This document shows, one piece after another, positions 1 through 64,000 of a DNA stretch of 64,000 nt; positions within the stretch are counted from its first letter, which is position 1, and each line of letters begins with the position of its first letter. The notes beneath the pieces are model-generated. The model ran no database searches. It was not told where the DNA came from and saw only the letters and a list, made by a program, of their open reading frames with translations. A program made the position numbers and the translations under genes. The stretch lies in contig NZ_CP018099.1 of the NCBI RefSeq assembly GCF_001886815.1, positions 3,408,501 to 3,472,500 on the forward strand, written 5' to 3'. This DNA is from Caldithrix abyssi DSM 13497 (GTDB lineage Bacteria > Calditrichota > Calditrichia > Calditrichales > Calditrichaceae).

Positions 1-863
1 TTGATTATCAAAACTCTGGCTTTTACGCGCCGGGCAACCTTTTGCCAGTCGCCGTTTTCAATTTTGCTGATGTCGTGTTGCAGCATGGCTCTGGCCTGCG
101 CTTCAAAGTTGCGATTGGTAAAAGTGGACGGTTCACCGTCGAATAACGCCTCAAAGCGCTGTTTAACAAAATCTACCGTCCAGTTTTCAACGATCCATTC
201 GGGCGTTCTGGCGTTTAAGGCGATCAGGGCCTTGAGCAGAGCGCGAACCGAATCGGCAGGCACGCGGTACTTCCAGCCGATGTTTAAAATTTCCAGCGCC
301 TGGCGCCACAAAAGAACATCATAGGAAGAAAACTGCGGGGTGCCCACATAAGGGACTGCCTTTTTCATGAAGTCGGGATAGCGCACCATCCATTCAAAGG
401 TTTGCATGCCGCCCATGGAACCGCCGATCACCGCGAACAAATGGTTTATGTGTAAATGTTCGGTGAGCAAGCGGTATTGGGAACGCACCATATCCGTAAT
501 GGTAAACGACGGAAATTTTTCGTCTGGCTGTTCCGGGCTGTTAGACGGCGAGCTGGAAACGCCATTGCCCAGCGCATCCACCGCTATGATGAAGTAGCGA
601 GTGCTGTCAATCAAACCTTCGGGCCCGATTAAGCGGCCCAGGTGCTCGCTGGTCCCGCCAAACCAGGTAGGAAACAAAATGGCGTTATCGCGGGCGGAAT
701 TCAAACGCCCGAATGTCCGGTAGCCTATTTTACAATTTTTGATGACCGCGCCGGATTCCAGTTTGAAATCGCCCAGATAGGCAAAACGCTGCTGACCGGC
801 CATTAACAGGTTCAGGCCAAGAACCAGAAAAAGGCCAAACGCAATCAATCGATATCGAAGCAT
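1..863 (-). CDS. Secreted MetX-like alpha/beta hydrolase (C-terminus outside window)
   Basis: About 287 codons of an alpha/beta-hydrolase are present; the gene runs off the left edge. It begins with a hydrophobic signal-peptide-like stretch (MLRYRLIAFGLFLVLGLNLL). The core has the homoserine O-acetyltransferase (MetX) family nucleophile elbow GGSMGGMQ followed by FEW, and a GNGVSSSPSN motif. That motif together with an export signal points to a non-biosynthetic, exported MetX paralogue that would transfer or hydrolyse acyl groups, not cytoplasmic methionine synthesis. It starts 9 bp after the stop of the RACo-like gene, so the two are probably co-transcribed. Family membership is clear; the substrate is unknown. 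The catalytic Asp and His would lie in the missing part. Confidence 0.75.
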   Translation of the reverse strand, partial: MLRYRLIAFGLFLVLGLNLLMAGQQRFAYLGDFKLESGAVIKNCKIGYRTFGRLNSARDNAILFPTWFGGTSEHLGRLIGPEGLIDSTRYFIIAVDALGNGVSSSPSNSPEQPDEKFPSFTITDMVRSQYRLLTEHLHINHLFAVIGGSMGGMQTFEWMVRYPDFMKKAVPYVGTPQFSSYDVLLWRQALEILNIGWKYRVPADSVRALLKALIALNARTPEWIVENWTVDFVKQRFEALFDGEPSTFTNRNFEAQARAMLQHDISKIENGDWQKVARRVKARVLII

Positions 864-872
864 GACAATCAC

Positions 873-2756
873 CTACTTGTTGAAAGGGTTCGTACGTTTT
901 TTAAGTTTTAAGTGTTCCACAAAAACATCCTGAAAACCAGGATCGGAGGCCAGTTCTACAAATTGAACGCTCTGGCTAACAGATTTCAATTCCTCAAACC
1001 GCTGCCCATTCAGGATGGTTTGCCTAAGCCCCTCCAGAGAGGCATTGCCAATGAATTTAATTCGCTCTCCGGAAACGGCAGGAATGGCGCCCAGATGAAT
1101 TAAACTTTCGGGGCGAATAAAATTTCCGAAGGCTCCGGCCACAAAAATCCGTTCGATCGCCGCTGGTTCAACCTGCAACTGCCGACAAAGCAGACACCAG
1201 GCGCTGCTGATTGCCCCGATGGCCAATTGAAATTCCCGCACATCCTGCTGGGTTAAAAAGATGTCCTGAAGCGCGCCTTCATCTGTGGAGACCAATAAAA
1301 TTTGCGCAAGATTATTCTCCGCAAGCTGTATGCGCTGGCGCCAGAAGGCCCTGGGATGGTCGGCATCGATTAAGCCGTCTTCGGTGATGACCTTTTCTTC
1401 TGTCAGATAATGAATGATGTGAAACAAACCGCTGCCGCAAATTCCAGCCGGCGGTTCGTTTTCAATGGTTTGCCAGCGCATTCGATCTCCGTCGCGGCGA
1501 ATCTCGATCAACGCGCCGGGAACGGCCCGCATTCCCTGAGAAATGTTTGCCCCCTCCAGGGCGGGGCCTGCCGGCGCCGATGCCGCAAGCGCCTCCGTCC
1601 CTTTTTGCAGGATCACTTCGCAGTTGGTTCCGATATCAATCAACAGGGCGGGGCCCTTCTCTCGGCCGGGCCTAACCGGAGCGGCCATCATTCCAGCCAG
1701 CGCATCGCCGCCCACAAAACCGCCGATCAGCGGAAAGCTAAAGACCGCGGGCAGGGTCAGCCTTCCCGGAAACAGGTTAAAAAAGAACTGCAAAAGCGCC
1801 TGGGAAACGGTGGGCTTAAACGGAAACAATCCCACATATCTGGGCGTAATTCCCCAGAATATTTGCGTCATTACCGTATTTCCGGCGAGCATCAGCAGGT
1901 AAATATTGGCGGGCGAAATTTGATGCTGCAGGCAAAGCTGTTCAATCACTTCGGTAAGTTTTTCATGAATTGCCTGTTTTAACGCGCTGAGCCGTTCAGC
2001 CCCCTGAGAGGCGTAACCGATTCTGGAGATCAAATCGGCGCCAAAAGAAATTTGCGGATTGGGGAAAACGGCATAATCCAGAGTCTGCCCTGTCCACAAA
2101 TCGATGAGCAAAAGGCCTACCGTGGTTGTGCCCAGGTCAAGAGCCAGGGCAAAATTGCTGCTCTGCGTGTCGCCCGCTTCCACGTCGATCACCTGCGTCT
2201 GAAACAGAGTAACGGTCACCTCGCCCTGCCGCTGACGGATGGCAGAAGGGATCTTACTCAAAACCGCATGATAAATCGTAACTTCTGGTAATCCCGCCTC
2301 CTGCTCGAGATGATTTTTAAGTAAGTCAGCGTCGCTTTTTTCATTAAGTAAGCGGTCTAATGGCAGCTTAACATGCAATTTACGGACTAAAGGAGCGAAT
2401 TCTGTTTGCTTGATTTGCGGCCGAGCGGATACGGCAAACGATTCTAATTTCAAAGAGTCGGGGACGAGCACCTGTGCATCGGCGCTGACTCTGGTCATGC
2501 ACGCCAGGCGAACGCCTTTTTGCACTTCCTGGCTGGTTAAAAGGGTTTCTTCGATAATGACGGGCTGTGGCGCGCCCTTTACAAATTTGATCTTACATTT
2601 GCCGCAAATTCCGGCGCCGCCGCACGGCAACTGTAGCCGAATTCCGGCCCCGGCCAGAGCCTGCGCGAACACGCTGTTTTTTTTAACGGCTATTTCCACC
2701 TTCTCCGGCAGGAGTTTGAGAAAAACGATTCTTTCTGCGGCCATAATGTCCGACAT
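873..2756 (-). CDS. RACo-like corrinoid-protein reductive activator (2Fe-2S ferredoxin + ASKHA domain, DUF4445)
   Basis: 627 aa. The N-terminal about 100 residues form a plant-type 2Fe-2S ferredoxin domain: C-x5-C-x2-C (CGGAGICGKC), with the fourth Cys in RLAC. After a linker, the C-terminal half is an ASKHA-type ATPase with phosphate loops DLGTTT and DIGTNCE, then GICGSG and FVAGAFGNF. This is the architecture of RACo/RamA proteins, which use ATP hydrolysis to drive reduction of inactive Co(II) corrinoid proteins back to Co(I). Some relatives serve B12-dependent methionine synthase that lacks its own reactivation domain. No corrinoid protein or methyltransferase is in this window, so the client is unknown. 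A second ATG (MAAER) four codons in is an alternative start. It lies 12 bp downstream of the histidine kinase gene. Confidence 0.85.
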   Translation of the reverse strand: MSDIMAAERIVFLKLLPEKVEIAVKKNSVFAQALAGAGIRLQLPCGGAGICGKCKIKFVKGAPQPVIIEETLLTSQEVQKGVRLACMTRVSADAQVLVPDSLKLESFAVSARPQIKQTEFAPLVRKLHVKLPLDRLLNEKSDADLLKNHLEQEAGLPEVTIYHAVLSKIPSAIRQRQGEVTVTLFQTQVIDVEAGDTQSSNFALALDLGTTTVGLLLIDLWTGQTLDYAVFPNPQISFGADLISRIGYASQGAERLSALKQAIHEKLTEVIEQLCLQHQISPANIYLLMLAGNTVMTQIFWGITPRYVGLFPFKPTVSQALLQFFFNLFPGRLTLPAVFSFPLIGGFVGGDALAGMMAAPVRPGREKGPALLIDIGTNCEVILQKGTEALAASAPAGPALEGANISQGMRAVPGALIEIRRDGDRMRWQTIENEPPAGICGSGLFHIIHYLTEEKVITEDGLIDADHPRAFWRQRIQLAENNLAQILLVSTDEGALQDIFLTQQDVREFQLAIGAISSAWCLLCRQLQVEPAAIERIFVAGAFGNFIRPESLIHLGAIPAVSGERIKFIGNASLEGLRQTILNGQRFEELKSVSQSVQFVELASDPGFQDVFVEHLKLKKRTNPFNK

Positions 2757-2768
2757 GTTTTATTGGTC

Positions 2769-5711
2769 TTAATCTGTTGGCAGGCTTTCTCTGGAGTAAT
2801 TTAAAACTTTTCTGACACGCCTGACCAGTTCCTGCAATTTAAATGGTTTTTGAACAAATTCAACGCTGTTTAAATCTGCGTCTTTTAAAATTTCAACATT
2901 GGAATAGCCGGAGATAAAAATAAATTTAACAAGAGGATTGGTTTTTAAAATTCGCAGATGGAACTCGATACCGTTTACGCGCGGCATTACAATATCGGAA
3001 ACGATCAAATCGATCTGGTCTGCGCTGAGAGCAAAAATTTCCAGCGCTTCGGCGCCGTCCATGGCTTCCAGCACCCGATAGCCGTAATTATGTAATGTTT
3101 CCACGATCACCTGGCGCACCGTGGCGTCATCTTCTACCACCAGAATGGTTTCGTTTCCGCGCAGGTCATCAAACAAGATTAAATCGTCATCGTCATCTTT
3201 TTCCAGGATCACTTCCATCTTGTTGATCGTCGGGAAATAGATGGAAAAAGTGGTGCCCTGCCCCACCTGACTTTGCACGGTAATGTAACCATTGGCCTGC
3301 TTAACAATACCGTAAACGGTGGCCAGTCCCAGGCCGGTTCCCATGCCTTTTTCTTTGGTGGTAAAAAACGGTTCGAAAATATGTTTCAGGGTTTCTTTTT
3401 CGATTCCCACGCCCGTATCGGAGATGGTTAAAAGCACGTACTCTCCTTCTCTGAACTCCGGACGCTTGGCGCAATAAGCGGCATCCAGCGTCACATTGCG
3501 CGTTTCCAGGAAAAGCTTACCGCCGCGCGGCATGGCATCTTTGGCGTTAACGGCCATGTTTAAAATGATTTGTTCAATCTTGTTTTCGTCAAAACGAATG
3601 GCGCGCAAATCACTGGACAGACGCGTAACAATTTCAATATGCTCACCGATAATGCGCTGCACCATGGAGATCATGCCTTTGATCAACTGGTTCAGGTTGA
3701 TGCTCCGCGTCTGGAACACCTGTTTGCGGCTGAATGCCAGCAACTGCGAGGTTAAATTGGAAGCTTTTTCGCCTGCCTGACGAATCTGGGCGATGTATTT
3801 GAACAACGGATCATCGGCCTTCATGCGCCGCGACAGCATATCGGCATAGCCGTTAATCACGGTTAAAATATTGTTGAAATCGTGCGCAATGCCGCCGGCC
3901 AGCATGCCAATGGCTTCCATCTTTTGCGAGTGCAGAAACTGCTCTTCGAGCTCTTTTTGGTGCGTTACGTCAATTTGCAGCCCCCACATCCATTGCAGCG
4001 CTCCGTCTTCAACATGGCCAAAATAAGAGTTATTGAAGTAGCTTTGTTTTTTATCGCCAGCCTTTTCCACGGTCTCTTTTAATTCCATGCGAAAGTCGTT
4101 TTGTACAAATTCTGTAAGGTTTTTCAGGCTCTTTTGATGGTCGATGCTGAAAACCGAAGGCGGCTGCCCGATAATCTCTTTTGCGCTTTTTTTACGGTAC
4201 ATCTTAACCAGAGCGTCGTTCACTTCAACAAATCTGCCTTCGTAAAAGATTTTTTTGGCGATCTCCCTGGCAGGCAATTTAACGGAAATTGGATTTTTGA
4301 ATTCAACATACCAGATGCCTACCAGCGAATTCTGGATAAAATTCTGATATTGTAAGTTTTTCTTAAGCAGGGCGCGTTGCGTTTCTTTAATTTTCGTCAG
4401 GTCTTTGATAATAACCTGCACATATTTTTGCCCTCTGAGATCCAGTAATTCCAGGCGGGCTTCGGCCTCGATTTTTTGCCTGTCTTTGCTAAAAAAAGTG
4501 CAGTTAAACGATTTTTTGCGACCGGCATAAACGATTTCTAAAATATTTTTCAGAGTTTTTTCTTTATTTTGTGAACTGCCGGTTGTTCGAATTTTATGGC
4601 AAATATCGACAAAAGCTTTTCCCACTAAATTCTTTTTTTCGACTTTTAATAAGTTTAACGCCGTCTGGTTGCAATCAATGATTTTCGTCCGATCAAGTAA
4701 AAAGATTGCATCGCTGGCGTTTTCGAACAAAGCCCGGTATTTAATGTTCGACTTTAAAATTTCTTCTTCAAAATGCTTTTTTTGGGAGATATCACGCGTA
4801 ACCGACAGGATAACACGTTGATCTTCGATATAAAAAGTGTGGGCGTTAATTTCCACAAAAACTTCTCGCCCGTCTTTTGTTAGATTAACGGTTTCGAGTG
4901 ACAACCGCCCGCGCGAAATTAATTGCTGCATCAAATCGAGAATGCGTTCTCTTTCCAGCTTCGGCTTCAGGTCTAAAAAAGTCATCATTCTTAGCTCGCT
5001 TAACGAATAACCGGTTAACTCGCAGGCGGCCCGGTTGGCTTCAATACACCTTCCCGGGGTTAAATCTGAGTTCAGCTTCCACAGAAAGATGGCGTCGTTG
5101 GCTTTATTAAAAATCTCATAGAATAAATGGGGATATTTCTCCAGCAGGACATTGTTTTTTCTCTCTGGCGCAGCGGAACTCTCCACTTTTAAAAAATAGA
5201 TATTGGAATGCGGGCTTTCCGCTGATCTGGTTTGTTCTGCAGATGGCGCAACTTTATGCCCGGCCTTCAGCGTTGCAATCTGTTTAAAAGCGTGATTGAT
5301 GGATTCTATTAGTTGCGGAGCGTAATTCTTGATGGTACCCAGATAGGCCTTGTGCGATCCATTGGTTATAATATCCTTACCTTGATAAATGGTGTGCATT
5401 CGACTCCCGCGCAGCGCCACACAGGCTACAAAGTCGGTTTCGAAATCTCTTTCTATTAAATACTCTTCATTATCCAGCTGAATTTCCACCAGCCCGGTAA
5501 ATGTTCCGATGGCTTTGTTTTCCGATCGAAATCGTTTTTTTTGCTCTTCGGTGAAACCAAAAATAATACCAAAAACGGCTTTATAAATTAGGAGAGCGGT
5601 CTGCTCTTTCGCATCAAATAAAACCGGGGAAAAATTCGCAGCATCGAAATTAAAACGAGCTTTTTCCGCTACACCTTTAAATCCGGTAATTTCTACGGAT
5701 TTAATCCTCAT
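2769..5711 (-). CDS. Hybrid PAS sensor histidine kinase with a degenerate YhaN/SbcC-like N-terminal domain
   Basis: 980 aa, no evident membrane segment, so probably cytoplasmic. Residues 1-150 resemble the head of YhaN/SbcC-type ATPases ([13 protein letters not shown] start, a LFGF-like FGIIFGF segment, then a strand ending YLIERDF). Where those proteins have GPNEAGKST, this one has DAKEQTALL, so the Walker A is lost. Then come about three PAS domains (roughly 197-315, 325-440, 445-585); HisKA with the phosphorylatable His in AHDFNN (about 610); HATPase_c with NAKDAM, DTGVGI and GTGLGL; and a C-terminal receiver (about 855-970) with acceptor Asp in IVSDIVMP and a conserved KPF lysine. An AAAGGA ribosome site lies 6 nt before the ATG. 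The receiver and kinase imply a phosphorelay, but no DNA-binding partner is adjacent. Kinase call is certain; the N-terminal relationship is inferred by eye. Confidence 0.9.
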
Positions 5712-5961
5712 ATAATCCTTTCCATGGATTTAAAGGTCGCTGATTAAAACATCCATCCATGAAATGTAAAAAAACGTTCCTTCGTTTTTAACCCAAAGGT
5801 CAATTTAATCCTTCGTCATTTTCTTTTTAAATATAAGAACTTTATGCATAAATTTCTACTTAAACTGATTGAAAAATTTTAATTTAAATATTTTTGCCTC
5901 TTTTAAATTTTTAAGTTATTTTATTAGATTATAATTTTTGAAACTGAAAAGGCAGGATTTT

Positions 5962-6594
5962 ATGCAGATTAAACCTAAAGAGTTTCTTTATGTGCCCAAC
6001 CTTCTCAGTCTCCTTCGCCTGCTCCTGATATTACCGATTGCTTATTATATTCGATTCGATACGCCTTTTGCACACAACATGGTGATTATTCTTGTTTTGA
6101 TTGCCGCCAGCACCGATTTTTTGGATGGATTCTTTAGCCGGCGTCTCAATCAGGTTACCGATCTGGGGCAAATTCTGGATCCGCTTGCAGATAAGATCGA
6201 TCTTGGGATTGGCTTGATATTGCTGGTGATCTACCGTGATTTTCCCCTGCCGCTGGCGGTTTATTTAATTTATCGAGATATTCTAATCCTTATCCTGGGC
6301 GCCGCCTGCGCAAAAAAACTGGGGCATCCCACCCCGGCAAATTTCTGGGGCAAGTTAAATACCACCATTGTTTCGATAGCGGGCATCCTGTATTTAACGG
6401 GCTGGGCTCCGCTTGTGGCTAAAATAGCCATTGTTGCCAGTTACGGGGTCATTCTGGTTTCCGGTATTTCCTATGCGTTGCTCGGACAAAAAATTCTGTT
6501 CACAAATCGCTGGTCAAAGCTGATTTACTGGCTGGTTTTGTTTTTACTCACACTTTTTGTTGTGCTGAGTACCATTAATTACAAATTTGTTTAA
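5962..6594 (+). CDS. CDP-alcohol phosphatidyltransferase (PgsA-like)
   Basis: 210 aa integral membrane enzyme of phospholipid synthesis. It carries the CDP-alcohol phosphotransferase signature as DFLDGFFSRR, then G-x3-D-x3-D as GQILDPLADK. The second Ala-Arg position is Ser-Arg here. Several hydrophobic helices flank the motif and run to the C-terminus. The LDPLADK form is typical of phosphatidylglycerophosphate synthase, but cardiolipin-synthase-type relatives share it, so the exact headgroup is open. I chose the ATG at 5962 because AAGGCAGG precedes it; a TTG eight codons upstream is open but lacks such a site. The stop is 1 bp before the glycerophosphodiesterase gene, giving a two-gene lipid operon. 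Confidence 0.8.
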   Translation: MQIKPKEFLYVPNLLSLLRLLLILPIAYYIRFDTPFAHNMVIILVLIAASTDFLDGFFSRRLNQVTDLGQILDPLADKIDLGIGLILLVIYRDFPLPLAVYLIYRDILILILGAACAKKLGHPTPANFWGKLNTTIVSIAGILYLTGWAPLVAKIAIVASYGVILVSGISYALLGQKILFTNRWSKLIYWLVLFLLTLFVVLSTINYKFV

Positions 6595-6595
6595 A

Positions 6596-7300
6596 ATGAA
6601 TGAATCAAAACCCTTAATCATCGCCCATCGCGGCGCGAAAAATTTAGCGCCCGAAAACACCATTAAGGCTTGCGAATTGGCCCTGGAACACGGCGCTTCG
6701 GCTCTGGAAGTGGATTTACGGATGTGTGGCAGCGGCGAAATCGTTCTCTTTCATGACTATTGGTTGTGGCGACATTTCCGAAAAATTAAAGCGGTACGTA
6801 AAAGTCCGTTAAAAGAACTCAAGCAACTGCGTTTTAATCACATCGCCTACCGATACCAGGACAATATTTGCACTCTTTCCGAATTTCTGGCCCATTTTAA
6901 AAACACCGTGCCCATTAATCTTGATATTAAAAATCTATTTACCAACAATGTGCTGTTAATTCGGGCCATCGTTCACGATGTTAAACAGCACGACATGCAA
7001 GACCAGATATGGCTTTCGTCTTTTAGTCCCAATTTTTTACGCGTGATTAAAAAAGAATTCCCGGAAATCCGCACCGGCTATCTCTTTCGCAATTTTTCCC
7101 TGGTTCATCGTTACATCGATAAAATCGTTAAAGCCGACGCCTGGCATCCGCACTACCGCCTGGTTAGCGAACGCTTTTTGCAGATTTCCCGCCGTCTAAA
7201 AAAAGAAGTTTACATCTGGACGATTAAAGACGAACCGGTCTTTAAAGAAATGGTTAACCAGCATTTTAATGGCATCATCACCGATGTGCTGATCAAATAA
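6596..7300 (+). CDS. Glycerophosphodiester phosphodiesterase family protein (GDPD)
   Basis: 234 aa, no signal peptide. The catalytic HRG-x5-PEN motif appears as HRGAKNLAPENT at the N-terminus, followed by the metal ligands E-x-D in LEVDLR and the second histidine in LFHDYW. The C-terminus has the TIM-barrel closing strand VYIWTI. Enzymes of this family hydrolyse glycerophosphodiesters to glycerol-3-phosphate and an alcohol; related enzymes act on lysophospholipids. The ATG used here follows the pgsA-like stop by one base; a TTG three codons upstream would overlap that gene. Its position suggests recycling of lipid headgroups together with the upstream enzyme. Confidence 0.85.
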   Translation: MNESKPLIIAHRGAKNLAPENTIKACELALEHGASALEVDLRMCGSGEIVLFHDYWLWRHFRKIKAVRKSPLKELKQLRFNHIAYRYQDNICTLSEFLAHFKNTVPINLDIKNLFTNNVLLIRAIVHDVKQHDMQDQIWLSSFSPNFLRVIKKEFPEIRTGYLFRNFSLVHRYIDKIVKADAWHPHYRLVSERFLQISRRLKKEVYIWTIKDEPVFKEMVNQHFNGIITDVLIK

Positions 7301-7365
7301 TTAGCGGAAACTTTTACCGGCAGTTTAAATTTACTAAACAATAGGACTGAAAATTTGAATGGATC

Positions 7366-7950
7366 ATGTTTGTAAAACGCAGCAATTACATTCGAACACT
7401 GCAAATAAGTTTTATTATTGTACTCCTTGCTCTGGTGGTGTTATTCCGGCTGTTTCCACGATTCAATCGCATTTCATATACGCTGCCGGCCATTCAGATT
7501 GAAGAGCTGAAAATTCTGGAAATTCCCAGAACCGTCCAGCTTAAAAAGGCTTCGCCTCCGCCCTTAAAACCGGCGATCCCGGTGGCAGGCGAAGAGCTGG
7601 AGATGCTGGAAGAAGTGCCCATTGAATCTTCTGAACATCTGACGGCTAAGGGCCAGGTCTTGATGGGCGACGCGCCCTTAAGCGAAGACGATTTGCCCTT
7701 CATGCCCCGCCAGATCATAGAAGTTCTGCCTCAGGTGGATGATCTGCAGCTTAAAGGCAGTGTGGTTTTAAAGCTTTTAATTGACAAAAACGGCCGCATG
7801 AAAGACTACCGTGTGCTTTCCAATTCCACGCAAAATCCGTTAGCCGTGCGCAGAGTGTTGGCGGCCGCGCGCAAATCGCGCTGGGAAACCATCAGCCTGA
7901 ACCAGAACAAGGTAGAATACTGGATCACCAAAACGTATCAGTTTAAATAA
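7366..7950 (+). CDS. TonB family energy-transducer-like protein
   Basis: 194 aa. One N-terminal membrane anchor (about residues 13-30, ISFIIVLLALVVLF) is followed by a proline-rich and acidic periplasmic stretch (KKASPPPLKPAIP) and a C-terminal TonB-type domain: LKGSVVLKLLIDKNGRMKDYRVL then a helix and a final beta strand. This matches TonB, which couples the inner-membrane proton motive force to outer-membrane transporters, but it is short for the family and no ExbB/ExbD or TonB-dependent receptor is nearby. It could be one of several TonB paralogues or a structural periplasm-spanning protein. It follows the GDPD gene by 65 bp and converges on ybjQ. Confidence 0.7.
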   Translation: MFVKRSNYIRTLQISFIIVLLALVVLFRLFPRFNRISYTLPAIQIEELKILEIPRTVQLKKASPPPLKPAIPVAGEELEMLEEVPIESSEHLTAKGQVLMGDAPLSEDDLPFMPRQIIEVLPQVDDLQLKGSVVLKLLIDKNGRMKDYRVLSNSTQNPLAVRRVLAAARKSRWETISLNQNKVEYWITKTYQFK

Positions 7951-8058
7951 AGTTTTAACCTTCCCCGCCTGAGGCTCATTCGGACTTTATCCAAAAAATA
8001 CAAATCTTTGATTCCCTAACCCGCGGCGAACGCTGGCAAAGTTGTCTTTTTTGCCCTG

Positions 8059-8379
8059 TTACTTTTTTCTAAGTTTAACGGCCGTACCGTAAACCAGAAT
8101 TTCAGCCGCATTGCTCATAATGTAAGAAGTCGAAAAACGCACGTTAATCACAGCGTCTGCCCCACGGCTTGCAGCCATGGCCTTCATGCGGTCCAGGGCC
8201 TGTTCTCTGGATTCCGCCAGTAGTTTGGTGTATTCTTCAATTTCTCCGCCGATCAGGCCTTTTAAAACAGCTAAAATATCTCTGCCAATATTACGCGCAC
8301 GAATCGTGTTTCCTTCGACCACGCCTAAAATTTCCACAATCTCATTTGCCGGAATTTCACTTGCTGTTGTAATGATCAT
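8059..8379 (-). CDS. ybjQ: YbjQ family protein (UPF0145, heavy-metal-binding domain fold)
   Basis: 106 aa, full length for the family. The features are the N-terminal TTASEIPANEIVEILG strand, the ARNIGRDILAVLKGLIGGEIEEYT segment, and the closing GADAVINVRFSTS strand followed by a YGTAVKL end. Family members form pentamers; their biochemical role is not established. The start codon overlaps the anti-sigma stop by 4 bp, so it is translationally coupled as the third gene of the sigma/anti-sigma operon, hinting at a role in the envelope or stress response that this sigma factor controls. Confidence 0.9.
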   Translation of the reverse strand: MIITTASEIPANEIVEILGVVEGNTIRARNIGRDILAVLKGLIGGEIEEYTKLLAESREQALDRMKAMAASRGADAVINVRFSTSYIMSNAAEILVYGTAVKLRKK

Positions 8380-8822
8380 CTAATTATCCTCCGATATTTG
8401 TCATGACGCCGAACCATTAACTTTTCTCGCAAAACAGAGACAAACAATACGATAAAACCAAACATCAAAAGTCCCATACCAATCCTCAAAACAAGCGGTT
8501 GAGAGGCATCTAAAAAGAACTCTTTCAAAACTTCGTAGCCTGCAAATGCCAATACAATAATTGCCCCCAGACTAAAAAGAATCCAGCCGATCCCCCGCTC
8601 AATACGATTATAAACCTGTTGCCAGTACTCGTCCCAGTACATTTCGGGCAGGGCGCGGAACTTCATTTTTTTGCTTTCCTCCTTTAGTTGATTAAAAGAT
8701 GGCCATTCTGCCTGACAGTCAGGGCAGCTATTTAAATGTTCTAAAAACTCGGCCTTTTGTTTCTCATCTAATTCGCCGTCCAGATAGCCCATCATCAAAA
8801 AACGTGCCTGTTCACATTTCAT
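8376..8822 (-). CDS. Membrane anti-sigma factor with zinc-finger (ZAS/zf-HC2) domain
   Basis: 148 aa. The N-terminus has the zinc-binding anti-sigma pattern: Cys3, then HLNSCPDC (H-x3-C-x2-C) at about residues 29-36. Two hydrophobic segments follow (about 78-98 and 112-132), putting the sigma-binding domain in the cytoplasm of an inner-membrane protein. Its ATG overlaps the sigma factor stop by 4 bp, which would keep the two proteins in fixed ratio. It should sequester the upstream ECF sigma until an envelope or redox signal releases it. No regulated-proteolysis gene is in this operon. Confidence 0.85.
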   Translation of the reverse strand: MKCEQARFLMMGYLDGELDEKQKAEFLEHLNSCPDCQAEWPSFNQLKEESKKMKFRALPEMYWDEYWQQVYNRIERGIGWILFSLGAIIVLAFAGYEVLKEFFLDASQPLVLRIGMGLLMFGFIVLFVSVLREKLMVRRHDKYRRIIR

Positions 8823-9394
8823 AAATCGCCCTCAAATTGTTTTAGCTTTTTTAACAAACGCTTTCGGGCATAGTAAAGTCTTGACATCACACTGCCTATG
8901 GGTATTTGCAATGCATCGGCTATTTCCTGATACGAAAATTCATTAAATTCCTTCAAAACAATTATTTCCCGATCCTTCTCATCCAGCAGCGACAGAGCCT
9001 GCCAGATAATTTCGGCCCGTTCGTTTTTTTCAAAAACTTCGTCCGGAAAAGTTCCCTCCGCCTGAACCTGACGCTCCATGTCATCATCCATGGGCTGTTT
9101 TCGCCTGTGATGATTCACAAAATTAATGCAAAGGTTTTTTAAAATCCGATAAAACCAGCTGTAAAACGGCCGCCCGGGATCAAAATCCGCCAGCGATCGG
9201 TACGCCCGGTAAAACGCCTCCTGCGACAAATCCATCGCATCCTCGTGGTTTTTGACAAACATCAAGGCCATGTAATAGGCGCGTTCTTTGTATCGCTCAA
9301 CAATGATCCGATACTTTTCTTTATCGCCTTCCAGACAGGCTTCAATCGCCTGCCGATCGCTTAGTTCGCTTTCTTTTAATTCTTCTTGCATCAT
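8819..9394 (-). CDS. ECF-type RNA polymerase sigma factor
   Basis: 191 aa with sigma region 2 (NHEDAMDLSQEAFYRAYRSL, then FDPGRPFYSWFYRILKN) and region 4 (LDEKDREIIVLKEFNEFSYQEIADAL followed by SVMSRLYYARKRL). Regions 1 and 3 are missing, as expected for group IV sigma factors. It directs RNA polymerase to a stress regulon. First gene of the sigma/anti-sigma/ybjQ operon; the 479-bp region upstream presumably carries its promoter, commonly autoregulated in this family. Two consecutive ATG codons begin the gene; the first is given. Confidence 0.92.
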   Translation of the reverse strand: MMQEELKESELSDRQAIEACLEGDKEKYRIIVERYKERAYYMALMFVKNHEDAMDLSQEAFYRAYRSLADFDPGRPFYSWFYRILKNLCINFVNHHRRKQPMDDDMERQVQAEGTFPDEVFEKNERAEIIWQALSLLDEKDREIIVLKEFNEFSYQEIADALQIPIGSVMSRLYYARKRLLKKLKQFEGDL

Positions 9395-9873
9395 ATTACA
9401 ATTCTGCCATTAATTTATTCATTCGGACGGAAATGTTTTTTACTGACGAATTATCCCGCCAGAGTAAATGACTGCGCCCACATGATCACGCTCTCCAGAA
9501 AAGCGGCAGGAGGTGAGGGCTATTGTAAACTTTTCCCTATTTTTTTTAATTTTCGCTTTTGAGACACCCTCAGAAAACTTCAAAATCCAATAAGACAATC
9601 CATCCTTTAAAGGATTTTTTTACTGGAATGGTAAAAAATACCTTTTTTAAGTGAACTCAATATTAAAACATTTAAGAGATTTTACCTTTTTAAAGAGACT
9701 CCTCTCTCCACTGCGTTCCAGATGAGAAAACGGCTCATGCTCAACCTAAGCCGCACTCATTCGTACACGCTCCCCGTGACTTCTATTAGTTTTATTTGTA
9801 AATTTACGAAAATAAAATAAATTCACAAAAAAGACAATAGTTAAAGAACACAGCAAACGGAATAGGAGGTACG
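9395..9873. other. Divergent intergenic region between ECF sigma operon and SDR gene
   Basis: No credible gene. It holds a GAGACACCCT motif near 9560 that resembles, in reverse, the solo GGGTGTCTCAAAA sequence at 33566 and the ends of the MITE-like element at 37825; the palindrome ATCCTTTAAAGGAT at 9602-9615; and a roughly 50-bp sequence (about 9606-9656) that recurs near 52100. Promoters for both flanking genes must lie here, but I cannot assign them. Confidence 0.5.
9606..9656 (+). repeat. Dispersed intergenic repeat, copy 1 (see 52101-52150)
   Basis: Shares a core with 52101-52150: AGGAT, then TTACTGGAAT, an A-rich run, ATACCT, and GTGAACT in the same order and spacing. Both copies sit upstream of a plus-strand gene. 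Similarity was judged by eye. Confidence 0.5.
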
Positions 9874-10650
9874 ATGTCTTTAACAGGAAGAATTGCCCTT
9901 GTAACCGGCGCCACCAGCGGAATTGGGAAAGCCACCGCCATCGCCCTGGCTCGTGAAGGAGCCAGCGTTATATTATTGGGCCGGCGCATTGAACGCCTGG
10001 AAGCCGTAGGCGAAGAGATAAAAAAACGTTTTAAAGCCAACTGGATTGCCTTACCTGTGGATGTACGCGATTTTGCAGCGGTTCAAACGGCGATTAACGG
10101 CCTGCCGGAATTCTGGAAAAATATTGACATTTTGATCAATAATGCCGGCCTGGCTTTCGGCCTTTCCCGATTGCATGAAGGCGAAGTGGAAGATTGGGAG
10201 GCAATGATCGATACGAATGTCAAAGGCTTACTCTACGTAACGCGCACCGTGGTACCGGGCATGGTAAAACGCGGTAAGGGCGATGTGGTTAACATTGGCT
10301 CCATTGCCGGACACGAGGTTTACCCTGGAGGTAATGTGTATTGCGCTACCAAACATGCGGTTGACGCTTTAACCAAAGGATTGCGCATCGACCTGGTGGA
10401 TACGCCCATCCGTGTTTCTTCCGTGGATCCCGGTTTAGTAGAAACGGAATTTAGCATCGTCCGCTTTAAAGGAGACAAAGAAAAGGCCAAAAATGTGTAC
10501 CGCGGCATGCAGCCTCTTACAGGCGAGGACATTGCAGAAACCATCGTCTTTATCGTCAGTCGTCCGCCGCACGTACAAATTGCAGATGTTGTCATCTTTC
10601 CCACGGCTCAGGCTTCGGCCACCATTGTACATAGAGAAGAGAATGGGTAA
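9874..10650 (+). CDS. Short-chain dehydrogenase/reductase (YdfG-like)
   Basis: 258 aa classical SDR. Cofactor site TGATSGIG at residues 11-18, NNAG at about 89, catalytic Ser in NIGSIAG, and Y-x3-K in YCATK. The C-terminal DPGLVETEFS segment resembles YdfG, which oxidises 3-hydroxy acids such as serine or L-allo-threonine with NADP, but substrate cannot be fixed from sequence. An Arg follows the dinucleotide-binding strand (GRRIERL), suggesting NADP preference. Strong ribosome site AGGAGG 6 nt before ATG. Stands alone between an ECF operon and enolase. Confidence 0.9.
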   Translation: MSLTGRIALVTGATSGIGKATAIALAREGASVILLGRRIERLEAVGEEIKKRFKANWIALPVDVRDFAAVQTAINGLPEFWKNIDILINNAGLAFGLSRLHEGEVEDWEAMIDTNVKGLLYVTRTVVPGMVKRGKGDVVNIGSIAGHEVYPGGNVYCATKHAVDALTKGLRIDLVDTPIRVSSVDPGLVETEFSIVRFKGDKEKAKNVYRGMQPLTGEDIAETIVFIVSRPPHVQIADVVIFPTAQASATIVHREENG

Positions 10651-10652
10651 GC

Positions 10653-10687
10653 GTTTAGGAGTTTAGAGGTTTAGAGGTTTAGGGGTT
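10653..10687 (+). repeat. Short octamer tandem repeat
   Basis: Four tandem octamers just after the SDR stop: GTTTAGGA, GTTTAGAG, GTTTAGAG, GTTTAGGG, then GTT. No function is evident; possibly replication slippage. Confidence 0.7.
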
Positions 10688-10891
10688 GAATCGATCAAAG
10701 TCGGCGTGCAGAGCCCCTGGCCAATAAAGCAAAAGAATGTTTGTTGGCCGGTTTCGTCTGGCGCAGGAACTTGTTACTCCTTTTTGTGTTGAATAAAACG
10801 CTGTAACAATTTCATTGAAAGATTTTTTTGAACTTTTTGCGATCACTGTTTATTTTGTGAAAATGTTAATATTAAAAACCGGTCAGATTAA

Positions 10892-12196
<1,305 letters not shown>

Positions 12197-12204
12197 TTCA
12201 GAGG

Positions 12205-12235
12205 AGCCTGGCAGAAACTTTCTGCCAGGCTTTTA
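12205..12235 (+). terminator. Intrinsic terminator after enolase
   Basis: Perfect 13-bp stem AGCCTGGCAGAAA / TTTCTGCCAGGCT followed by TTTT. It ends only 7 nt before the next ATG. Confidence 0.85.
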
Positions 12236-12241
12236 AAAATC

Positions 12242-12559
12242 ATGAAAACTAAAAAAAGAAAACGCAACAAGACCACACCTAAAAACATTTTAAAAATCCT
12301 GATCGGGTTTTTTATTTTTGCCGTGGTCTATTTATTATTTTTTTCCGGACCACGCAGCGTTATCCAGTATTTTAAACAAACCACTTACAAAAAATCCCTG
12401 CAAAAAGAAATCCAGTCCCTCAAAAATGAAAAGCAATCTTTAAAAAAAGAAGCCGAACGCTTAAAAAACGACCTGGACTATATTGAAAAAATCGCCAGAG
12501 AAAAGTATAATATGAAAAAGAAAGACGAAAAGGTTTACAAAATTATCAAGGAAAAGTAA
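12242..12559 (+). CDS. FtsB/DivIC-like septum formation initiator protein
   Basis: 105 aa. A basic N-terminus, one membrane helix (about residues 19-36), then a periplasmic coiled coil (about 50-85, rich in KSLQKEIQSLKNEK-type heptads) and the closing IAREKYNMKKKDEKVYKI segment that is typical of FtsB/DivIC. These proteins form the FtsQLB division sub-complex. Gene order after enolase matches that of ftsB in many bacteria. The start is odd: the enolase terminator lies just upstream and no clear Shine-Dalgarno is seen, so expression may depend on readthrough or on translation from a near-leaderless transcript. Confidence 0.82.
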   Translation: MKTKKRKRNKTTPKNILKILIGFFIFAVVYLLFFSGPRSVIQYFKQTTYKKSLQKEIQSLKNEKQSLKKEAERLKNDLDYIEKIAREKYNMKKKDEKVYKIIKEK

Positions 12560-12579
12560 CCATTAAAGGGATCGGATCA

Positions 12580-14340
12580 CTGAAACCGCGATATTTTATC
12601 CTTTACTTTGTGCTTATTTTTGCGCTAAACTTGCGCTCTCAGGTGCCCGAAGTGCAACAGCTTAAATTGCCGGGACAGTTAACCACCGATTTTTACAAAC
12701 AAATCAACACCTACAACTGGATCGGCACATTCTCCGCACAGAGTCAGGACACCTCAAATCTCAATTGGTTGGTGCGCGATCGTTTTCAGAGCAATTTATT
12801 GATTCCCGCCGAAGGCAAAAAAAAATGGAAAGACGAACACACCCTGGACGGTTTGATTTACTGGAAACGTAAGCGATTTAACGCCGGACTCTATTTTTAC
12901 AGCTGGTATCAGAGCGACAAACAGGTGTCGCTAAACAATCAATTTGGCAATCATCGGCTGGGATTGTTTTTTGAAAACACCTTTTTGCAAAATATAAAAC
13001 TCACGCCCTACCTGGGCTATCAGAACGCCAAAAATCGTTCGCATGTGGACTGGGGCTGGGACACCGGCGGCCGGCTGCACCTGGATCGATATCATTTTAA
13101 CGCCTACACAGCCGATCTTAAAGCCAGCGCCAACCTCGATTTTTACCCGGAAAGGCAAAACAGAGAATACGATGTTAACGCTTACTTCACTTCCCGTTTT
13201 TCCAAATTTAGCATGGATTCCTTATTTGTTCGCTGGAATGATCTTTCCAAAGAATATTACGTTGCCGATTCCATTGAGCAGGTTACAATCAGCCAGCGAG
13301 AACTACAAAATAAATTGTATTACGATTTGAGCCCCACCAATCGATTGCTGGTACAAACGCGCCTGCAATCGCGAGAGATCTCGTACTTTAACGGCCGCTC
13401 CATCTTCCTTTTTGAAAATTATTTTCGCTACCTGCACTTAGGGCGTCGTTTAAATTTTTTATTAACCTTTCGCACCTCAGACGAAACCCAGGACAATGCC
13501 GGCACCGTGACCGACAGCCGCACCCGTCAAAGCGCTTTTAACGCCGATTTGAATTATTACATTAATCCAAAACACCGATTGATGTTTAACTTTGCCTACG
13601 TAAAATCCCAGTACGACACGCCCGATTCTGTGGTAAACAACGACGACCGCGACGAACAACGATTTGTTTTCAATATCCGTTATTCCTGGCAGATCAGTCC
13701 CGTGTTGACTCTGGATCTGCTGACTTACGCTTATCTTTTCCACCAGATTTACATCTACAAAGAACGCAGCGCCAGCAATAGCTGGAATCGCATTTACAAG
13801 TTAAATCCGCGCCTGCTTTACCAGTACGGTGCCGTTTCTAACCGACTGAGCACCGAAGTGCTGGCCAACTACACCGTTTACGACTTTGACCAACTATTCA
13901 GCGAACCCCGCAGTTTTGTCTTCCGCAAATACATCATTAGCGATTCTTTAATGATTCGCTATTACACCTTTCAATACCTGGGCGCTTATGCCCGGCTGGA
14001 ATTGGAAGACAAAGGAACCTTTTTCAGTCAGGAATTTGCCCAGCAGGTTTTGCAATCGTATCAAACGGAATTTTTTACGCTCTTTTTAAGAAACACGCAT
14101 TTTTTACTGTTTAAACTGGAAGTCGGTTTTACCTACTACCGCAGGCGACAGTGGCGTCATGTGCCAATCAAAACTTTAAACAGAACTTTGATTAACAAAG
14201 GGCCGTACGTGGAATTGAGCTACACGCTTATGCCGCGCATCAATTTTTTAGCCTCGCTCTCTTACCAGCAAGTGGATGACAGTCGTTTGCCAAATACCCG
14301 CTATCTTTCAGGAAAACTACGCCTAAATTATTATTTTTAA
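12580..14340 (+). CDS. Outer-membrane beta-barrel-like protein, unknown function (probable CTG start)
   Basis: About 586 aa. The longest reading from a usual start codon begins at a GTG at 12610, which would cut the signal peptide in half. Reading in frame from CTG at 12580 gives an initiator followed by KPRYFILYFVLIFALNLRS, a complete signal peptide, with AAAGGGA 8-13 nt upstream. No ATG exists in frame before 12610. The mature part is rich in alternating aromatic and polar residues with many Tyr/Arg pairs and ends KLRLNYYF, typical of an outer-membrane barrel with terminal Phe. I do not recognise the family. It lies 20 bp after the FtsB-like gene, so the two may share a transcript. Confidence 0.65.
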   Translation: MKPRYFILYFVLIFALNLRSQVPEVQQLKLPGQLTTDFYKQINTYNWIGTFSAQSQDTSNLNWLVRDRFQSNLLIPAEGKKKWKDEHTLDGLIYWKRKRFNAGLYFYSWYQSDKQVSLNNQFGNHRLGLFFENTFLQNIKLTPYLGYQNAKNRSHVDWGWDTGGRLHLDRYHFNAYTADLKASANLDFYPERQNREYDVNAYFTSRFSKFSMDSLFVRWNDLSKEYYVADSIEQVTISQRELQNKLYYDLSPTNRLLVQTRLQSREISYFNGRSIFLFENYFRYLHLGRRLNFLLTFRTSDETQDNAGTVTDSRTRQSAFNADLNYYINPKHRLMFNFAYVKSQYDTPDSVVNNDDRDEQRFVFNIRYSWQISPVLTLDLLTYAYLFHQIYIYKERSASNSWNRIYKLNPRLLYQYGAVSNRLSTEVLANYTVYDFDQLFSEPRSFVFRKYIISDSLMIRYYTFQYLGAYARLELEDKGTFFSQEFAQQVLQSYQTEFFTLFLRNTHFLLFKLEVGFTYYRRRQWRHVPIKTLNRTLINKGPYVELSYTLMPRINFLASLSYQQVDDSRLPNTRYLSGKLRLNYYF

Positions 14341-14398
14341 GACAGATACAAGAAATTTCTTTATGCAAAGGCGGTCCTTATTAATGACAGGCGATGGT

Positions 14399-14516
14399 GT
14401 CATTCCCGCGCAAGCCCACAGTCATTCCCGCGCAAGCGGGAATCCCTTCCACTCACCAACAGTCATTCCCGCGCACGCGGGAATCCCTCCCACCCTTCCA
14501 CGTCATTCCCGCGTAA
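14399..14516 (-). repeat. REP palindromes (small cluster, cut by IS)
   Basis: One partial and two complete copies of the GTCATTCCCGC..GCGGGAATCCC palindrome, plus the left half of a fourth unit interrupted by the IS at 14517. They are in the opposite orientation to the large array at 20.9-21.7 kb, with the same kinds of spacer (for example CCTTCCACGTCATT). Confidence 0.9.
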
Positions 14517-16223
14517 GAGGCTGTTGCAAATTCAGTTTGAGTAAAATTCAAAAAATTTGTAAATTCTGGGCGACAGATAAAACAAGTAATAACAAAGGAA
14601 TTCCATGAGTTTTATTACTTATAATCGCTCACAAATGAATCTCTTTGGCTATAGTGTGGAAGATTTTGCCAGAGACGATCCAAAGAGTCGATTTGTAGTG
14701 GAGTTGGTTTCGCGCCTTGATTTAAGTGCACTTTATTCCCGTTATAGTTCACAAGGCGGTGATTCTTATGCCCCAGACATGATGCTTGCCTTATGGTTTT
14801 ATGCTTATAGTAACGGCATTACCAGCACCCGTAAGCTGGAGGAATTGTGTAAATATGATACGCGCTACATTTATATCACTGGGAATCAGCATCCGGATCA
14901 TAGTACATTAAGTCGTTTTCGCAAGGCACATTTGGATTTATTAGACCAATATTTTGTAGAGATACTTTTAATTGCCCAGGCCGAAGGCATAAGTAGTTTC
15001 AACCAGATAGCCATAGATGGCACGAAAATCAAAGCGCACAGCAGTAAGCGTCATGGCTACACTGAGGATCAATTAGACAAACGTATAGAGAAGTTAAGAG
15101 CAGAGATCAAGCAATACATGCAGCGCTGTAATTTTGTAGAACAGGGGGCCACGGATGAATTAGATTTAGAAACTCTTCGAGCGGAGAAAGAACGGCTTGA
15201 GCGCTTAGAGAAAGAGATATTAGAACGTAAAGCCCAATTGAAAGAGCGTAAGAAACAGCTCAAATCAGAACACCGTTCAAGACATCAAATAAATGTAAAA
15301 GAGCCGGATGCCCGCATGATGCCTTCGGTGGATGGACCGGGCTATAACGCACAATTAGGCGTAGATATGTCCAGTCATTTAATAGTAGCTCATGAAGTCG
15401 TAAGCCAGCCCAACGACCAGGGTCAATTCATACCGATTCAAGAACAAGTAGAGAAGAATCTTGGTTCAGATGATAAGCGATCTTACACGGCCGATTCCGG
15501 TTATCACAATAGCACAGACCTAAAAGAATTGGAAGAAAAGCAGATTGATGCCGTAATAGCCGATCCCCAGTTATCCAATCGTTCGATAAAGGAGACACCA
15601 ACCTCCAAGGAAGAATTGCAAAAAGAAGAAAGAAAACTAAAACGAAGTGATTTTGTGTATCATGAACAGGGAGATTACTATGAATGTCCGACGGGTAAGA
15701 AGCTTTTTCCAGTTGAGAGAAATAGCGAACGGATCGTATATCGTTCCAATGATTGTCAGGATTGTCCCTTAATTAATTTATGCATTTCCAGTAAAAAGAA
15801 AGTTAAGCAAATCCATCGTTCAGTTAATGAGAGTTATTGCGAACGTATGGCGAAAAAGTTACAAACTTCAGCGGCGCAGGAACGACTAAAAAAGCGTTCG
15901 GTGACAGTTGAACCTGTTTTTGGTAACTTGAAGCATAATTTAGGCTATCGTGGATTTTCCTTATCTGGTCTTAATAATGTTCGTAGTGAATTTACGTTAA
16001 TGTGTATTGGGCATAATATTAATGTTCTATTTAAAAATATGTTAGGGAAACGTTTAGCAGCGTTTATAACAGCATCACAAGAAAAAGATGATCTATTAAT
16101 TTTATTTTCAAAGAATATTTTGGCGTTTTTAATTCTATATTTTGCCCAACGCTTAAGAATGAGAAAAAATTATCAATATCGGAGAATATAAGCATTAATT
16201 CCTCCCCCCCATGCAACAGCCTC
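14517..16223 (+). mobile_element. IS1182-family insertion sequence, complete
   Basis: 1707 bp with perfect 12-bp terminal inverted repeats GAGGCTGTTGCA (14517-14528) and TGCAACAGCCTC (16212-16223). It is flanked by GTAA on both sides (14513-14516 and 16224-16227), consistent with a 4-bp target duplication. Removing the element and one GTAA restores a normal REP unit. It carries one intact transposase gene. Because the ends, ORF and duplication are intact, insertion appears recent. Confidence 0.9.
14605..16191 (+). CDS. IS1182-family transposase
   Basis: 528 aa. N-terminal DUF772-type domain (RFVVELVSRLDLSALY, then YAPDMMLALWFYAYSNGITSTRKLEE, and HPDHSTLSRFRK) followed by the DDE core: first Asp in IAIDGTKIKAHSS, second in YTADSGYHN, and the C-terminal RSVTVEPVFGNLKHNLGYRGF with the catalytic Glu. 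A central charged coiled coil (about 155-225) interrupts the core. A cysteine cluster DCQDCPLINLCISSKK is also typical. Start ATG has AAAGGAA upstream. It moves the surrounding element by cut-and-paste or copy-paste. Confidence 0.93.
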   Translation: MSFITYNRSQMNLFGYSVEDFARDDPKSRFVVELVSRLDLSALYSRYSSQGGDSYAPDMMLALWFYAYSNGITSTRKLEELCKYDTRYIYITGNQHPDHSTLSRFRKAHLDLLDQYFVEILLIAQAEGISSFNQIAIDGTKIKAHSSKRHGYTEDQLDKRIEKLRAEIKQYMQRCNFVEQGATDELDLETLRAEKERLERLEKEILERKAQLKERKKQLKSEHRSRHQINVKEPDARMMPSVDGPGYNAQLGVDMSSHLIVAHEVVSQPNDQGQFIPIQEQVEKNLGSDDKRSYTADSGYHNSTDLKELEEKQIDAVIADPQLSNRSIKETPTSKEELQKEERKLKRSDFVYHEQGDYYECPTGKKLFPVERNSERIVYRSNDCQDCPLINLCISSKKKVKQIHRSVNESYCERMAKKLQTSAAQERLKKRSVTVEPVFGNLKHNLGYRGFSLSGLNNVRSEFTLMCIGHNINVLFKNMLGKRLAAFITASQEKDDLLILFSKNILAFLILYFAQRLRMRKNYQYRRI

Positions 16224-16239
16224 GTAAGCGGGAATCCCC
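16224..16239 (-). repeat. Right half of the REP unit split by the IS
   Basis: GTAAGCGGGAATCCCC continues the palindrome whose left arm ends at 14516; GTAA is the duplicated target. Confidence 0.85.
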
Positions 16240-16344
16240 TCCTTTTCACATAATAAATATGTATTGAATTGAATATTTAAAATATGGCGCTTAATTTTTT
16301 AAAAAACAATGCATTAATTACATCAAAAAAGCGCACCGTTAGTA

Positions 16345-16374
16345 TTGCTTTTAGTTTGCTTTGCTGCGTATATT
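16345..16374 (+). promoter_or_regulatory. Candidate sigma-70 promoter for P5C dehydrogenase
   Basis: TTGCTT (16345-16350), 18-bp spacer, TATATT (16369-16374), 49 bp before the start codon. Assigned by eye only. Confidence 0.4.
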
Positions 16375-16422
16375 GTACCGATCGCAATCAAGCAAACCTG
16401 ACAAAATAAAGGAGGTTGAAAT

Positions 16423-18054
16423 ATGTCCAACGCCTATTTTAAAGTACCGACGCCGGTTAACGAACCGGTTTACGATTATGCCCCCGGAACGCCCGAACGC
16501 AAGGCTCTTAAAGATAAACTGGCAGAACTGCAGTCGCAGGAAATCGAAGTTCCGTTAATTATTGGCGGCAAAGAGATTTTTACCGGTCGTACGGCTGAGA
16601 TGCGCACGCCGCACAATCACAAAATCAAGCTGGGCGTGTACCACAAGGCCACGGCCAAAGAGGTGCAAATGGCCATTGACGCCGCTCTGGAAGCGCGTAA
16701 AGCATGGGCCGAAATGCCCTGGGAAGACCGCGTGGCTATTTTCTTAAAAGCTGCTGACTTGCTGGCCGGCCCATGGCGCTACACATTGAATGCGGCCACC
16801 ATGTTGGGGCAGTCTAAAACAGCCTACCAGAGCGAAATTGACGCCGTGGCCGAGTTAGTCGATTTCTGGCGTTTTAACACCTACTACATGGCCCGATTGA
16901 TGGAAGAACAACCATACTCGCCCAGAGGGTTCTGGAATCGCATGGAATATCGGCCGCTGGAAGGTTTCATTTTTGCCGTAACGCCCTTTAACTTTACCTC
17001 AATCGCCGGCAACCTGCCCACCGCGCCGGCCATCGTGGGTAATGTGGCTCTGTGGAAACCGGCCTCCTCCGCGGTGTATTCCGCCTACTTTATCATGAAA
17101 TTGCTACAGGAAGCCGGCTTACCCGACGGCGTGATCAACTTCATTCCTGGCAGCGGAGCGCAGGTAGGCGATCCGGTTCTGGAAAGCGAACATCTGGCAG
17201 GCATCCACTTTACCGGTTCTACCAACACCTTCCAGGCCATGTGGCGCAAGGTGGGCGAAAACATCCACAAAATGAAATACTACCCGCGCATCGTCGGCGA
17301 AACGGGCGGTAAAGACTTCATCTTTGTGCATCCATCAGCCAAAATCAAACCGCTGGTCGTGGCCACCATTCGCGGCGCCTTTGAGTATCAGGGACAAAAA
17401 TGTTCGGCTGCCTCGCGCATGTACATTCCCGAATCGCTGTGGCCGGAGTTCAAAGAGATGTACATCGAAGAAGTGAAAAAGATCAAAATGGGCGAGCCCA
17501 CCGATTTCCGCAACTTTATGACGGCCATTATCGACCGCGGCGCTTTTGAAACCATCACCTCGTACATCGATTACGCCCAGAAATCTGACGAAGCCGAAAT
17601 CATTACCGGCGGTAAATACGACGACTCCAAAGGCTTTTTCATCGAACCGACGACCATCGTAACCACCAATCCCAGATTTAAAACCATGGAAGAAGAAATC
17701 TTTGGACCGGTGTTAACCATCTACGTTTACAAAGACGAGCAGTTCGAAGAAACCCTGGAACTGTGCGACAACACCTCGCCTTACGGATTAACCGGCGCCA
17801 TCTGGGCCCAGGATCGCCAGGCATTGCGTATCATGTCCGACAAACTGCGCAACGCGGCCGGCAACTTTTACATCAACGACAAACCAACCGCGGCCGTTGT
17901 GGGCCAGCAGCCTTTTGGCGGCGCGCGTGCTTCCGGAACCAACGACAAAGCCGGCAGCTATCTGAACATGATCCGCTGGATGAACGTCCGTTCCATTAAA
18001 GAGACCATGGTCCCGCCAGAAGACTGGACTTACCCTTTTATGGGCGATAAGTAA
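16423..18054 (+). CDS. pruA: L-glutamate gamma-semialdehyde dehydrogenase (1-pyrroline-5-carboxylate dehydrogenase)
   Basis: 543 aa aldehyde dehydrogenase. It oxidises glutamate semialdehyde to glutamate with NAD, the second step of proline catabolism. Motifs: N-terminal FKVPTPVNEPV segment typical of the stand-alone, eukaryote-like P5CDH form, FNFTSIAGNLPTAP, general base Glu in VGETGGKDF, nucleophile Cys in QGQKCSAASR, and EEIFGPVLTIYVY. AAAGGAGG lies 8 nt before the ATG. The proline dehydrogenase gene is not adjacent. Followed by a strong terminator, so probably monocistronic. Confidence 0.95.
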   Translation: MSNAYFKVPTPVNEPVYDYAPGTPERKALKDKLAELQSQEIEVPLIIGGKEIFTGRTAEMRTPHNHKIKLGVYHKATAKEVQMAIDAALEARKAWAEMPWEDRVAIFLKAADLLAGPWRYTLNAATMLGQSKTAYQSEIDAVAELVDFWRFNTYYMARLMEEQPYSPRGFWNRMEYRPLEGFIFAVTPFNFTSIAGNLPTAPAIVGNVALWKPASSAVYSAYFIMKLLQEAGLPDGVINFIPGSGAQVGDPVLESEHLAGIHFTGSTNTFQAMWRKVGENIHKMKYYPRIVGETGGKDFIFVHPSAKIKPLVVATIRGAFEYQGQKCSAASRMYIPESLWPEFKEMYIEEVKKIKMGEPTDFRNFMTAIIDRGAFETITSYIDYAQKSDEAEIITGGKYDDSKGFFIEPTTIVTTNPRFKTMEEEIFGPVLTIYVYKDEQFEETLELCDNTSPYGLTGAIWAQDRQALRIMSDKLRNAAGNFYINDKPTAAVVGQQPFGGARASGTNDKAGSYLNMIRWMNVRSIKETMVPPEDWTYPFMGDK

Positions 18055-18083
18055 ACGTTTTCTGAAATCTGCCTGAACTAAAA

Positions 18084-18142
18084 ACTCACTACACGCCTTT
18101 CTGGTATTATGGGAAAGGCGGTAGTGGGTTTTTCTTTTTTTT
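18084..18142 (+). terminator. Intrinsic terminator after pruA
   Basis: Long stem ACTCACTAC..CGCCTTTC paired with GAAAGGCG..TAGTGGGT, 10-nt loop, followed by a T-rich tract (18129-18142). Confidence 0.85.
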
Positions 18143-18291
18143 AAGCTCATCCCTCACTCCCATGCACAAGCATTTGTTATTATCTGCCAATATTCTTAAT
18201 TTTGCAATGATTTGAATGATGAATCTTTTCATCGCTCTTTGGCGTAAATGTTGAACTCAGGTCCATTAAGCAGGATTGGAACGACAAATCA

Positions 18292-20841
18292 ATGAAATTC
18301 CGGCTGATATTTCTGTTCGCATTTTTACTCATCGGTTATTTATCTGCACAAAACGCTTCATCAGATACCTTATCGGTGGAAGCCGGAGATTCCCTAAAAA
18401 CCGACTCAACCATTACCAGGGATAAGGGCAGCGAATTAAAGGGACCGATCAAATACAAAGCGGAATTTATCGCCCTTTCCGACAGCGGAAATGTCATCGA
18501 ACTGATCGGCGATGCGCAACTGAACTACCTGAACATGGAATTGAAAGCGGCCTACATTCGCCTCAATCAACGCCAAAAACTCCTCTTTGCTTCCGGTCTG
18601 GCCGATTCTCTGGCGCCGGACAGCACGCCTGTGGTGCGCGGTAAACCGATTTTTAAGGATGTGGGGCAGGATCCCATTACCGGCGACCAGATCGAATACA
18701 ATTTTGAGACAAAGCGCGGTAAGGTGATCATGGGCAAAACACAGATGGAGCCCGGATTTTATCGCGGTCAGCGCATCTACCGCATTGCCGACAGCACTCT
18801 GCTGGTACAGGACGGCATTTTTACCTCCTGCGAATATATCGACCACCCGCACTTCTATTTTCAGAGCGAAAAAATCCGCGTTAAAATTAAAGATAAAATT
18901 GTTGCGCGCCCCATCACTTTTTACATTGCCGACATTCCGCTGGCCTGGTTTCCCTTTGGCATTTTCCCCAACAAACGCGGAAGGCATTCTGGCATTGTCA
19001 TTCCCAAATATGGCGAAGGCGCATCCACCGGCCGTTTTTTGCGCAGCTTTGGTTACTACTGGGCGCCCAGCGACTATTTTGACGCCGCTTTTTTGATGGA
19101 TTTTTACGACAAAATCGGTTTTGCCTATCGCACCAGTTTGCGTTACAATGTGCGCTACAAATTGAACGGGCGCTTCAATGGCGAGTATTTTCCGCGCGAC
19201 CCGACCACGGGCCGCTCCGTTGAACGCTGGCGTTTTCGCTTTAACCACCGTCAGATCATCGATCCAACGATGAGTATTTCCGGCTCCGGTTCCTTTTCCA
19301 GCGACAAACAGTTCGCCCGGCAGCTTTCGCCGAATCAACAAGATCGTCTGAATCAAAACATTACCTCGCATTTAACCTTTTCTAAACGCTGGAAAAAAAG
19401 TCAGATCAGTTTAACGGTTAACGCCTCGCGCAACGAAAATTTACAAACGGGCAACACCTCTTACACTCTGCCCAATGTCAATGTTAATTTTCCCAACAAA
19501 ACCCTTTATGAATTTTTAACAGGCAATAAATTGGGCGCTCAGCGCAAATGGTACCAGAATATCTATTTTAATTTAAGTTCGCAAATGGTGCGCCGCGGCT
19601 CCAGAGTTCTCCAGAGCGATAGCACATTCAAAACCACCTCTATCCAGGGCGCTCGTCACCAAATGGGCTTTTCGACCACGACCAAAATCTTTCGCTATTT
19701 CAATATTTCGCCTAATCTCAGCCTGACCGAGGACTGGGTGGATGAAATCGTGACGGCCCAATACGATCCGCAAAGTAAAACGATCATCGAAAAAAAGAAA
19801 AAACAATTTGCCGCACGGCACACCTTTAGCGCCGGAGTGGGCCTAAAAACCACTCTTTACGGTTTGTTTGAACCCAATATCGGCTCGCTGAAGTATATCC
19901 GGCACAAGCTGGATCCTTCCGTTTCTCTGCGCTACACGCCGGACTTTTCGTCGCCGTTTTTTGGTTATTTTACCAGAATTGACACCGGCGGCGTGATCAC
20001 CAAAATCGATAAATTTAAAAATTCGCCTTACGGCGGAACGCCCACCTCGCGAACTCAGAGCCTGCGCATCAGCGTGAACAACTTTTTTCAGGGAAAACTG
20101 ATCGATAAAGAAGGCAAAGAAAAGAAGATCGATCTGCTTACCGCCAATTTTTCTACCAGCTATAATTTTTTAGCGGATAGTCTAAAATGGGGAAATATCT
20201 CCGGCAACTTCCGCACACGCATTTTCGGGCGTTCGTTTAGCTTTAGAACGGTGCACACCCTGTATCAGCTTAACGCCAACAACCGCCGCGTTAACCGTTT
20301 TAATACTTTTCCGAAGTTGATCTATCTTAACACGTCGTATAATCTCAGAATTAGCGAAAAAACCTTCCAGAAAAAGAAAAAGTCAAAGGAAGAAACCAGA
20401 CAGGCCGCCGCCGACTCGCTGGCCAGAGCTCTGAGCAGTGAAGGTATTCTGGAAAGCCAGGACATTCAATACGATGAAGAAGATTACATTAATCAGGCTA
20501 AAAAGGTCAACATCCCCTGGTCGCTGTCTTTTAATCTGAATTACACCTACGACCGTCTGCGCGACGCGGACAATCGTCACCGCATTGGACTCAGCTCCAG
20601 CGCCAGCATTCAATTGACCAAAAACTGGAAGATCAGCTGGAACGCCATTTTTGACGTTAAACAGCGTAAAATAGCCTCGCAAAACTTCAGCATTTACCGC
20701 GACCTGCACTGCTGGGAAATGTCCTTTAACTGGCAACCGGAAATCGGCTATTACTTTTTTCAGATTAACGTAAAGGCCAGCGCTCTGCAGGATATTAAAA
20801 TCACCAAACGCCGGGCCACGCGTTTTAGTGGCTATTATTAA
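18292..20841 (+). CDS. LptD/OstA-like LPS-assembly outer membrane protein
   Basis: 849 aa. Signal peptide MKFRLIFLFAFLLIGYLSA, then an OstA/LptA-type beta-jellyroll (about 45-190: LIGDAQLNYLNMELKAAYIRLN, GDQIEYNFETKRGKVIMGKT) and an LptD-type barrel with the conserved lead segment KIVARPITFYIADIPLAWFP, FGIFPNKRGRHSGIVIPKYG and YYWAPSDYFDA. It ends with aromatic residues (SGYY), as expected for outer-membrane barrels. LptD with LptE inserts lipopolysaccharide into the outer leaflet; no lptE-like gene is adjacent. An internal lysine-rich insert lies near 680-720. This is the longer FCB-type version of the family. Confidence 0.8.
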   Translation: MKFRLIFLFAFLLIGYLSAQNASSDTLSVEAGDSLKTDSTITRDKGSELKGPIKYKAEFIALSDSGNVIELIGDAQLNYLNMELKAAYIRLNQRQKLLFASGLADSLAPDSTPVVRGKPIFKDVGQDPITGDQIEYNFETKRGKVIMGKTQMEPGFYRGQRIYRIADSTLLVQDGIFTSCEYIDHPHFYFQSEKIRVKIKDKIVARPITFYIADIPLAWFPFGIFPNKRGRHSGIVIPKYGEGASTGRFLRSFGYYWAPSDYFDAAFLMDFYDKIGFAYRTSLRYNVRYKLNGRFNGEYFPRDPTTGRSVERWRFRFNHRQIIDPTMSISGSGSFSSDKQFARQLSPNQQDRLNQNITSHLTFSKRWKKSQISLTVNASRNENLQTGNTSYTLPNVNVNFPNKTLYEFLTGNKLGAQRKWYQNIYFNLSSQMVRRGSRVLQSDSTFKTTSIQGARHQMGFSTTTKIFRYFNISPNLSLTEDWVDEIVTAQYDPQSKTIIEKKKKQFAARHTFSAGVGLKTTLYGLFEPNIGSLKYIRHKLDPSVSLRYTPDFSSPFFGYFTRIDTGGVITKIDKFKNSPYGGTPTSRTQSLRISVNNFFQGKLIDKEGKEKKIDLLTANFSTSYNFLADSLKWGNISGNFRTRIFGRSFSFRTVHTLYQLNANNRRVNRFNTFPKLIYLNTSYNLRISEKTFQKKKKSKEETRQAAADSLARALSSEGILESQDIQYDEEDYINQAKKVNIPWSLSFNLNYTYDRLRDADNRHRIGLSSSASIQLTKNWKISWNAIFDVKQRKIASQNFSIYRDLHCWEMSFNWQPEIGYYFFQINVKASALQDIKITKRRATRFSGYY

Positions 20842-20846
20842 TGCCT

Positions 20847-21726
20847 GTCTTTCCGGCCGAGCGTAGCGGGGGCGGAATCCCCTGCAAAGTGAAAGGGATT
20901 CCCGCGTGCGCGGGAATGACTGTTGGTGAGTGGAAGGGATTCCCGCTTGCGCGGGAATGACTGCCCGGTGTCATTCCGGCCGAGCCCTGCGAGAGCCGGA
21001 ATCCCTGGCATGTTGGAAGGGATTCCCGCTTACGCGGGAATGACGTGGAAAGGTGAAAGGGATTCCCGCGTGCGCGGGAATGACTGGTGGTGAGTGAAAG
21101 GGATTCCCGCTTACGCGGGAATGACTGGTGGTGAGTGAAAGGGATTCCTGCTTGCGCGGGAATGACTGCCCGGTGTCATTCCGGCCGAGCCCTGCGAGAG
21201 CCGGAATCCCCGGCATGTTGGAAGGGATTCCCGCTTACGCGGGAATGACTGTCCGGTGTCATTCCGGCCGAGCCCTTCGAGAGCCGGAATCCCCGGCAAA
21301 GTGAATGGGATTCCCGCGTGCGCGGGAATGACTGTTGGTGAGTGGAAGGGATTCCCGCTTGCGCGGGAATGACTGCCCGGTGTCATTCCGGCCGAGCCCT
21401 GCGAGAGCCGGAATCCCCGGCAATGTGAAGGGGATTCCCGCGTGCGCGGGAATGACTGGTGGTGAGTGAAAGGGATTCCTGCTTGCGCGGGAATGACTTC
21501 CCGGTGTCATTCCGGCCGAGCCCTGCGAGAGCCGGAATCCCCGGCATGTTGGAAGGGATTCCCGCTTACGCGGGAATGACGTGGGGGATGGTGAATGGGA
21601 TTCCCGCTTGCGCGGGAATGACTGTTGGTGAGTGGAAGGGATTCCCGCGTGCGCGGGAATGACTGGTGGGATGGTGAAAGGGATTCCCGCTTGCGCGGGA
21701 ATGACGTGTGGGCAGCGGGAATGACG
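20847..21726 (+). repeat. REP/BIME palindrome array
   Basis: About 880 bp between the convergent lptD-like and TPR genes. I count 15 copies of unit A (GGGATTCCCGC, 4-nt loop GTGC, TTGC or TTAC, then GCGGGAATGAC; first at 20895-20920). I count five copies of unit B (TGTCATTCCGGCCGAG, then CCCTGCGAGAG or CCCTTCGAGAG, then CCGGAATCCC), plus one divergent B at the left edge and a half A at the right edge. Two A units carry CCTGC instead of CCCGC, which still allows wobble pairing. Apparent reading frames through the array are composed only of repeat. No REP-associated transposase (RAYT) is in the window. Confidence 0.95.
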
Positions 21727-21736
21727 GTGGGGGGGC

Positions 21737-22765
21737 TTAATATTGCCCCTCGTTTAATTCCTGCAGTAACCGTTCGGCACGCGCCAGACGTTTGCGGTTC
21801 TTTTCCGTTTCAGGAAATTCGCTTCGTTTTTGCCAGATTTTCTCCGCGGCCCGCCTGGCCAGATCATTTTGCCCCATGCGTCTGTAAAGCTCGGCAATGC
21901 GCAATTGGCAATCCAGCCAGTGCGAGGGATTGGATTCGGGATGACGTTCGATCAATTTCAATAAATGTTGGTAGGCCTTAACGGCCTGCGGATAACCATG
22001 ACGTTTATAATACACATGAGCGTAAGCCCACCACATAAATTGACTTTCTGGAAAGCGAGCAATCGCTTCTCTGGCGTATTGCAAAGCTTCGTCGTAATGT
22101 TTGTAATCGATTAAAATGTAGATTAACTGATGCATGGCCATATAGCGGCTGTTGGAAGAACTGCGCAAGGCGCGTTTAATATCTGCAATACCTTCTTCCC
22201 TTTGATCGGCTAAAAAGGGCAGCCACAGCACAAATTTCAACTTAGTGCTCCTCCAGTATTTGTAGGTTCCCAGGCCCAGATAGGCCTCGTACATGGCGCT
22301 GTCAATTTCCGTGCAGGCCGTCAAATCCTTAATGGCTTTAATACCATTTTCCAGCGCCTTTACCCACCGGCCGTTTTGCCCTTGAAAATAGGCCAGGTAG
22401 CCATACGCACTGCCCCGGTAAAAATAGTATTTTGCCAGCGCGCTGTCGCTTAAATCTTTTTGTTCCAGCCGCTCATTACTCTTTTTGATAATATAGGTTA
22501 AAAGGTGTTCAAATTTCCCGGCATCGTCGATATTTTCAAAATGCGTCATTTTGGAATTTAGAACCGAAGCCAGGTAAAAACAGGGGGAAATGGCGCTGTC
22601 GGTGCGCGCGATCCGCTCGTTCAAAAAATCTTCCGCTTTCTGAAAATAACCGTCAATCGTCCAGGCCATCACCTTTTCGATCCATGCGTCGTCGCTGGCC
22701 TGCAGACGAGCGGCAGACGACAGCGTTACGCTGAGCGCCAATAAAACGTTTAGGGCGAATTTCAT
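21737..22765 (-). CDS. TPR-repeat periplasmic protein, unknown function
   Basis: 342 aa. N-terminal signal peptide ending around LSSAARLQA, then helical repeats. Visible TPR-like blocks include YFYRGSAYGYLAYFQGQNGRW, YEAYLGLGTYKYWRS, YKHYDEALQYAREAIARFPES and WAYAHVYYKRHGYPQAVKAYQHLL. The ATG overlaps the last base of the metalloprotease stop (TGATG), so translation is coupled; an upstream TTG is less likely. Last gene of the DUF512-der-metalloprotease-TPR operon. Probably a scaffold; the partner is unknown. Confidence 0.75.
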   Translation of the reverse strand: MKFALNVLLALSVTLSSAARLQASDDAWIEKVMAWTIDGYFQKAEDFLNERIARTDSAISPCFYLASVLNSKMTHFENIDDAGKFEHLLTYIIKKSNERLEQKDLSDSALAKYYFYRGSAYGYLAYFQGQNGRWVKALENGIKAIKDLTACTEIDSAMYEAYLGLGTYKYWRSTKLKFVLWLPFLADQREEGIADIKRALRSSSNSRYMAMHQLIYILIDYKHYDEALQYAREAIARFPESQFMWWAYAHVYYKRHGYPQAVKAYQHLLKLIERHPESNPSHWLDCQLRIAELYRRMGQNDLARRAAEKIWQKRSEFPETEKNRKRLARAERLLQELNEGQY

Positions 22766-24378
22766 CAACGCAGTACCGTTAGTTTGCCCATACGATTAAG
22801 CCCCTCGGCTTTAACACGGTAAAAATAAATGCCGGATGGCACCTGGCGGCCGCTGGCATTGCGCAAATTCCACTGTAGTGAATTCACAGCGCCGGCTTTT
22901 AGAGTAATGATTTTTTGTCCTAAAATATTAAAAATGGCGATTTCACTTCCGGGCGGCAAATGCAAAAAGGTGACGCCTTCGCCGCTTCCGGTTACTTTAA
23001 CCGGATTGTCTTTAACGCTAATCGGCGCCAGGTCGATCTGGTAGGTCATGTTTGTCAGTTCCCGATCCGTACTGTTGGTCACAACCGCCACCAGCGGCAA
23101 ATTACTGTGCTGCGTAAAAATTTGCCCCCTGCTAAAATCTGCCGGCTTTAACACGCGCTCGCCATCGGCAATATGGTTAAGCGTGCCGCCGCTTTCCGAG
23201 CAGCGTACTCTTGCCCAATACTCGCCGCTGGACTCCACGTAAAGCAGATTAAACCGCATGTGTAGCGGCAACAGCGGTTTTTCCAACCAGTCCGGCGCAT
23301 ATTTGATGCGAAACAGATTGAACAGTTGCGCATCCCTGAAAAAGCGTCCCGGCCGACTGTTGCTGCCGGTAAAGTAAAACCAGCTTGCGTATTCACCGTA
23401 ACATTCGGCAAAGGAAGAGCCATACTGCCGAAGCGTGTGGTCAATGGCCTGTAAAGCCGGGTAAGCGATCATATTATCCCAGATGTCACGCAAGATCTGC
23501 ACGCCAAATTTTTGCGTGAGCAGATGTAAAAACAGAGCGTTGGCGTACTCCGTGTTGCCATCGGCTTCGTCAAAGGCTTTTGTTTCCAGGTTGGGGATCA
23601 AACGATTAACGTACTGCACGTAGTCGTTAATCTGATCGTAAACGTAGTCTTCCATAAAGGTGGAAGTCATCTCCAGAAAAAACACGTCCGGATACACCAG
23701 ATAACCGTTTTCCATACTCCAGCGGAACTGGTAGCCCAGCTGAATGGCGTGATGGAATTCGTGAGCCGCCGTTACCTTTAGTCCTTCCAGACCTTTGGTG
23801 GCAAAGATAGACGAAGCATAATCCCTGTGCAGTTCCAGATAACTCACGTAATTATTCCCCGGCAGGGCGGCAATATCTTGATTGATATCAAAACTGGTTA
23901 AACCGTAATATGCCATGGAAGAGAAGAACACCGGATAACTTTGCACGGGATTGCCATCGGCATCGGGCGGCGGCCGGAAGCCTAATTGATCGATTTCCAC
24001 CTGCCACACATGATCCAGAATCACAGCGGCAGAATCGATGTAATCGGGAATGCCATTACCCAGGCTGTCTTTGGAGGGTACAGCGTGCATACCGGTCAAA
24101 TCGTAATGCAAGGTAAAATGGCCGGACGGACTTTGCACCTGATACTGCCTGGTGGGCATGGGCAACAACGAGACGGCCAGTTGCTGTAAATCCTGCGGTA
24201 GCTGCTGAAAATGCGCTTGCAACAGAATTTGTTGACGAAAGGCGCATTTATGATCTGTAACCACCGGGGCGCCTTGCGTCCGATTTTTAATGTACTGTTC
24301 CAGTTCAGACAAAACATCGGCCCGGGCAAACGCCATGCCTAAAAGAGCGAAAATTAGAATCTTTACCAGTAACTTCAT
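22765..24378 (-). CDS. Secreted metalloprotease (MXAN_6640-like) with type A C-terminal sorting domain
   Basis: 537 aa. Signal peptide MKLLVKILIFALLGMAFARA, then a zinc-protease-like region with HEFHH at residues 206-210 (HExxH) and a downstream Glu in FLEMTSTFMED that may be the third ligand. The last about 80 residues form a sorting domain of the T9SS type (IFNILGQKIITL, then GRQVPSGIYFYRVKAEG and KLTVLR), implying export across the outer membrane by a gliding/Por-type system. No secretion components are in this window. Its start overlaps the der stop by 4 bp (ATGA). Activity is inferred from motif only. Confidence 0.78.
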   Translation of the reverse strand: MKLLVKILIFALLGMAFARADVLSELEQYIKNRTQGAPVVTDHKCAFRQQILLQAHFQQLPQDLQQLAVSLLPMPTRQYQVQSPSGHFTLHYDLTGMHAVPSKDSLGNGIPDYIDSAAVILDHVWQVEIDQLGFRPPPDADGNPVQSYPVFFSSMAYYGLTSFDINQDIAALPGNNYVSYLELHRDYASSIFATKGLEGLKVTAAHEFHHAIQLGYQFRWSMENGYLVYPDVFFLEMTSTFMEDYVYDQINDYVQYVNRLIPNLETKAFDEADGNTEYANALFLHLLTQKFGVQILRDIWDNMIAYPALQAIDHTLRQYGSSFAECYGEYASWFYFTGSNSRPGRFFRDAQLFNLFRIKYAPDWLEKPLLPLHMRFNLLYVESSGEYWARVRCSESGGTLNHIADGERVLKPADFSRGQIFTQHSNLPLVAVVTNSTDRELTNMTYQIDLAPISVKDNPVKVTGSGEGVTFLHLPPGSEIAIFNILGQKIITLKAGAVNSLQWNLRNASGRQVPSGIYFYRVKAEGLNRMGKLTVLR

Positions 24379-25691
24379 TTGTTTTTCTTCCTGAATACCA
24401 CGCGCAGCGGAACGCCTTTAAAACCAAATCGTTCGCGCAATTTATTTTCCAGAAAACGCTTGTAACTATCCATAATTAAATCGGGATGGTTAGAAAAGAA
24501 GACAATCAACGGCGGATTGGCTCTGGCCTGGGTAACATAGTTGATTTTGATCTCTTTTCCGCGCACGGCCGGCGGCAGGGTGGTTTGCACCAGCGGTAAA
24601 AAAAATTCATTCAGTTCCGAAGTGGGAATGCGCTTTTTGCGCTCCTCGTAAACTTCCGTTGCCAGGTCCAGAGTTTTGTACAGACGTTGTTTTTCCAGCA
24701 CCGAAACATAAATTTGCGGGATATAATTCAAATTTCCCAGCCGATCGTTGATCTCCGCCGTGTAGTATTCGATGGTCTTATGATCTTTGGCAATCAGATC
24801 CCATTTGTTCATTACCAGCACAATGCCTTTTTGCTGCCGGGCCGCTTCATTGAGCACCGTGATGTCGTGATGCGTCAGGCCTTCGTTCACATCCACCATG
24901 TACAGCACCACATCTGCCCGCTGCATGCTTTTGTAGGTGCGCACATTGCTGTAGAACAGCACGTTTTCTTTGATCCGTTTGCGCTTTTTTAAACCGGCCG
25001 TATCGATTAGCAGATATTTACGTTTTTTGTAATTCAAAAAAGAGTCGATAGGATCGCGCGTTGTTCCGGGAATATCGGTTACAATAGCGCGCGGCTGGGA
25101 GAGCAAGGTATTTACAAAGGACGATTTACCAACATTTTCCCTTCCGATAATGGCCAGCTTAATGTAATCTTCGTCCATATCGCGCGCCGGCACGGCCCGG
25201 ATGTGTTCAATAATCAAATCGAGCAGATCGCCGCTGCGTTTACCCGTAATGGCCGAAACCGGAATAGGTTCGCCCAGGCCCAGGTTGTAAAATTGGCCGA
25301 TTTCATATTCCCATTCAACTGAATCCACCTTATTTACCACCAAAAGGGTTTTTTTATTGCTCTGCAACAAAATACTGGCCAGGTCTTCGTCAATATCCGT
25401 AATGCCCGTTTTGGCGTCCACCACAAATAAAATCAAATCGGCTTCATCCACGGCAATTTCCACCTGTTCGCGCACTGCCAGGTCGATATGTTCATGGGTT
25501 TTGGGCAGATAGCCGCCCGTGTCAATCACGCCGATCTCCTGACCGTTCCATTCCAGCGTGTCATAATTGCGGTCGCGCGTTACGCCCGGTTGATCGTCCA
25601 CAATGGCTTTACGGCGGCCAATAAGACGATTAAATAAGGTAGATTTTCCTACATTTGGTCTGCCGACAATGGCTACCAGAGGTGTTCCCAT
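24375..25691 (-). CDS. der: Ribosome biogenesis GTPase Der (EngA)
   Basis: 438 aa, full length. Two tandem GTPase domains: G1 GRPNVGKS and DTGG in the first; GRENVGKS, DTAGLKK and NKWD in the second; then a C-terminal KH-like domain (KEIKINYVTQ, GVPLRVVFRKK). Der acts in late 50S subunit maturation. AAGGAG precedes the ATG, which directly abuts the DUF512 gene stop (0 bp). Placing an essential GTPase in the same operon as a secreted protease is unusual but there is no sign of a separate promoter. Confidence 0.97.
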   Translation of the reverse strand: MGTPLVAIVGRPNVGKSTLFNRLIGRRKAIVDDQPGVTRDRNYDTLEWNGQEIGVIDTGGYLPKTHEHIDLAVREQVEIAVDEADLILFVVDAKTGITDIDEDLASILLQSNKKTLLVVNKVDSVEWEYEIGQFYNLGLGEPIPVSAITGKRSGDLLDLIIEHIRAVPARDMDEDYIKLAIIGRENVGKSSFVNTLLSQPRAIVTDIPGTTRDPIDSFLNYKKRKYLLIDTAGLKKRKRIKENVLFYSNVRTYKSMQRADVVLYMVDVNEGLTHHDITVLNEAARQQKGIVLVMNKWDLIAKDHKTIEYYTAEINDRLGNLNYIPQIYVSVLEKQRLYKTLDLATEVYEERKKRIPTSELNEFFLPLVQTTLPPAVRGKEIKINYVTQARANPPLIVFFSNHPDLIMDSYKRFLENKLRERFGFKGVPLRVVFRKKNK

Positions 25692-27008
25692 TTAAGCTCC
25701 TTGCTTTATTTCAGTGGAGGCGACAGCATCCATTACATCCACGATGTCTTCGATTTCTTCCTGATACACATGACACTTTTTACCCAGTTTCCGTTCCAGA
25801 TCATCCACGGTCCAGTCGTCCAGAAATAAGCCGTCTTCATTTAAAACGCGCGGCGGCAAAAAAACCGCTTTGCCTAACGCGCGATCTTTTATCTGCCGGT
25901 AAATATCTTCGGCCACCAGTAAGCCGGAAACCTCGATGGCCGGCCCGTAAAAATGGTTAACGACCGGAATAAGATCGATCTCCAGATTTTCGATCTGATT
26001 TAAAGGGTTGACAATGTACTTCAACAAAGTTTGGTAGGCCAGAGTTCCGGTGATCCAGGTTAATTTTAACGGCCGCGCCAACCTACGGGGGAAACTCTTT
26101 TTCACCTCATTAAAACGGTCGATCATGTCGCGAAATTCGCCCACACCGTTTTCGATCTGATAAAAGGCGTCGTAGTAGTCGGCTTCGGGAATGGGCTGGC
26201 CAGACTTAATGAAAAATTCATCGGCCAGATAAATAAAATTGACGCCCAACTCCTGGCGGCATTGACGTCTTAACCGTTCCACGTGTTCAATTTCGTTCAT
26301 CAACTCTTCCCGCGTGTGGATGCGCAACGGCGTCAAATGCTGCCGGTGTCGCGTAATCCCAACCGGCACGACAGCCACCGATCGGATTCCCGGAAAGAAT
26401 CTCTTTAGATCTTCAACGGTTCGATCAAAAACCTGGCCGTCGTTGACTTCGGGTACCAGCACAATCTGCGCGTGCAATTCAATGCCGTTCTGCGTTAAAA
26501 AACGAATCTTTTCCAGCAAATGATCGTCGCGCTTGATGCCCAGTAAAAACTTTCGCACCTCCAGGTCTGTGGCATGGACCGAGATGTACAATGGACTGAG
26601 GCGCTGCTCTACAATGCGATCCAGATCTTTTTGCTTTAAGGTGGTCATGGTAACGTAATGGCCGTACAAAAACGAATACCGATAGTCTTCGTCTTTAAAA
26701 TAGAGCGCTTTGCGCATGCCCTTTGGATTCTGGTAAACAAAACAAAAAACGCAATTGTTACCACACGACATTAACTTCATCTCTTCCAGCTCAAGCCCCA
26801 GGTCTTCATCGGCGTCTTTTTCAATTTCGAACAGCACCTCTTCATCGCTCTGCCGGATCAGCATCTCCAGCTCTTCATCGGCCTGGTAAAAACGGTAATC
26901 AAGCCGGTCATTGATTTCGTGCCCGTTAATGGAAAGCAATTGATCGCCGGCCTGAATGCCCAGTTCCGCGGCAATGCTACCGGGAACAATATTTATGATC
27001 TTAACCAA
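25692..27008 (-). CDS. DUF512 protein (PDZ + radical SAM-like)
   Basis: 438 aa. An N-terminal PDZ domain (residues 1-65, VPGSIAAELGIQAGDQLLSINGHEI) is followed by a radical SAM-like barrel with a cysteine cluster CGNNCVFCFVYQNPKGMRK (C-x3-C-x2-C form) and a C-terminal DUF512 domain. Members of this family often sit beside Der in bacteria, as here; the reaction is not known. Start is a TTG with AAGGAG 5 nt upstream; no better ATG is in frame. First gene of the operon. Confidence 0.85.
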   Translation of the reverse strand: MVKIINIVPGSIAAELGIQAGDQLLSINGHEINDRLDYRFYQADEELEMLIRQSDEEVLFEIEKDADEDLGLELEEMKLMSCGNNCVFCFVYQNPKGMRKALYFKDEDYRYSFLYGHYVTMTTLKQKDLDRIVEQRLSPLYISVHATDLEVRKFLLGIKRDDHLLEKIRFLTQNGIELHAQIVLVPEVNDGQVFDRTVEDLKRFFPGIRSVAVVPVGITRHRQHLTPLRIHTREELMNEIEHVERLRRQCRQELGVNFIYLADEFFIKSGQPIPEADYYDAFYQIENGVGEFRDMIDRFNEVKKSFPRRLARPLKLTWITGTLAYQTLLKYIVNPLNQIENLEIDLIPVVNHFYGPAIEVSGLLVAEDIYRQIKDRALGKAVFLPPRVLNEDGLFLDDWTVDDLERKLGKKCHVYQEEIEDIVDVMDAVASTEIKQGA

Positions 27009-27473
27009 ATTTACTCCTTGCTATGTTTTTAAATTCTGTGAATTTACAGAGAAGGACAGCTAAAAGCAAGCAAGCGGCAATTTGCCAGACGCCTTTGCCG
27101 AACTAAATTTGATTAATCTCGTTCAATGCTGTAATTTAAATATTTTGTCAGGCATAAAATAATGAACCGGAGGCATTTGTCAAGTTTCGCAATACATTTA
27201 AGCAGGTCGAAAACGGAATGTTTGCCGCAAAAACGCCTTCTCTATCTGCTGTTTTTCTCAAGAGAAAACGCATACAGAAATTTTAAAAGGCAAATGAAGC
27301 TTCTATTCAAAAGTTTGGAGGCTCACTGCAAACTTTTCTGCCGTCGATTGGCGCAGGCTTCATCCAATGACGTTTGTTTGCCTGTCAAATGCGCTTAAGT
27401 CAATAAATACACATTCGAATGGTTCTATTTTCCCATTACGAATGTTTCTCGTTCACTTTAATGGAGGTCTTTT
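27009..27473. other. Divergent intergenic region, no gene
   Basis: Between the DUF512 operon and the TlpA-like gene. Short open frames here show no family signal. A perfect 9-bp inverted repeat AAAAGTTTG / CAAACTTTT (27309-27317 and 27329-27337) with an 11-nt loop is the only structure I see. Confidence 0.5.
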
Positions 27474-29129
27474 ATGTTTAAATTTTTCAATTATTTGCTT
27501 GTAGTGATGATGCTGGCCGTTTTATGGAATTGTTCCGGAAACAGCGGCGGTAAACTCAGCGGCAAAATAATCGGCGCCAACGGCGAACCGCTGGCCATTG
27601 CCCATATCCATGTGGCGGAAGCTGGCGGCAATGTATTTAAGCCGTTGAAATCCGTGCAAACCAATGAAGACGGCACCTTTACCATCGATCTGCCCAGAGC
27701 GCAGTATCTGTCCATCCTGGTTACGGCGCCCTACCACGAACCGCTGGAATTACCTCTGGCCCGCAGCAACGATCACCAATCGCTTGAAATCGATTTTCAA
27801 TTGCAGGGCCATCAATACCTGCCGGAATTTAATCGCGTAAAAATAACCGGCGACTGGATTGACTTCAGTTTTGCCGAAGCGCCATTGATGAACAAAAACG
27901 AAGACGGCACTTTCAGCTTACAGGTTCCGGTACACGCCGACACGCTGGCCTACCAGCTCATCGGCTTGATTCCCAACGAACAAAGTATTAACGGCACGCA
28001 GCAGGATTACATGGTTTACGACGGCCAGGGAGACTATAAGTCGGTTATTAAGACCACGGATTCCACGGTTACCGTTACCTTTGATCCGCAAAAACTGCCT
28101 CGTTTTTACAATCGCGCCCTGCCAACAGCCCTGGTAAAAAAAGGCAACGCCATTACGCAGCAAATTCTGGATGCGGCTTTAATGATTCATCGCACCATGA
28201 TGGCCTGGAACGAGCAGCGGCAGCGTTACGCGCAATTAACCGGCACCGATCGCGGTTTTCGTTTTAATTTCAGCGAGCTGGATTCTGTGTTAAACGCGCT
28301 GGAAAAAACAGCCTCTTCCGACAAAGTTAAAAAGTACATCACCTTTCAACGCGTGTTACTTACGCAATACGGCATGGCCTCGCCCGACACATTGCTTCAA
28401 TACCTGGGCAACAATCTGACCATGACCGATCCGTTGTGGTCGTTTAATCCGCAAATCATGCCCTTTGTTTACGAACGCACCATGGGCGTTGAAAAGGCCC
28501 TGGCCGCCCTGGAAGAGGCCCTGCCTCAAATCGAAAGTAAAAACACCCGCGCCTTTGTGTTGATCCATCTGGGGATGCGCGCCAAATACATGCGTAATAA
28601 CGAAAAAGTTACCTGGGTTTATAATCAATTAAAAGAAGGATATGAAGACATTCCCATTGTCAAATACTATATCGCGCAATTTAATCCGGAAATGGGCATC
28701 TCCGTGGGAAAACAGATTCCCGATTTCAAAGTTAAAAATCTGGACACCGGCGAAGAAATCACCAAAGAAAGCTTAAAAGGCAAATTTGTTTTACTGGACT
28801 TCTGGGCTACCTGGTGCGCGCCCTGCATAAGTGAAATGCCAGCCATGCATCAGGCTTACGAACGTTTTAAAGACAAAAACTTTGTCATCTTAAGCCTGTC
28901 GTTTGATCGCAAAATAGAAGATCTCTACAAATTCCGTAAGGGTCAGTGGAAAATGCCCTGGCTTCATGCGTATCTGGACAATTCCATCAGAGATCAGATT
29001 GCGCAAAAGTTTGAAGTAAGCGGTATTCCCAAACCGATTCTGGTCAGTCCGGAAGGCGTAATTGTTGCCATGGAAGCGGATTTACGCGGGCAAAATCTGG
29101 AAAAGACTTTAAGCAAATTTATTCAGTAA
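27474..29129 (+). CDS. TlpA-like thioredoxin-domain lipoprotein with carboxypeptidase-regulatory-like N-terminus
   Basis: 551 aa. Lipoprotein signal with lipobox ending LWNC (Cys21). Residues about 28-105 resemble a carboxypeptidase-regulatory-like beta-sandwich (GKIIGANGEPLAIAHIHV). The middle is helical and unassigned. The C-terminal 140 residues are a redoxin/TlpA domain with active site WCAPC in FWATWCAPCISEMP and cis-Pro in GIPKP. Probably an envelope thiol-disulfide oxidoreductase, as in many FCB bacteria where it may act in cytochrome maturation or redox defence. GGAGG precedes the ATG. Followed by a terminator shared with the convergent gene. Confidence 0.88.
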   Translation: MFKFFNYLLVVMMLAVLWNCSGNSGGKLSGKIIGANGEPLAIAHIHVAEAGGNVFKPLKSVQTNEDGTFTIDLPRAQYLSILVTAPYHEPLELPLARSNDHQSLEIDFQLQGHQYLPEFNRVKITGDWIDFSFAEAPLMNKNEDGTFSLQVPVHADTLAYQLIGLIPNEQSINGTQQDYMVYDGQGDYKSVIKTTDSTVTVTFDPQKLPRFYNRALPTALVKKGNAITQQILDAALMIHRTMMAWNEQRQRYAQLTGTDRGFRFNFSELDSVLNALEKTASSDKVKKYITFQRVLLTQYGMASPDTLLQYLGNNLTMTDPLWSFNPQIMPFVYERTMGVEKALAALEEALPQIESKNTRAFVLIHLGMRAKYMRNNEKVTWVYNQLKEGYEDIPIVKYYIAQFNPEMGISVGKQIPDFKVKNLDTGEEITKESLKGKFVLLDFWATWCAPCISEMPAMHQAYERFKDKNFVILSLSFDRKIEDLYKFRKGQWKMPWLHAYLDNSIRDQIAQKFEVSGIPKPILVSPEGVIVAMEADLRGQNLEKTLSKFIQ

Positions 29130-29154
29130 TAAAGGTCAGAAAAATATTCTGTAA

Positions 29155-29188
29155 AATAGCCGCAATCTTTTCAGGTTGTGGCTATTTT
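29155..29188 (+). terminator. Intrinsic terminator after TlpA-like gene
   Basis: Stem AATAGCCGCAA / TTGTGGCTATT (one G-T wobble) with a 10-nt loop and a run of seven Ts. It overlaps the 3' end of the convergent gene. Confidence 0.8.
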
Positions 29189-29547
29189 TTTGTTTGCCGG
29201 ATGGCGTTAATTAACTGATCGGTCAAATCTTCAGCGGTTTGCACAATGTCCATTATTTGCACGCCGGTCAATTGGTCGAAATGTATTCCCGCCATAACGC
29301 AAACGTTGGTTTGTAAGGCTTTACTCAACCTTCGGGCAATGGGGAAAATCAGCACATCTTCCTGGTGACCGGGCAAACCGATAAGCGAGACACTGCTTTT
29401 TTTATGATCGGCTCCATAACACATCCCGACGGCAACCGCACCCAAATGAGCCTCGCCGCCGCTGATGGCGACAATAAGGTCTTCTCCCATAAAAAAAGCA
29501 TTTAGTTCTACTTCATTTTTTCTGAAAACGAACGGTTTGTTGAACAT
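29182..29547 (-). CDS. Small LpdD/PAC4-like protein
   Basis: 121 aa. Features are the FFMGEDLIVAISGGEAHLGAVAVGMCYG stretch, SSVSLIGLPGHQEDVLIFPIARRLSKAL and VCVMAGIHFDQLT. This pattern resembles small proteins annotated as LpdD, thought to help load prenylated flavin, and proteasome-assembly-chaperone-4-like bacterial proteins. No UbiD/UbiX-type decarboxylase gene is nearby, so a stand-alone role is likely. Recognition is from memory of the family pattern, so moderate confidence. Confidence 0.5.
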   Translation of the reverse strand: MFNKPFVFRKNEVELNAFFMGEDLIVAISGGEAHLGAVAVGMCYGADHKKSSVSLIGLPGHQEDVLIFPIARRLSKALQTNVCVMAGIHFDQLTGVQIMDIVQTAEDLTDQLINAIRQTKK

Positions 29548-29612
29548 TTTGTTGTATCTCGTATTGTTGAATCACTCCCAATTTAAATAAAAAATGGGCC
29601 AAACGCACAGAT

Positions 29613-30605
29613 TTATTCTTCCAGGTGTCTGGCAATTTCTGCCACCAGCTTTTGAATCACCTCCTGTTTGCCGCCTTCAATCCGGCAGCCGGCGGCCCGG
29701 GCATGTCCCCCGCCGTCAAACGCTTTGGCCACTTTGTTCACATCCACATGGCATTTGGAACGCAAACTGATTTTATGGTAGTTCGGTTTAATTTCGCGAA
29801 TAAACAATCCGATCTTTCCGCCGCGCACCGCCACGCTGTAATTGGTTAATTCTTCAATTTCATGCTGATTGCTGTGCAGAATATCGTTGCGATCCAGATA
29901 AATAACCGCCACCTTTCCATCGAGATAGGTTTCCATGGTGTACAACCCTTTTCCGATGGTGTGCAGCGCCTGTAAACTGTTTTCAAAAAAGATGATGTTG
30001 TTTATTTCCGAAGGATTGACGCCAATGGCCACCATTCTGGAGCAAATGAATAGATCGCGCGCCGTGGTGTTGGAAAAGGAAAAACGACCGGTGTCATAAA
30101 CGATCCCCGTGTAAATAGCCTTGGCCATTTCCAGATCAATTTCAACGCCGGAAGCCTCAATGATTTCGTAAACCATGGCCGTGGTCGAAGAGGCGACTTC
30201 ATCCACCCACTCCAACTGCCCCATCTCATCTTCCTGTGGATGGTGATCGATGCGCGCCACGTGCTCTTTGGCAGGCAACAGTTCACTGGCCGCGCCCAGA
30301 CGCAAATAACCCGGAACATCCAGAATGATGGCCGATTCTATTTTAATTTCTGAAGGATCGATATCTTTGTAATGTTTGATCTCTTTAAACGGTTCTAAAT
30401 ATTCAAATCGCACATCTAAGTTTTTGTCGGTAAAAATCATGTGGGAGGTCTTGCCCAGTTTTTTTAAAAACAGGTAGGTGGCAATTACCGCGGCAATGGC
30501 GTCGCCGTCGGCATTAATGTGCCCGGACAACATAAAATGATCGCGCGCCTCAATAAAAGCAAGAAATTTCTTAACGATTTGTCTGTAATCTTCAGGTATT
30601 TGCAA
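29613..30605 (-). CDS. nrnA: DHH/DHHA1 phosphoesterase (NrnA-like nano-RNase / pAp phosphatase)
   Basis: 330 aa. DHH motifs: HINADGDAIAAV (residues 24-35), a metal Asp in ILDVPG, DHHPQEDEMG, and YDTGRFSFSNT. The C-terminal DHHA1 domain ends GGGHARAAGCRI. NrnA-type enzymes degrade very short RNA oligonucleotides and dephosphorylate pAp to AMP. The start is TTG (30605) with AAGGAGG 7 nt upstream and no nearby ATG in frame, so the TTG is well supported. Confidence 0.92.
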   Translation of the reverse strand: MQIPEDYRQIVKKFLAFIEARDHFMLSGHINADGDAIAAVIATYLFLKKLGKTSHMIFTDKNLDVRFEYLEPFKEIKHYKDIDPSEIKIESAIILDVPGYLRLGAASELLPAKEHVARIDHHPQEDEMGQLEWVDEVASSTTAMVYEIIEASGVEIDLEMAKAIYTGIVYDTGRFSFSNTTARDLFICSRMVAIGVNPSEINNIIFFENSLQALHTIGKGLYTMETYLDGKVAVIYLDRNDILHSNQHEIEELTNYSVAVRGGKIGLFIREIKPNYHKISLRSKCHVDVNKVAKAFDGGGHARAAGCRIEGGKQEVIQKLVAEIARHLEE

Positions 30606-30867
30606 GTGATTTCCTCCTTAAAAAAGAGAGAAATATAAGAAATTAAGAGATAGATGCCAACCTTTTTTTGTTTCTTTTGATTCTGTAATCGCTGCCTGTA
30701 AGTAATATGAAAAAGGTTCACCATCTGCTGGTTTTTTCGCGCTGCGGATGGTAGAGCGCTGCCAGGGCAGTAATATGCCAATGTCACAACGCTATCACGC
30801 AGCGCGCACCGCTTCTGCCCTTTATTCTTATTCGGTCAAAAAATTCTGGCGACGGCTGAAAGGATTC

Positions 30868-31611
30868 TTATTTTTTTTGATGCTTTAAAAACCAGTGGTA
30901 GAGTTCCGGGTTATCATACGTCTGGCTCCAGGAATCATGCCCTGCTTCGGGGTAGATGGTAAACTTAACTTCGGCGCCGGCTTTTTCCAGCGCTTCCACC
31001 ATTTCCTGCGAACGCTGCAGGGGAATAACCGGATCCCTGGCGCCGTGAAATACCCAGACGGGGATGTCTTTTAATTTAGCGGCCTCCAGAGGATTCCCCC
31101 ATCCACAGATAGGCGCAATGGCTGCAAACCGATCGGGACGCAAAATAGCCCAGGCCCAGGTGCCAAATCCGCCCATGCTCAAACCAGTGAGGTAAATGCG
31201 TGACCGGTCCACCGGCAGTTCGTTTAAAAGGACGTCCAGCCAGGCGTCAAGCTCTTCCACATTCCACCAGCGATCTAAAGGACATTGCGGCGCGACAAGA
31301 ATAAAAGGGAATTGTCTGCCCTGCTCCACCAGCTTCGGCGGCCCATGGCGTTTGACCAGTTCTAAATCGTTTCCCCGTTCGCCGGCGCCATGCAGAAAGA
31401 TCATTAACGGCCATTTCTTGCTTTCCTTCTCGAAATCTTGCGGCAGGTACAGCAAATAATTCATTTCCACTGTCTTCACAATGGTTGTTTTTAAAAATTT
31501 TTTCTGCAGAAGATCGCTGCCCTGTTTTGTAGTTTTAGTCTGCATGGCGCACCCCATGAATAAAAAGAATAAGGATATTAACGCTACATGATAACAAGGT
31601 TTCCATCCCAT
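30868..31611 (-). CDS. Lipoprotein alpha/beta hydrolase (esterase/prolyl-oligopeptidase-like)
   Basis: 247 aa. Signal with lipobox FMGC (Cys21). The alpha/beta-hydrolase core has an oxyanion HGAGERG loop, nucleophile elbow GLSMGGFGTW, an acid in GARDPVIP and catalytic His in EAGHDSWSQTYDN. The family includes polyhydroxybutyrate-depolymerase-like and feruloyl-esterase-like enzymes; the substrate is unknown. It follows the acyl-CoA synthetase stop by 2 bp, suggesting co-expression in an acyl-ester pathway: ester cleavage outside, activation of the acid inside. That link is inference. Confidence 0.82.
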   Translation of the reverse strand: MGWKPCYHVALISLFFLFMGCAMQTKTTKQGSDLLQKKFLKTTIVKTVEMNYLLYLPQDFEKESKKWPLMIFLHGAGERGNDLELVKRHGPPKLVEQGRQFPFILVAPQCPLDRWWNVEELDAWLDVLLNELPVDRSRIYLTGLSMGGFGTWAWAILRPDRFAAIAPICGWGNPLEAAKLKDIPVWVFHGARDPVIPLQRSQEMVEALEKAGAEVKFTIYPEAGHDSWSQTYDNPELYHWFLKHQKK

Positions 31612-31613
31612 TT

Positions 31614-33392
31614 TTATCCCTCTTCATAGAAAGATTCGATGATATCCTTGTAATTTTGTTCCACCACACGGCGTTTGATTTTGAGGCTTGGCGTCAATTC
31701 GTTGCGTTCTTGAGAAAACGGCTCGGCAAGCAGGGCAAATTTTTTGACCTTTTCGAAGCGGGCAAAGCCCTCCTGCAGGCGTTCGATCTCTTCTTCGTAC
31801 AACTTCAACACCTGATCATTCTTTAACAAAGACTCCATAGAGTCGAAATCTATTTTATTCGATTTTGCCCATTCTTTCAAAATTTCGTAGGCGGGAACAA
31901 CTAATGCGGAAACAAACTTCCGTTTGTCGCCCACCAGACAGACCTCTTCGATGTATTTGCTGGTTTTTAATTTGTGCTCGATGGGCGCCGGCGCGATGTT
32001 TTTGCCGCCCGACGTTACAATAATATTTTTCTTGCGATCGGTTAAAAACAAATAATTTTCCTCGTCCAGATAGCCGATGTCGCCGGTATGCAGCCAGCCC
32101 TCGTCGTCGATTACCTCTTTGGTGATGTCCGGTTTATTGTAATATCCCTTCATTAAAAGCGGCCCGCTGACCAGCACCTCGCCGTCATCCGCAATTTTGA
32201 CCTTTATGCCGTCGATCGGTTTGCCGCAGGAACCGTAACGCACCTCCCCGGGAGGCGTTAAGGCAATGATCAGATGCGTTTCGGTCATGCCATAGCCCTC
32301 GATTATAGGCAGGCCGATGGCTTCGAAGATTTTTAATGTTTCTACAGACAGCGGCGCGCCGCCGGCAATGGGATGGCGAAATCTTCCGCCCAATTTGGCT
32401 TTAACCTTGTTGAACACCAGCTTTTCGGCCAATCGGTAGCGACGTTCCAGCCACTTGTTTACCTTGCCCGCTCGCCGTTTTTCATGATATTCCAGGCCGG
32501 TGCCAATGGACCAATAGAAGATATTGCGCGCCAGGGCAGAACTTTGTTCGGCTTTTTCCTGCATGGCGTTGGCAATCTTTTCGTACAGACGGGGAACGCT
32601 GACCATGATGGTTGGCCGGGCAACGGCGATGTCTTCCACCACCGTGTCGATACCGCGCGCATAGTGGATGGTTGCGCCCCTGTAAATGGGGCACCAGTGG
32701 CCGGCCAGCCGCTCGTACAAATGACTTAACGGTAAAAAGGAAAGAAACACATCATCGGCGCGCAGCCTCAGCCGGGCTTCCGACTGCACGATATCGAACA
32801 CAAAACCGCGATGACAGAGCATCACGCCTTTTGGTTCTCCGGTGGTGCCAGAGGTGTACACCAGACTGCACAGTTCTTCGGGATCGATGGTTTCCATGGA
32901 TTCTTCAAAAGCGTTTGGAAACGATTGGGCATGAACGGCCCCTTCTTGTAGCAGTTTATCAAAGGTTGCCACGCCGGTCAGTGGTTCGTAAGTAAAAATC
33001 ATCTCCAGCGACGGCACTTCTTTTTTAATAGCCGTGATTTTATCGTACTGCAAGGCATTTTGCACAAAAATGGCTTTTACTTTTGCATCGTTCAGAATGT
33101 AGGCAATTTGCTGGGGCATTAAGGTTGGATAAATGGGAACCACAACGCCGCGCAAACCGAAAACGGCAAAATCGGTTACCGGCCACTCCGGCAAATTTTC
33201 GGAAAGGATGGCAATGCGATCGCCGGGCTGCAAACCGCGAGCCATTAAGCCGTGCGCCAAAAGACGAACTTTTTCGCCTACTTCCCGGTAACTCCACGTT
33301 TGCCAGTGATGATCGCGATAAAAGATAAAAAGATCTTTTTTCGGATATTGATTAATGGAATTAAATAAAATGTGTAACACACTTTTAAACAT
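31614..33392 (-). CDS. Long-chain acyl-CoA synthetase (AMP-forming)
   Basis: 592 aa. Adenylate-forming enzyme: P-loop LVYTSGTTGEPKGVM, GYGMTET, the LHTGDIGYLD hinge and catalytic Lys near the C-terminus in SLKIKRRVV. It activates long-chain fatty acids to acyl-CoA. I use the ATG at 33392, preceded by AAGGGCAGGG; a TTG 11 codons upstream is open but lacks a site. The type-specific FITC-like LTDRKKNIIVTSGGKNIAPAPIE region matches long-chain ligases of this class. Confidence 0.9.
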   Translation of the reverse strand: MFKSVLHILFNSINQYPKKDLFIFYRDHHWQTWSYREVGEKVRLLAHGLMARGLQPGDRIAILSENLPEWPVTDFAVFGLRGVVVPIYPTLMPQQIAYILNDAKVKAIFVQNALQYDKITAIKKEVPSLEMIFTYEPLTGVATFDKLLQEGAVHAQSFPNAFEESMETIDPEELCSLVYTSGTTGEPKGVMLCHRGFVFDIVQSEARLRLRADDVFLSFLPLSHLYERLAGHWCPIYRGATIHYARGIDTVVEDIAVARPTIMVSVPRLYEKIANAMQEKAEQSSALARNIFYWSIGTGLEYHEKRRAGKVNKWLERRYRLAEKLVFNKVKAKLGGRFRHPIAGGAPLSVETLKIFEAIGLPIIEGYGMTETHLIIALTPPGEVRYGSCGKPIDGIKVKIADDGEVLVSGPLLMKGYYNKPDITKEVIDDEGWLHTGDIGYLDEENYLFLTDRKKNIIVTSGGKNIAPAPIEHKLKTSKYIEEVCLVGDKRKFVSALVVPAYEILKEWAKSNKIDFDSMESLLKNDQVLKLYEEEIERLQEGFARFEKVKKFALLAEPFSQERNELTPSLKIKRRVVEQNYKDIIESFYEEG

Positions 33393-33778
33393 AACCCTGC
33401 CCTTTCCCGATTTAATAATTTTCAATTTACATTTTTTGAGTCGCTAAAACAAATCAGGATGGTAAGGCAGTGGAACGCTGGCAGGAGGAAAGAGAGAAAG
33501 AGTGTAAAAGATAAATGATGGAATGATTGATTTAAAAATCCCGGAGGGATCAAATGAGAATAAGAGGGTGTCTCAAAACTTCATTTGTTGGGCGCTTTCC
33601 TTTAATCATAAAAACGCATGTATCCAGTCCCAAAAATTCCAGACATGATGAAAGAAATTTTCCTCACCAAACGCCCCCTCTCCCGGATTAGTATTTTTGG
33701 AGAGGGGGAGTGAGGGCCTGCTGGCAATTCAACCCAGGGCTGTTTGCTCTTTCAGTCCTGACGGCCCGGGAAGGCATT
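33393..33778. repeat. Intergenic repeats between acyl-CoA synthetase and efp
   Basis: No gene. Contains ATGATTGATTTAA followed by AATCCCGGAGGGAT (about 33522-33551), which recurs at 45649-45674; a solo GGGTGTCTCAAAA (33566-33578) resembling the ends of the MITE at 37825; and a palindrome CCCCCTCTCC / GGAGAGGGGG (33674-33683 and 33699-33708) with outer CTCA/TGAG pairing, the same family as at 37892 and 45828. Confidence 0.75.
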
Positions 33779-34345
33779 TTATTCTTTAACTCGCTCCAGA
33801 TATTTGCCGTCTCTTGTGTCGATACGGACAATCTCGCCTTCTTCGATAAAAGGCGGCACCTGCACTTTTAAGCCAGTTTCTAACACAGCGGGTTTGTAAG
33901 ACGAGGTAACCGTAGCCGTCTTCAAAGTCGGTTCTGTTTCCACCACTCTCAAATCCACCGACAGTGGAAGTTCGACGCCAATCGGCTGATTCTTGTAAAA
34001 ATTTACATCCACCACCGTATTGGGCAACAGATAGTAGATCGCATCGCCCAAAAATTCTTTGTGCATGGGAATCTGTTCAAAGGTCTCCTGATCCATGAAA
34101 ATAAGATCGTCGCCTTCGTCGTAAATGTATTCCATTTTACGCGTTTCCAGCTCCGCTTTTTCCACACTTTCATCCGGTCGATAGCGTTTTTCGGCATTCT
34201 GGCCAGTCTGGATGTGTTTCATTTTGGTTTGCACAACCGCCTGCCCTTTACCCGGCGTAATGTGCGTTACCTCCGTCAAAACATAAAGATCGTTATTAAA
34301 CAAGATAATGTTACCTTTGCGCAATTGAATTGCCTTAAGCTTCAT
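33779..34345 (-). CDS. efp: Elongation factor P
   Basis: 188 aa, full length, three beta-barrel domains. The tip loop is THITPGKGQAVVQTK with Lys33 in PGKG, the position that receives a post-translational modification in lysine-type EF-P. EF-P relieves ribosome stalling at polyproline. No known EF-P modification enzyme gene (epmA/epmB, earP, ymfI-type) is in the window. AGGAGG precedes the ATG, and this ribosome site lies inside the 3' end of the upstream gene (11-bp overlap), so translation is coupled to the unknown protein. Confidence 0.97.
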   Translation of the reverse strand: MKLKAIQLRKGNIILFNNDLYVLTEVTHITPGKGQAVVQTKMKHIQTGQNAEKRYRPDESVEKAELETRKMEYIYDEGDDLIFMDQETFEQIPMHKEFLGDAIYYLLPNTVVDVNFYKNQPIGVELPLSVDLRVVETEPTLKTATVTSSYKPAVLETGLKVQVPPFIEEGEIVRIDTRDGKYLERVKE

Positions 34346-35246
34346 TCAATCCTCCTGTTTTTAATTTGTATTCCTTAAATTTTTTAACATCCATACTAAA
34401 TTTATAGTTTTTGCTCTGCTCTTCAACAAAATGTTTGTATTCTCTGGACTCGAACAGATTTTTCAGATCCGAAAAGAGGGGCACCATCTGTTCGCCGATT
34501 ATCCACTCCATCGGTTTTTGCGTCGTTTCGTCGATCACCGCGCCCCACTCAATCGCCCATGATATCTCATAAACTGAGTAGGCTTTTAAATCGCGGCACA
34601 AAGCGACAAAACGCGCCTGAATTTTTGGATCCAGATAATAAAAGATTCTGGAATAAAGATAGGCATTATGAAAATGATCCGGCGTATTTAACAACCCCGC
34701 TAAATTTAGACGCCAGGCCGTTATAATCAAAATTTCTACCGCTCGTGAAGCCATGCCCAGCCCCGGAAAATGTTGCCCGGGCAGGCGCGGTTTTTCCCGC
34801 GTAAACTTTTGATCCGGATTTTGCATGCATAGCCACTCTATGGCCAGAGTCTCGAAAACCCTACCGTTGAGATGCGTGCGGAAGGGCATCTGGATTTCAA
34901 TCATCTTTTTACGCAGCACCACTTCAATGAGCAAACGATCCGCCTTTTTTTCCCGGTCGTAAATTGCCAGACGATGGATGTACGGATCGCTGGTATCCAT
35001 ATCAAAGATCAGTTTTTTAAAACCTTTTTTGTTTAATTCTTTTGTGATCTCATAGCGATCGAGCGCGGTTTCGATCCCCTTTCTGGAATAGAATCCCAGG
35101 AACAGTCCTTCGGAACGTTGCCCGATATTGACCTCAAACAGATCTTTTTCGGAAAAAAAGCTATCGGAGTCATCTAACTTTTGCAGATCGGCGATCCGCA
35201 ATCTTTTGGCAATCCTCCAATATCTTTTAGGAATTTTAAAACTCAT
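34335..35246 (-). CDS. Conserved-looking protein of unknown function, overlapping efp
   Basis: 303 aa, no signal peptide or membrane helix, so cytoplasmic. I do not recognise it. The central part has HLNGRVFETLAIEWLCMQ, LPGQHFPGLGMASRAVEILI and HNAYLYSRIFYYLD, a helical block with conserved-looking His and aromatic residues. The first 110 residues alternate strand and helix with many charged residues. It sits between a histone-deacetylase-fold enzyme (3-bp gap) and efp (11-bp overlap), so it is embedded in that operon. Possible roles: a factor acting with EF-P or with the deacetylase; nothing in the sequence decides it. Confidence 0.7.
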   Translation of the reverse strand: MSFKIPKRYWRIAKRLRIADLQKLDDSDSFFSEKDLFEVNIGQRSEGLFLGFYSRKGIETALDRYEITKELNKKGFKKLIFDMDTSDPYIHRLAIYDREKKADRLLIEVVLRKKMIEIQMPFRTHLNGRVFETLAIEWLCMQNPDQKFTREKPRLPGQHFPGLGMASRAVEILIITAWRLNLAGLLNTPDHFHNAYLYSRIFYYLDPKIQARFVALCRDLKAYSVYEISWAIEWGAVIDETTQKPMEWIIGEQMVPLFSDLKNLFESREYKHFVEEQSKNYKFSMDVKKFKEYKLKTGGLNEA

Positions 35247-35249
35247 AAT

Positions 35250-36185
35250 TTATCTCTTATTTTTTAAACAGTAAGCAATAAAATCGTAATACACTTCCCA
35301 GCTATCTTTTCCGTAACCGCCTCCGGCCAGAACAATCAGCGGAATTCTTCGATCGCGCACTAAACGGTAAACAAAGAGATTCCGTTCCAGAATTCCCTGG
35401 CGCGTTAGTTTCATGTCGCCTATGGCGTCTTTTTCATACACATCCGATCCGGCAACATAAAACACAACCTGCGGTTTAAAGGATTCCAGCACAGGCGGCA
35501 GTTCTTTTTCCAGAATGGTCATGTAAGTAGCGTCATCGCAGGCATGCGGCAGTAGAATATCCAGATTATGCGGACGGTCGATCTCCACCCACGTATCGCC
35601 ATGCATAGAAAAGGTAAATACATCGGCATCATCCTTAAAGTACAGCAGCGTTCCGTTACCCTGATGGTAATCGAGATCAATTACCATAAAACGTTTAGCG
35701 CGTTGGAGTTGCCGGAATTTTTCGATGGCAATGGCAATATCGTTAACCAGACAAAAGCCTTCCGCTTTATCCGGATGCGCATGATGGTAACCGCCGCCCA
35801 GATTAAAGGTGGGCACATTATTTTTTAAAGCGTAGGCCGTTGCCAGCAAGGTGCCGCCGGTAACCGCACGGTAATATTCCAGAATAGATTCATAAAACAG
35901 GTTCACCGCATCCAGTTTTAGAATATTGCTAACATACTGCGGATTCTGCAGTTTTCTTAAATATTCATCTGTGTGAACCAGACGTAATTCTTCGTATTTG
36001 CACAAATAGGGACGCAAAATATTTTTACGCGTGAGCAATTTTTCTTCAACCAACTTATCGCGAATTTTTTTAAAACGCATGATGTCAAACGTTTGATGAT
36101 CGCCCACGGAAGGCAATCCGTAAATATAATCGGAAGAGTACACCACGCGGGCATATTCTTTACGAAGCAAATTCAGGATTTTCAA
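35250..36185 (-). CDS. Histone deacetylase/acetylpolyamine amidohydrolase superfamily protein
   Basis: 311 aa arginase-fold hydrolase. GGGYHHAHPDKAEGFCLVND carries the tandem His and the Asn; zinc ligands Asp and His are in DLDYHQGNGT and the third Asp is in AGSDVYEKD; the C-terminal GGGYGK carries the transition-state region. The Tyr of this loop (GGYG) is kept, as in active deacetylases. Substrates in bacteria include acetylated polyamines, lysine and small amides. The start is a TTG overlapping the asparaginase stop by 4 bp (TTGA), so it is translationally coupled. Confidence 0.88.
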   Translation of the reverse strand: MKILNLLRKEYARVVYSSDYIYGLPSVGDHQTFDIMRFKKIRDKLVEEKLLTRKNILRPYLCKYEELRLVHTDEYLRKLQNPQYVSNILKLDAVNLFYESILEYYRAVTGGTLLATAYALKNNVPTFNLGGGYHHAHPDKAEGFCLVNDIAIAIEKFRQLQRAKRFMVIDLDYHQGNGTLLYFKDDADVFTFSMHGDTWVEIDRPHNLDILLPHACDDATYMTILEKELPPVLESFKPQVVFYVAGSDVYEKDAIGDMKLTRQGILERNLFVYRLVRDRRIPLIVLAGGGYGKDSWEVYYDFIAYCLKNKR

Positions 36186-37171
36186 ATCTCGCCTGCCCAG
36201 TTTTCGTTAAACATGCGTACAATGGCATCCGGATGGGAAGTTAATTTTAGAATTTTCAAAAGTTTTACATACGCCGCTTCCACGGTCATCTGCCCGATGC
36301 TCTGCGCTCCGGCTTCCAGCGCCTGCCGCCCGCATTCATACAGCGAAAGGTCCACCCTGCCCTGGATGGATTGCGTGCCGATAAAAACCGGAATATCGCG
36401 CTTCATCGCAGCCTTGATGAAAGACAACCAGTCGGGCTCAGGAAATGGCAGGTTGCCAGAACCAAAGCCTAATAATAAAAGCGCCTTAATGTTCTGATCG
36501 AATAAAGAATAAAAATATCCGGGCGACATGGACGGCTGAATGGTCAGCACAACCGCCTGCGGATAAAATCCCGGCAGATGAAAAACAGGGCCTTCGCTCT
36601 GCAATAATCGCGAATGATCGATATCGATGGTCACGCCAATTTCACCAAGCGGAGGAAAATTGGGCGACTCAAAGGCGTGGTAACTTTTGACGCTGATCTT
36701 TTTGGTGCGATTGCCGCGAAAAATACGCTGATTAAAAACGATCAAAACCTCTCTCAAATCCATGGTCGAAAGTTCGACGGCATCAATCAAATTTAAACGC
36801 GCATCCGACCGATATTGCGAAAGCGGCCTTTGCGATCCGGTTAAGATGACGGGCTTGTTCAAATTTCGCAGCGAAAATGACAACGCCGAAGCTGTGTATG
36901 TCATGGTATCCGTGCCATGAATGATTACAAATCCATCGTACCTATCCCAGTGCTCGTAAATTAATTGGCTCAACAAATCCCATTCCTCTATGCCCACGTT
37001 GGAACTGTCTTTGTTGAATGGCGTCAGCACGTCGATCTCAGCCAGGCGCGATATTTCGGGCACCATATTGATGATATGGTTCTGCACCCTGGCTGGAGCC
37101 AGAGTTTGATCCGGTTCCACCGGCACCATGCCAAACGTACCGCCGGTGTGAATAAGTAAGATTTTTTTCAT
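36182..37171 (-). CDS. ansA: Type I L-asparaginase
   Basis: 329 aa. Two family motifs: HTGGTFGM with catalytic Thr12, and HGTDTMTYTASALSF with the second Thr and Asp. It hydrolyses asparagine to aspartate and ammonia; the length and lack of a signal peptide fit the cytoplasmic type I enzyme. First gene of the operon leading through the deacetylase-fold protein and the unknown protein to efp. The AAAAGAGATG context before the ATG gives a weak ribosome site. Confidence 0.9.
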   Translation of the reverse strand: MKKILLIHTGGTFGMVPVEPDQTLAPARVQNHIINMVPEISRLAEIDVLTPFNKDSSNVGIEEWDLLSQLIYEHWDRYDGFVIIHGTDTMTYTASALSFSLRNLNKPVILTGSQRPLSQYRSDARLNLIDAVELSTMDLREVLIVFNQRIFRGNRTKKISVKSYHAFESPNFPPLGEIGVTIDIDHSRLLQSEGPVFHLPGFYPQAVVLTIQPSMSPGYFYSLFDQNIKALLLLGFGSGNLPFPEPDWLSFIKAAMKRDIPVFIGTQSIQGRVDLSLYECGRQALEAGAQSIGQMTVEAAYVKLLKILKLTSHPDAIVRMFNENWAGEI

Positions 37172-37824
37172 CTCTTTTCCATTTTCAGATTAATTCATTA
37201 AAAAACTTAATTTAAGTGGAAATGATAGATCAGATCAAATAATTGTTTTCCGCCAGCGTTTAAATCGCCCCCGATTCGTATTCCCCTTTTAACGGAAACT
37301 CTTGTTTTAATTAACAACAATGGCTGCAAAAGAGGCAAAAAATATTTTAGATTAAAAATAGTTTTTGTTTCTCTTAATCGCCCTCGCCCTTCGATCCCTT
37401 TCTCCCAGAACAAAGTCTGGGTAGAAGGGGAAATTGAGCATTAGTTGTTATTTCCAACGGTGTAAGTGATTCCTGCGTTGGCCAGTTTCGCGCAAAAGCA
37501 GGAAGAAATGCCAGGCCGGTGACCAATCAATTTTGAACCATGATTTACTTGATTTCTGGATTTTCATGATTTGCTTTTTGTGTCTACAAAATTTCGCCTT
37601 AAAATTAAGCGTAAACGTTCACTAGTAAAAAAAGTCAAGTTAATCCTGTAATCATATTAATCAAGGTTCAAAAACTATCTCTAAACATCCAAGGCAGTAC
37701 AGCCGCAACCAAAATCAACCGTAACGTGCGCAAAGTAATTTTCTCGCAGATTACGCCAATAATCGCAGAAAAAGATTAAACAAATTATTTTGAGAGAAAA
37801 GTTAAGCAAAGCGGCACAATTGCT
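37172..37824. other. Gene-poor intergenic region upstream of ansA
   Basis: No credible gene in about 650 bp. It holds a palindrome TCTCCCAGA / TCTGGGTAGA (about 37401-37424) of the CCCTCTCCC family, a GTTGGCCAGTTTCGCGC segment, and near 37745 a CAGATTACGCCAATAATCGCAG sequence resembling an intergenic repeat type common in FCB genomes. Confidence 0.5.
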
Positions 37825-38005
37825 CCCGGGGGTGTCCCAAAAGAGAAATTAAATGTATAATTTTTTAAAATCATGAAAAATCTTACATTAGCCCTCACCC
37901 CCTGCCCCCCTCTCCCGAAAATCGGGAGAGGGGGAATTAAAGGGGGTGAGGGAAAGAAAAAATTTATAAAAATACATTGTCTTTGACTTTTGGGACACCC
38001 CCGGG
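37825..38005. mobile_element. MITE-like element with nested palindrome
   Basis: 181 bp bounded by a perfect 19-bp inverted repeat CCCGGGGGTGTCCCAAAAG (37825-37843; reverse complement at 37987-38005). It has no coding capacity. Its centre is a long hairpin: CCCTCACCCCCT (37892-37903) pairs with AGGGGGTGAGGG (37941-37952), and CCCCCTCTCCCG (37906-37917) pairs with CGGGAGAGGGGG (37923-37934). No convincing target duplication (only CT on both sides). Confidence 0.75.
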
Positions 38006-38187
38006 CTGCCACGCAAGTGGTGACCTTCGTCAGGGGATGAGTTTTAAAAGCAGCGTAAAAATTTTCGCACGCTAAGGCACCAGATCTTGCGAAAGAAGTA
38101 TCCTAAAAACACGGGACAGAAAAAAAATCGAGGCTCAGCTAGAGCGGTGTTATGGCATTTTGTTAAAAGATTGCCCACTACAATAGG

Positions 38188-39951
38188 TTAATAAGCCACC
38201 ACCACCGTAGTTTTAGCTTCCTGTAAAATACCATTGGCGTCGTCGATCATCTGGGCAAAAACGATGTAAATGCCCATGCGCATCCTCTTTTTGTGCGCGT
38301 CTCGCCCGTCCCATACAATCGCCACATCCTGCCCGCTAAACTGATTTTCCGTCAACGAACACACCTGCCGCCCCAGCATGTCAAAAATCAACACACGCAC
38401 ACGCGCCGTTTGCGCCGGAACCTGCAGCGAAAGCACCGTAAAATCTTCGTGCCCGTCGCCATCCGGCGAAAAGGGATTGGGCTGCGCCTCTAATTTTAAT
38501 TGGGTATGGCGTACACTGGAAAAAATCGAATTTTGTTTACCTGGCGTTCCGTTTTTAACGCACGGCGCCCAATTGCGCCCCAGCCGTGCATCCAGTTGCG
38601 GATTAATACGCTCCAGAGAAGGTTTGCGGTATTCTTCGCCCATCAACCAATCCACGGTGTATGGCGCTTGCTCTACCCAGCCGCCCCACGGTGGAATCAA
38701 AAAAATCACATCCTCATCATTATTTAAATGCGGAAACCCCTGCCCCACATAAACCACGGAATCAGGCAGATCGTAAATCTTAAAAATGGCTGAGTCGGCG
38801 GCAACAACCATGTAAGAACGAGCGGGCAGAACTAAATTCCGATCAATGACAAGCGTATCTTTTAAATCGGCAATGGCCCAGTTGTTAAGTAAAATCTTTT
38901 GATCTGAATCGTTGTACAGTTCGATCCACTCCGGTTCTTCTTCCTGCGTCAAAAACTTGATTTCGTTGATAACCAGCGCCTGTTGGGTATCCATTACCAC
39001 CAATTTTTGCATGGCCTGATTATTGCGCGCATTCTGATCCAAATCGCTCAACAGCTCCGCTATCAAACTCAGCTCGCCGCTCATTTCCATGCGCATTTCA
39101 AAAAGCAGGCTATCGCCCTGGCCGGGGTCCAGCCCGACTTCAAGCTGCCGCTCAAAAACAATCGGTTCCAGAATTTCCAGCTTCTGGTTGCCGTTTAAGT
39201 CCAGAAAGCAGCGAAACGTCGCTCGGGCATGGAATGCCTGGGTTCCGGCGTTAAAGTATTTCAGTTTTACCTGAACAATCTGCCCCTTTTGAAGCATGGA
39301 CTGCGGCAAAACCGTAAGACCTTCGCCAGCAAAAGCCAGGTCAAAATCCCGCGGCGAAACCGAGTTTTTGAACCCCGGCGTGCCGCCGACCGTTATACTG
39401 TTTGCCCAGTTGCCCTCAACTTGTGCGCTGCACAAAATGATCTTTTCGTCGGAATAACCCGGCGAGTTATCCACCGAATAGCGGTACGCGTCGATCTCCC
39501 GTCCGCCGGCATCAATCAGCGTCAACCTTTCCGGCCTGGTATTTGCCAGGCCTCCACTTCCAAATGCGCCGTCGCTGATTTTAAGAATAAGCGCCTCTGG
39601 TGGAATGATTGAATCGTAGGTGGTGGAATTTTCGAAGTAGCTGCCGTCCAGAATGACCGCAAACTGGCCGGGATGTAACAACAAACCATAACCGGCATCC
39701 TCTAAATCATCTGTGCCCGTGCTGTCGCTGAACTGCCAGCCCGTTAAATCTACCGCTTCGCTCGAACAGTTGTACAGTTCCACGAACTCGTCGTGGTAAT
39801 CTGCGCCCTGCACATCAAACATCACCTCACTGATCACCACCTGGGCGCGTAATGTTGGCCATGAAAGAAAAACCAGCAACAATGTGGCAACCCCCGGCAA
39901 GCATCCGGGCAAGAATCCATTTTTCAGGACTTTAATGTACGGCACACTCAT
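38188..39951 (-). CDS. Secreted lamin-tail-domain surface protein
   Basis: 587 aa. N-terminal signal peptide (after a short charged lead, LPGCLPGVATLLLVFLSWPTLRAQ), then a lamin tail domain (about 40-165, VISEVMFDVQ, FVELYN, VDLTGWQFSD), a CARDB-like middle (about 215-320), a second lamin tail domain (about 330-430, VINEIKFLTQ, WIELYN) and a C-terminal FlgD-like Ig region (NPFSPDGDGHEDFTV, VLIFDMLGRQV, IVWDGRDAHKKRMRMGIYIV). This end is a common cell-surface or sorting module of FCB-phylum proteins. The gene ends a co-directional run beginning at the BshB1 gene; 1 bp separates it from the upstream FAD reductase. Confidence 0.82.
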   Translation of the reverse strand: MSVPYIKVLKNGFLPGCLPGVATLLLVFLSWPTLRAQVVISEVMFDVQGADYHDEFVELYNCSSEAVDLTGWQFSDSTGTDDLEDAGYGLLLHPGQFAVILDGSYFENSTTYDSIIPPEALILKISDGAFGSGGLANTRPERLTLIDAGGREIDAYRYSVDNSPGYSDEKIILCSAQVEGNWANSITVGGTPGFKNSVSPRDFDLAFAGEGLTVLPQSMLQKGQIVQVKLKYFNAGTQAFHARATFRCFLDLNGNQKLEILEPIVFERQLEVGLDPGQGDSLLFEMRMEMSGELSLIAELLSDLDQNARNNQAMQKLVVMDTQQALVINEIKFLTQEEEPEWIELYNDSDQKILLNNWAIADLKDTLVIDRNLVLPARSYMVVAADSAIFKIYDLPDSVVYVGQGFPHLNNDEDVIFLIPPWGGWVEQAPYTVDWLMGEEYRKPSLERINPQLDARLGRNWAPCVKNGTPGKQNSIFSSVRHTQLKLEAQPNPFSPDGDGHEDFTVLSLQVPAQTARVRVLIFDMLGRQVCSLTENQFSGQDVAIVWDGRDAHKKRMRMGIYIVFAQMIDDANGILQEAKTTVVVAY

Positions 39952-39952
39952 G

Positions 39953-41197
39953 TCATAAATTTAATAATAATCGCAGATAAAACAATGGCGAACGCAATTT
40001 GGCGCGATTGTCCAGGTCATTGAACATGGTTGAAAAAGTTTCTTGCAAATGTGGATTGGAATTGATTCGCTTAATAACAAAGTTGAACAGCCAGCGAATA
40101 CGCACCAGCTTCTGGAGCGTGGCGCTTAAACTCAACTCGCTCCACATGCGATCGTACACCTCAGCATCGTAGCGTTTTAAAGCTCTGGCAGAAAAATCGC
40201 CCGCTTCCAGAAATTGCGGAATCAATCGGGCGGCGATGCGCGCGCTGAACATGGCGTTGCCAATGCCCTCGCCCGTAAAAGGATCGATTAAAGAACCGGC
40301 ATCGCCTACAAGCAAATAATTATCGCCCGATAACGGGTGTTTTACCGTTCCCAGCGGCAGGCCCCAGCCCTTAATTGGATCGATCATCCGGGCATTTTTA
40401 AAGCGTTCTTTAATGGTCGGATTATTTTCGATGGCGCTCAACATAATCTTTTTAATATTGAGCTTTCGCTTTTTAATATCGCTGGACAAAATGCCCACGC
40501 CCACATTGGCCTGGTTATTGGGCAACGGAAATATCCAGAAATAACCGGGTAAACACTCTTCCAGAAAATGCAATTCGATAAAATTTTGCGGATGCAGGTC
40601 GGCCACATTTTCATAGTAGGCGCGCAGACCGGCGTAATAATAGGGACGCTGCATTCTGTAGCCCGCTAATTGACGGGCCACAACGGAACGATCGCCTTCG
40701 GCGGCCACAAGCAGTCGCGTGCGCGCTGTTAGCGCCTTGCCGTTTTGCGTTAAGTGCAAAATGAGCGCCTGCCCTTCTCGCTCCACCTTTTTCAGCTCGG
40801 TTCTTAAAAAAACTTTTGCAATAGAATGATCTATTTTAGAAAAGAGGAATTGATCAAAATGAATGCGTTTGCTGATGAACCCCGGCGCGCGTTCGGGGAG
40901 CGATTGATTAATCCTGAACGGCAAATCAATGGCCTCCCCGTTTGGCGCCACAAAACGCACGCCCCAACTATCTAAAAAATGCGCCTCATCGGCTTGCATT
41001 TCTTCGATCCATTTCGGATTCAACTCTTCGAGCACGCCGACCACCTTGCCGCTTAAACCGTCGCCGCAAATTTTATCGCGCGGGAATTCGGCTTTATCGA
41101 TGATCACATGGGCAATATTTTGTTTGGCCAGAAAGAGAGAGGCGGTACTTCCCGCAGGTCCTGCGCCCACAATGGCAATATCTGTATCGAATAACAT
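39953..41197 (-). CDS. Geranylgeranyl-reductase-family FAD oxidoreductase
   Basis: 414 aa. N-terminal dinucleotide fold DIAIVGAGPAGSTASLFLA, then the family signatures DKICGDGLSG and the second FAD motif LVGDAGSLIDPFTGEGIGNAMFS. The family reduces polyprenyl chains on quinones, chlorophyll or archaeal-type lipids, or acts on other hydrophobic substrates; in a bacterium with this gene content a quinone or isoprenoid lipid tail is plausible but not shown. Five bp downstream of the XerD-like gene, so cotranscribed. Confidence 0.85.
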   Translation of the reverse strand: MLFDTDIAIVGAGPAGSTASLFLAKQNIAHVIIDKAEFPRDKICGDGLSGKVVGVLEELNPKWIEEMQADEAHFLDSWGVRFVAPNGEAIDLPFRINQSLPERAPGFISKRIHFDQFLFSKIDHSIAKVFLRTELKKVEREGQALILHLTQNGKALTARTRLLVAAEGDRSVVARQLAGYRMQRPYYYAGLRAYYENVADLHPQNFIELHFLEECLPGYFWIFPLPNNQANVGVGILSSDIKKRKLNIKKIMLSAIENNPTIKERFKNARMIDPIKGWGLPLGTVKHPLSGDNYLLVGDAGSLIDPFTGEGIGNAMFSARIAARLIPQFLEAGDFSARALKRYDAEVYDRMWSELSLSATLQKLVRIRWLFNFVIKRINSNPHLQETFSTMFNDLDNRAKLRSPLFYLRLLLNL

Positions 41198-41202
41198 GAT
41201 CT

Positions 41203-42132
41203 TTAACTCCGTAACTTGTTCTGGTTTTGTTTCATATTAACATCGCTTCGGGGATGAAAGGTCTGGTATTCCTGCATCAAAAAGGTTCGATCGATGTGCG
41301 TGTAAATTTGCGTGGTGCTGATATCGGCATGGCCCAACATCTCCTGCACAGCGCGTAAATCGGCGCCCCGCTCCAGAAGATGGGTGGCAAACGAGTGGCG
41401 GAAAGTGTGCGGATGGATTTCCTTACGGATTCCGGCGCGCTCAACATATTGTTTGAGAATTTTCCAGAACCCCATCCTGCTCAGGGCGCCGCCGCGGACA
41501 TTTAAAAAGAGGACGCCCTGCGAACGGTTGTAACGATCTAAGGTGGGCCTTGAACGATCGATGTACCTTTGAATCCAGTTCAGAGCCGTACGCGCCACAG
41601 GCACCAGCCGTTCTTTGCGCCCCTTACCGAAAATACGTACGAATTCTTCCTTCCAATAAATGTCGTTTAAGGTCAGATTAAGTAATTCAGAAACGCGCAG
41701 TCCGCAGGCGTAAATGGTTTCCAGCATGGCGCGGTCTCGCAGGCCAAGATAATGTTTCACATCCGGCATTTCAATTAATTTTCGCACTTCCTCATAGCTC
41801 AGAACAGAGGGCAAACGACGGGCTAACTTTGGCCGGTCAATGGTTTCCGTGGGGTCCGCTTCCATGTAATTTTCGGCCAGTAAAAAACGATAAAAGCCGC
41901 GGATGGATGAAAGATTGCGCGCCACACTGCTGGCTGAAAGCCCCATTTCGCTGAGCAGCTGAATTAGGCGTTGCACATGCGCCGGTTTTACTCTGGTGGG
42001 CGAATCCACTCCCACCGTTTTTAAATAGGTTAAAAATCGCCGTACGTCGCGCAGGTAGGCATCAATGGAATTGTCTGTTAAATTTTGTTCAAATAAAAGA
42101 TAAGATTTATACTGTTGGAAAAGATCATTCAT
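41203..42132 (-). CDS. Tyrosine recombinase (XerD-like)
   Basis: 309 aa. N-terminal core-binding SAM-like domain (YLLFEQNLTDNSIDAYLRDVRRF) and a catalytic domain with the R-K-H-R-H-Y set: Arg in ACGLRVSELL, Lys in GKGRKERLVP, HTFRHSFATHLLERGADLRAVQEMLGHADI and nucleophile Tyr in TTQIYTHI. Length and motifs fit Xer recombinases that resolve chromosome dimers at dif. Whether XerC or XerD cannot be settled here, and no integrated element with attachment sites surrounds it. Overlaps the upstream unknown gene by 8 bp. Confidence 0.85.
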   Translation of the reverse strand: MNDLFQQYKSYLLFEQNLTDNSIDAYLRDVRRFLTYLKTVGVDSPTRVKPAHVQRLIQLLSEMGLSASSVARNLSSIRGFYRFLLAENYMEADPTETIDRPKLARRLPSVLSYEEVRKLIEMPDVKHYLGLRDRAMLETIYACGLRVSELLNLTLNDIYWKEEFVRIFGKGRKERLVPVARTALNWIQRYIDRSRPTLDRYNRSQGVLFLNVRGGALSRMGFWKILKQYVERAGIRKEIHPHTFRHSFATHLLERGADLRAVQEMLGHADISTTQIYTHIDRTFLMQEYQTFHPRSDVNMKQNQNKLRS

Positions 42133-42583
42133 CCCGGGATTCTTTTTTATTTTCGTCCAGCAGCGGTTCGGTTAACGACAGAGCCAGTCCGGAAAGCATC
42201 ACCTCCGGGGCCAGTTTTTCAAAATCTCCGGAAAGCAGTTCGCGCTCTACATTCGTAAAGATAGAGCAAGCGGCCTGCTTTTCAACCACAATGCCAGAAA
42301 GCCGACCGTTGTATTCCGCAAAGAAGGTTACCTCCCCCAAAAAGTCGCTGGCTACAAATCCATCACAAAAATGAAGCTGGGCATGGGTATTATTGGTGTA
42401 AATAGAGACCAGATTACCCGTCCGATGCCCTATTTTAATCTGGGGGTAGATTTCAATACTCAATTTGCGGTGTTCTACCGGATTCATCAGAACAGCGCGG
42501 TATTGATTGCCGCGTTTTGCAAATTTTGTTTCGAGTACCTTTTCTATTTCGGCCAGTTTTTTTTCATCAAACTTAAATTTCAT
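42125..42583 (-). CDS. Small cytoplasmic protein of unknown function
   Basis: 152 aa from ATG 42583, preceded by GGAG at 6 nt; a TTG 4 codons upstream is less likely. Predominantly beta-rich, no signal or membrane segment (KLSIEIYPQIKIGHRTGNLVSIYTNNTHAQLHFCDGFVASD). One Cys lies in LHFCDG and a second in AACSIF. I do not recognise a family. It sits between the BshB1-like deacetylase and the XerD-like recombinase and overlaps the latter, so it is part of the operon. Confidence 0.65.
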   Translation of the reverse strand: MKFKFDEKKLAEIEKVLETKFAKRGNQYRAVLMNPVEHRKLSIEIYPQIKIGHRTGNLVSIYTNNTHAQLHFCDGFVASDFLGEVTFFAEYNGRLSGIVVEKQAACSIFTNVERELLSGDFEKLAPEVMLSGLALSLTEPLLDENKKESRDE

Positions 42584-42620
42584 AATCCACTCCAAATTGC
42601 CTTTTTGCTACGCCCACAAT

Positions 42621-43343
42621 TTACGCAAAATTTTCCAACAAGTTGGTAATTTTTAACGGGGAACGATAAAAAAACGGCTCGCCGTATTCAACGCCAATCA
42701 AATTGCCATAAAACCTGGCGCGCACTTCAATCGATTGCCAGAACTTAGCCGTGCTGATGTATGTTTCTTGCTGTCCGTCGCTCTTTTCACCGGAATAAAA
42801 TTGACTTTTGTAAGCGCGCAGCCCCATTAACTTGGTCTTAAAAAATTCGCTGATGTCCACAATAAAAGTAGGTTGTTCCACATGATGGCTGAAATAATAG
42901 ATAATGCCTTTAGGACGATGCGCTTTCTGCCCGTCTTCAATTCTGACCAGACCGGCGTAAAAACAGCTCTCTGTAATCAACTTTGAAGCATGTTCATGAT
43001 CCGGATGACGATCCTGCTCGTAAGGCGCAAGAACCAGTTTCGGCTGAAACTTACGTACGAAATAGATAATCTTTTGTCTGTTTTCCGGATTCAATGCGAT
43101 GTTACCGTCAGAGATGCCGACATTTTCACGAATATGCACCCCTAAAGTAGCAGCGGCAACTTGCGATTCTTTATGACGCAGTTTAGCGTTACCGCGCGTT
43201 CCCAACTCGCCGCGCGTCAAATCCACGATACCCACGCGACAGCCCTGATCGACCAACCGCGCTATGGTTCCGCCGCAAAACAGCTCCACATCGTCGGGGT
43301 GTGTGCCAAAAGCCAGTACGTCTAACTTCATCGAATTGTTCAT
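42621..43343 (-). CDS. bshB1: Bacillithiol biosynthesis deacetylase BshB1
   Basis: 240 aa LmbE/PIG-L-type zinc deacetylase: THPDDVELFCGGT carries His and Asp ligands, and RHPDHEHAS the third His. The RGELGTRG segment and length fit BshB1, which removes the acetyl group from GlcNAc-malate to make GlcN-malate, the second step of bacillithiol synthesis. bshA and bshC are not in this window. A second ATG four codons in is possible; neither start has a strong ribosome site. Confidence 0.88.
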   Translation of the reverse strand: MNNSMKLDVLAFGTHPDDVELFCGGTIARLVDQGCRVGIVDLTRGELGTRGNAKLRHKESQVAAATLGVHIRENVGISDGNIALNPENRQKIIYFVRKFQPKLVLAPYEQDRHPDHEHASKLITESCFYAGLVRIEDGQKAHRPKGIIYYFSHHVEQPTFIVDISEFFKTKLMGLRAYKSQFYSGEKSDGQQETYISTAKFWQSIEVRARFYGNLIGVEYGEPFFYRSPLKITNLLENFA

Positions 43344-43530
43344 CGAATAAACGCGCCTTTTTTGCTGAATATTTTTATATTAATAGCAAGTATATGGAAT
43401 TTTTAAAAAAAAGACAACAGTCATTTGTGCAGAAAAGATATCCTGATAGGAGCAATGTTTTTGCAAGTTGTGTAAAAAGTAGAAAAAAAATGACCACAAA
43501 ATACGCAATGAATTAAAAACGGCGCCTTAA

Positions 43531-43998
43531 TCAATCTTCAGCTTTGATCTTGCTTTTCATCGCATCGCTCTTTACTTTTTTTAAGTGTCTTAAAACCGAG
43601 CTGATTTTCAGAAAATAATCATCATAATCAAGCGCCTTTTCCAGATAGTAGATGGCCTTATCAAGATCACAATAGAGATAAAGCATGCCAATCATCAAGG
43701 CCTCACGCGGATTTATTCCTGCTTTCTGCTCCGTATTTTCCCACTCCTTTACCATCTGCGGGCATGGGCAATCATCCCAGTAAGGATCGGTATTAATAAT
43801 GATGCCCGGATCTTGCTGCACCAATTCAAAGAACAGTTCGAATGCCTCTTCCAATCGCCCCACGGCACAGTAACAAATAATCATCTTTTTTTGAATGGCC
43901 ACATGATGATTACCGCGCGCTACCTCTTTTTCAAAAATGGGCAGGGCCAGATCAAATCTTCTTGCAATAAAATATCTGTTCGCTAACATCTCTGACAT
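43531..43998 (-). CDS. Small TPR-like protein, probable sigma-54 target
   Basis: 155 aa, no signal peptide. TPR-like helices: ANRYFIARRFDLALPIFEKEVAR, KMIICYCAVGRLEEAFELFFELV, and DLDKAIYYLEKALDYDD. A central WDDCPCPQM segment has a C-P-C motif that could bind metal. It is preceded by a sigma-54-like promoter (44022-44036) and by three TGAAACA boxes shared with the regulatory region of the adjacent activator gene, so it is the likely target. AGAGGTG lies 4 nt before the ATG. Function is unknown. Confidence 0.7.
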   Translation of the reverse strand: MSEMLANRYFIARRFDLALPIFEKEVARGNHHVAIQKKMIICYCAVGRLEEAFELFFELVQQDPGIIINTDPYWDDCPCPQMVKEWENTEQKAGINPREALMIGMLYLYCDLDKAIYYLEKALDYDDYFLKISSVLRHLKKVKSDAMKSKIKAED

Positions 43999-44021
43999 GG
44001 TTCACCTCTGACAAAAAATGG

Positions 44022-44036
44022 TCAAAAATCATGCCA
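44022..44036 (-). promoter_or_regulatory. Candidate sigma-54 promoter of the small TPR gene
   Basis: On the minus strand TGGCATGATTTTTGA: -24 element TGGCAT, 5-bp spacer, -12 element TTGA (consensus TTGC). It would place the transcript start about 10-15 nt before the start codon, with the ribosome site AGAGGTG in between, a short leader. The same form occurs at 58518. Confidence 0.55.
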
Positions 44037-44089
44037 CACGAAAAATGTCGGTGGTATCAAGTATTTACCTCTTTTCCGCATAAAATAAC

Positions 44090-44140
44090 TGAAACAATTT
44101 ATTCATCATTGAAACAATTGGTTTAGGTAAATGAAACACT
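44090..44140 (-). promoter_or_regulatory. Phased activator-binding boxes (TGAAACA) upstream of the TPR promoter
   Basis: Three boxes TGAAACAATT (44090), TGAAACAATT (44110) and TGAAACACT (44132), spaced 20 and 22 bp, that is about two helical turns. They lie roughly 55-110 bp upstream of the promoter, as enhancer sites of sigma-54 activators do. The same heptamer recurs upstream of the activator gene itself. Confidence 0.6.
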
Positions 44141-45490
44141 TCAAGTCTCCAGCAAACCGTATTGCCTCATCTTGCGCCACAAAGTCGTACGCCCCATCCC
44201 CAGAATTTCTGCCGCTTTCGATCGATTCCACTTAACCTTTTCCAGAGTATGGCGAATGATCTGCGGCTCTGAAGTTTCTGGTAGGGATTGACTTTTGAAT
44301 GTTTCAGCGCTTTCGCCAAGGCATTTGGTATTTAACCGAACATTGGGAGGCAATTTGGAAGCGTGAATGATATTCCCTTTTGTTCGGGCAAAAGCGTATT
44401 CGATGGTGTTTTCCAGCTCGCGCACATTGCCAGGCCAGGCATAACTTAACAATAAGTCCATGGCTTCGTCATCAATCTCTTTAATTTTTTTGCCGGTAAG
44501 CAGTGAAAACTTCTGCATAAAATAGCGCACCAGATGCGGAATGTCGCATTTGCGTTCGCGCAATGGCGGCGCATAAATGGGAATCACATTCAAGCGGTAA
44601 TACAGGTCCTCTCTAAAGCGTCCTGCCATCATCTCTTTGCGAATGTCTTTATTGGTTGCGGCAATAATGCGCACGTTCACCTTGCGCGTCACCGATTCTC
44701 CCACGCGCTCAAACGTGCCCTCCTGCAAAACACGCAGCAGATGGACCTGCATTTGCAAAGGCATTTCGGCAATTTCATCCAGGAAAATGGTTCCGCCGTC
44801 TGCCATTTCAAACCTTCCTACGCGATCTTTCACGGCGTCTGTAAAGGCGCCCTTTACATGGCCAAACAATTCGCTGGCCAGAAGGTCGGGAGGAAAAACC
44901 GAACAGTTCACTTTAATAAAAGGTTTGTCTCTGCGCTTGCTGGTTTTTTGAATGGCGTTGGCGATGAGCTCCTTACCCGTACCCGACTCTCCCTGGATTA
45001 AAACGCTGGAATCGGAGTCCGCCACCTCTTCGATTAAATCGTAAATCTCCTGCATCGATTTGTGCGTGCCAATGATGCCATGAAAATTGGTGCGTGAAAA
45101 TAAATTCTTGTGGATTTCTTCCAGATGAGTTATGTCGCGAAAACTGATCACACCGCCGATCGGTTCGCCGTTTTCTTCGCGCAGAACGGCTGCGTTTAGC
45201 TGAACTTTAAGTCTTCGACCGGAAGCATGGGTCATTTCGTTTTCTAAATCGAATACATTCTTGTTATCCTCAAGCACCTTTTGAATCGGACATTCGCCTA
45301 AACAGCGTACCGTCCGGAAAACATTCTTACAAAAATCTCCCAGAACTTTTTCTCGCTTAATGCCCAACAACCGTTCGGCCGCACGATTTATGGTCTGCAC
45401 GCGAAAATCCTTATCAACTGTAAAAAGGCCTTCGCCTAATGAATCCAGAATGACTTCGGTAAATTTTCCGTTTTGAATTTTGGACCTCAT
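44141..45490 (-). CDS. Sigma-54-dependent activator with PAS sensor domain
   Basis: 449 aa. Residues about 8-125 form a PAS domain that includes a cysteine motif (CLGECP). The AAA+ domain has Walker A GESGTGKE, the sigma-54 contact loop GAFTDA (consensus GAFTGA), Walker B GGTIFLDEIAEM and an R-finger region. A Fis-type HTH at the C-terminus has KWNRSKAAEILGMGRTTLWRKMRQ. There is no receiver, so it senses its signal directly; the Cys motif suggests redox or metal sensing. Palindromic TGTTTCA..TGAAACA boxes span its own start region, suggesting autoregulation. Target: the downstream TPR gene. Confidence 0.92.
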   Translation of the reverse strand: MRSKIQNGKFTEVILDSLGEGLFTVDKDFRVQTINRAAERLLGIKREKVLGDFCKNVFRTVRCLGECPIQKVLEDNKNVFDLENEMTHASGRRLKVQLNAAVLREENGEPIGGVISFRDITHLEEIHKNLFSRTNFHGIIGTHKSMQEIYDLIEEVADSDSSVLIQGESGTGKELIANAIQKTSKRRDKPFIKVNCSVFPPDLLASELFGHVKGAFTDAVKDRVGRFEMADGGTIFLDEIAEMPLQMQVHLLRVLQEGTFERVGESVTRKVNVRIIAATNKDIRKEMMAGRFREDLYYRLNVIPIYAPPLRERKCDIPHLVRYFMQKFSLLTGKKIKEIDDEAMDLLLSYAWPGNVRELENTIEYAFARTKGNIIHASKLPPNVRLNTKCLGESAETFKSQSLPETSEPQIIRHTLEKVKWNRSKAAEILGMGRTTLWRKMRQYGLLET

Positions 45491-45528
45491 GTTTCACCTC
45501 TATGAAACATTTGAAATAATTTGTTTCA
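45490..45528. promoter_or_regulatory. Palindromic TGTTTCA/TGAAACA operators at the activator gene start
   Basis: TGTTTCA (45490-45496), 6-bp spacer, TGAAACA (45503-45509), then a degenerate TGAAATA (45512) and TGTTTCA (45522-45528). The first lies against the start codon and covers the ribosome site AGAGGTG, so binding would be expected to repress the gene. Confidence 0.6.
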
Positions 45529-46250
45529 AAATTTAAATAAGCTTTTTTTTAAATACAAATAATTTTGAGAAACATTTCCCATTACTAAATAAATCCGGAA
45601 GAAGGGAGGTGTTTAAGAGTGTATGAGGTTATTAATTGAATGGTGAATGATTGATTTAATAATCCCTGAGGGATGATATGATTATAGCGAAACCGTTTCA
45701 ACGGTTTAAGCAATGTACATTGGAACACTATTCTTCAGAAACAGGCTCTTTCCTTCCATTCAGAACGCCTACCTCTCTGCCACAAATCCCGAACACTGCT
45801 GAAAAAAAACTACCCACAGGCGAACGTCCCCCTCTCCCACACTTTTATTCTGGGAGAGGGAGAATGAGAGGTTGGGTGCTACTACAGGAAACAAGAAACT
45901 ATTTTTAATTTTAGACATTCTTTGCGCCCTTTGTGACTTCTTTGTGCGCTCTGTGATTACTTAAATCCCTGTGAAAATGTTTTTGGTTGCGGCTGTGCTG
46001 CCATAGTTAAAGAAATAAGAGAAAGTAAAAAGGCAGGCCGCAATCATCAGCTCTGGCGCACAAAAGACGCACATGGGAATGTAGGCGCTATCACTGAAGA
46101 TTTTCTTCCTTTTTGCCATTTCAAAGATTTTGTTTTCGGCGTTAATGCTTTGCGTCACATCGCGATTACGTAAAAAAAACGTAATATAACACTTTAAATC
46201 AAATTCAAATGAAAACATCTCAGGTTAAATAGTTATTAGAGGAGGAGTTT
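45529..46250. other. Gene-poor intergenic region with several repeats
   Basis: No credible gene in about 720 bp. Contains ATGATTGATTTAA and AATCCCTGAGGGAT (about 45649-45674; partner at 33522), a palindrome CCCTCTCCCA / TGGGAGAGGG (45830-45839 and 45851-45860), and a CTTTGCGCCCTTTGTG-type sequence near 45919 resembling a repeat type common in FCB intergenic DNA. A short ORF on the minus strand (45961-46218) shows no family signal. Confidence 0.6.
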
Positions 46251-47141
46251 ATGATTGATTTAGCAAAGGGCATTGAACTATTTGAAAAGGGCAAGATAAA
46301 CCAGGCAGAAAAACATTTTAAGAATATATTGGAAAAGCAAAAAGAAAATCCGGAAGTCCATTTTTATCTGGGGAGAATTGCCTTTCAAAAAGATCAATAC
46401 GACGCCGCCATTTCATATTTTGAAAAAGCGATTGAGTATAACCCCGAAGAAGCCCGCTATCACGAAATGTATGGCGAAACCCTGGGCTTAAAGGCGCAAC
46501 AGGCGGGCATGATTAAAGGCGCCATGATGCTGCGCAAGGTAAAAGCCGCCTTTGAAAAAGCGCTGTCCCTTAATCCGGAGAGCCTGATGGCCAGAGAAGG
46601 CCTGTTCATGATTAACCTGTTTGCACCCGGCGTGGCCGGCGGCGACGAAAAAAAAGCCATGGAATTGTTTGAGTTGATTAAAAAACAAAATGCCACGCAC
46701 GGACACATGGCACAGGCTTTAATTCACCTTAAAAACAACCGCCTGGAAGAAGCAGAAAAAGAATTCGAGCTGGCCGTGCGTCAAAACGGCAATGATCGTG
46801 AGATATTGATGCGCAGCGCAAGATTTTTCTTGCAACGAAAAAAATACGATAGAGTGCTTGAAATTGCCGATCTTTACATTCAACACTTCCCGGACGATCC
46901 CCGCGGTTACCAGTTAAAGGGCGAAGCCTATTTAAGTGAGGACAATGCAGACGAAGCATTGAACTGGTTTAACCTGGCCATTGAAAAGGATGACCTGTTC
47001 TTTAACGCCTATTTTCACCGCGCTAAAGTATTTTTAGCCAAAGGTAAGTCCGAAATGGCTCAAAAAGACGTCGATTTCATTTTAAACCATCCCGAAGCTT
47101 CGAAAGAGTTTAAGGAACGGGCTAAAAAATTAATGAAGTGA
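46251..47141 (+). CDS. Cytoplasmic TPR-repeat protein
   Basis: 296 aa, no signal peptide. Seven or so TPR units, for example AKGIELFEKGKINQAEKHFKN, VHFYLGRIAFQKDQYDAAISYFEKAIEYNP and YQLKGEAYLSEDNADEALNWFNLAIEKD. The AAFEKALSLNP and FAPGVAGGD elements resemble TPR proteins that act on the cell envelope of FCB bacteria, but no partner is shown. GGAGGAG precedes the ATG. Stand-alone gene. Confidence 0.75.
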   Translation: MIDLAKGIELFEKGKINQAEKHFKNILEKQKENPEVHFYLGRIAFQKDQYDAAISYFEKAIEYNPEEARYHEMYGETLGLKAQQAGMIKGAMMLRKVKAAFEKALSLNPESLMAREGLFMINLFAPGVAGGDEKKAMELFELIKKQNATHGHMAQALIHLKNNRLEEAEKEFELAVRQNGNDREILMRSARFFLQRKKYDRVLEIADLYIQHFPDDPRGYQLKGEAYLSEDNADEALNWFNLAIEKDDLFFNAYFHRAKVFLAKGKSEMAQKDVDFILNHPEASKEFKERAKKLMK

Positions 47142-47269
47142 CCTTATGGGCCTGCCCCATAGGTTAAAATTTGCAAAACGTTTTTACGTTATCGTTCAAC
47201 TTGATCGACTTCCTCCTTTATGAAAAAGAGGGGGAGGTTGAGTATATATTTAAAAAACCCATCTTTTCC

Positions 47270-47304
47270 TGCCCTCTTCCTTTCTAAAAAAAGGAAAAGG
47301 GCGT
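47270..47304 (+). terminator. Hairpin after the TPR gene
   Basis: GCCCTcTTCCTTT paired with AAAGGAAaAGGGC, 5-nt loop, then GTTTT. It may end transcription of the TPR gene, although it is 130 bp downstream and resembles the dispersed CCCTCTCC palindromes. Confidence 0.4.
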
Positions 47305-47380
47305 TTTACTCTTTTCTGGAGATTTCCTTATACACGCTTTTTTTCTGGCTTTGCACGTTCTGTTTCGCTAACTTTCAGCC

Positions 47381-49153
47381 ATGATGAAATTTAACTCGTT
47401 ATTGGCCGTCGCTTTGTTTATTTGGTTTTACTTCTGCGGGCCTCAATTGGCTTTTGCGGACTTTGTGCAGAGCGTGCATATCAAAGGAGAAATTCCCGTC
47501 CCGGAAAAGCAGCTGTTAAAAACGTTAGAGATGAACAGCGGTTCGGTCTTTTCGCCTTCTCTGTTGGCGCACAAAGAAAAAGAACTCCTCCGTTATTTGA
47601 TGCGCAGGGGATACCTGCAGGCGCGCGTTGATTCGGTAAGCGTACACAGTGCGGCTGGGGATTCTACGCGTAAGATTATTACCTTTTTTGTGAACGGCGG
47701 GCCTGAGTTCCGCATGCGCAAAACAGTCGTTAAAAGCGATTCCATTGCTGCCACAGAATATGAGAAGGTCATGGAACTTAAAACGGGGCGCCTGTTTGAT
47801 CAGGATGTTCTGCAGAAAGACTTAAAAAGCATGCTGCGTCTGGCCGCCGACCGCGGCCACCCTTTTGCTCAGGTGGAGGTAGAAAAGATTAATACAGAAA
47901 GCGCTAACGGCAGGGGCGAGGTGGATTTACAGATTAGAATAAGAGAAGACCGGACGATTTTCATCAAAGATGTTGTTTTTAACGGCTTGCATTACACCCG
48001 GCCAGAAGTCGTTTTAAGACAAATCCTTTTTAAGCCGGGCATGCGCTTTAGTCAGAGCTGGCTGAATAAAATCGAAGAACGCATTCAAAGACTTCAATTA
48101 TTTGAACAAATAAGCCCGCCGATGATGGCGCGTGTGGCCGAAGACAGCGTTTTGATCATCATGAAACTGGAAGAAGGCAGCGCCACCTCGTTCGACGGCG
48201 TGGTGGGTTATGTGCCGCCGCCGGCCAACGACACCAATGCCCGCGGCTATTTAACCGGATTGATCGAACTTTCGTTCAGAAACTTACTGGGCAGCGGCCG
48301 TAAGTTTAAAATCTTCTGGGAAAAAACAGACCGCCTTTCGGAAAATTTCAACTTTAAATATCTGGAACCCTGGCTGCTCAATTATCCCATCGACGCCGGC
48401 CTGGGATTCAGTCGTGAAGTTCGCGATACGCTGTACATTGCCTACGACCTGCAAACCACCACTCAATTTAACTTTAACGAGATGTTTTCTCTTTTTATTA
48501 ATTTTAATCGTCATTCGGTCAATCCGGATTCTCTGGCCTCGTACGAGCTGGGCCTGGCTAAAAACCGAACGTACGGACTGGAAATCGGCATTCGATACGA
48601 CACGCGCGATTATCCGTTCAATCCGCGGGCGGGTGTTTTTTATCAGAGCAGCTACACATACGGCCTTAAGCAAAATCTGGGCCCTGCTGCGCTCATTGAA
48701 CGCGACAGCTTACAGAAAAGAGTTGGCCTGAACAGTCTGAGTTTGCAGGTCGAATGGTATCGCCAGCTCTTTAAACTTCAGGTAATCGCCCTGCAATTCC
48801 ATTTAAAAAGGATTAAAGGATCGCATTTACAATTGAGCGACTATTTCTGGTTCGGCGGCAGCGGCTCGGTGCGGGGCTATCGGGAGCGGCAATTTAACGG
48901 TTACCTGGTAAGCTGGTTAAATGTGGAATATCGTTTTATTACCGGCCGTAATGCCAGAGTGTTTTTATTTACAGACTTCGGTTATTACAAAACCATCATT
49001 CAAAACATGGAACGGGAAACTTCGATCAGAGGTATGGGGATTGGATTGAGGTTTAAAACGCCAATGGGCATTATGGGCGTGGACTACGGTCTGGCGCAGG
49101 GCGAAAGCTTTCGACAGGGGAAAATACATGTGCGTCTGACCAGCCAGTTTTAA
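47381..49153 (+). CDS. Omp85/BamA-like outer membrane protein
   Basis: 590 aa. Signal peptide (MKFNSLLAVALFIWFYFCG), then about three POTRA-type domains (VQSVHIKGEIPVPEKQLLKTL, FIKDVVFNGLHYTRPEVVLRQILF) and a C-terminal barrel with the Omp85 signature SGSVRGYRERQF and a closing strand ending LTSQF. This is the general architecture of BamA and TamA, but it is short for BamA, so a TamA-like or specialised paralogue is likelier. No BamB-E genes adjoin. The terminal Phe is typical of barrel insertion signals. Confidence 0.85.
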   Translation: MMKFNSLLAVALFIWFYFCGPQLAFADFVQSVHIKGEIPVPEKQLLKTLEMNSGSVFSPSLLAHKEKELLRYLMRRGYLQARVDSVSVHSAAGDSTRKIITFFVNGGPEFRMRKTVVKSDSIAATEYEKVMELKTGRLFDQDVLQKDLKSMLRLAADRGHPFAQVEVEKINTESANGRGEVDLQIRIREDRTIFIKDVVFNGLHYTRPEVVLRQILFKPGMRFSQSWLNKIEERIQRLQLFEQISPPMMARVAEDSVLIIMKLEEGSATSFDGVVGYVPPPANDTNARGYLTGLIELSFRNLLGSGRKFKIFWEKTDRLSENFNFKYLEPWLLNYPIDAGLGFSREVRDTLYIAYDLQTTTQFNFNEMFSLFINFNRHSVNPDSLASYELGLAKNRTYGLEIGIRYDTRDYPFNPRAGVFYQSSYTYGLKQNLGPAALIERDSLQKRVGLNSLSLQVEWYRQLFKLQVIALQFHLKRIKGSHLQLSDYFWFGGSGSVRGYRERQFNGYLVSWLNVEYRFITGRNARVFLFTDFGYYKTIIQNMERETSIRGMGIGLRFKTPMGIMGVDYGLAQGESFRQGKIHVRLTSQF

Positions 49154-49233
49154 ACAACCATTTTTTGGCAGTTTGATGTCGATTTCGTAAATTATTCTTT
49201 TTCAGACGATGGAGCGAAAGGGAGAAAGTCGCG

Positions 49234-51048
49234 GTGGAACAGGAAGAACCACGAATCGAAGGCCTTAAAGCTTTCTGGAATACCTTAAAAATCCGCTTTT
49301 ATGAAGTTTCCGATAAAGTGATTCATGCGGTTAATATTTCGCTGTTTTTTGTGAGCATAGCGGCTTTGGTTAGCCTGGCGCTGGAATATGGCTTTTACAT
49401 CTCTCCGCAAATGGAACAAATTATCGAACGCGTCAACATTGTTATTGTGCTCTATTATGTGTTGCAGTACTTTGTTAAACTGCTTTTTACGTTAGAAAAG
49501 CTGGAGTACATCCGCACGCACTGGTTCGAAAGCGCCCTGGTGCTTTTAATCATTACAGAAGCCAGCCTGGTATTGCACGAATTGGGCCTGTCGCAGTTTC
49601 AAAATTACCTTGTGGATCTTAACGTTAAAGCTTTAACGCGTTTGACAATTGTGGGCGCCCAGGTGGTGATTATTTTGACCATCATCAGCGGCGCGGTGCG
49701 CTTAAATCGCAGAATTGCCTATTTGCGTTTTCATCCGGCGCAGACGTTGATGCTAAGTTTTTTTATTGTCATCGTTCTGGGCACTCTGCTTTTAAAGCTG
49801 CCCAGAGCCGTGGCTCCCGGTCATCAGTTAAGCTGGCTGGATTCTCTGTTCACGGCCACCAGCGCCACCTGTGTTACCGGCCTGATTGTGGTGGACACGG
49901 GAACGCACTTTTCCATGTTGGGCCAGTTGATTATTCTCACCTTAATTCAGATTGGCGGGCTGGGCATTATGACCATCTCCAGCTTTTTTGCCCTGTTTTT
50001 AGGGCGGGGGATGGCCATCCGCGAACGCATCATGCTGCAGGAGATGTTAAACGTGGAGCGGCTGGACGCCATCACGCGGCTGGTGAAAGGCGTTATTTTA
50101 ATCACCTTTTTAATGGAAGCGCTTGGCGTTGTGTTGCTGTTTTTTAGCTGGGATCTGCCGCAGTGGAGTGTCGGGCAGCGCCTCTACCATTCGGTCTTCC
50201 ATTCCGTGTCGGCCTTTTGCAACGCGGGCTTTTCACTTAACAGCGATTCGCTGATGTCATTTAATCAAAATTATCCGGTGATGCTGACCATTGCCCTGCT
50301 GATCATCGTCGGCGGCCTGGGCTTTGTGGTGATGATCGACTTAACGCGCGGGCGAATTTTCGAATATTCACCTAAAAAAAGGGTGCATCGTTATTCCGTC
50401 CATACGCGCCTGGTTTTAATCATTACGGGCGTACTGCTGATTGCAGGGACCGTTTTGTTTTTACTCATTGAACCGTTTGAAGGGAGCTGGACTTTTAAAG
50501 CGCTCAACGCCTTTTTCTGTTCGGTGACGGCGCGAACAGCCGGCTTTAACACGGTGGATATTGGCCATTTAACCACTTCTTCGGCGCTGCTTTTAATGCT
50601 TTTGATGTTCATCGGCGCCTCGCCGGGCTCAACCGGCGGCGGCATTAAAACCACCACGCTGGGCATTTTGATTGCCAGTTTTATTTCTATCATTCGCGGA
50701 AAGACGCGCATCGAATTGTTCAGGCGTAGCATCTCGTTTACCATTTTGAATCGTGCGCTGGTCGTCTTTGCCTTTGCCATTTCGTTCATCATGCTCTCTT
50801 CTTTTTTGTTGAGCCTGACCGAACAGGCGGATTTTTTAAATCTATTGTTTGAAGAAATTTCGGCCTTTGGCACGGTGGGACTTTCCAGGGGCATCACGGC
50901 TGGTCTGAGCAGCTGGGGAAAACTGATTATAATCGTATCCATGTTTGTAGGGCGCGTGGGCGTTTTAACGCTGGCCTTTGCCATTACCACGCCACGCGAA
51001 CACTTACGCGTGGAATATCCGGAAGAAAAAAATGTAATGGTTGGATAA
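49234..51048 (+). CDS. TrkH/KtrB-type potassium transporter
   Basis: 604 aa. An N-terminal extension of about 160 residues with four hydrophobic segments precedes the TrkH core: selectivity-filter-like loops with TSATCVTGL, SAFCNAGFS, TARTAGFN and FGTVGLSRG. This extended form occurs in FCB bacteria. It carries out K+ uptake with a RCK regulatory subunit. Start is GTG, preceded by GGGAGAAAG at moderate distance. The stop lies 20 bp before the regulatory subunit gene. Confidence 0.93.
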   Translation: MEQEEPRIEGLKAFWNTLKIRFYEVSDKVIHAVNISLFFVSIAALVSLALEYGFYISPQMEQIIERVNIVIVLYYVLQYFVKLLFTLEKLEYIRTHWFESALVLLIITEASLVLHELGLSQFQNYLVDLNVKALTRLTIVGAQVVIILTIISGAVRLNRRIAYLRFHPAQTLMLSFFIVIVLGTLLLKLPRAVAPGHQLSWLDSLFTATSATCVTGLIVVDTGTHFSMLGQLIILTLIQIGGLGIMTISSFFALFLGRGMAIRERIMLQEMLNVERLDAITRLVKGVILITFLMEALGVVLLFFSWDLPQWSVGQRLYHSVFHSVSAFCNAGFSLNSDSLMSFNQNYPVMLTIALLIIVGGLGFVVMIDLTRGRIFEYSPKKRVHRYSVHTRLVLIITGVLLIAGTVLFLLIEPFEGSWTFKALNAFFCSVTARTAGFNTVDIGHLTTSSALLLMLLMFIGASPGSTGGGIKTTTLGILIASFISIIRGKTRIELFRRSISFTILNRALVVFAFAISFIMLSSFLLSLTEQADFLNLLFEEISAFGTVGLSRGITAGLSSWGKLIIIVSMFVGRVGVLTLAFAITTPREHLRVEYPEEKNVMVG

Positions 51049-51067
51049 GAAAATAAGAGAGGTAAAA

Positions 51068-51754
51068 ATGAATAAATTTTTGATTATTGGTCTGGGGATT
51101 TTCGGCCGGGAGCTGGCCGTCAGCCTGATTGAAAAAGGGGCGGAGGTGATTGCCGTGGATCAAAAGATGGAGCTGGTGGAAGAGATTCAGGATCAGGTCA
51201 CCTATGCCATTCGTCTGGATGCCATGGACGAGCGGGCGTTAAGCAGCATTGGCCTGGAAGAGATTGATGTGGGCGTGGTTTGTATTGGCGAGGACTTTGA
51301 GTCGAATTTGTTAGCTGCGGTGCATTTAAAGAATTTTGGCGTTAAAACAGTCATCGCTCGCGCCTCTAATCCGACACAGGAAAAGATATTAAAGGCCGTT
51401 GGCGTGGACCTGGTCATCACACCGGAAATGGAAGCCGCCGAGCGCCTGTCATATCGCTTAATGCATCAAGGTCTGTTAGATGTGACCTTTATTGGCGGTG
51501 GAACAGTGGCCGCTAAAATAAAAGTCCCCGAGGTTTTTGTGGGCAAGACGCCGGCCGAATTACAGTTGCGCTCTAAGTTTGGCGTGAATTTAATCGCCAT
51601 CCACACTCCGCAGCTCAGCAAAGATGGCCGACAGTTACCGCCCATTGTCAACAACAATCCCGACGCCAACACGGTTTTTAAAGAGGGGGACATTATGGTG
51701 TTGATTGGCAGCCATCGCGACTTGCAGAAGATTTCCCGACTGCAGAACAAGTAG
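51068..51754 (+). CDS. TrkA/KtrA-type RCK regulatory subunit of the K+ channel
   Basis: 228 aa. RCK_N Rossmann domain with GLGIFGREL nucleotide loop and acidic ribose-binding end (VIAVDQKMELV), then an RCK_C domain (EVFVGKTPAELQL, GDIMVLIGSHRDLQKI). It gates the TrkH protein by nucleotide binding. I use the ATG at 51068 with AGAGAGGT upstream; a TTG 9 codons earlier overlaps the trkH stop and is less likely. Confidence 0.95.
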   Translation: MNKFLIIGLGIFGRELAVSLIEKGAEVIAVDQKMELVEEIQDQVTYAIRLDAMDERALSSIGLEEIDVGVVCIGEDFESNLLAAVHLKNFGVKTVIARASNPTQEKILKAVGVDLVITPEMEAAERLSYRLMHQGLLDVTFIGGGTVAAKIKVPEVFVGKTPAELQLRSKFGVNLIAIHTPQLSKDGRQLPPIVNNNPDANTVFKEGDIMVLIGSHRDLQKISRLQNK

Positions 51755-52195
51755 TGGTTGTAGGCAAAAGGGGCGGAATCCAAATGACAGGCGGACGATG
51801 AAGGGGATTCTTCACTCCGCTGCTGCCCCGTTTAGAATGACAGGCTGATGTACATTCAACCATTCAACCAATTAACCATCCTCCCCCGCTCTAGAGCATA
51901 ATACTTTTAAAGAAAACATTCCAAAAAAGTCTAATATTTTTTGAAATAAAATAAATAATTCATTATCTTGAAATAGATTTAATCCTTTTAGTTTCGCCAA
52001 AAATTTTATTTTATAGAAAAGTTAGCTCTAAAAAAGGTGGCATGTCATTTCGAACGAAGAGAGAAATCTTATAACTCCAATGAAAACAATCTATTTTTTG
52101 AAGGATATTCTTACTGGAATCGCAAAAAAATACCTGTTTAGAGTGAACTTATAGAATATTTTTCATTTTTTTATAAAAATAAGATGGAGGATTTT
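51755..52195. other. Intergenic region with dispersed repeats
   Basis: No gene. Contains REP-like fragments GGGGCGGAATCC and GAATGACAGG (51769-51842), a TGTCATTTCGAACGAAG sequence (52043-52059) resembling a common intergenic repeat type, and the second copy of the 50-bp repeat at 52101-52150. The region is A+T-rich. Confidence 0.5.
52101..52150 (+). repeat. Dispersed intergenic repeat, copy 2 (see 9606-9656)
   Basis: AGGATATTC, TTACTGGAAT, A-rich run, ATACCT, GTGAACT, aligned in order with 9606-9656. The 3' end lies about 45 bp before the start of the interrupted lipoprotein gene. Confidence 0.5.
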
Positions 52196-54178
52196 ATGTT
52201 TTCTCTAAGAATGCTTATTTTAACAATTTTTTCTTTTTTTATTTTACACTCCTGTGGTGGGACAAACAAACTGGGCGTTAAAGATATCATGGAAAAGGCC
52301 AGTCTCACGGAGCTCCCAACTCAGGATGACTTTCCCGATGATGGCGGAGTCATTCTGTATGAAAATTTCTATGACCGGTTGTATCTGAATTCCAATTATG
52401 ATGTAAGAGTGGAAAAGCAAGTTCAACGGGCAATCATCTATTTTAATGATAAGGCGGAAGCGTGGACTCATCATGTAATCTACTTAGACGATCAATCCAT
52501 ATTACTGGATTTTACGGCTTACACGCAGAAACCAAATGGTGAAATCATCTATTTAACAAAAGAAGATTTACATCCAACCCACGTGAATGAAAGTTTGCAA
52601 AAGGTTTCTCACGAAAAATCTTTACGATTTGTTTTTCCTGGCGTTGAGCCAGGAGCCATTTTATACTATGGTTACACCATCAATCGCAAAGGCTTTTTTT
52701 CGGGAGATTATTGGTTTATTGAATCGGGCCTGCCTAAAATTTACAGCAGATTTAATTTTGAAATTCCGAGAATCTTTTTCCGCTACAATTATGACTGGAA
52801 TTACTCTTCTTTCAATTTTGCCATAGAAGAGCCCACGGTTTACAAAAACATTGTTAATCAAAAATCACGTAAAGATGCCAGCATCATAGTTTACTGGGAA
52901 AGGCGGGACATTCCCGCACTGGAAAAAGAGCCATTTTCACCGCCATATTTTGATATAGCCAAATATGTTAGTGTTGACCTAAAATATGATAGCTGGAATG
53001 AACTGGGTAAATTTTATTACCATTTGATTAAAGACTATGTAAACCATTCGGATCATGGGGCGGTTAAAAAACTCTCTGATGAGATTTGCGCAGGCGCTAC
53101 TACTCAGCGTGAAAAAATTGACAGAATATTTCAGTATGCGCAAAGGGAGTTTCGTTACCTGGCTTTTGATTTTGGGGAAAGCGGAATTATTCCTCATACT
53201 TTTTCGGAGATTGTCAGAAACAAATAAGGCGATTGCAAAGATATGTCCATTCTACAGATCAACCTGTTGAAAGCTCAGGGCATAAAAGCATTTCCTGCGC
53301 TGGTGGCGACAAAATCACGAACGCTGGACAAACCATTTTTTATTTCATTAAAGAATTTCGATCACATGATTGTTTATGTACAGGCAGACAGCGGCAAAGT
53401 ATTCTGGTTAGATGCTACTGGCGACATCTGTCCATTAGGTGAAATTTATCCTTCAATCGAAGGTCAGCATGCTCTGGTATTGTTTGATAAGGGCAAGGCA
53501 AAATTTAAACGTATCCCTCCAAGCAAATGTACAGATAATGTTATAAGAAGAATTGTTAACCTGACTCTGGACGGTAATCAAAAAATTTCTGGCAATGCAA
53601 AGATTACTTACCAGGGAAATCCTAATATCAGAATACGTAGCCGCTTGCGAGAAGCCAGCGACGAAGATTTTAACAAGTTTATCAAAAGCTATGTTAACTC
53701 ACATGCCGGCGATATTGCCATTTCTAATCTTCATTATGATGATCCATCTCATTTTGAACACGAAATGCATATCGAATTTGAACTCAGTAAAGATAATTTT
53801 GGCAGCAAATTAAATAAATTGGTTGTTTTTAATCCCGCTATTTTTAAGGTGGAATCAGATTTAAACAAACTGGTTGATGAAGAACGTAAACACGCCATTT
53901 ACCTTGGCACTCCTGTAACCATAGTGGACGAAGTTCATATCCGTTTTGATCCGACTCAATATAATGTGGAGGGCCTGTTTAAAACCATCAGTTGTTTTAA
54001 ACCTTTTGGTTCCTTCTTGTGTAAAGTGAAAAAGGCAGAAGAAGGTCATATTGTTTACCAGCGTACTTACAAATTATCTAAAGGTCTTATTCCGAAACAG
54101 GCCTATTCGGATTTAAAAGAGTTAGAAAAAAGTATCGCATACGCTTCAGAACAAAATTTGGCATTGAAGAAACTTTAG
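52196..54178 (+). pseudogene. DUF3857/transglutaminase-like lipoprotein interrupted by an in-frame TAA
   Basis: 660 codons plus one internal TAA at 53225-53227. Start ATG at 52196 (GGAGG 6 nt upstream) gives a lipoprotein signal with lipobox LHSC. The N-terminal 340 residues are DUF3857-like, ending TFSEIVRNK; the next in-frame codons after TAA are GDCKDMSILQINLL, exactly the transglutaminase-like NKYGDCKD motif with Tyr replaced by stop. No frameshift is needed. The rest (about 310 codons) keeps family-like sequence to the end. So it is either a single-nucleotide pseudogene (TAT or TAC to TAA), a sequencing error, or a readthrough gene. An ATG at 53243 could start a fragment that lacks the catalytic Cys. 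Confidence 0.85.
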
Positions 54179-54219
54179 ATCACACATCAGATAAAGGGGG
54201 GGGATGGTTAATAAATATG

Positions 54220-54251
54220 ATGGCTCGGGGCAGCGCCCCGGGCCATTTTTT
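54220..54251 (+). terminator. Intrinsic terminator after DUF3857 gene
   Basis: Stem ATGGCTCGGGGC / GCCCCGGGCCAT with a 3-nt loop (one mismatch), followed by TTTTTT. Confidence 0.8.
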
Positions 54252-54412
54252 CACCGCAGCATTGAGCGTTCTGAAAGAGCGCTCCGTTTTTCTCTTATTT
54301 CAGAACGGAAATGTAATGTTTCAGATGGAATTGGATTTTTCTATGCAGACGGGGAATGAAGTAAAACCTTGACTATTTTTTCTCAACAAAAAACGAAATC
54401 GTAAGCTTTAGT

Positions 54413-55837
54413 TCATCGTCTGGATGCCTCATCATCTCTATTCGATGCCCTATTTTCAATTTGTTTTCTTTTCAGGCTAATTCCATATTTTTTAAATTTT
54501 TTGTACATGTTCGAGCGGTCGACGCCTAATATTCTGGCTGTTCGTTGAACATTCCAGTTGTTTTGTTCCAGCATGTACGAGAGATATTTATATTCAAAGG
54601 TTTCCAGCGCCTGATGCAAATTCAAATAGGAAAAATGTTCGCTGTCCAGTATTTTATTCCAGAATTCCGGGTTGATATGGTTAATGCGTAAATAGTCATC
54701 CATATTAATTTCTTCATTTTCGGCAAAGACCACTAATCGCTCAATCGTATTTTCCAATTCTCGCACATTTCCTGGCCATGGACGATTTTTTAGAACAGAT
54801 TCTACTAAATGGTGCACACGTAAAACAGGTTTATTAAGTTCTTTACTATATTTCTGCAAAAAGTAGTAGGTTAAAGGTAAAATATCCTCCTTGCGCTCTC
54901 TTAAAGGGGGGATATGGATATGAATGACATTTAAGCGGTAATACAGGTCTTCGCGAAATGCTCCCTTTTTAATCATCTTTTCAATATTCTTATTGGTGGC
55001 GGCAATAACGCGTACATCAATGGTTTGTGGAAAGGGCTCGCCAATAACCTGAATTTTCTTTTCTTGCAAAACATTGAGCAGCTTAGCCTGCATGTTAACA
55101 TCCATATCGCCAATTTCATCTAAAAAGATCGTGCCTCCATCGGCAGCCAGAAACTTCCCTTTTTGATCTTTAATAGCGCCAGTAAAGGTGCCTTTTTTGT
55201 GACCGAACAATTCGCTTTCCAATAATTCTGAAGGAATGGCGGCGCAATTGGTGATGATAAACGGTTTGGACTTTCGCGCGCTCTGGTAATGAATGGCCCT
55301 GGCCACCAGCCCCTTACCCGTACCGCTTTCACCGGTAATCAACACCTTGCTTTCAACCTCGGCTGCTCTCCGGATCATTTTTAGAACCCAGCGAATGGCG
55401 GAACTCACGCCAATAATCTGAAAATTCTTTTGCAGCTCGCGATAAAAAAATTGATTTTCTTCTAACAACCGAAACTTATCTATGGCATTTTGGATGGTAT
55501 TTAATAGACGGCTGCTCTCGACTGGCTTTTCAATAAAATCATAAGCCCCAATTTTAAGCGCCTCCACGGCAATATTGATCGTGCTCTCTCCTGAAATCAT
55601 AATAACAGGAATCGAGCTATTTTCTTTGCGGATGGCTTTTAACACATCAATACCACTCATGGCCGGCATTTTAACATCTAATAGCACACAGTGAAAAACC
55701 TGATCGGAAATAAGTTGAAATACCTGAGTGGGATTGCCGATGGTTTGCACGTTATATCCATGAGTTTCTAAAAATCGTTTGGTAGTGCGCAAAAAAATCG
55801 GATCATTGTCCACAATCAATACTTTGCTGGATTGCAT
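54413..55837 (-). CDS. NtrC-type sigma-54 response regulator
   Basis: 474 aa. N-terminal receiver with acceptor Asp54 in VLLDVKMP, KP-x in EKPVESS, then AAA+ with Walker A GESGTGKG, sigma-54 loop GTFTGA (consensus GAFTGA), Walker B GGTIFLDEIGDM and a C-terminal Fis-type HTH (NWNVQRTARILGVDRSNMYKKFKKYG). Pairs with the kinase encoded 16 bp upstream. Its target is probably the divergent surface operon, which has a sigma-54-like promoter at 58518 and palindromes at 58434-58479. Confidence 0.93.
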   Translation of the reverse strand: MQSSKVLIVDNDPIFLRTTKRFLETHGYNVQTIGNPTQVFQLISDQVFHCVLLDVKMPAMSGIDVLKAIRKENSSIPVIMISGESTINIAVEALKIGAYDFIEKPVESSRLLNTIQNAIDKFRLLEENQFFYRELQKNFQIIGVSSAIRWVLKMIRRAAEVESKVLITGESGTGKGLVARAIHYQSARKSKPFIITNCAAIPSELLESELFGHKKGTFTGAIKDQKGKFLAADGGTIFLDEIGDMDVNMQAKLLNVLQEKKIQVIGEPFPQTIDVRVIAATNKNIEKMIKKGAFREDLYYRLNVIHIHIPPLRERKEDILPLTYYFLQKYSKELNKPVLRVHHLVESVLKNRPWPGNVRELENTIERLVVFAENEEINMDDYLRINHINPEFWNKILDSEHFSYLNLHQALETFEYKYLSYMLEQNNWNVQRTARILGVDRSNMYKKFKKYGISLKRKQIENRASNRDDEASRR

Positions 55838-55853
55838 TATTCCCTTTCCAGGC

Positions 55854-58382
55854 TTAATTTAAATCTTTTTCGCTCACTTCTCTTTTTAATGGCAACAAAA
55901 TACGAAACGTTGTACCTAAATTCTGTGCACTAAAGACCTTTATTTCACCTCCATGATCCTCTATTATCTTTTTTACGATGGTCAGCCCCATACCACTTCC
56001 TTCTTTTTTATCCGTAAAATCGGGATCAAAAATATACATTAGTTTTTCCTTCGTGATTCCCATACCGTTATCTATTACTTCAATCTCGCAATAACGCTGG
56101 GGCTTTTGAGAGACTTCATCTTCAATTAATGAGCTGCGAATTATAATTTTTCCATTTTCGCCAAGAGCATCTAAAGCATTTTTAATCAAATTGTTGAATA
56201 CCAATTCCAGCTGTTGGGGATCAAAATAAAAAGGGGGCATTTCCTCTTCAAACTCTACTTCGATCGTAAAGTTATTTTTCCAATAAGCTTCAAAATGGGC
56301 AATACTTTTATTAATACATTGATGAATATCGGATAACTGAAATCTGGGTTTTTCCAGATTAACAAATTTCAAGAAATTACGCACAATGTTGGTAATACGT
56401 TTGACTTCATGACTCAGGATATCAAGGTCTTCAATTAAAATATTCTTAGGAGGCATGGTATGCTTCTCGAGAGAATCTTTAACCGTTCGAACGCCAACTT
56501 CAATATTTGATAAGGGGGTTTTAATATCATGGGCTAATTTTTTGATGGTATTGGTCCAGATTTTGGTGCGTTCATCTACACCATCCGTTTCTTTTTCCAA
56601 CACTTCCATATAATAGCCAACGACACACCCAGGCCATCCGCGGATTGGCGATATCGCAATGGCGCTCGCATTGCCATTTATGGATATTGATCGTTTAACT
56701 TCATTTTTCTCTTTCATAGCTTCCTCTAATAAAGCAAGGAGCTGCGCGTGATTTTCCAGTTGTGATTTAATGGGTTTTCCTTTTTCAAATACTTCTTTTA
56801 AATTGAGTTTCTTAAAAAACGCCATATTGTGTAACAACACTCTTCCCCTGTCGTCCGTTATTAATATTCCCAATTGGTTGATTTTTTGAATGATCGAATG
56901 CGCATTCCATCGTACAACGAATTGAATCCCGTTAGAATTTAGAAAATGCAAAAATAATACCAAGCCTATCCATAAGCCCAGGGCCAACAAAAACTTTCTA
57001 TTTTTGTACAGGGGATAAGCCATGAAAGTATAAAATGCCCGGCTCCCATCCGTCGATAGATGTATTTTTTTGTTGTTTTCCTTTCCATCTGCTTCGATGG
57101 AAACCAGGGGCAAAGTTTTACCTACGTTGGTCACACTTTGAGCCAATAAGTTTAAATTTTTATCGAATACTAACAGCCGAAACGGTATGGTAGCCAGCAG
57201 CTCTTTTTGTCCGTCGTGATCCAGATCGACCACCGTGTAAAAAGAAATACGATCCTTAAATTGTTTCTCACAAAGTAATTTAAAATGTTTATTGAAACAG
57301 AGCACTTTATTATGTTGATCTACAATAATAAATAGGACGGAATCATCCTGAAAACGAAAAAGATACGGAGTCCATTTATTGGCTATGGGAATCTCAAGCG
57401 ATTTTAAAATTTTACCCTTTATATTTATTTTTAACAATCTGGCGGGTTCGTTGCTTTTACCGGTATCGCTGGCAAAGCCTAAAATGTATCGTTCATCGCC
57501 GTCTCTAACCCCCATACCCCTGAACGATGAGGTAAATCCGTATAACTTAATAGGTTGAAACAATGGTTGTAGTCTATCATCAAAAGCAAAAATCCAACTA
57601 TAAAAGTCCGACTGGGGCGCTTCAGACGGGAAATTAGCGCCGGCATAGGTAGAGGCAATGATCTCTTTTTTCCCATCGCCATCCAAATCAAAAAAATCCA
57701 TCCCCATTAATGCGGCATTAGTTTCATATTGATGAACGATCCTCTTTTGCTTAAAATCATAGACATAGATGCCTCTGGGGGAAAGACTATATCCGGACAC
57801 CAGGGTAAAAACCAATTCTACCTGACCGTCATTATTTAGATCGACCACGGCGTGATGATTATAATAAATGTCCCAGGGTAATCCAATACTTTGAAGACTA
57901 CGCTTTAAAAGGAATGATCGCTGAATAATAAATTTACCATGATTGTTTTCAGAATTTTTTACGTCGATGACCGTTAAAAACAACGAATCATTCTGTTGAA
58001 TAAACAGAATGAGTTCATCAAAGTTATCACGATTCACATCGCCAAAATCAATCCACTGTTTTCTTAAATCTCTTTCAAAAGAACAAAAACCCGTAATAAC
58101 CCATTCATTGATAATGGCGCCCGTATGTTTAATGACAATGATATGGCTGTGATTAATTTGTGGATTATACAAGGCCTGAATAACTTCGCTGTAGCCATCT
58201 TTATCAAAGTCGTGGTACAATTCAAGCATTCGATTTGCCGGATAATAGGTTGCTTCCAATTTATAATGCAAGGTTTTGCTGGCTATAAAATATACGATGA
58301 AGCCAGTGATAAGCACGGTGGGAATGGCAATCATCCTGAAAATAAAGTGCACAGAATGATTACGCAAAAAACTAACCATCAT
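55854..58382 (-). CDS. Membrane sensor histidine kinase with extracytoplasmic FG-GAP-like propeller
   Basis: 842 aa. N-terminal membrane helix (about 13-35), then a large extracytoplasmic region (about 40-450) with repeated calcium-loop-like motifs DFDKDGYSEV, DVNRDNFDEL, DLNNDGQVEL, DLDGDGKKEI and DLDHDGQKEL, spaced as in integrin-alpha or VCBS/FG-GAP propellers. Second membrane helix about 455-475, then PAS-like domain, HisKA with KLAHDIKTPLSN, and HATPase_c with NNLIKNALDAL, DNGMGI and GSGMGLTIV. It should sense an outside ligand, perhaps a surface or matrix component, and phosphorylate the adjacent NtrC-type regulator. Starts 231 bp from the divergent surface operon. Confidence 0.9.
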   Translation of the reverse strand: MMVSFLRNHSVHFIFRMIAIPTVLITGFIVYFIASKTLHYKLEATYYPANRMLELYHDFDKDGYSEVIQALYNPQINHSHIIVIKHTGAIINEWVITGFCSFERDLRKQWIDFGDVNRDNFDELILFIQQNDSLFLTVIDVKNSENNHGKFIIQRSFLLKRSLQSIGLPWDIYYNHHAVVDLNNDGQVELVFTLVSGYSLSPRGIYVYDFKQKRIVHQYETNAALMGMDFFDLDGDGKKEIIASTYAGANFPSEAPQSDFYSWIFAFDDRLQPLFQPIKLYGFTSSFRGMGVRDGDERYILGFASDTGKSNEPARLLKINIKGKILKSLEIPIANKWTPYLFRFQDDSVLFIIVDQHNKVLCFNKHFKLLCEKQFKDRISFYTVVDLDHDGQKELLATIPFRLLVFDKNLNLLAQSVTNVGKTLPLVSIEADGKENNKKIHLSTDGSRAFYTFMAYPLYKNRKFLLALGLWIGLVLFLHFLNSNGIQFVVRWNAHSIIQKINQLGILITDDRGRVLLHNMAFFKKLNLKEVFEKGKPIKSQLENHAQLLALLEEAMKEKNEVKRSISINGNASAIAISPIRGWPGCVVGYYMEVLEKETDGVDERTKIWTNTIKKLAHDIKTPLSNIEVGVRTVKDSLEKHTMPPKNILIEDLDILSHEVKRITNIVRNFLKFVNLEKPRFQLSDIHQCINKSIAHFEAYWKNNFTIEVEFEEEMPPFYFDPQQLELVFNNLIKNALDALGENGKIIIRSSLIEDEVSQKPQRYCEIEVIDNGMGITKEKLMYIFDPDFTDKKEGSGMGLTIVKKIIEDHGGEIKVFSAQNLGTTFRILLPLKREVSEKDLN

Positions 58383-58433
58383 ACGCGCCCCAATTTTATT
58401 TTCAATGACTCAAGGGAGTTTAACAATGTTGTT

Positions 58434-58479
58434 TTTCTACCACAGTAGAAATTTAAAAAAAATGGCAAAAATTGCCATT
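58434..58479. promoter_or_regulatory. Two palindromes upstream of the sigma-54-like promoter (candidate activator sites)
   Basis: TTTCTAC-CACA-GTAGAAA (58434-58451) and AATGGCAA-AAA-TTGCCATT (58461-58479), 38-85 bp upstream of the -24 element. Their location in the kinase/target divergent region suits an NtrC-type enhancer; the second also looks like a hairpin with a T run, but there is no upstream gene on this strand to terminate. Confidence 0.5.
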
Positions 58480-58517
58480 TTTTTTCAAAACGCCTTGAAT
58501 TTGCGTCCCTTTTAATG

Positions 58518-58532
58518 TGGCATGCTTTTTGA
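58518..58532 (+). promoter_or_regulatory. Candidate sigma-54 promoter of the surface-protein operon
   Basis: TGGCATGCTTTTTGA: -24 TGGCAT, 5-bp spacer, -12 TTGA. Same form as the promoter at 44022 on the other strand; the start codon of the first gene lies about 80 bp downstream. Confidence 0.55.
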
Positions 58533-58613
58533 AAATATTATATAAAACAGGGATGTTGGTTGAGATAAATCACAGATTTTAAATTTATAAAACTAATAAA
58601 AGGTGTAAAAAAT

Positions 58614-60407
58614 ATGCGGCGGATTGCCCTAATTTTGTCTGCCTATTTACTACTTGCATCTTGTTCTAAAAATCCAGGCGAGCCTGCAGATTCTGATGTG
58701 ATCGTGCTAAATAACGATGTTACCATTCTCGAGGAGAGTGAACAAAACCTCATTGAATATGTTTCGTCTGAGAGAGATACAATAAAATTTAATTATTCCT
58801 CCTCATTATTAAAACGTTTTAAAAAGGAACATTTTATCATCGGTCAATGGCAGGCTGGTTTTGCTGTGAAAATAACAGAAATCAATTTAGAAAACGGGCA
58901 GATTGTTTTAATCACCCGTCCGGCTTCCTTAACAGAAATATTTGAAAAATGTAAAGTAGACACAACCCTCCACCTCAGTCCGCAACAAGTGCAAAAAATT
59001 GAAACGCTTCGTAAGGGACTTCAGGTAGAACAGCCTTATGATGATCTATTTCAGGTAGAGATTAATGATGTTACTCTTTATGATTTAGATGGAGATGAAT
59101 ATACTACTCATGATCAATTAAAAGCGTCCGGCCACTATTCCTTTGGTATCGACTTAGATTTTAAGCTTAACATTGATAATTTCCAGCTTACTTACTTATT
59201 ATTTAAATCGACCATAACACAAACCGGACAGTTGGACCTTTATCAAAATGTTAGCCTTCTGGATTATGAAAATAGAGTGGATCTGGTAAAGTATTACTTA
59301 TCGCCGATTACAGTCACCGTTGGGCCGGTTCCTGTGGTCATTCAACCTGTTGTCCGTTTTGTGGTTGGTGCAGAAGCTAAATTTGATGTGCAGGTAACTT
59401 CAACTTTAATAAGACAGGAGAGTTTTACTTCCGGATTAGAATTTAAAAATGGTGTCTGGCAACAAATATCTAAAGCAGATAATCGTTTTGATTTTGAGCC
59501 ACCGTCCTTATCGGCCAGCGGCCTTTTAAAAGGATATGCAGGGCCGCAGGTAGATTTAATGCTTTATGGCCTATTAGGCCCCTACATGTTGGTTGATCCT
59601 TATCTGGAATTAGAAGCAGATATCCGGCAAACGCCATGGTGGGCATTGAACGCAGGATTGGAAGTTGGCGTGGGAGTACATCTGGAACTATTTGACCAAA
59701 CCCTGGCAGATGTTTTTTATCCTAAGGTAATTGATTTAAAAGAAACCGTTGCTTCCGCAACCACAGGGCCGCCGGAAGACAATACGCAACCCAGATTAAT
59801 TGCCTATTATCCATTTAACGGCAATGCCAAGGATGAAAGCGGTTTCGGCAATGACGGAACCGTGTATGGCGCATCATTAACGAGTGATCGGTTTGGTAAT
59901 GTCAATAGCGCCTATCGTTTTGATGGTTATAATGATTATATTGAAATCCCCAATTACGTGATGAACAACCTGTCAAAAGGTACGTTTTCGGCATGGATTA
60001 AAATGACTGAAATAAACCGACAAAATGGAATTATTGATAAAACAGAAACGTACAATACAAATTATTTCCAACTAATTGTCCATGATAATAATCAACTCCG
60101 CTTAAATATAGATGTACACTATGGCGAAACGTTACGACTTTATTCAAATAGTATGTTAGATAAGAATACCTGGTATCATGTTGTGGTAACCTGGGATGGA
60201 AATTACTGGCGGATTTATCTTAACGGTAAGTTGGATGCTCAAGCTACACGTGATCGTACCGTACCTGATGCTACACGTCCCATACTCATCGGGAAAGTGG
60301 ATGGTAATAGAAGCCCAATGAAAGGCGCAATTGATGACATTCGAATTTATAATTATGTGTTATCGGATAATGAAATAAACAATTTGTATCATGAGAACGG
60401 CTGGTAA
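58614..60407 (+). CDS. LamG/concanavalin-like lipoprotein, first gene of the surface operon
   Basis: 597 aa. Lipoprotein signal with lipobox ASC (SAYLLLASCSK). The first about 400 residues are beta-rich and unassigned. The C-terminal about 200 residues form a LamG/concanavalin-type domain: LIAYYPFNGNAKDESGFGNDGTVYGA, FDGYNDYIEIPN, FSAWIKM, WYHVVVTWDGNYWRIYLNGKL, IDDIRIYN. Such domains bind carbohydrate or surfaces. Being a lipoprotein it is probably on the outer membrane. No CDS precedes it on this strand; the sigma-54-like promoter is 80 bp upstream. Confidence 0.85.
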   Translation: MRRIALILSAYLLLASCSKNPGEPADSDVIVLNNDVTILEESEQNLIEYVSSERDTIKFNYSSSLLKRFKKEHFIIGQWQAGFAVKITEINLENGQIVLITRPASLTEIFEKCKVDTTLHLSPQQVQKIETLRKGLQVEQPYDDLFQVEINDVTLYDLDGDEYTTHDQLKASGHYSFGIDLDFKLNIDNFQLTYLLFKSTITQTGQLDLYQNVSLLDYENRVDLVKYYLSPITVTVGPVPVVIQPVVRFVVGAEAKFDVQVTSTLIRQESFTSGLEFKNGVWQQISKADNRFDFEPPSLSASGLLKGYAGPQVDLMLYGLLGPYMLVDPYLELEADIRQTPWWALNAGLEVGVGVHLELFDQTLADVFYPKVIDLKETVASATTGPPEDNTQPRLIAYYPFNGNAKDESGFGNDGTVYGASLTSDRFGNVNSAYRFDGYNDYIEIPNYVMNNLSKGTFSAWIKMTEINRQNGIIDKTETYNTNYFQLIVHDNNQLRLNIDVHYGETLRLYSNSMLDKNTWYHVVVTWDGNYWRIYLNGKLDAQATRDRTVPDATRPILIGKVDGNRSPMKGAIDDIRIYNYVLSDNEINNLYHENGW

Positions 60408-60460
60408 GCTTTAATACTTTAAAAACAACTTACTATTCAATTAAATAGGAGGAAGTATTA

Positions 60461-61573
60461 ATGCGTTTCAAGAATTTATTGATGGTAGTAATCATAGGAC
60501 TTGGTTTAACTCATGCTCTGGCAACAGAAACACGTGTTGGATCACTGGGAGGCACGGGATTTTTTATCAGGGATGAAACCAATATTTTCTATTTCCCGGC
60601 AACGATTAATCAATATCCTGGACTGGTCATTGGCGAACTACGAGCTAAAGGCGTTGACGATAGCTATTCTTTTGGCATTCATCTACCACTTACTAACGGT
60701 ACTTTTGGAATCTACTTGAATGTACCCACTTACATCAATCCACCTGATTTTGCCAGCTGGGAACATGTACAAATGGCAAGAAAAATGATGCTTTTTTATG
60801 GTAGAAGGTTAAATACGCTCAATGTTGGATTTCACTTATCTTATTTATACGATAAATTTGATGGCGGCGATGATGGTGGTAAAGAATACAGCCTTTATCT
60901 CAGCTTTGGCGCAGGTATTTCCAGTGAACGGTTTGATATCGGTTTACGAGCAGAGTTCCCTCGAATGCGCCAAGAATATGATCGTGATAATACCACCTGG
61001 AGTGGATTCGGAATCGGACTGTTTGGAAGATATTTTCAAGAAATAAATCAAAAACTGACGTTTATACCCGCTCTCCACATCTTTTTAGAGCCGACCTCCA
61101 TCATATCTAATGAAAAAGACCAGAGTTTAGACATGAACACGTTTAGATTAGGCTTTGGGCTGGGGGCCAAATACCAGGTCAACGAAAACAATTTTGTCAT
61201 AATAGGAACCGAAATATTGGGTTATGATCGTCTCTTTTTTTCTTCTGAGTCAATCGATTCGACTAAAACTTCCATTGTTTTCCCGGGTATTTATGCTGGC
61301 ATTGAATCCAGCCTAAAACGTTGGCTAAAAGTACGAGTCGGCGCAATACAAGTCTTTAAACGAGAAAGCCAATCGGAGGAACTTAATTCGCAAAGTTTTG
61401 AGAAAACAGCATATTATAGCGGGTTTAAAATGACGTTTGGCCTTGGCATTCTACTGGGAAATTTTCGTTTGGATGCTACTTTCAATGAAAGCTTATTATT
61501 TGAAGGGCCCAATATCCTGAACGGTTCCAATGTTCCACTGGCAAATAAAATTTCATTAACCTATTTATTTTAG
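60461..61573 (+). CDS. Outer-membrane beta-barrel protein, unknown function
   Basis: 370 aa. Signal peptide (MRFKNLLMVVIIGLGLTHALA), then alternating beta strands with many aromatic ends (GSLGGTGFFIRDETNIFYFP, YSFGIHLPLTNGTFGIYLN, FGLGILLGNFRLDATFNESLLFEGP) and a C-terminal strand ending ISLTYLF. It resembles porin-like FCB barrels such as PorV-type, but is not assigned. Good ribosome site AGGAGG. 53 bp after the LamG gene, so in the same operon. Confidence 0.7.
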   Translation: MRFKNLLMVVIIGLGLTHALATETRVGSLGGTGFFIRDETNIFYFPATINQYPGLVIGELRAKGVDDSYSFGIHLPLTNGTFGIYLNVPTYINPPDFASWEHVQMARKMMLFYGRRLNTLNVGFHLSYLYDKFDGGDDGGKEYSLYLSFGAGISSERFDIGLRAEFPRMRQEYDRDNTTWSGFGIGLFGRYFQEINQKLTFIPALHIFLEPTSIISNEKDQSLDMNTFRLGFGLGAKYQVNENNFVIIGTEILGYDRLFFSSESIDSTKTSIVFPGIYAGIESSLKRWLKVRVGAIQVFKRESQSEELNSQSFEKTAYYSGFKMTFGLGILLGNFRLDATFNESLLFEGPNILNGSNVPLANKISLTYLF

Positions 61574-61595
61574 AATAAAATGCGGGAGGTGAATC

Positions 61596-62024
61596 ATGCT
61601 TAATAGAAACTATTTGATCATATTGGCAGCGGTTTCATTGTTGATTTTTGCCTGTGGGCAGAGCGGTTTGAATAATCCTGTTGGCGTGTTAGGGGGCAGC
61701 AATGAAGGTTACGGGAATAAAATCGATTTTTCTGGCAACGATGGTGAGTTTGATTTGCCCGCTGATGGAAATGAATTAATTGGTACATGGAGATCCTATC
61801 AAGCCGATATGGGAGGATATATTTATCTGACTTTTTATTCTGACGGTAAATATGAATTTGAAGTGGAAGTCTATGAAAGTCGCCAGATATTTGACCGGGG
61901 TAGTTATGAAGTGAATGGAAACACCATCACCTTTTATTCGGACTCCGGGCCTGTTAACCATTCAGAATATTACATTGAAGGAAATAATCTATATTTAGAC
62001 GGCGAGAAATTTACGCGGGTTTAA
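61596..62024 (+). CDS. Small lipoprotein, lipocalin-like
   Basis: 142 aa. Lipoprotein signal with lipobox LIFAC (Cys20). The mature part is one small beta-sandwich: LIGTWRSYQAD, YIYLTFYSDGKYEFEVEVYES, RGSYEVNGNTITFYSD, NLYLDGEKFTRV, the order seen in lipocalin-like or DUF4923/5640-type small domains. AGGAGGTG-like site precedes the ATG. Third gene of the operon. Confidence 0.7.
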   Translation: MLNRNYLIILAAVSLLIFACGQSGLNNPVGVLGGSNEGYGNKIDFSGNDGEFDLPADGNELIGTWRSYQADMGGYIYLTFYSDGKYEFEVEVYESRQIFDRGSYEVNGNTITFYSDSGPVNHSEYYIEGNNLYLDGEKFTRV

Positions 62025-62055
62025 GTTCAATTATCAAATTTAGGAGGATTCCATC

Positions 62056-62901
62056 ATGCGTTTACTCAAAATAGCTACCATTATCCTATTTTTATCTTCA
62101 ATATTTGCCGGTCAACTTTTGGCCCAGAGCGGGCCGGCCTGGCTGCAACAGGGGAATTTACAGTATGCCGATAAAATATGGGCATTTTTGGAAATTCCTA
62201 ATACAAACATCATTTTTGCAGGCGGGCGCTCCGACAGAGATGAAGCCGGAATATGGAAAAGTACTAATGGTGGGCAAACCTGGGAACAGAAACTTCGAAA
62301 ATGGTACTCCAGTGAAGGCGTGAGACAATTTGCTTTTGACGAATCTAGAAATCTTATTTTTGCCTGTATTTCAAACGTTAACGGTGGGTATGACCTTGAG
62401 TGGAAAACCATTTATTATTCCGATGATCTGGGAGAAACATGGAAATATATTTACCATCCAGCACAACTTGGTTACCGGGCAGGTGCTCATTCCATTGTTC
62501 TTTTAAATAATAAATTGTACGTCGCTTTTGAAGACAGACACCCTGAAAATGGCAATGATTACCAGTACATTTATTCGGCTGATTTACTAAGATTAGACAT
62601 CTCTAATGCCAATTCGGATTACTGGTACTGGGAACATTGTATGCATTATCCGGAACTCGACTATATTATGCGGTTAAGTGTGAAGGATAATAAAATTTAT
62701 GTATTTGGCAAAGATAAAGAAACCGATGGTATTCGCATTTTTATCTATAATACGGAAACCATGGGAAAAACCGCATCTAATCTCGGTACCATTCAAGAAA
62801 ATGAAAAAACAATTAAACTTTTAAAACAACAGCAAGCGGCATTTAATGAAGAACAGACTAGCGGTACAACTCCAGAAAATATTGGAGGAGAAGTACGATG
62901 A
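62056..62901 (+). CDS. Secreted BNR/Asp-box-like propeller protein, short form
   Basis: 281 aa. Signal peptide (MRLLKIATIILFLSSIFAGQLLA), then repeats typical of BNR/Asp-box propellers: AGIWKSTNGGQTWEQ and IYYSDDLGETWKYI. Only about three blades are present, followed by a short hydrophilic, coiled-coil-like tail (ENEKTIKLLKQQQAAFNEEQT). Closely similar to the next gene's N-terminus, so paralogous, but truncated relative to it. GGAGG precedes the ATG. The next gene overlaps by 4 bp. Confidence 0.75.
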   Translation: MRLLKIATIILFLSSIFAGQLLAQSGPAWLQQGNLQYADKIWAFLEIPNTNIIFAGGRSDRDEAGIWKSTNGGQTWEQKLRKWYSSEGVRQFAFDESRNLIFACISNVNGGYDLEWKTIYYSDDLGETWKYIYHPAQLGYRAGAHSIVLLNNKLYVAFEDRHPENGNDYQYIYSADLLRLDISNANSDYWYWEHCMHYPELDYIMRLSVKDNKIYVFGKDKETDGIRIFIYNTETMGKTASNLGTIQENEKTIKLLKQQQAAFNEEQTSGTTPENIGGEVR

Positions 62902-64000
62902 AAACCAAGCAATGGTTGTTCATACTGTTTTTGACTGTGCAAGTTGGCTTTGCACAGGAGCCGCCCGGATGGGTAAATACAGGCAATTTGCAAGACGCAA
63001 CGTTTTTAAAGGATTTCTTACAATTGCCATGGAATCCGGACATCGTTCTGGCATGCGGTGCGGATAGAACCGGCAGTTACCACGCAGGCCTCTGGAAAAG
63101 TAATGATAAAGCGCAAAGCTGGGAATATAAATTTTGGGTTGGCGAAAGCTATGATTATTTCACTGAGATGAGGCTGGATTCGTCAAAATATCGCATCTGG
63201 TTGGTAGGAAAGTTAACCTATTCAACCCTCCAGCATGGGCTTTACTACTCCATGGATGATGGAGAAAACTGGACATCCGTAGATTATCCGGACGCCATAG
63301 AGAATATTGGTGATGGCTATGCCATAGGAATTGTTAATTCACACATTTATTATGGTGGCACAAGCAATAACAGCACGCAAATAAAGCTTTACCGATATAA
63401 TACCTCAAGTAGCAACCCCGGTGACTGGGCTTGGGAATATGTTAACACTTTTCAAGATGCAGATGGAATTCCGCATATTTTCACCGAAGGTAACTATGCC
63501 TATCCCTGTGTCAGAGCCAATGATCGTACGAAAATCAAAATCTATAAAGTTGACGATGCTTCTAAGAATATCCAATTTATTTCTACAGTAAATTTAACCT
63601 TTGTACAAGATTTTATAAAGAATAAAGGTGATTATTTTATTGCCGGTGACTCGGCCGGGATAGCACGAATTTATAAATCGGCCGATCTAATTAACTGGAC
63701 CAAAGTGGGCGAATGGATGCCCGGCGGTGATAACACTTATGTGGAATCGGTTCTATTTTATAATGATACTTTGTTTGCTTCAATGAGAATTACGAATGAA
63801 AATTTAACGATATACAAATCTCCTGATAAAGGTGGTTCGTGGATTGGTTGTTATAATCCCGCCGGCGTCAATAATTCTTTTAAATTACGCCTGATAGACA
63901 ATGAAATGTGGGTGGCCACTGGCCATGATTATGGTGATATTTTTAAAGCGACGTGGAATGTCCAGACAGGTGGGGATTATCAGTATGGGCCGACGTACGT
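62898..64000 (+). CDS. Secreted BNR/Asp-box-like propeller protein (C-terminus outside window)
   Basis: About 367 codons are present; the gene runs off the right edge. Signal peptide MKTKQWLFILFLTVQVGFA, then PPGWVNTGNLQDATFLKDFLQLP matching the preceding protein's GPAWLQQGNLQYADKIWAFLEIP. Asp-box-like repeats include AGLWKSNDKAQSWEY, LYYSMDDGENWTSVD and IYKSPDKGGSWIG, so a larger propeller than the preceding protein. The start ATG overlaps the preceding stop (ATGA), showing translational coupling. Last visible gene of the sigma-54-linked surface operon. Confidence 0.8.
   Translation, partial: MKTKQWLFILFLTVQVGFAQEPPGWVNTGNLQDATFLKDFLQLPWNPDIVLACGADRTGSYHAGLWKSNDKAQSWEYKFWVGESYDYFTEMRLDSSKYRIWLVGKLTYSTLQHGLYYSMDDGENWTSVDYPDAIENIGDGYAIGIVNSHIYYGGTSNNSTQIKLYRYNTSSSNPGDWAWEYVNTFQDADGIPHIFTEGNYAYPCVRANDRTKIKIYKVDDASKNIQFISTVNLTFVQDFIKNKGDYFIAGDSAGIARIYKSADLINWTKVGEWMPGGDNTYVESVLFYNDTLFASMRITNENLTIYKSPDKGGSWIGCYNPAGVNNSFKLRLIDNEMWVATGHDYGDIFKATWNVQTGGDYQYGPTY

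Follow-up and report, generated by a model that had tools for sequence, protein, structure and literature searches.

The window analysed here, a stretch of 64,000 nucleotides from Caldithrix abyssi DSM 13497, carries on its forward strand a gene with a stop codon inside its reading frame. Translated in one frame, positions 52196–54178 read ...SEIVRNK-stop-GDCKDMSILQ..., with the TAA at 53225–53227 as the sole interruption ahead of the terminal TAG at 54176–54178. No other defect was found in the 660 codons, in agreement with the first-pass annotation, which had described an in-frame TAA at a conserved Tyr as the only disruption. The features of the locus are as follows.

52196–54178, forward strand: DUF3857/transglutaminase-like, putative lipoprotein gene; 660 codons and a terminal TAG, with one in-frame TAA inside.
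53225–53227, forward strand: in-frame stop, TAA, where the family has its conserved Tyr (residue 344), as read from the translation; TAT or TAC in relatives.
52196–53224, forward strand: upstream fragment of 343 amino acids, with the signal and DUF3857 and without the catalytic-type residues; the sole product to be expected of normal translation.
53228–54175, forward strand: downstream part, family-like, with Cys347, His390 and Asp406 in conserved columns.
52177–52195, forward strand: ribosome-binding region, AAGATGGAGGATTTTATG, with GGAGG 5 bases ahead of the ATG at 52196.
52196–52258, forward strand: lipoprotein-type signal sequence, MFSLRMLILTIFSFFILHSCG, its Cys common to all nine of nine aligned homologues.
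53243–53245, forward strand: first in-frame ATG past the TAA; re-initiation here would give a 311-amino-acid fragment without the signal or Cys347.

An ATG at 52184, given in the open reading frame listing, overlaps the ribosome-binding site, which makes 52196 the likelier start. Judged from its sequence, the gene product would be a lipoprotein. Positions 54196–54250, 3' of the gene, contain a run of eight G, a GC-rich inverted repeat (GGGGCAGCGCCCCGGGCC) and then T-rich sequence; together these are perhaps a terminator shared by the convergent genes.

We compared the two parts of the gene with Pfam. The upstream fragment alone matched DUF3857 (E 2.2e-8; 34.8 bits against a curated cut-off of 24.6), and Transglut_core was found only when the frame was read through the TAA (E 4.1e-6; 27.5 bits against a cut-off of 23), consistent with the family assignment proposed in the first-pass annotation. 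The TAA, at residue 344, stands three residues ahead of the catalytic-type Cys347. Across 107 homologues, the column of Cys347 holds Cys in 105, the column of His390 holds His in 105, and the column of Asp406 holds Asp or Glu in all 107; we take these three residues to be the catalytic triad of the transglutaminase superfamily. The Cys, His and Asp core is obtained only by reading across the TAA, and the normally translated product has none of the three. Proteins of the Calditrichota and Bacteroidota that combine DUF3857 (PF12969) with Transglut_core (PF01841) share with the window gene their length (approximately 650–680 amino acids), domain order, lipoprotein-type start, YGDCKD motif, and later His and Asp. 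The window gene differs from them in that a TAA replaces the Tyr ahead of GDCKD, a position where a stop is absent from every relative listed. No solved relative of the protein was found by sequence at E 0.01, and a literature search on DUF3857 found the family barely mentioned.

The same codon was then compared among relatives. Tyr occupies the residue 344 column in 101 of the 107 homologues, a count that is inflated because some of these were fetched with the pattern KYGDCKDM; the remainder have Ser, His, Phe or Cys, and none has a stop. The genome-by-genome search set, which is free of this bias, agrees, with a sense codon, TAT or TAC, at the site. Within the genus and family, the full-length orthologues (L004, L005, L006 and L007; 46–54% identical) are uninterrupted and carry TAT or TAC at this position, as do orthologues from other groups. 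The disrupting stop is thus absent from the orthologues, as in a nonsense pseudogene. The orthologues align over their full length on both sides of the TAA, indicating that the split gene does not represent two chance open reading frames. These comparisons support the earlier proposals that a Tyr normally precedes GDCKD, that one base change from TAT or TAC accounts for the stop, and that the downstream half is family-like; the codon is a sense codon in every relative, and a Tyr codon (TAT or TAC) in nearly all. The gene offers 291 one-base routes to a stop codon, 74 of which lie at Tyr codons, the biggest share of any residue, so a stop at a Tyr is unremarkable.

The distribution of the gene indicates that its loss can be tolerated, since a close orthologue is missing in six of nine family genomes that are at least 90% complete, the genome's own included (missing in G001, G004, G005, G007, G008 and G013; metagenome-assembled genomes may miss genes). 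On this basis the gene looks dispensable. Its own genome also contains a divergent, intact paralogue (G000:C1:3249525; 23% identical). Comparison of the window with the short flanks of the orthologues revealed no conserved gene neighbourhood. Two homologues from a sister family (L008 in G018 and L009 in G017), approximately 30% identical and of full length, have SLNSRD or SVNSRD in place of YGDCKD, with Cys changed to Ser and His changed to Arg; from these substitutions they are likely pseudoenzymes. In a genome of the same order, L113 (G020:C186:72500-82332) has four tandem DUF3857-type genes at 1858–9715. Two of these each have one in-frame TAA (at approximately 4091 and 6811; mutation or error in the metagenome-assembled genome), at sites that differ from that of the window gene, and the GDC motif is missing in two of the four.

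We used the divergence of the two halves of the gene to judge how old the stop is. With the tree fixed, the protein branch leading to the window gene measured 0.63 for the part upstream of the TAA and 0.64 for the downstream part, compared to 0.25 and 0.26 for its sister L004. Columns invariant in six orthologues are retained in the window gene at 60 of 68 positions upstream and 50 of 61 downstream, and the downstream changes at such columns are mostly conservative. The ratio of differences at codon positions 1 and 2 to those at position 3, calculated against L004, was likewise similar in the two halves (0.48 and 0.52). Because the halves are equally diverged, the downstream half cannot have been free of constraint over much of the branch. 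Relaxed constraint past a stop is a supporting sign of a nonsense pseudogene, expected in old ones only. These comparisons suggest that the TAA is either young or a consensus error, in keeping with the very recent event suggested in the first-pass annotation; the nearest relative is only approximately 54% identical, so the age of a mutation is loosely bounded. The window branch is approximately 2.4 to 2.6 times that of its sister in both halves, and this length might reflect some relaxation that predates the stop.

To place the stop in its genomic background, we screened 400 kb of evenly spaced stretches together with the window (464 kb in all, GC content 45.2%) for in-frame stops, with matches judged by eye, and found at least one further case. 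This second gene encodes a tyrosine recombinase with a TGA at 15332–15334 of L133 (G000:C1:4850001-4870000); the TGA lies inside the catalytic domain, and the two Pfam domains matched, Phage_integrase and Phage_int_SAM_4, are otherwise complete. Split-gene alleles are therefore not unique in this genome. The published genome of C. abyssi LF13 has 4.98 Mb, 45.1% GC and 45 tRNA genes (PMC5317091). The genome sampled here encodes an M49 peptidase with the motif HEISH, and the DPP III of C. abyssi is reported to have HEISH (PMC5805324). The genome also encodes a tRNA-Sec, at L149 2235–2327, and a tmRNA whose tag is ANNNYALAA, at L143 1772–2156; given the tRNA-Sec, an in-frame TGA elsewhere in the genome may specify selenocysteine.

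Programmed or tolerated readthrough of the UAA, inserting an amino acid and giving full-length protein if only in small amounts, would account for a downstream half without excess divergence, but recent mutation accounts for it equally, and sequence error also predicts the same. UAA is not a codon for Sec or Pyl. Systems of stop-codon recoding (suppressor tRNA, readthrough, Sec/Pyl) resemble the window gene in having an in-frame stop flanked by conserved sequence; the window gene is unlike them in that no suppressor tRNA, conserved stop, favourable (leaky) context or 3' structure was found. Programmed readthrough would be expected to go with a stop shared by orthologues, and none of the relatives has one at the site. 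Among the long open reading frames in the window, TAAG is the stop context seen most often (11 cases), and the RNA 3' of the TAA folds no better than its shuffles (z = +1.0 and +0.8), being if anything less structured. RF1 and RF2, both of which read UAA, are both encoded. Neither a UUA nor a CUA anticodon occurs among at least 43 Rfam tRNA genes above the cut-off (150 of 392 candidates scored) and the additional ARAGORN predictions, a list that is possibly one or two genes short. A pattern search for UUA-anticodon tRNAs gave 27 matches against 26 in the reversed control and yielded no suppressor tRNA; two of the matches lie inside tRNA-Lys and tRNA-Val. A change of genetic code was rejected, as TAA ends most of the long open reading frames in the window and both release factors are present. 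Programmed readthrough has no support in any test run, and we regard readthrough at this site as highly improbable. That a near-cognate tRNA decodes UAA appreciably in this thermophile, such that the TAA allele yields some full-length active lipoprotein, strikes us as more improbable still. Were readthrough of UAA shown here, it would be one of few bacterial examples, but the evidence points the other way.

Equally hard to credit is a non-catalytic role for the DUF3857 lipoprotein fragment, acting by itself or together with a downstream product of re-initiation. The sister-family proteins L008 and L009, in which the whole fold is kept and Cys and His are lost, suggest that a non-enzymatic role may exist in the family, and the ATG at 53243 is five codons past the TAA; but that ATG lies 3' of the Cys347 codon, the closest AAGG has its end 13 bases 5' of it (a long spacing for a ribosome-binding site), and its product would have no signal sequence. 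No homologue truncated at the position of residue 344 was seen. The main rival to recent mutation is a consensus error, with the cell carrying a sense codon and an intact gene. The rest of the gene, ahead of and past the TAA, looks functional, as such an error would predict, and in-frame stops in public genomes are often assembly artefacts (PMC11017572). Against this, the published genome has more than 110x combined coverage (81.5x Illumina and 30.6x 454), with the Illumina data used for polishing (PMC5317091), although the record containing the window may differ from the published assembly. This coverage and polishing make a substitution error possible but unlikely. Homopolymers are troublesome in 454 sequencing; the site lies outside homopolymers of that kind, and the change required is a substitution. 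We consider a consensus error unlikely on these grounds, while giving it appreciable weight.

We consider it probable that a nonsense mutation has recently struck this dispensable lipoprotein gene and made it an incipient pseudogene. Among the three options offered in the first-pass annotation (very recent mutation, assembly error or programmed readthrough), recent mutation fits best and programmed readthrough fails to find support. A single base substitution would have turned TAT or TAC, either of which encodes Tyr, into TAA, and would thereby have recently inactivated a stand-alone, dispensable gene. Translation would then end after 343 residues, giving a lipoprotein fragment with DUF3857 only; because this fragment lacks Cys347, His390 and Asp406, no transglutaminase-type activity should remain. 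We infer that the cell itself carries the mutation, which would then be no artefact of the consensus, and that the 343-amino-acid fragment is non-functional. Like unitary bacterial nonsense pseudogenes, the gene is dispensable and intact but for one in-frame stop; it differs from them in that further decay is not yet present, a state for which mutation and consensus error are both possible. The original observation is correct and the biology is ordinary. It has little significance beyond annotation, in which the gene is best flagged as disrupted and not cited as a case of recoding.
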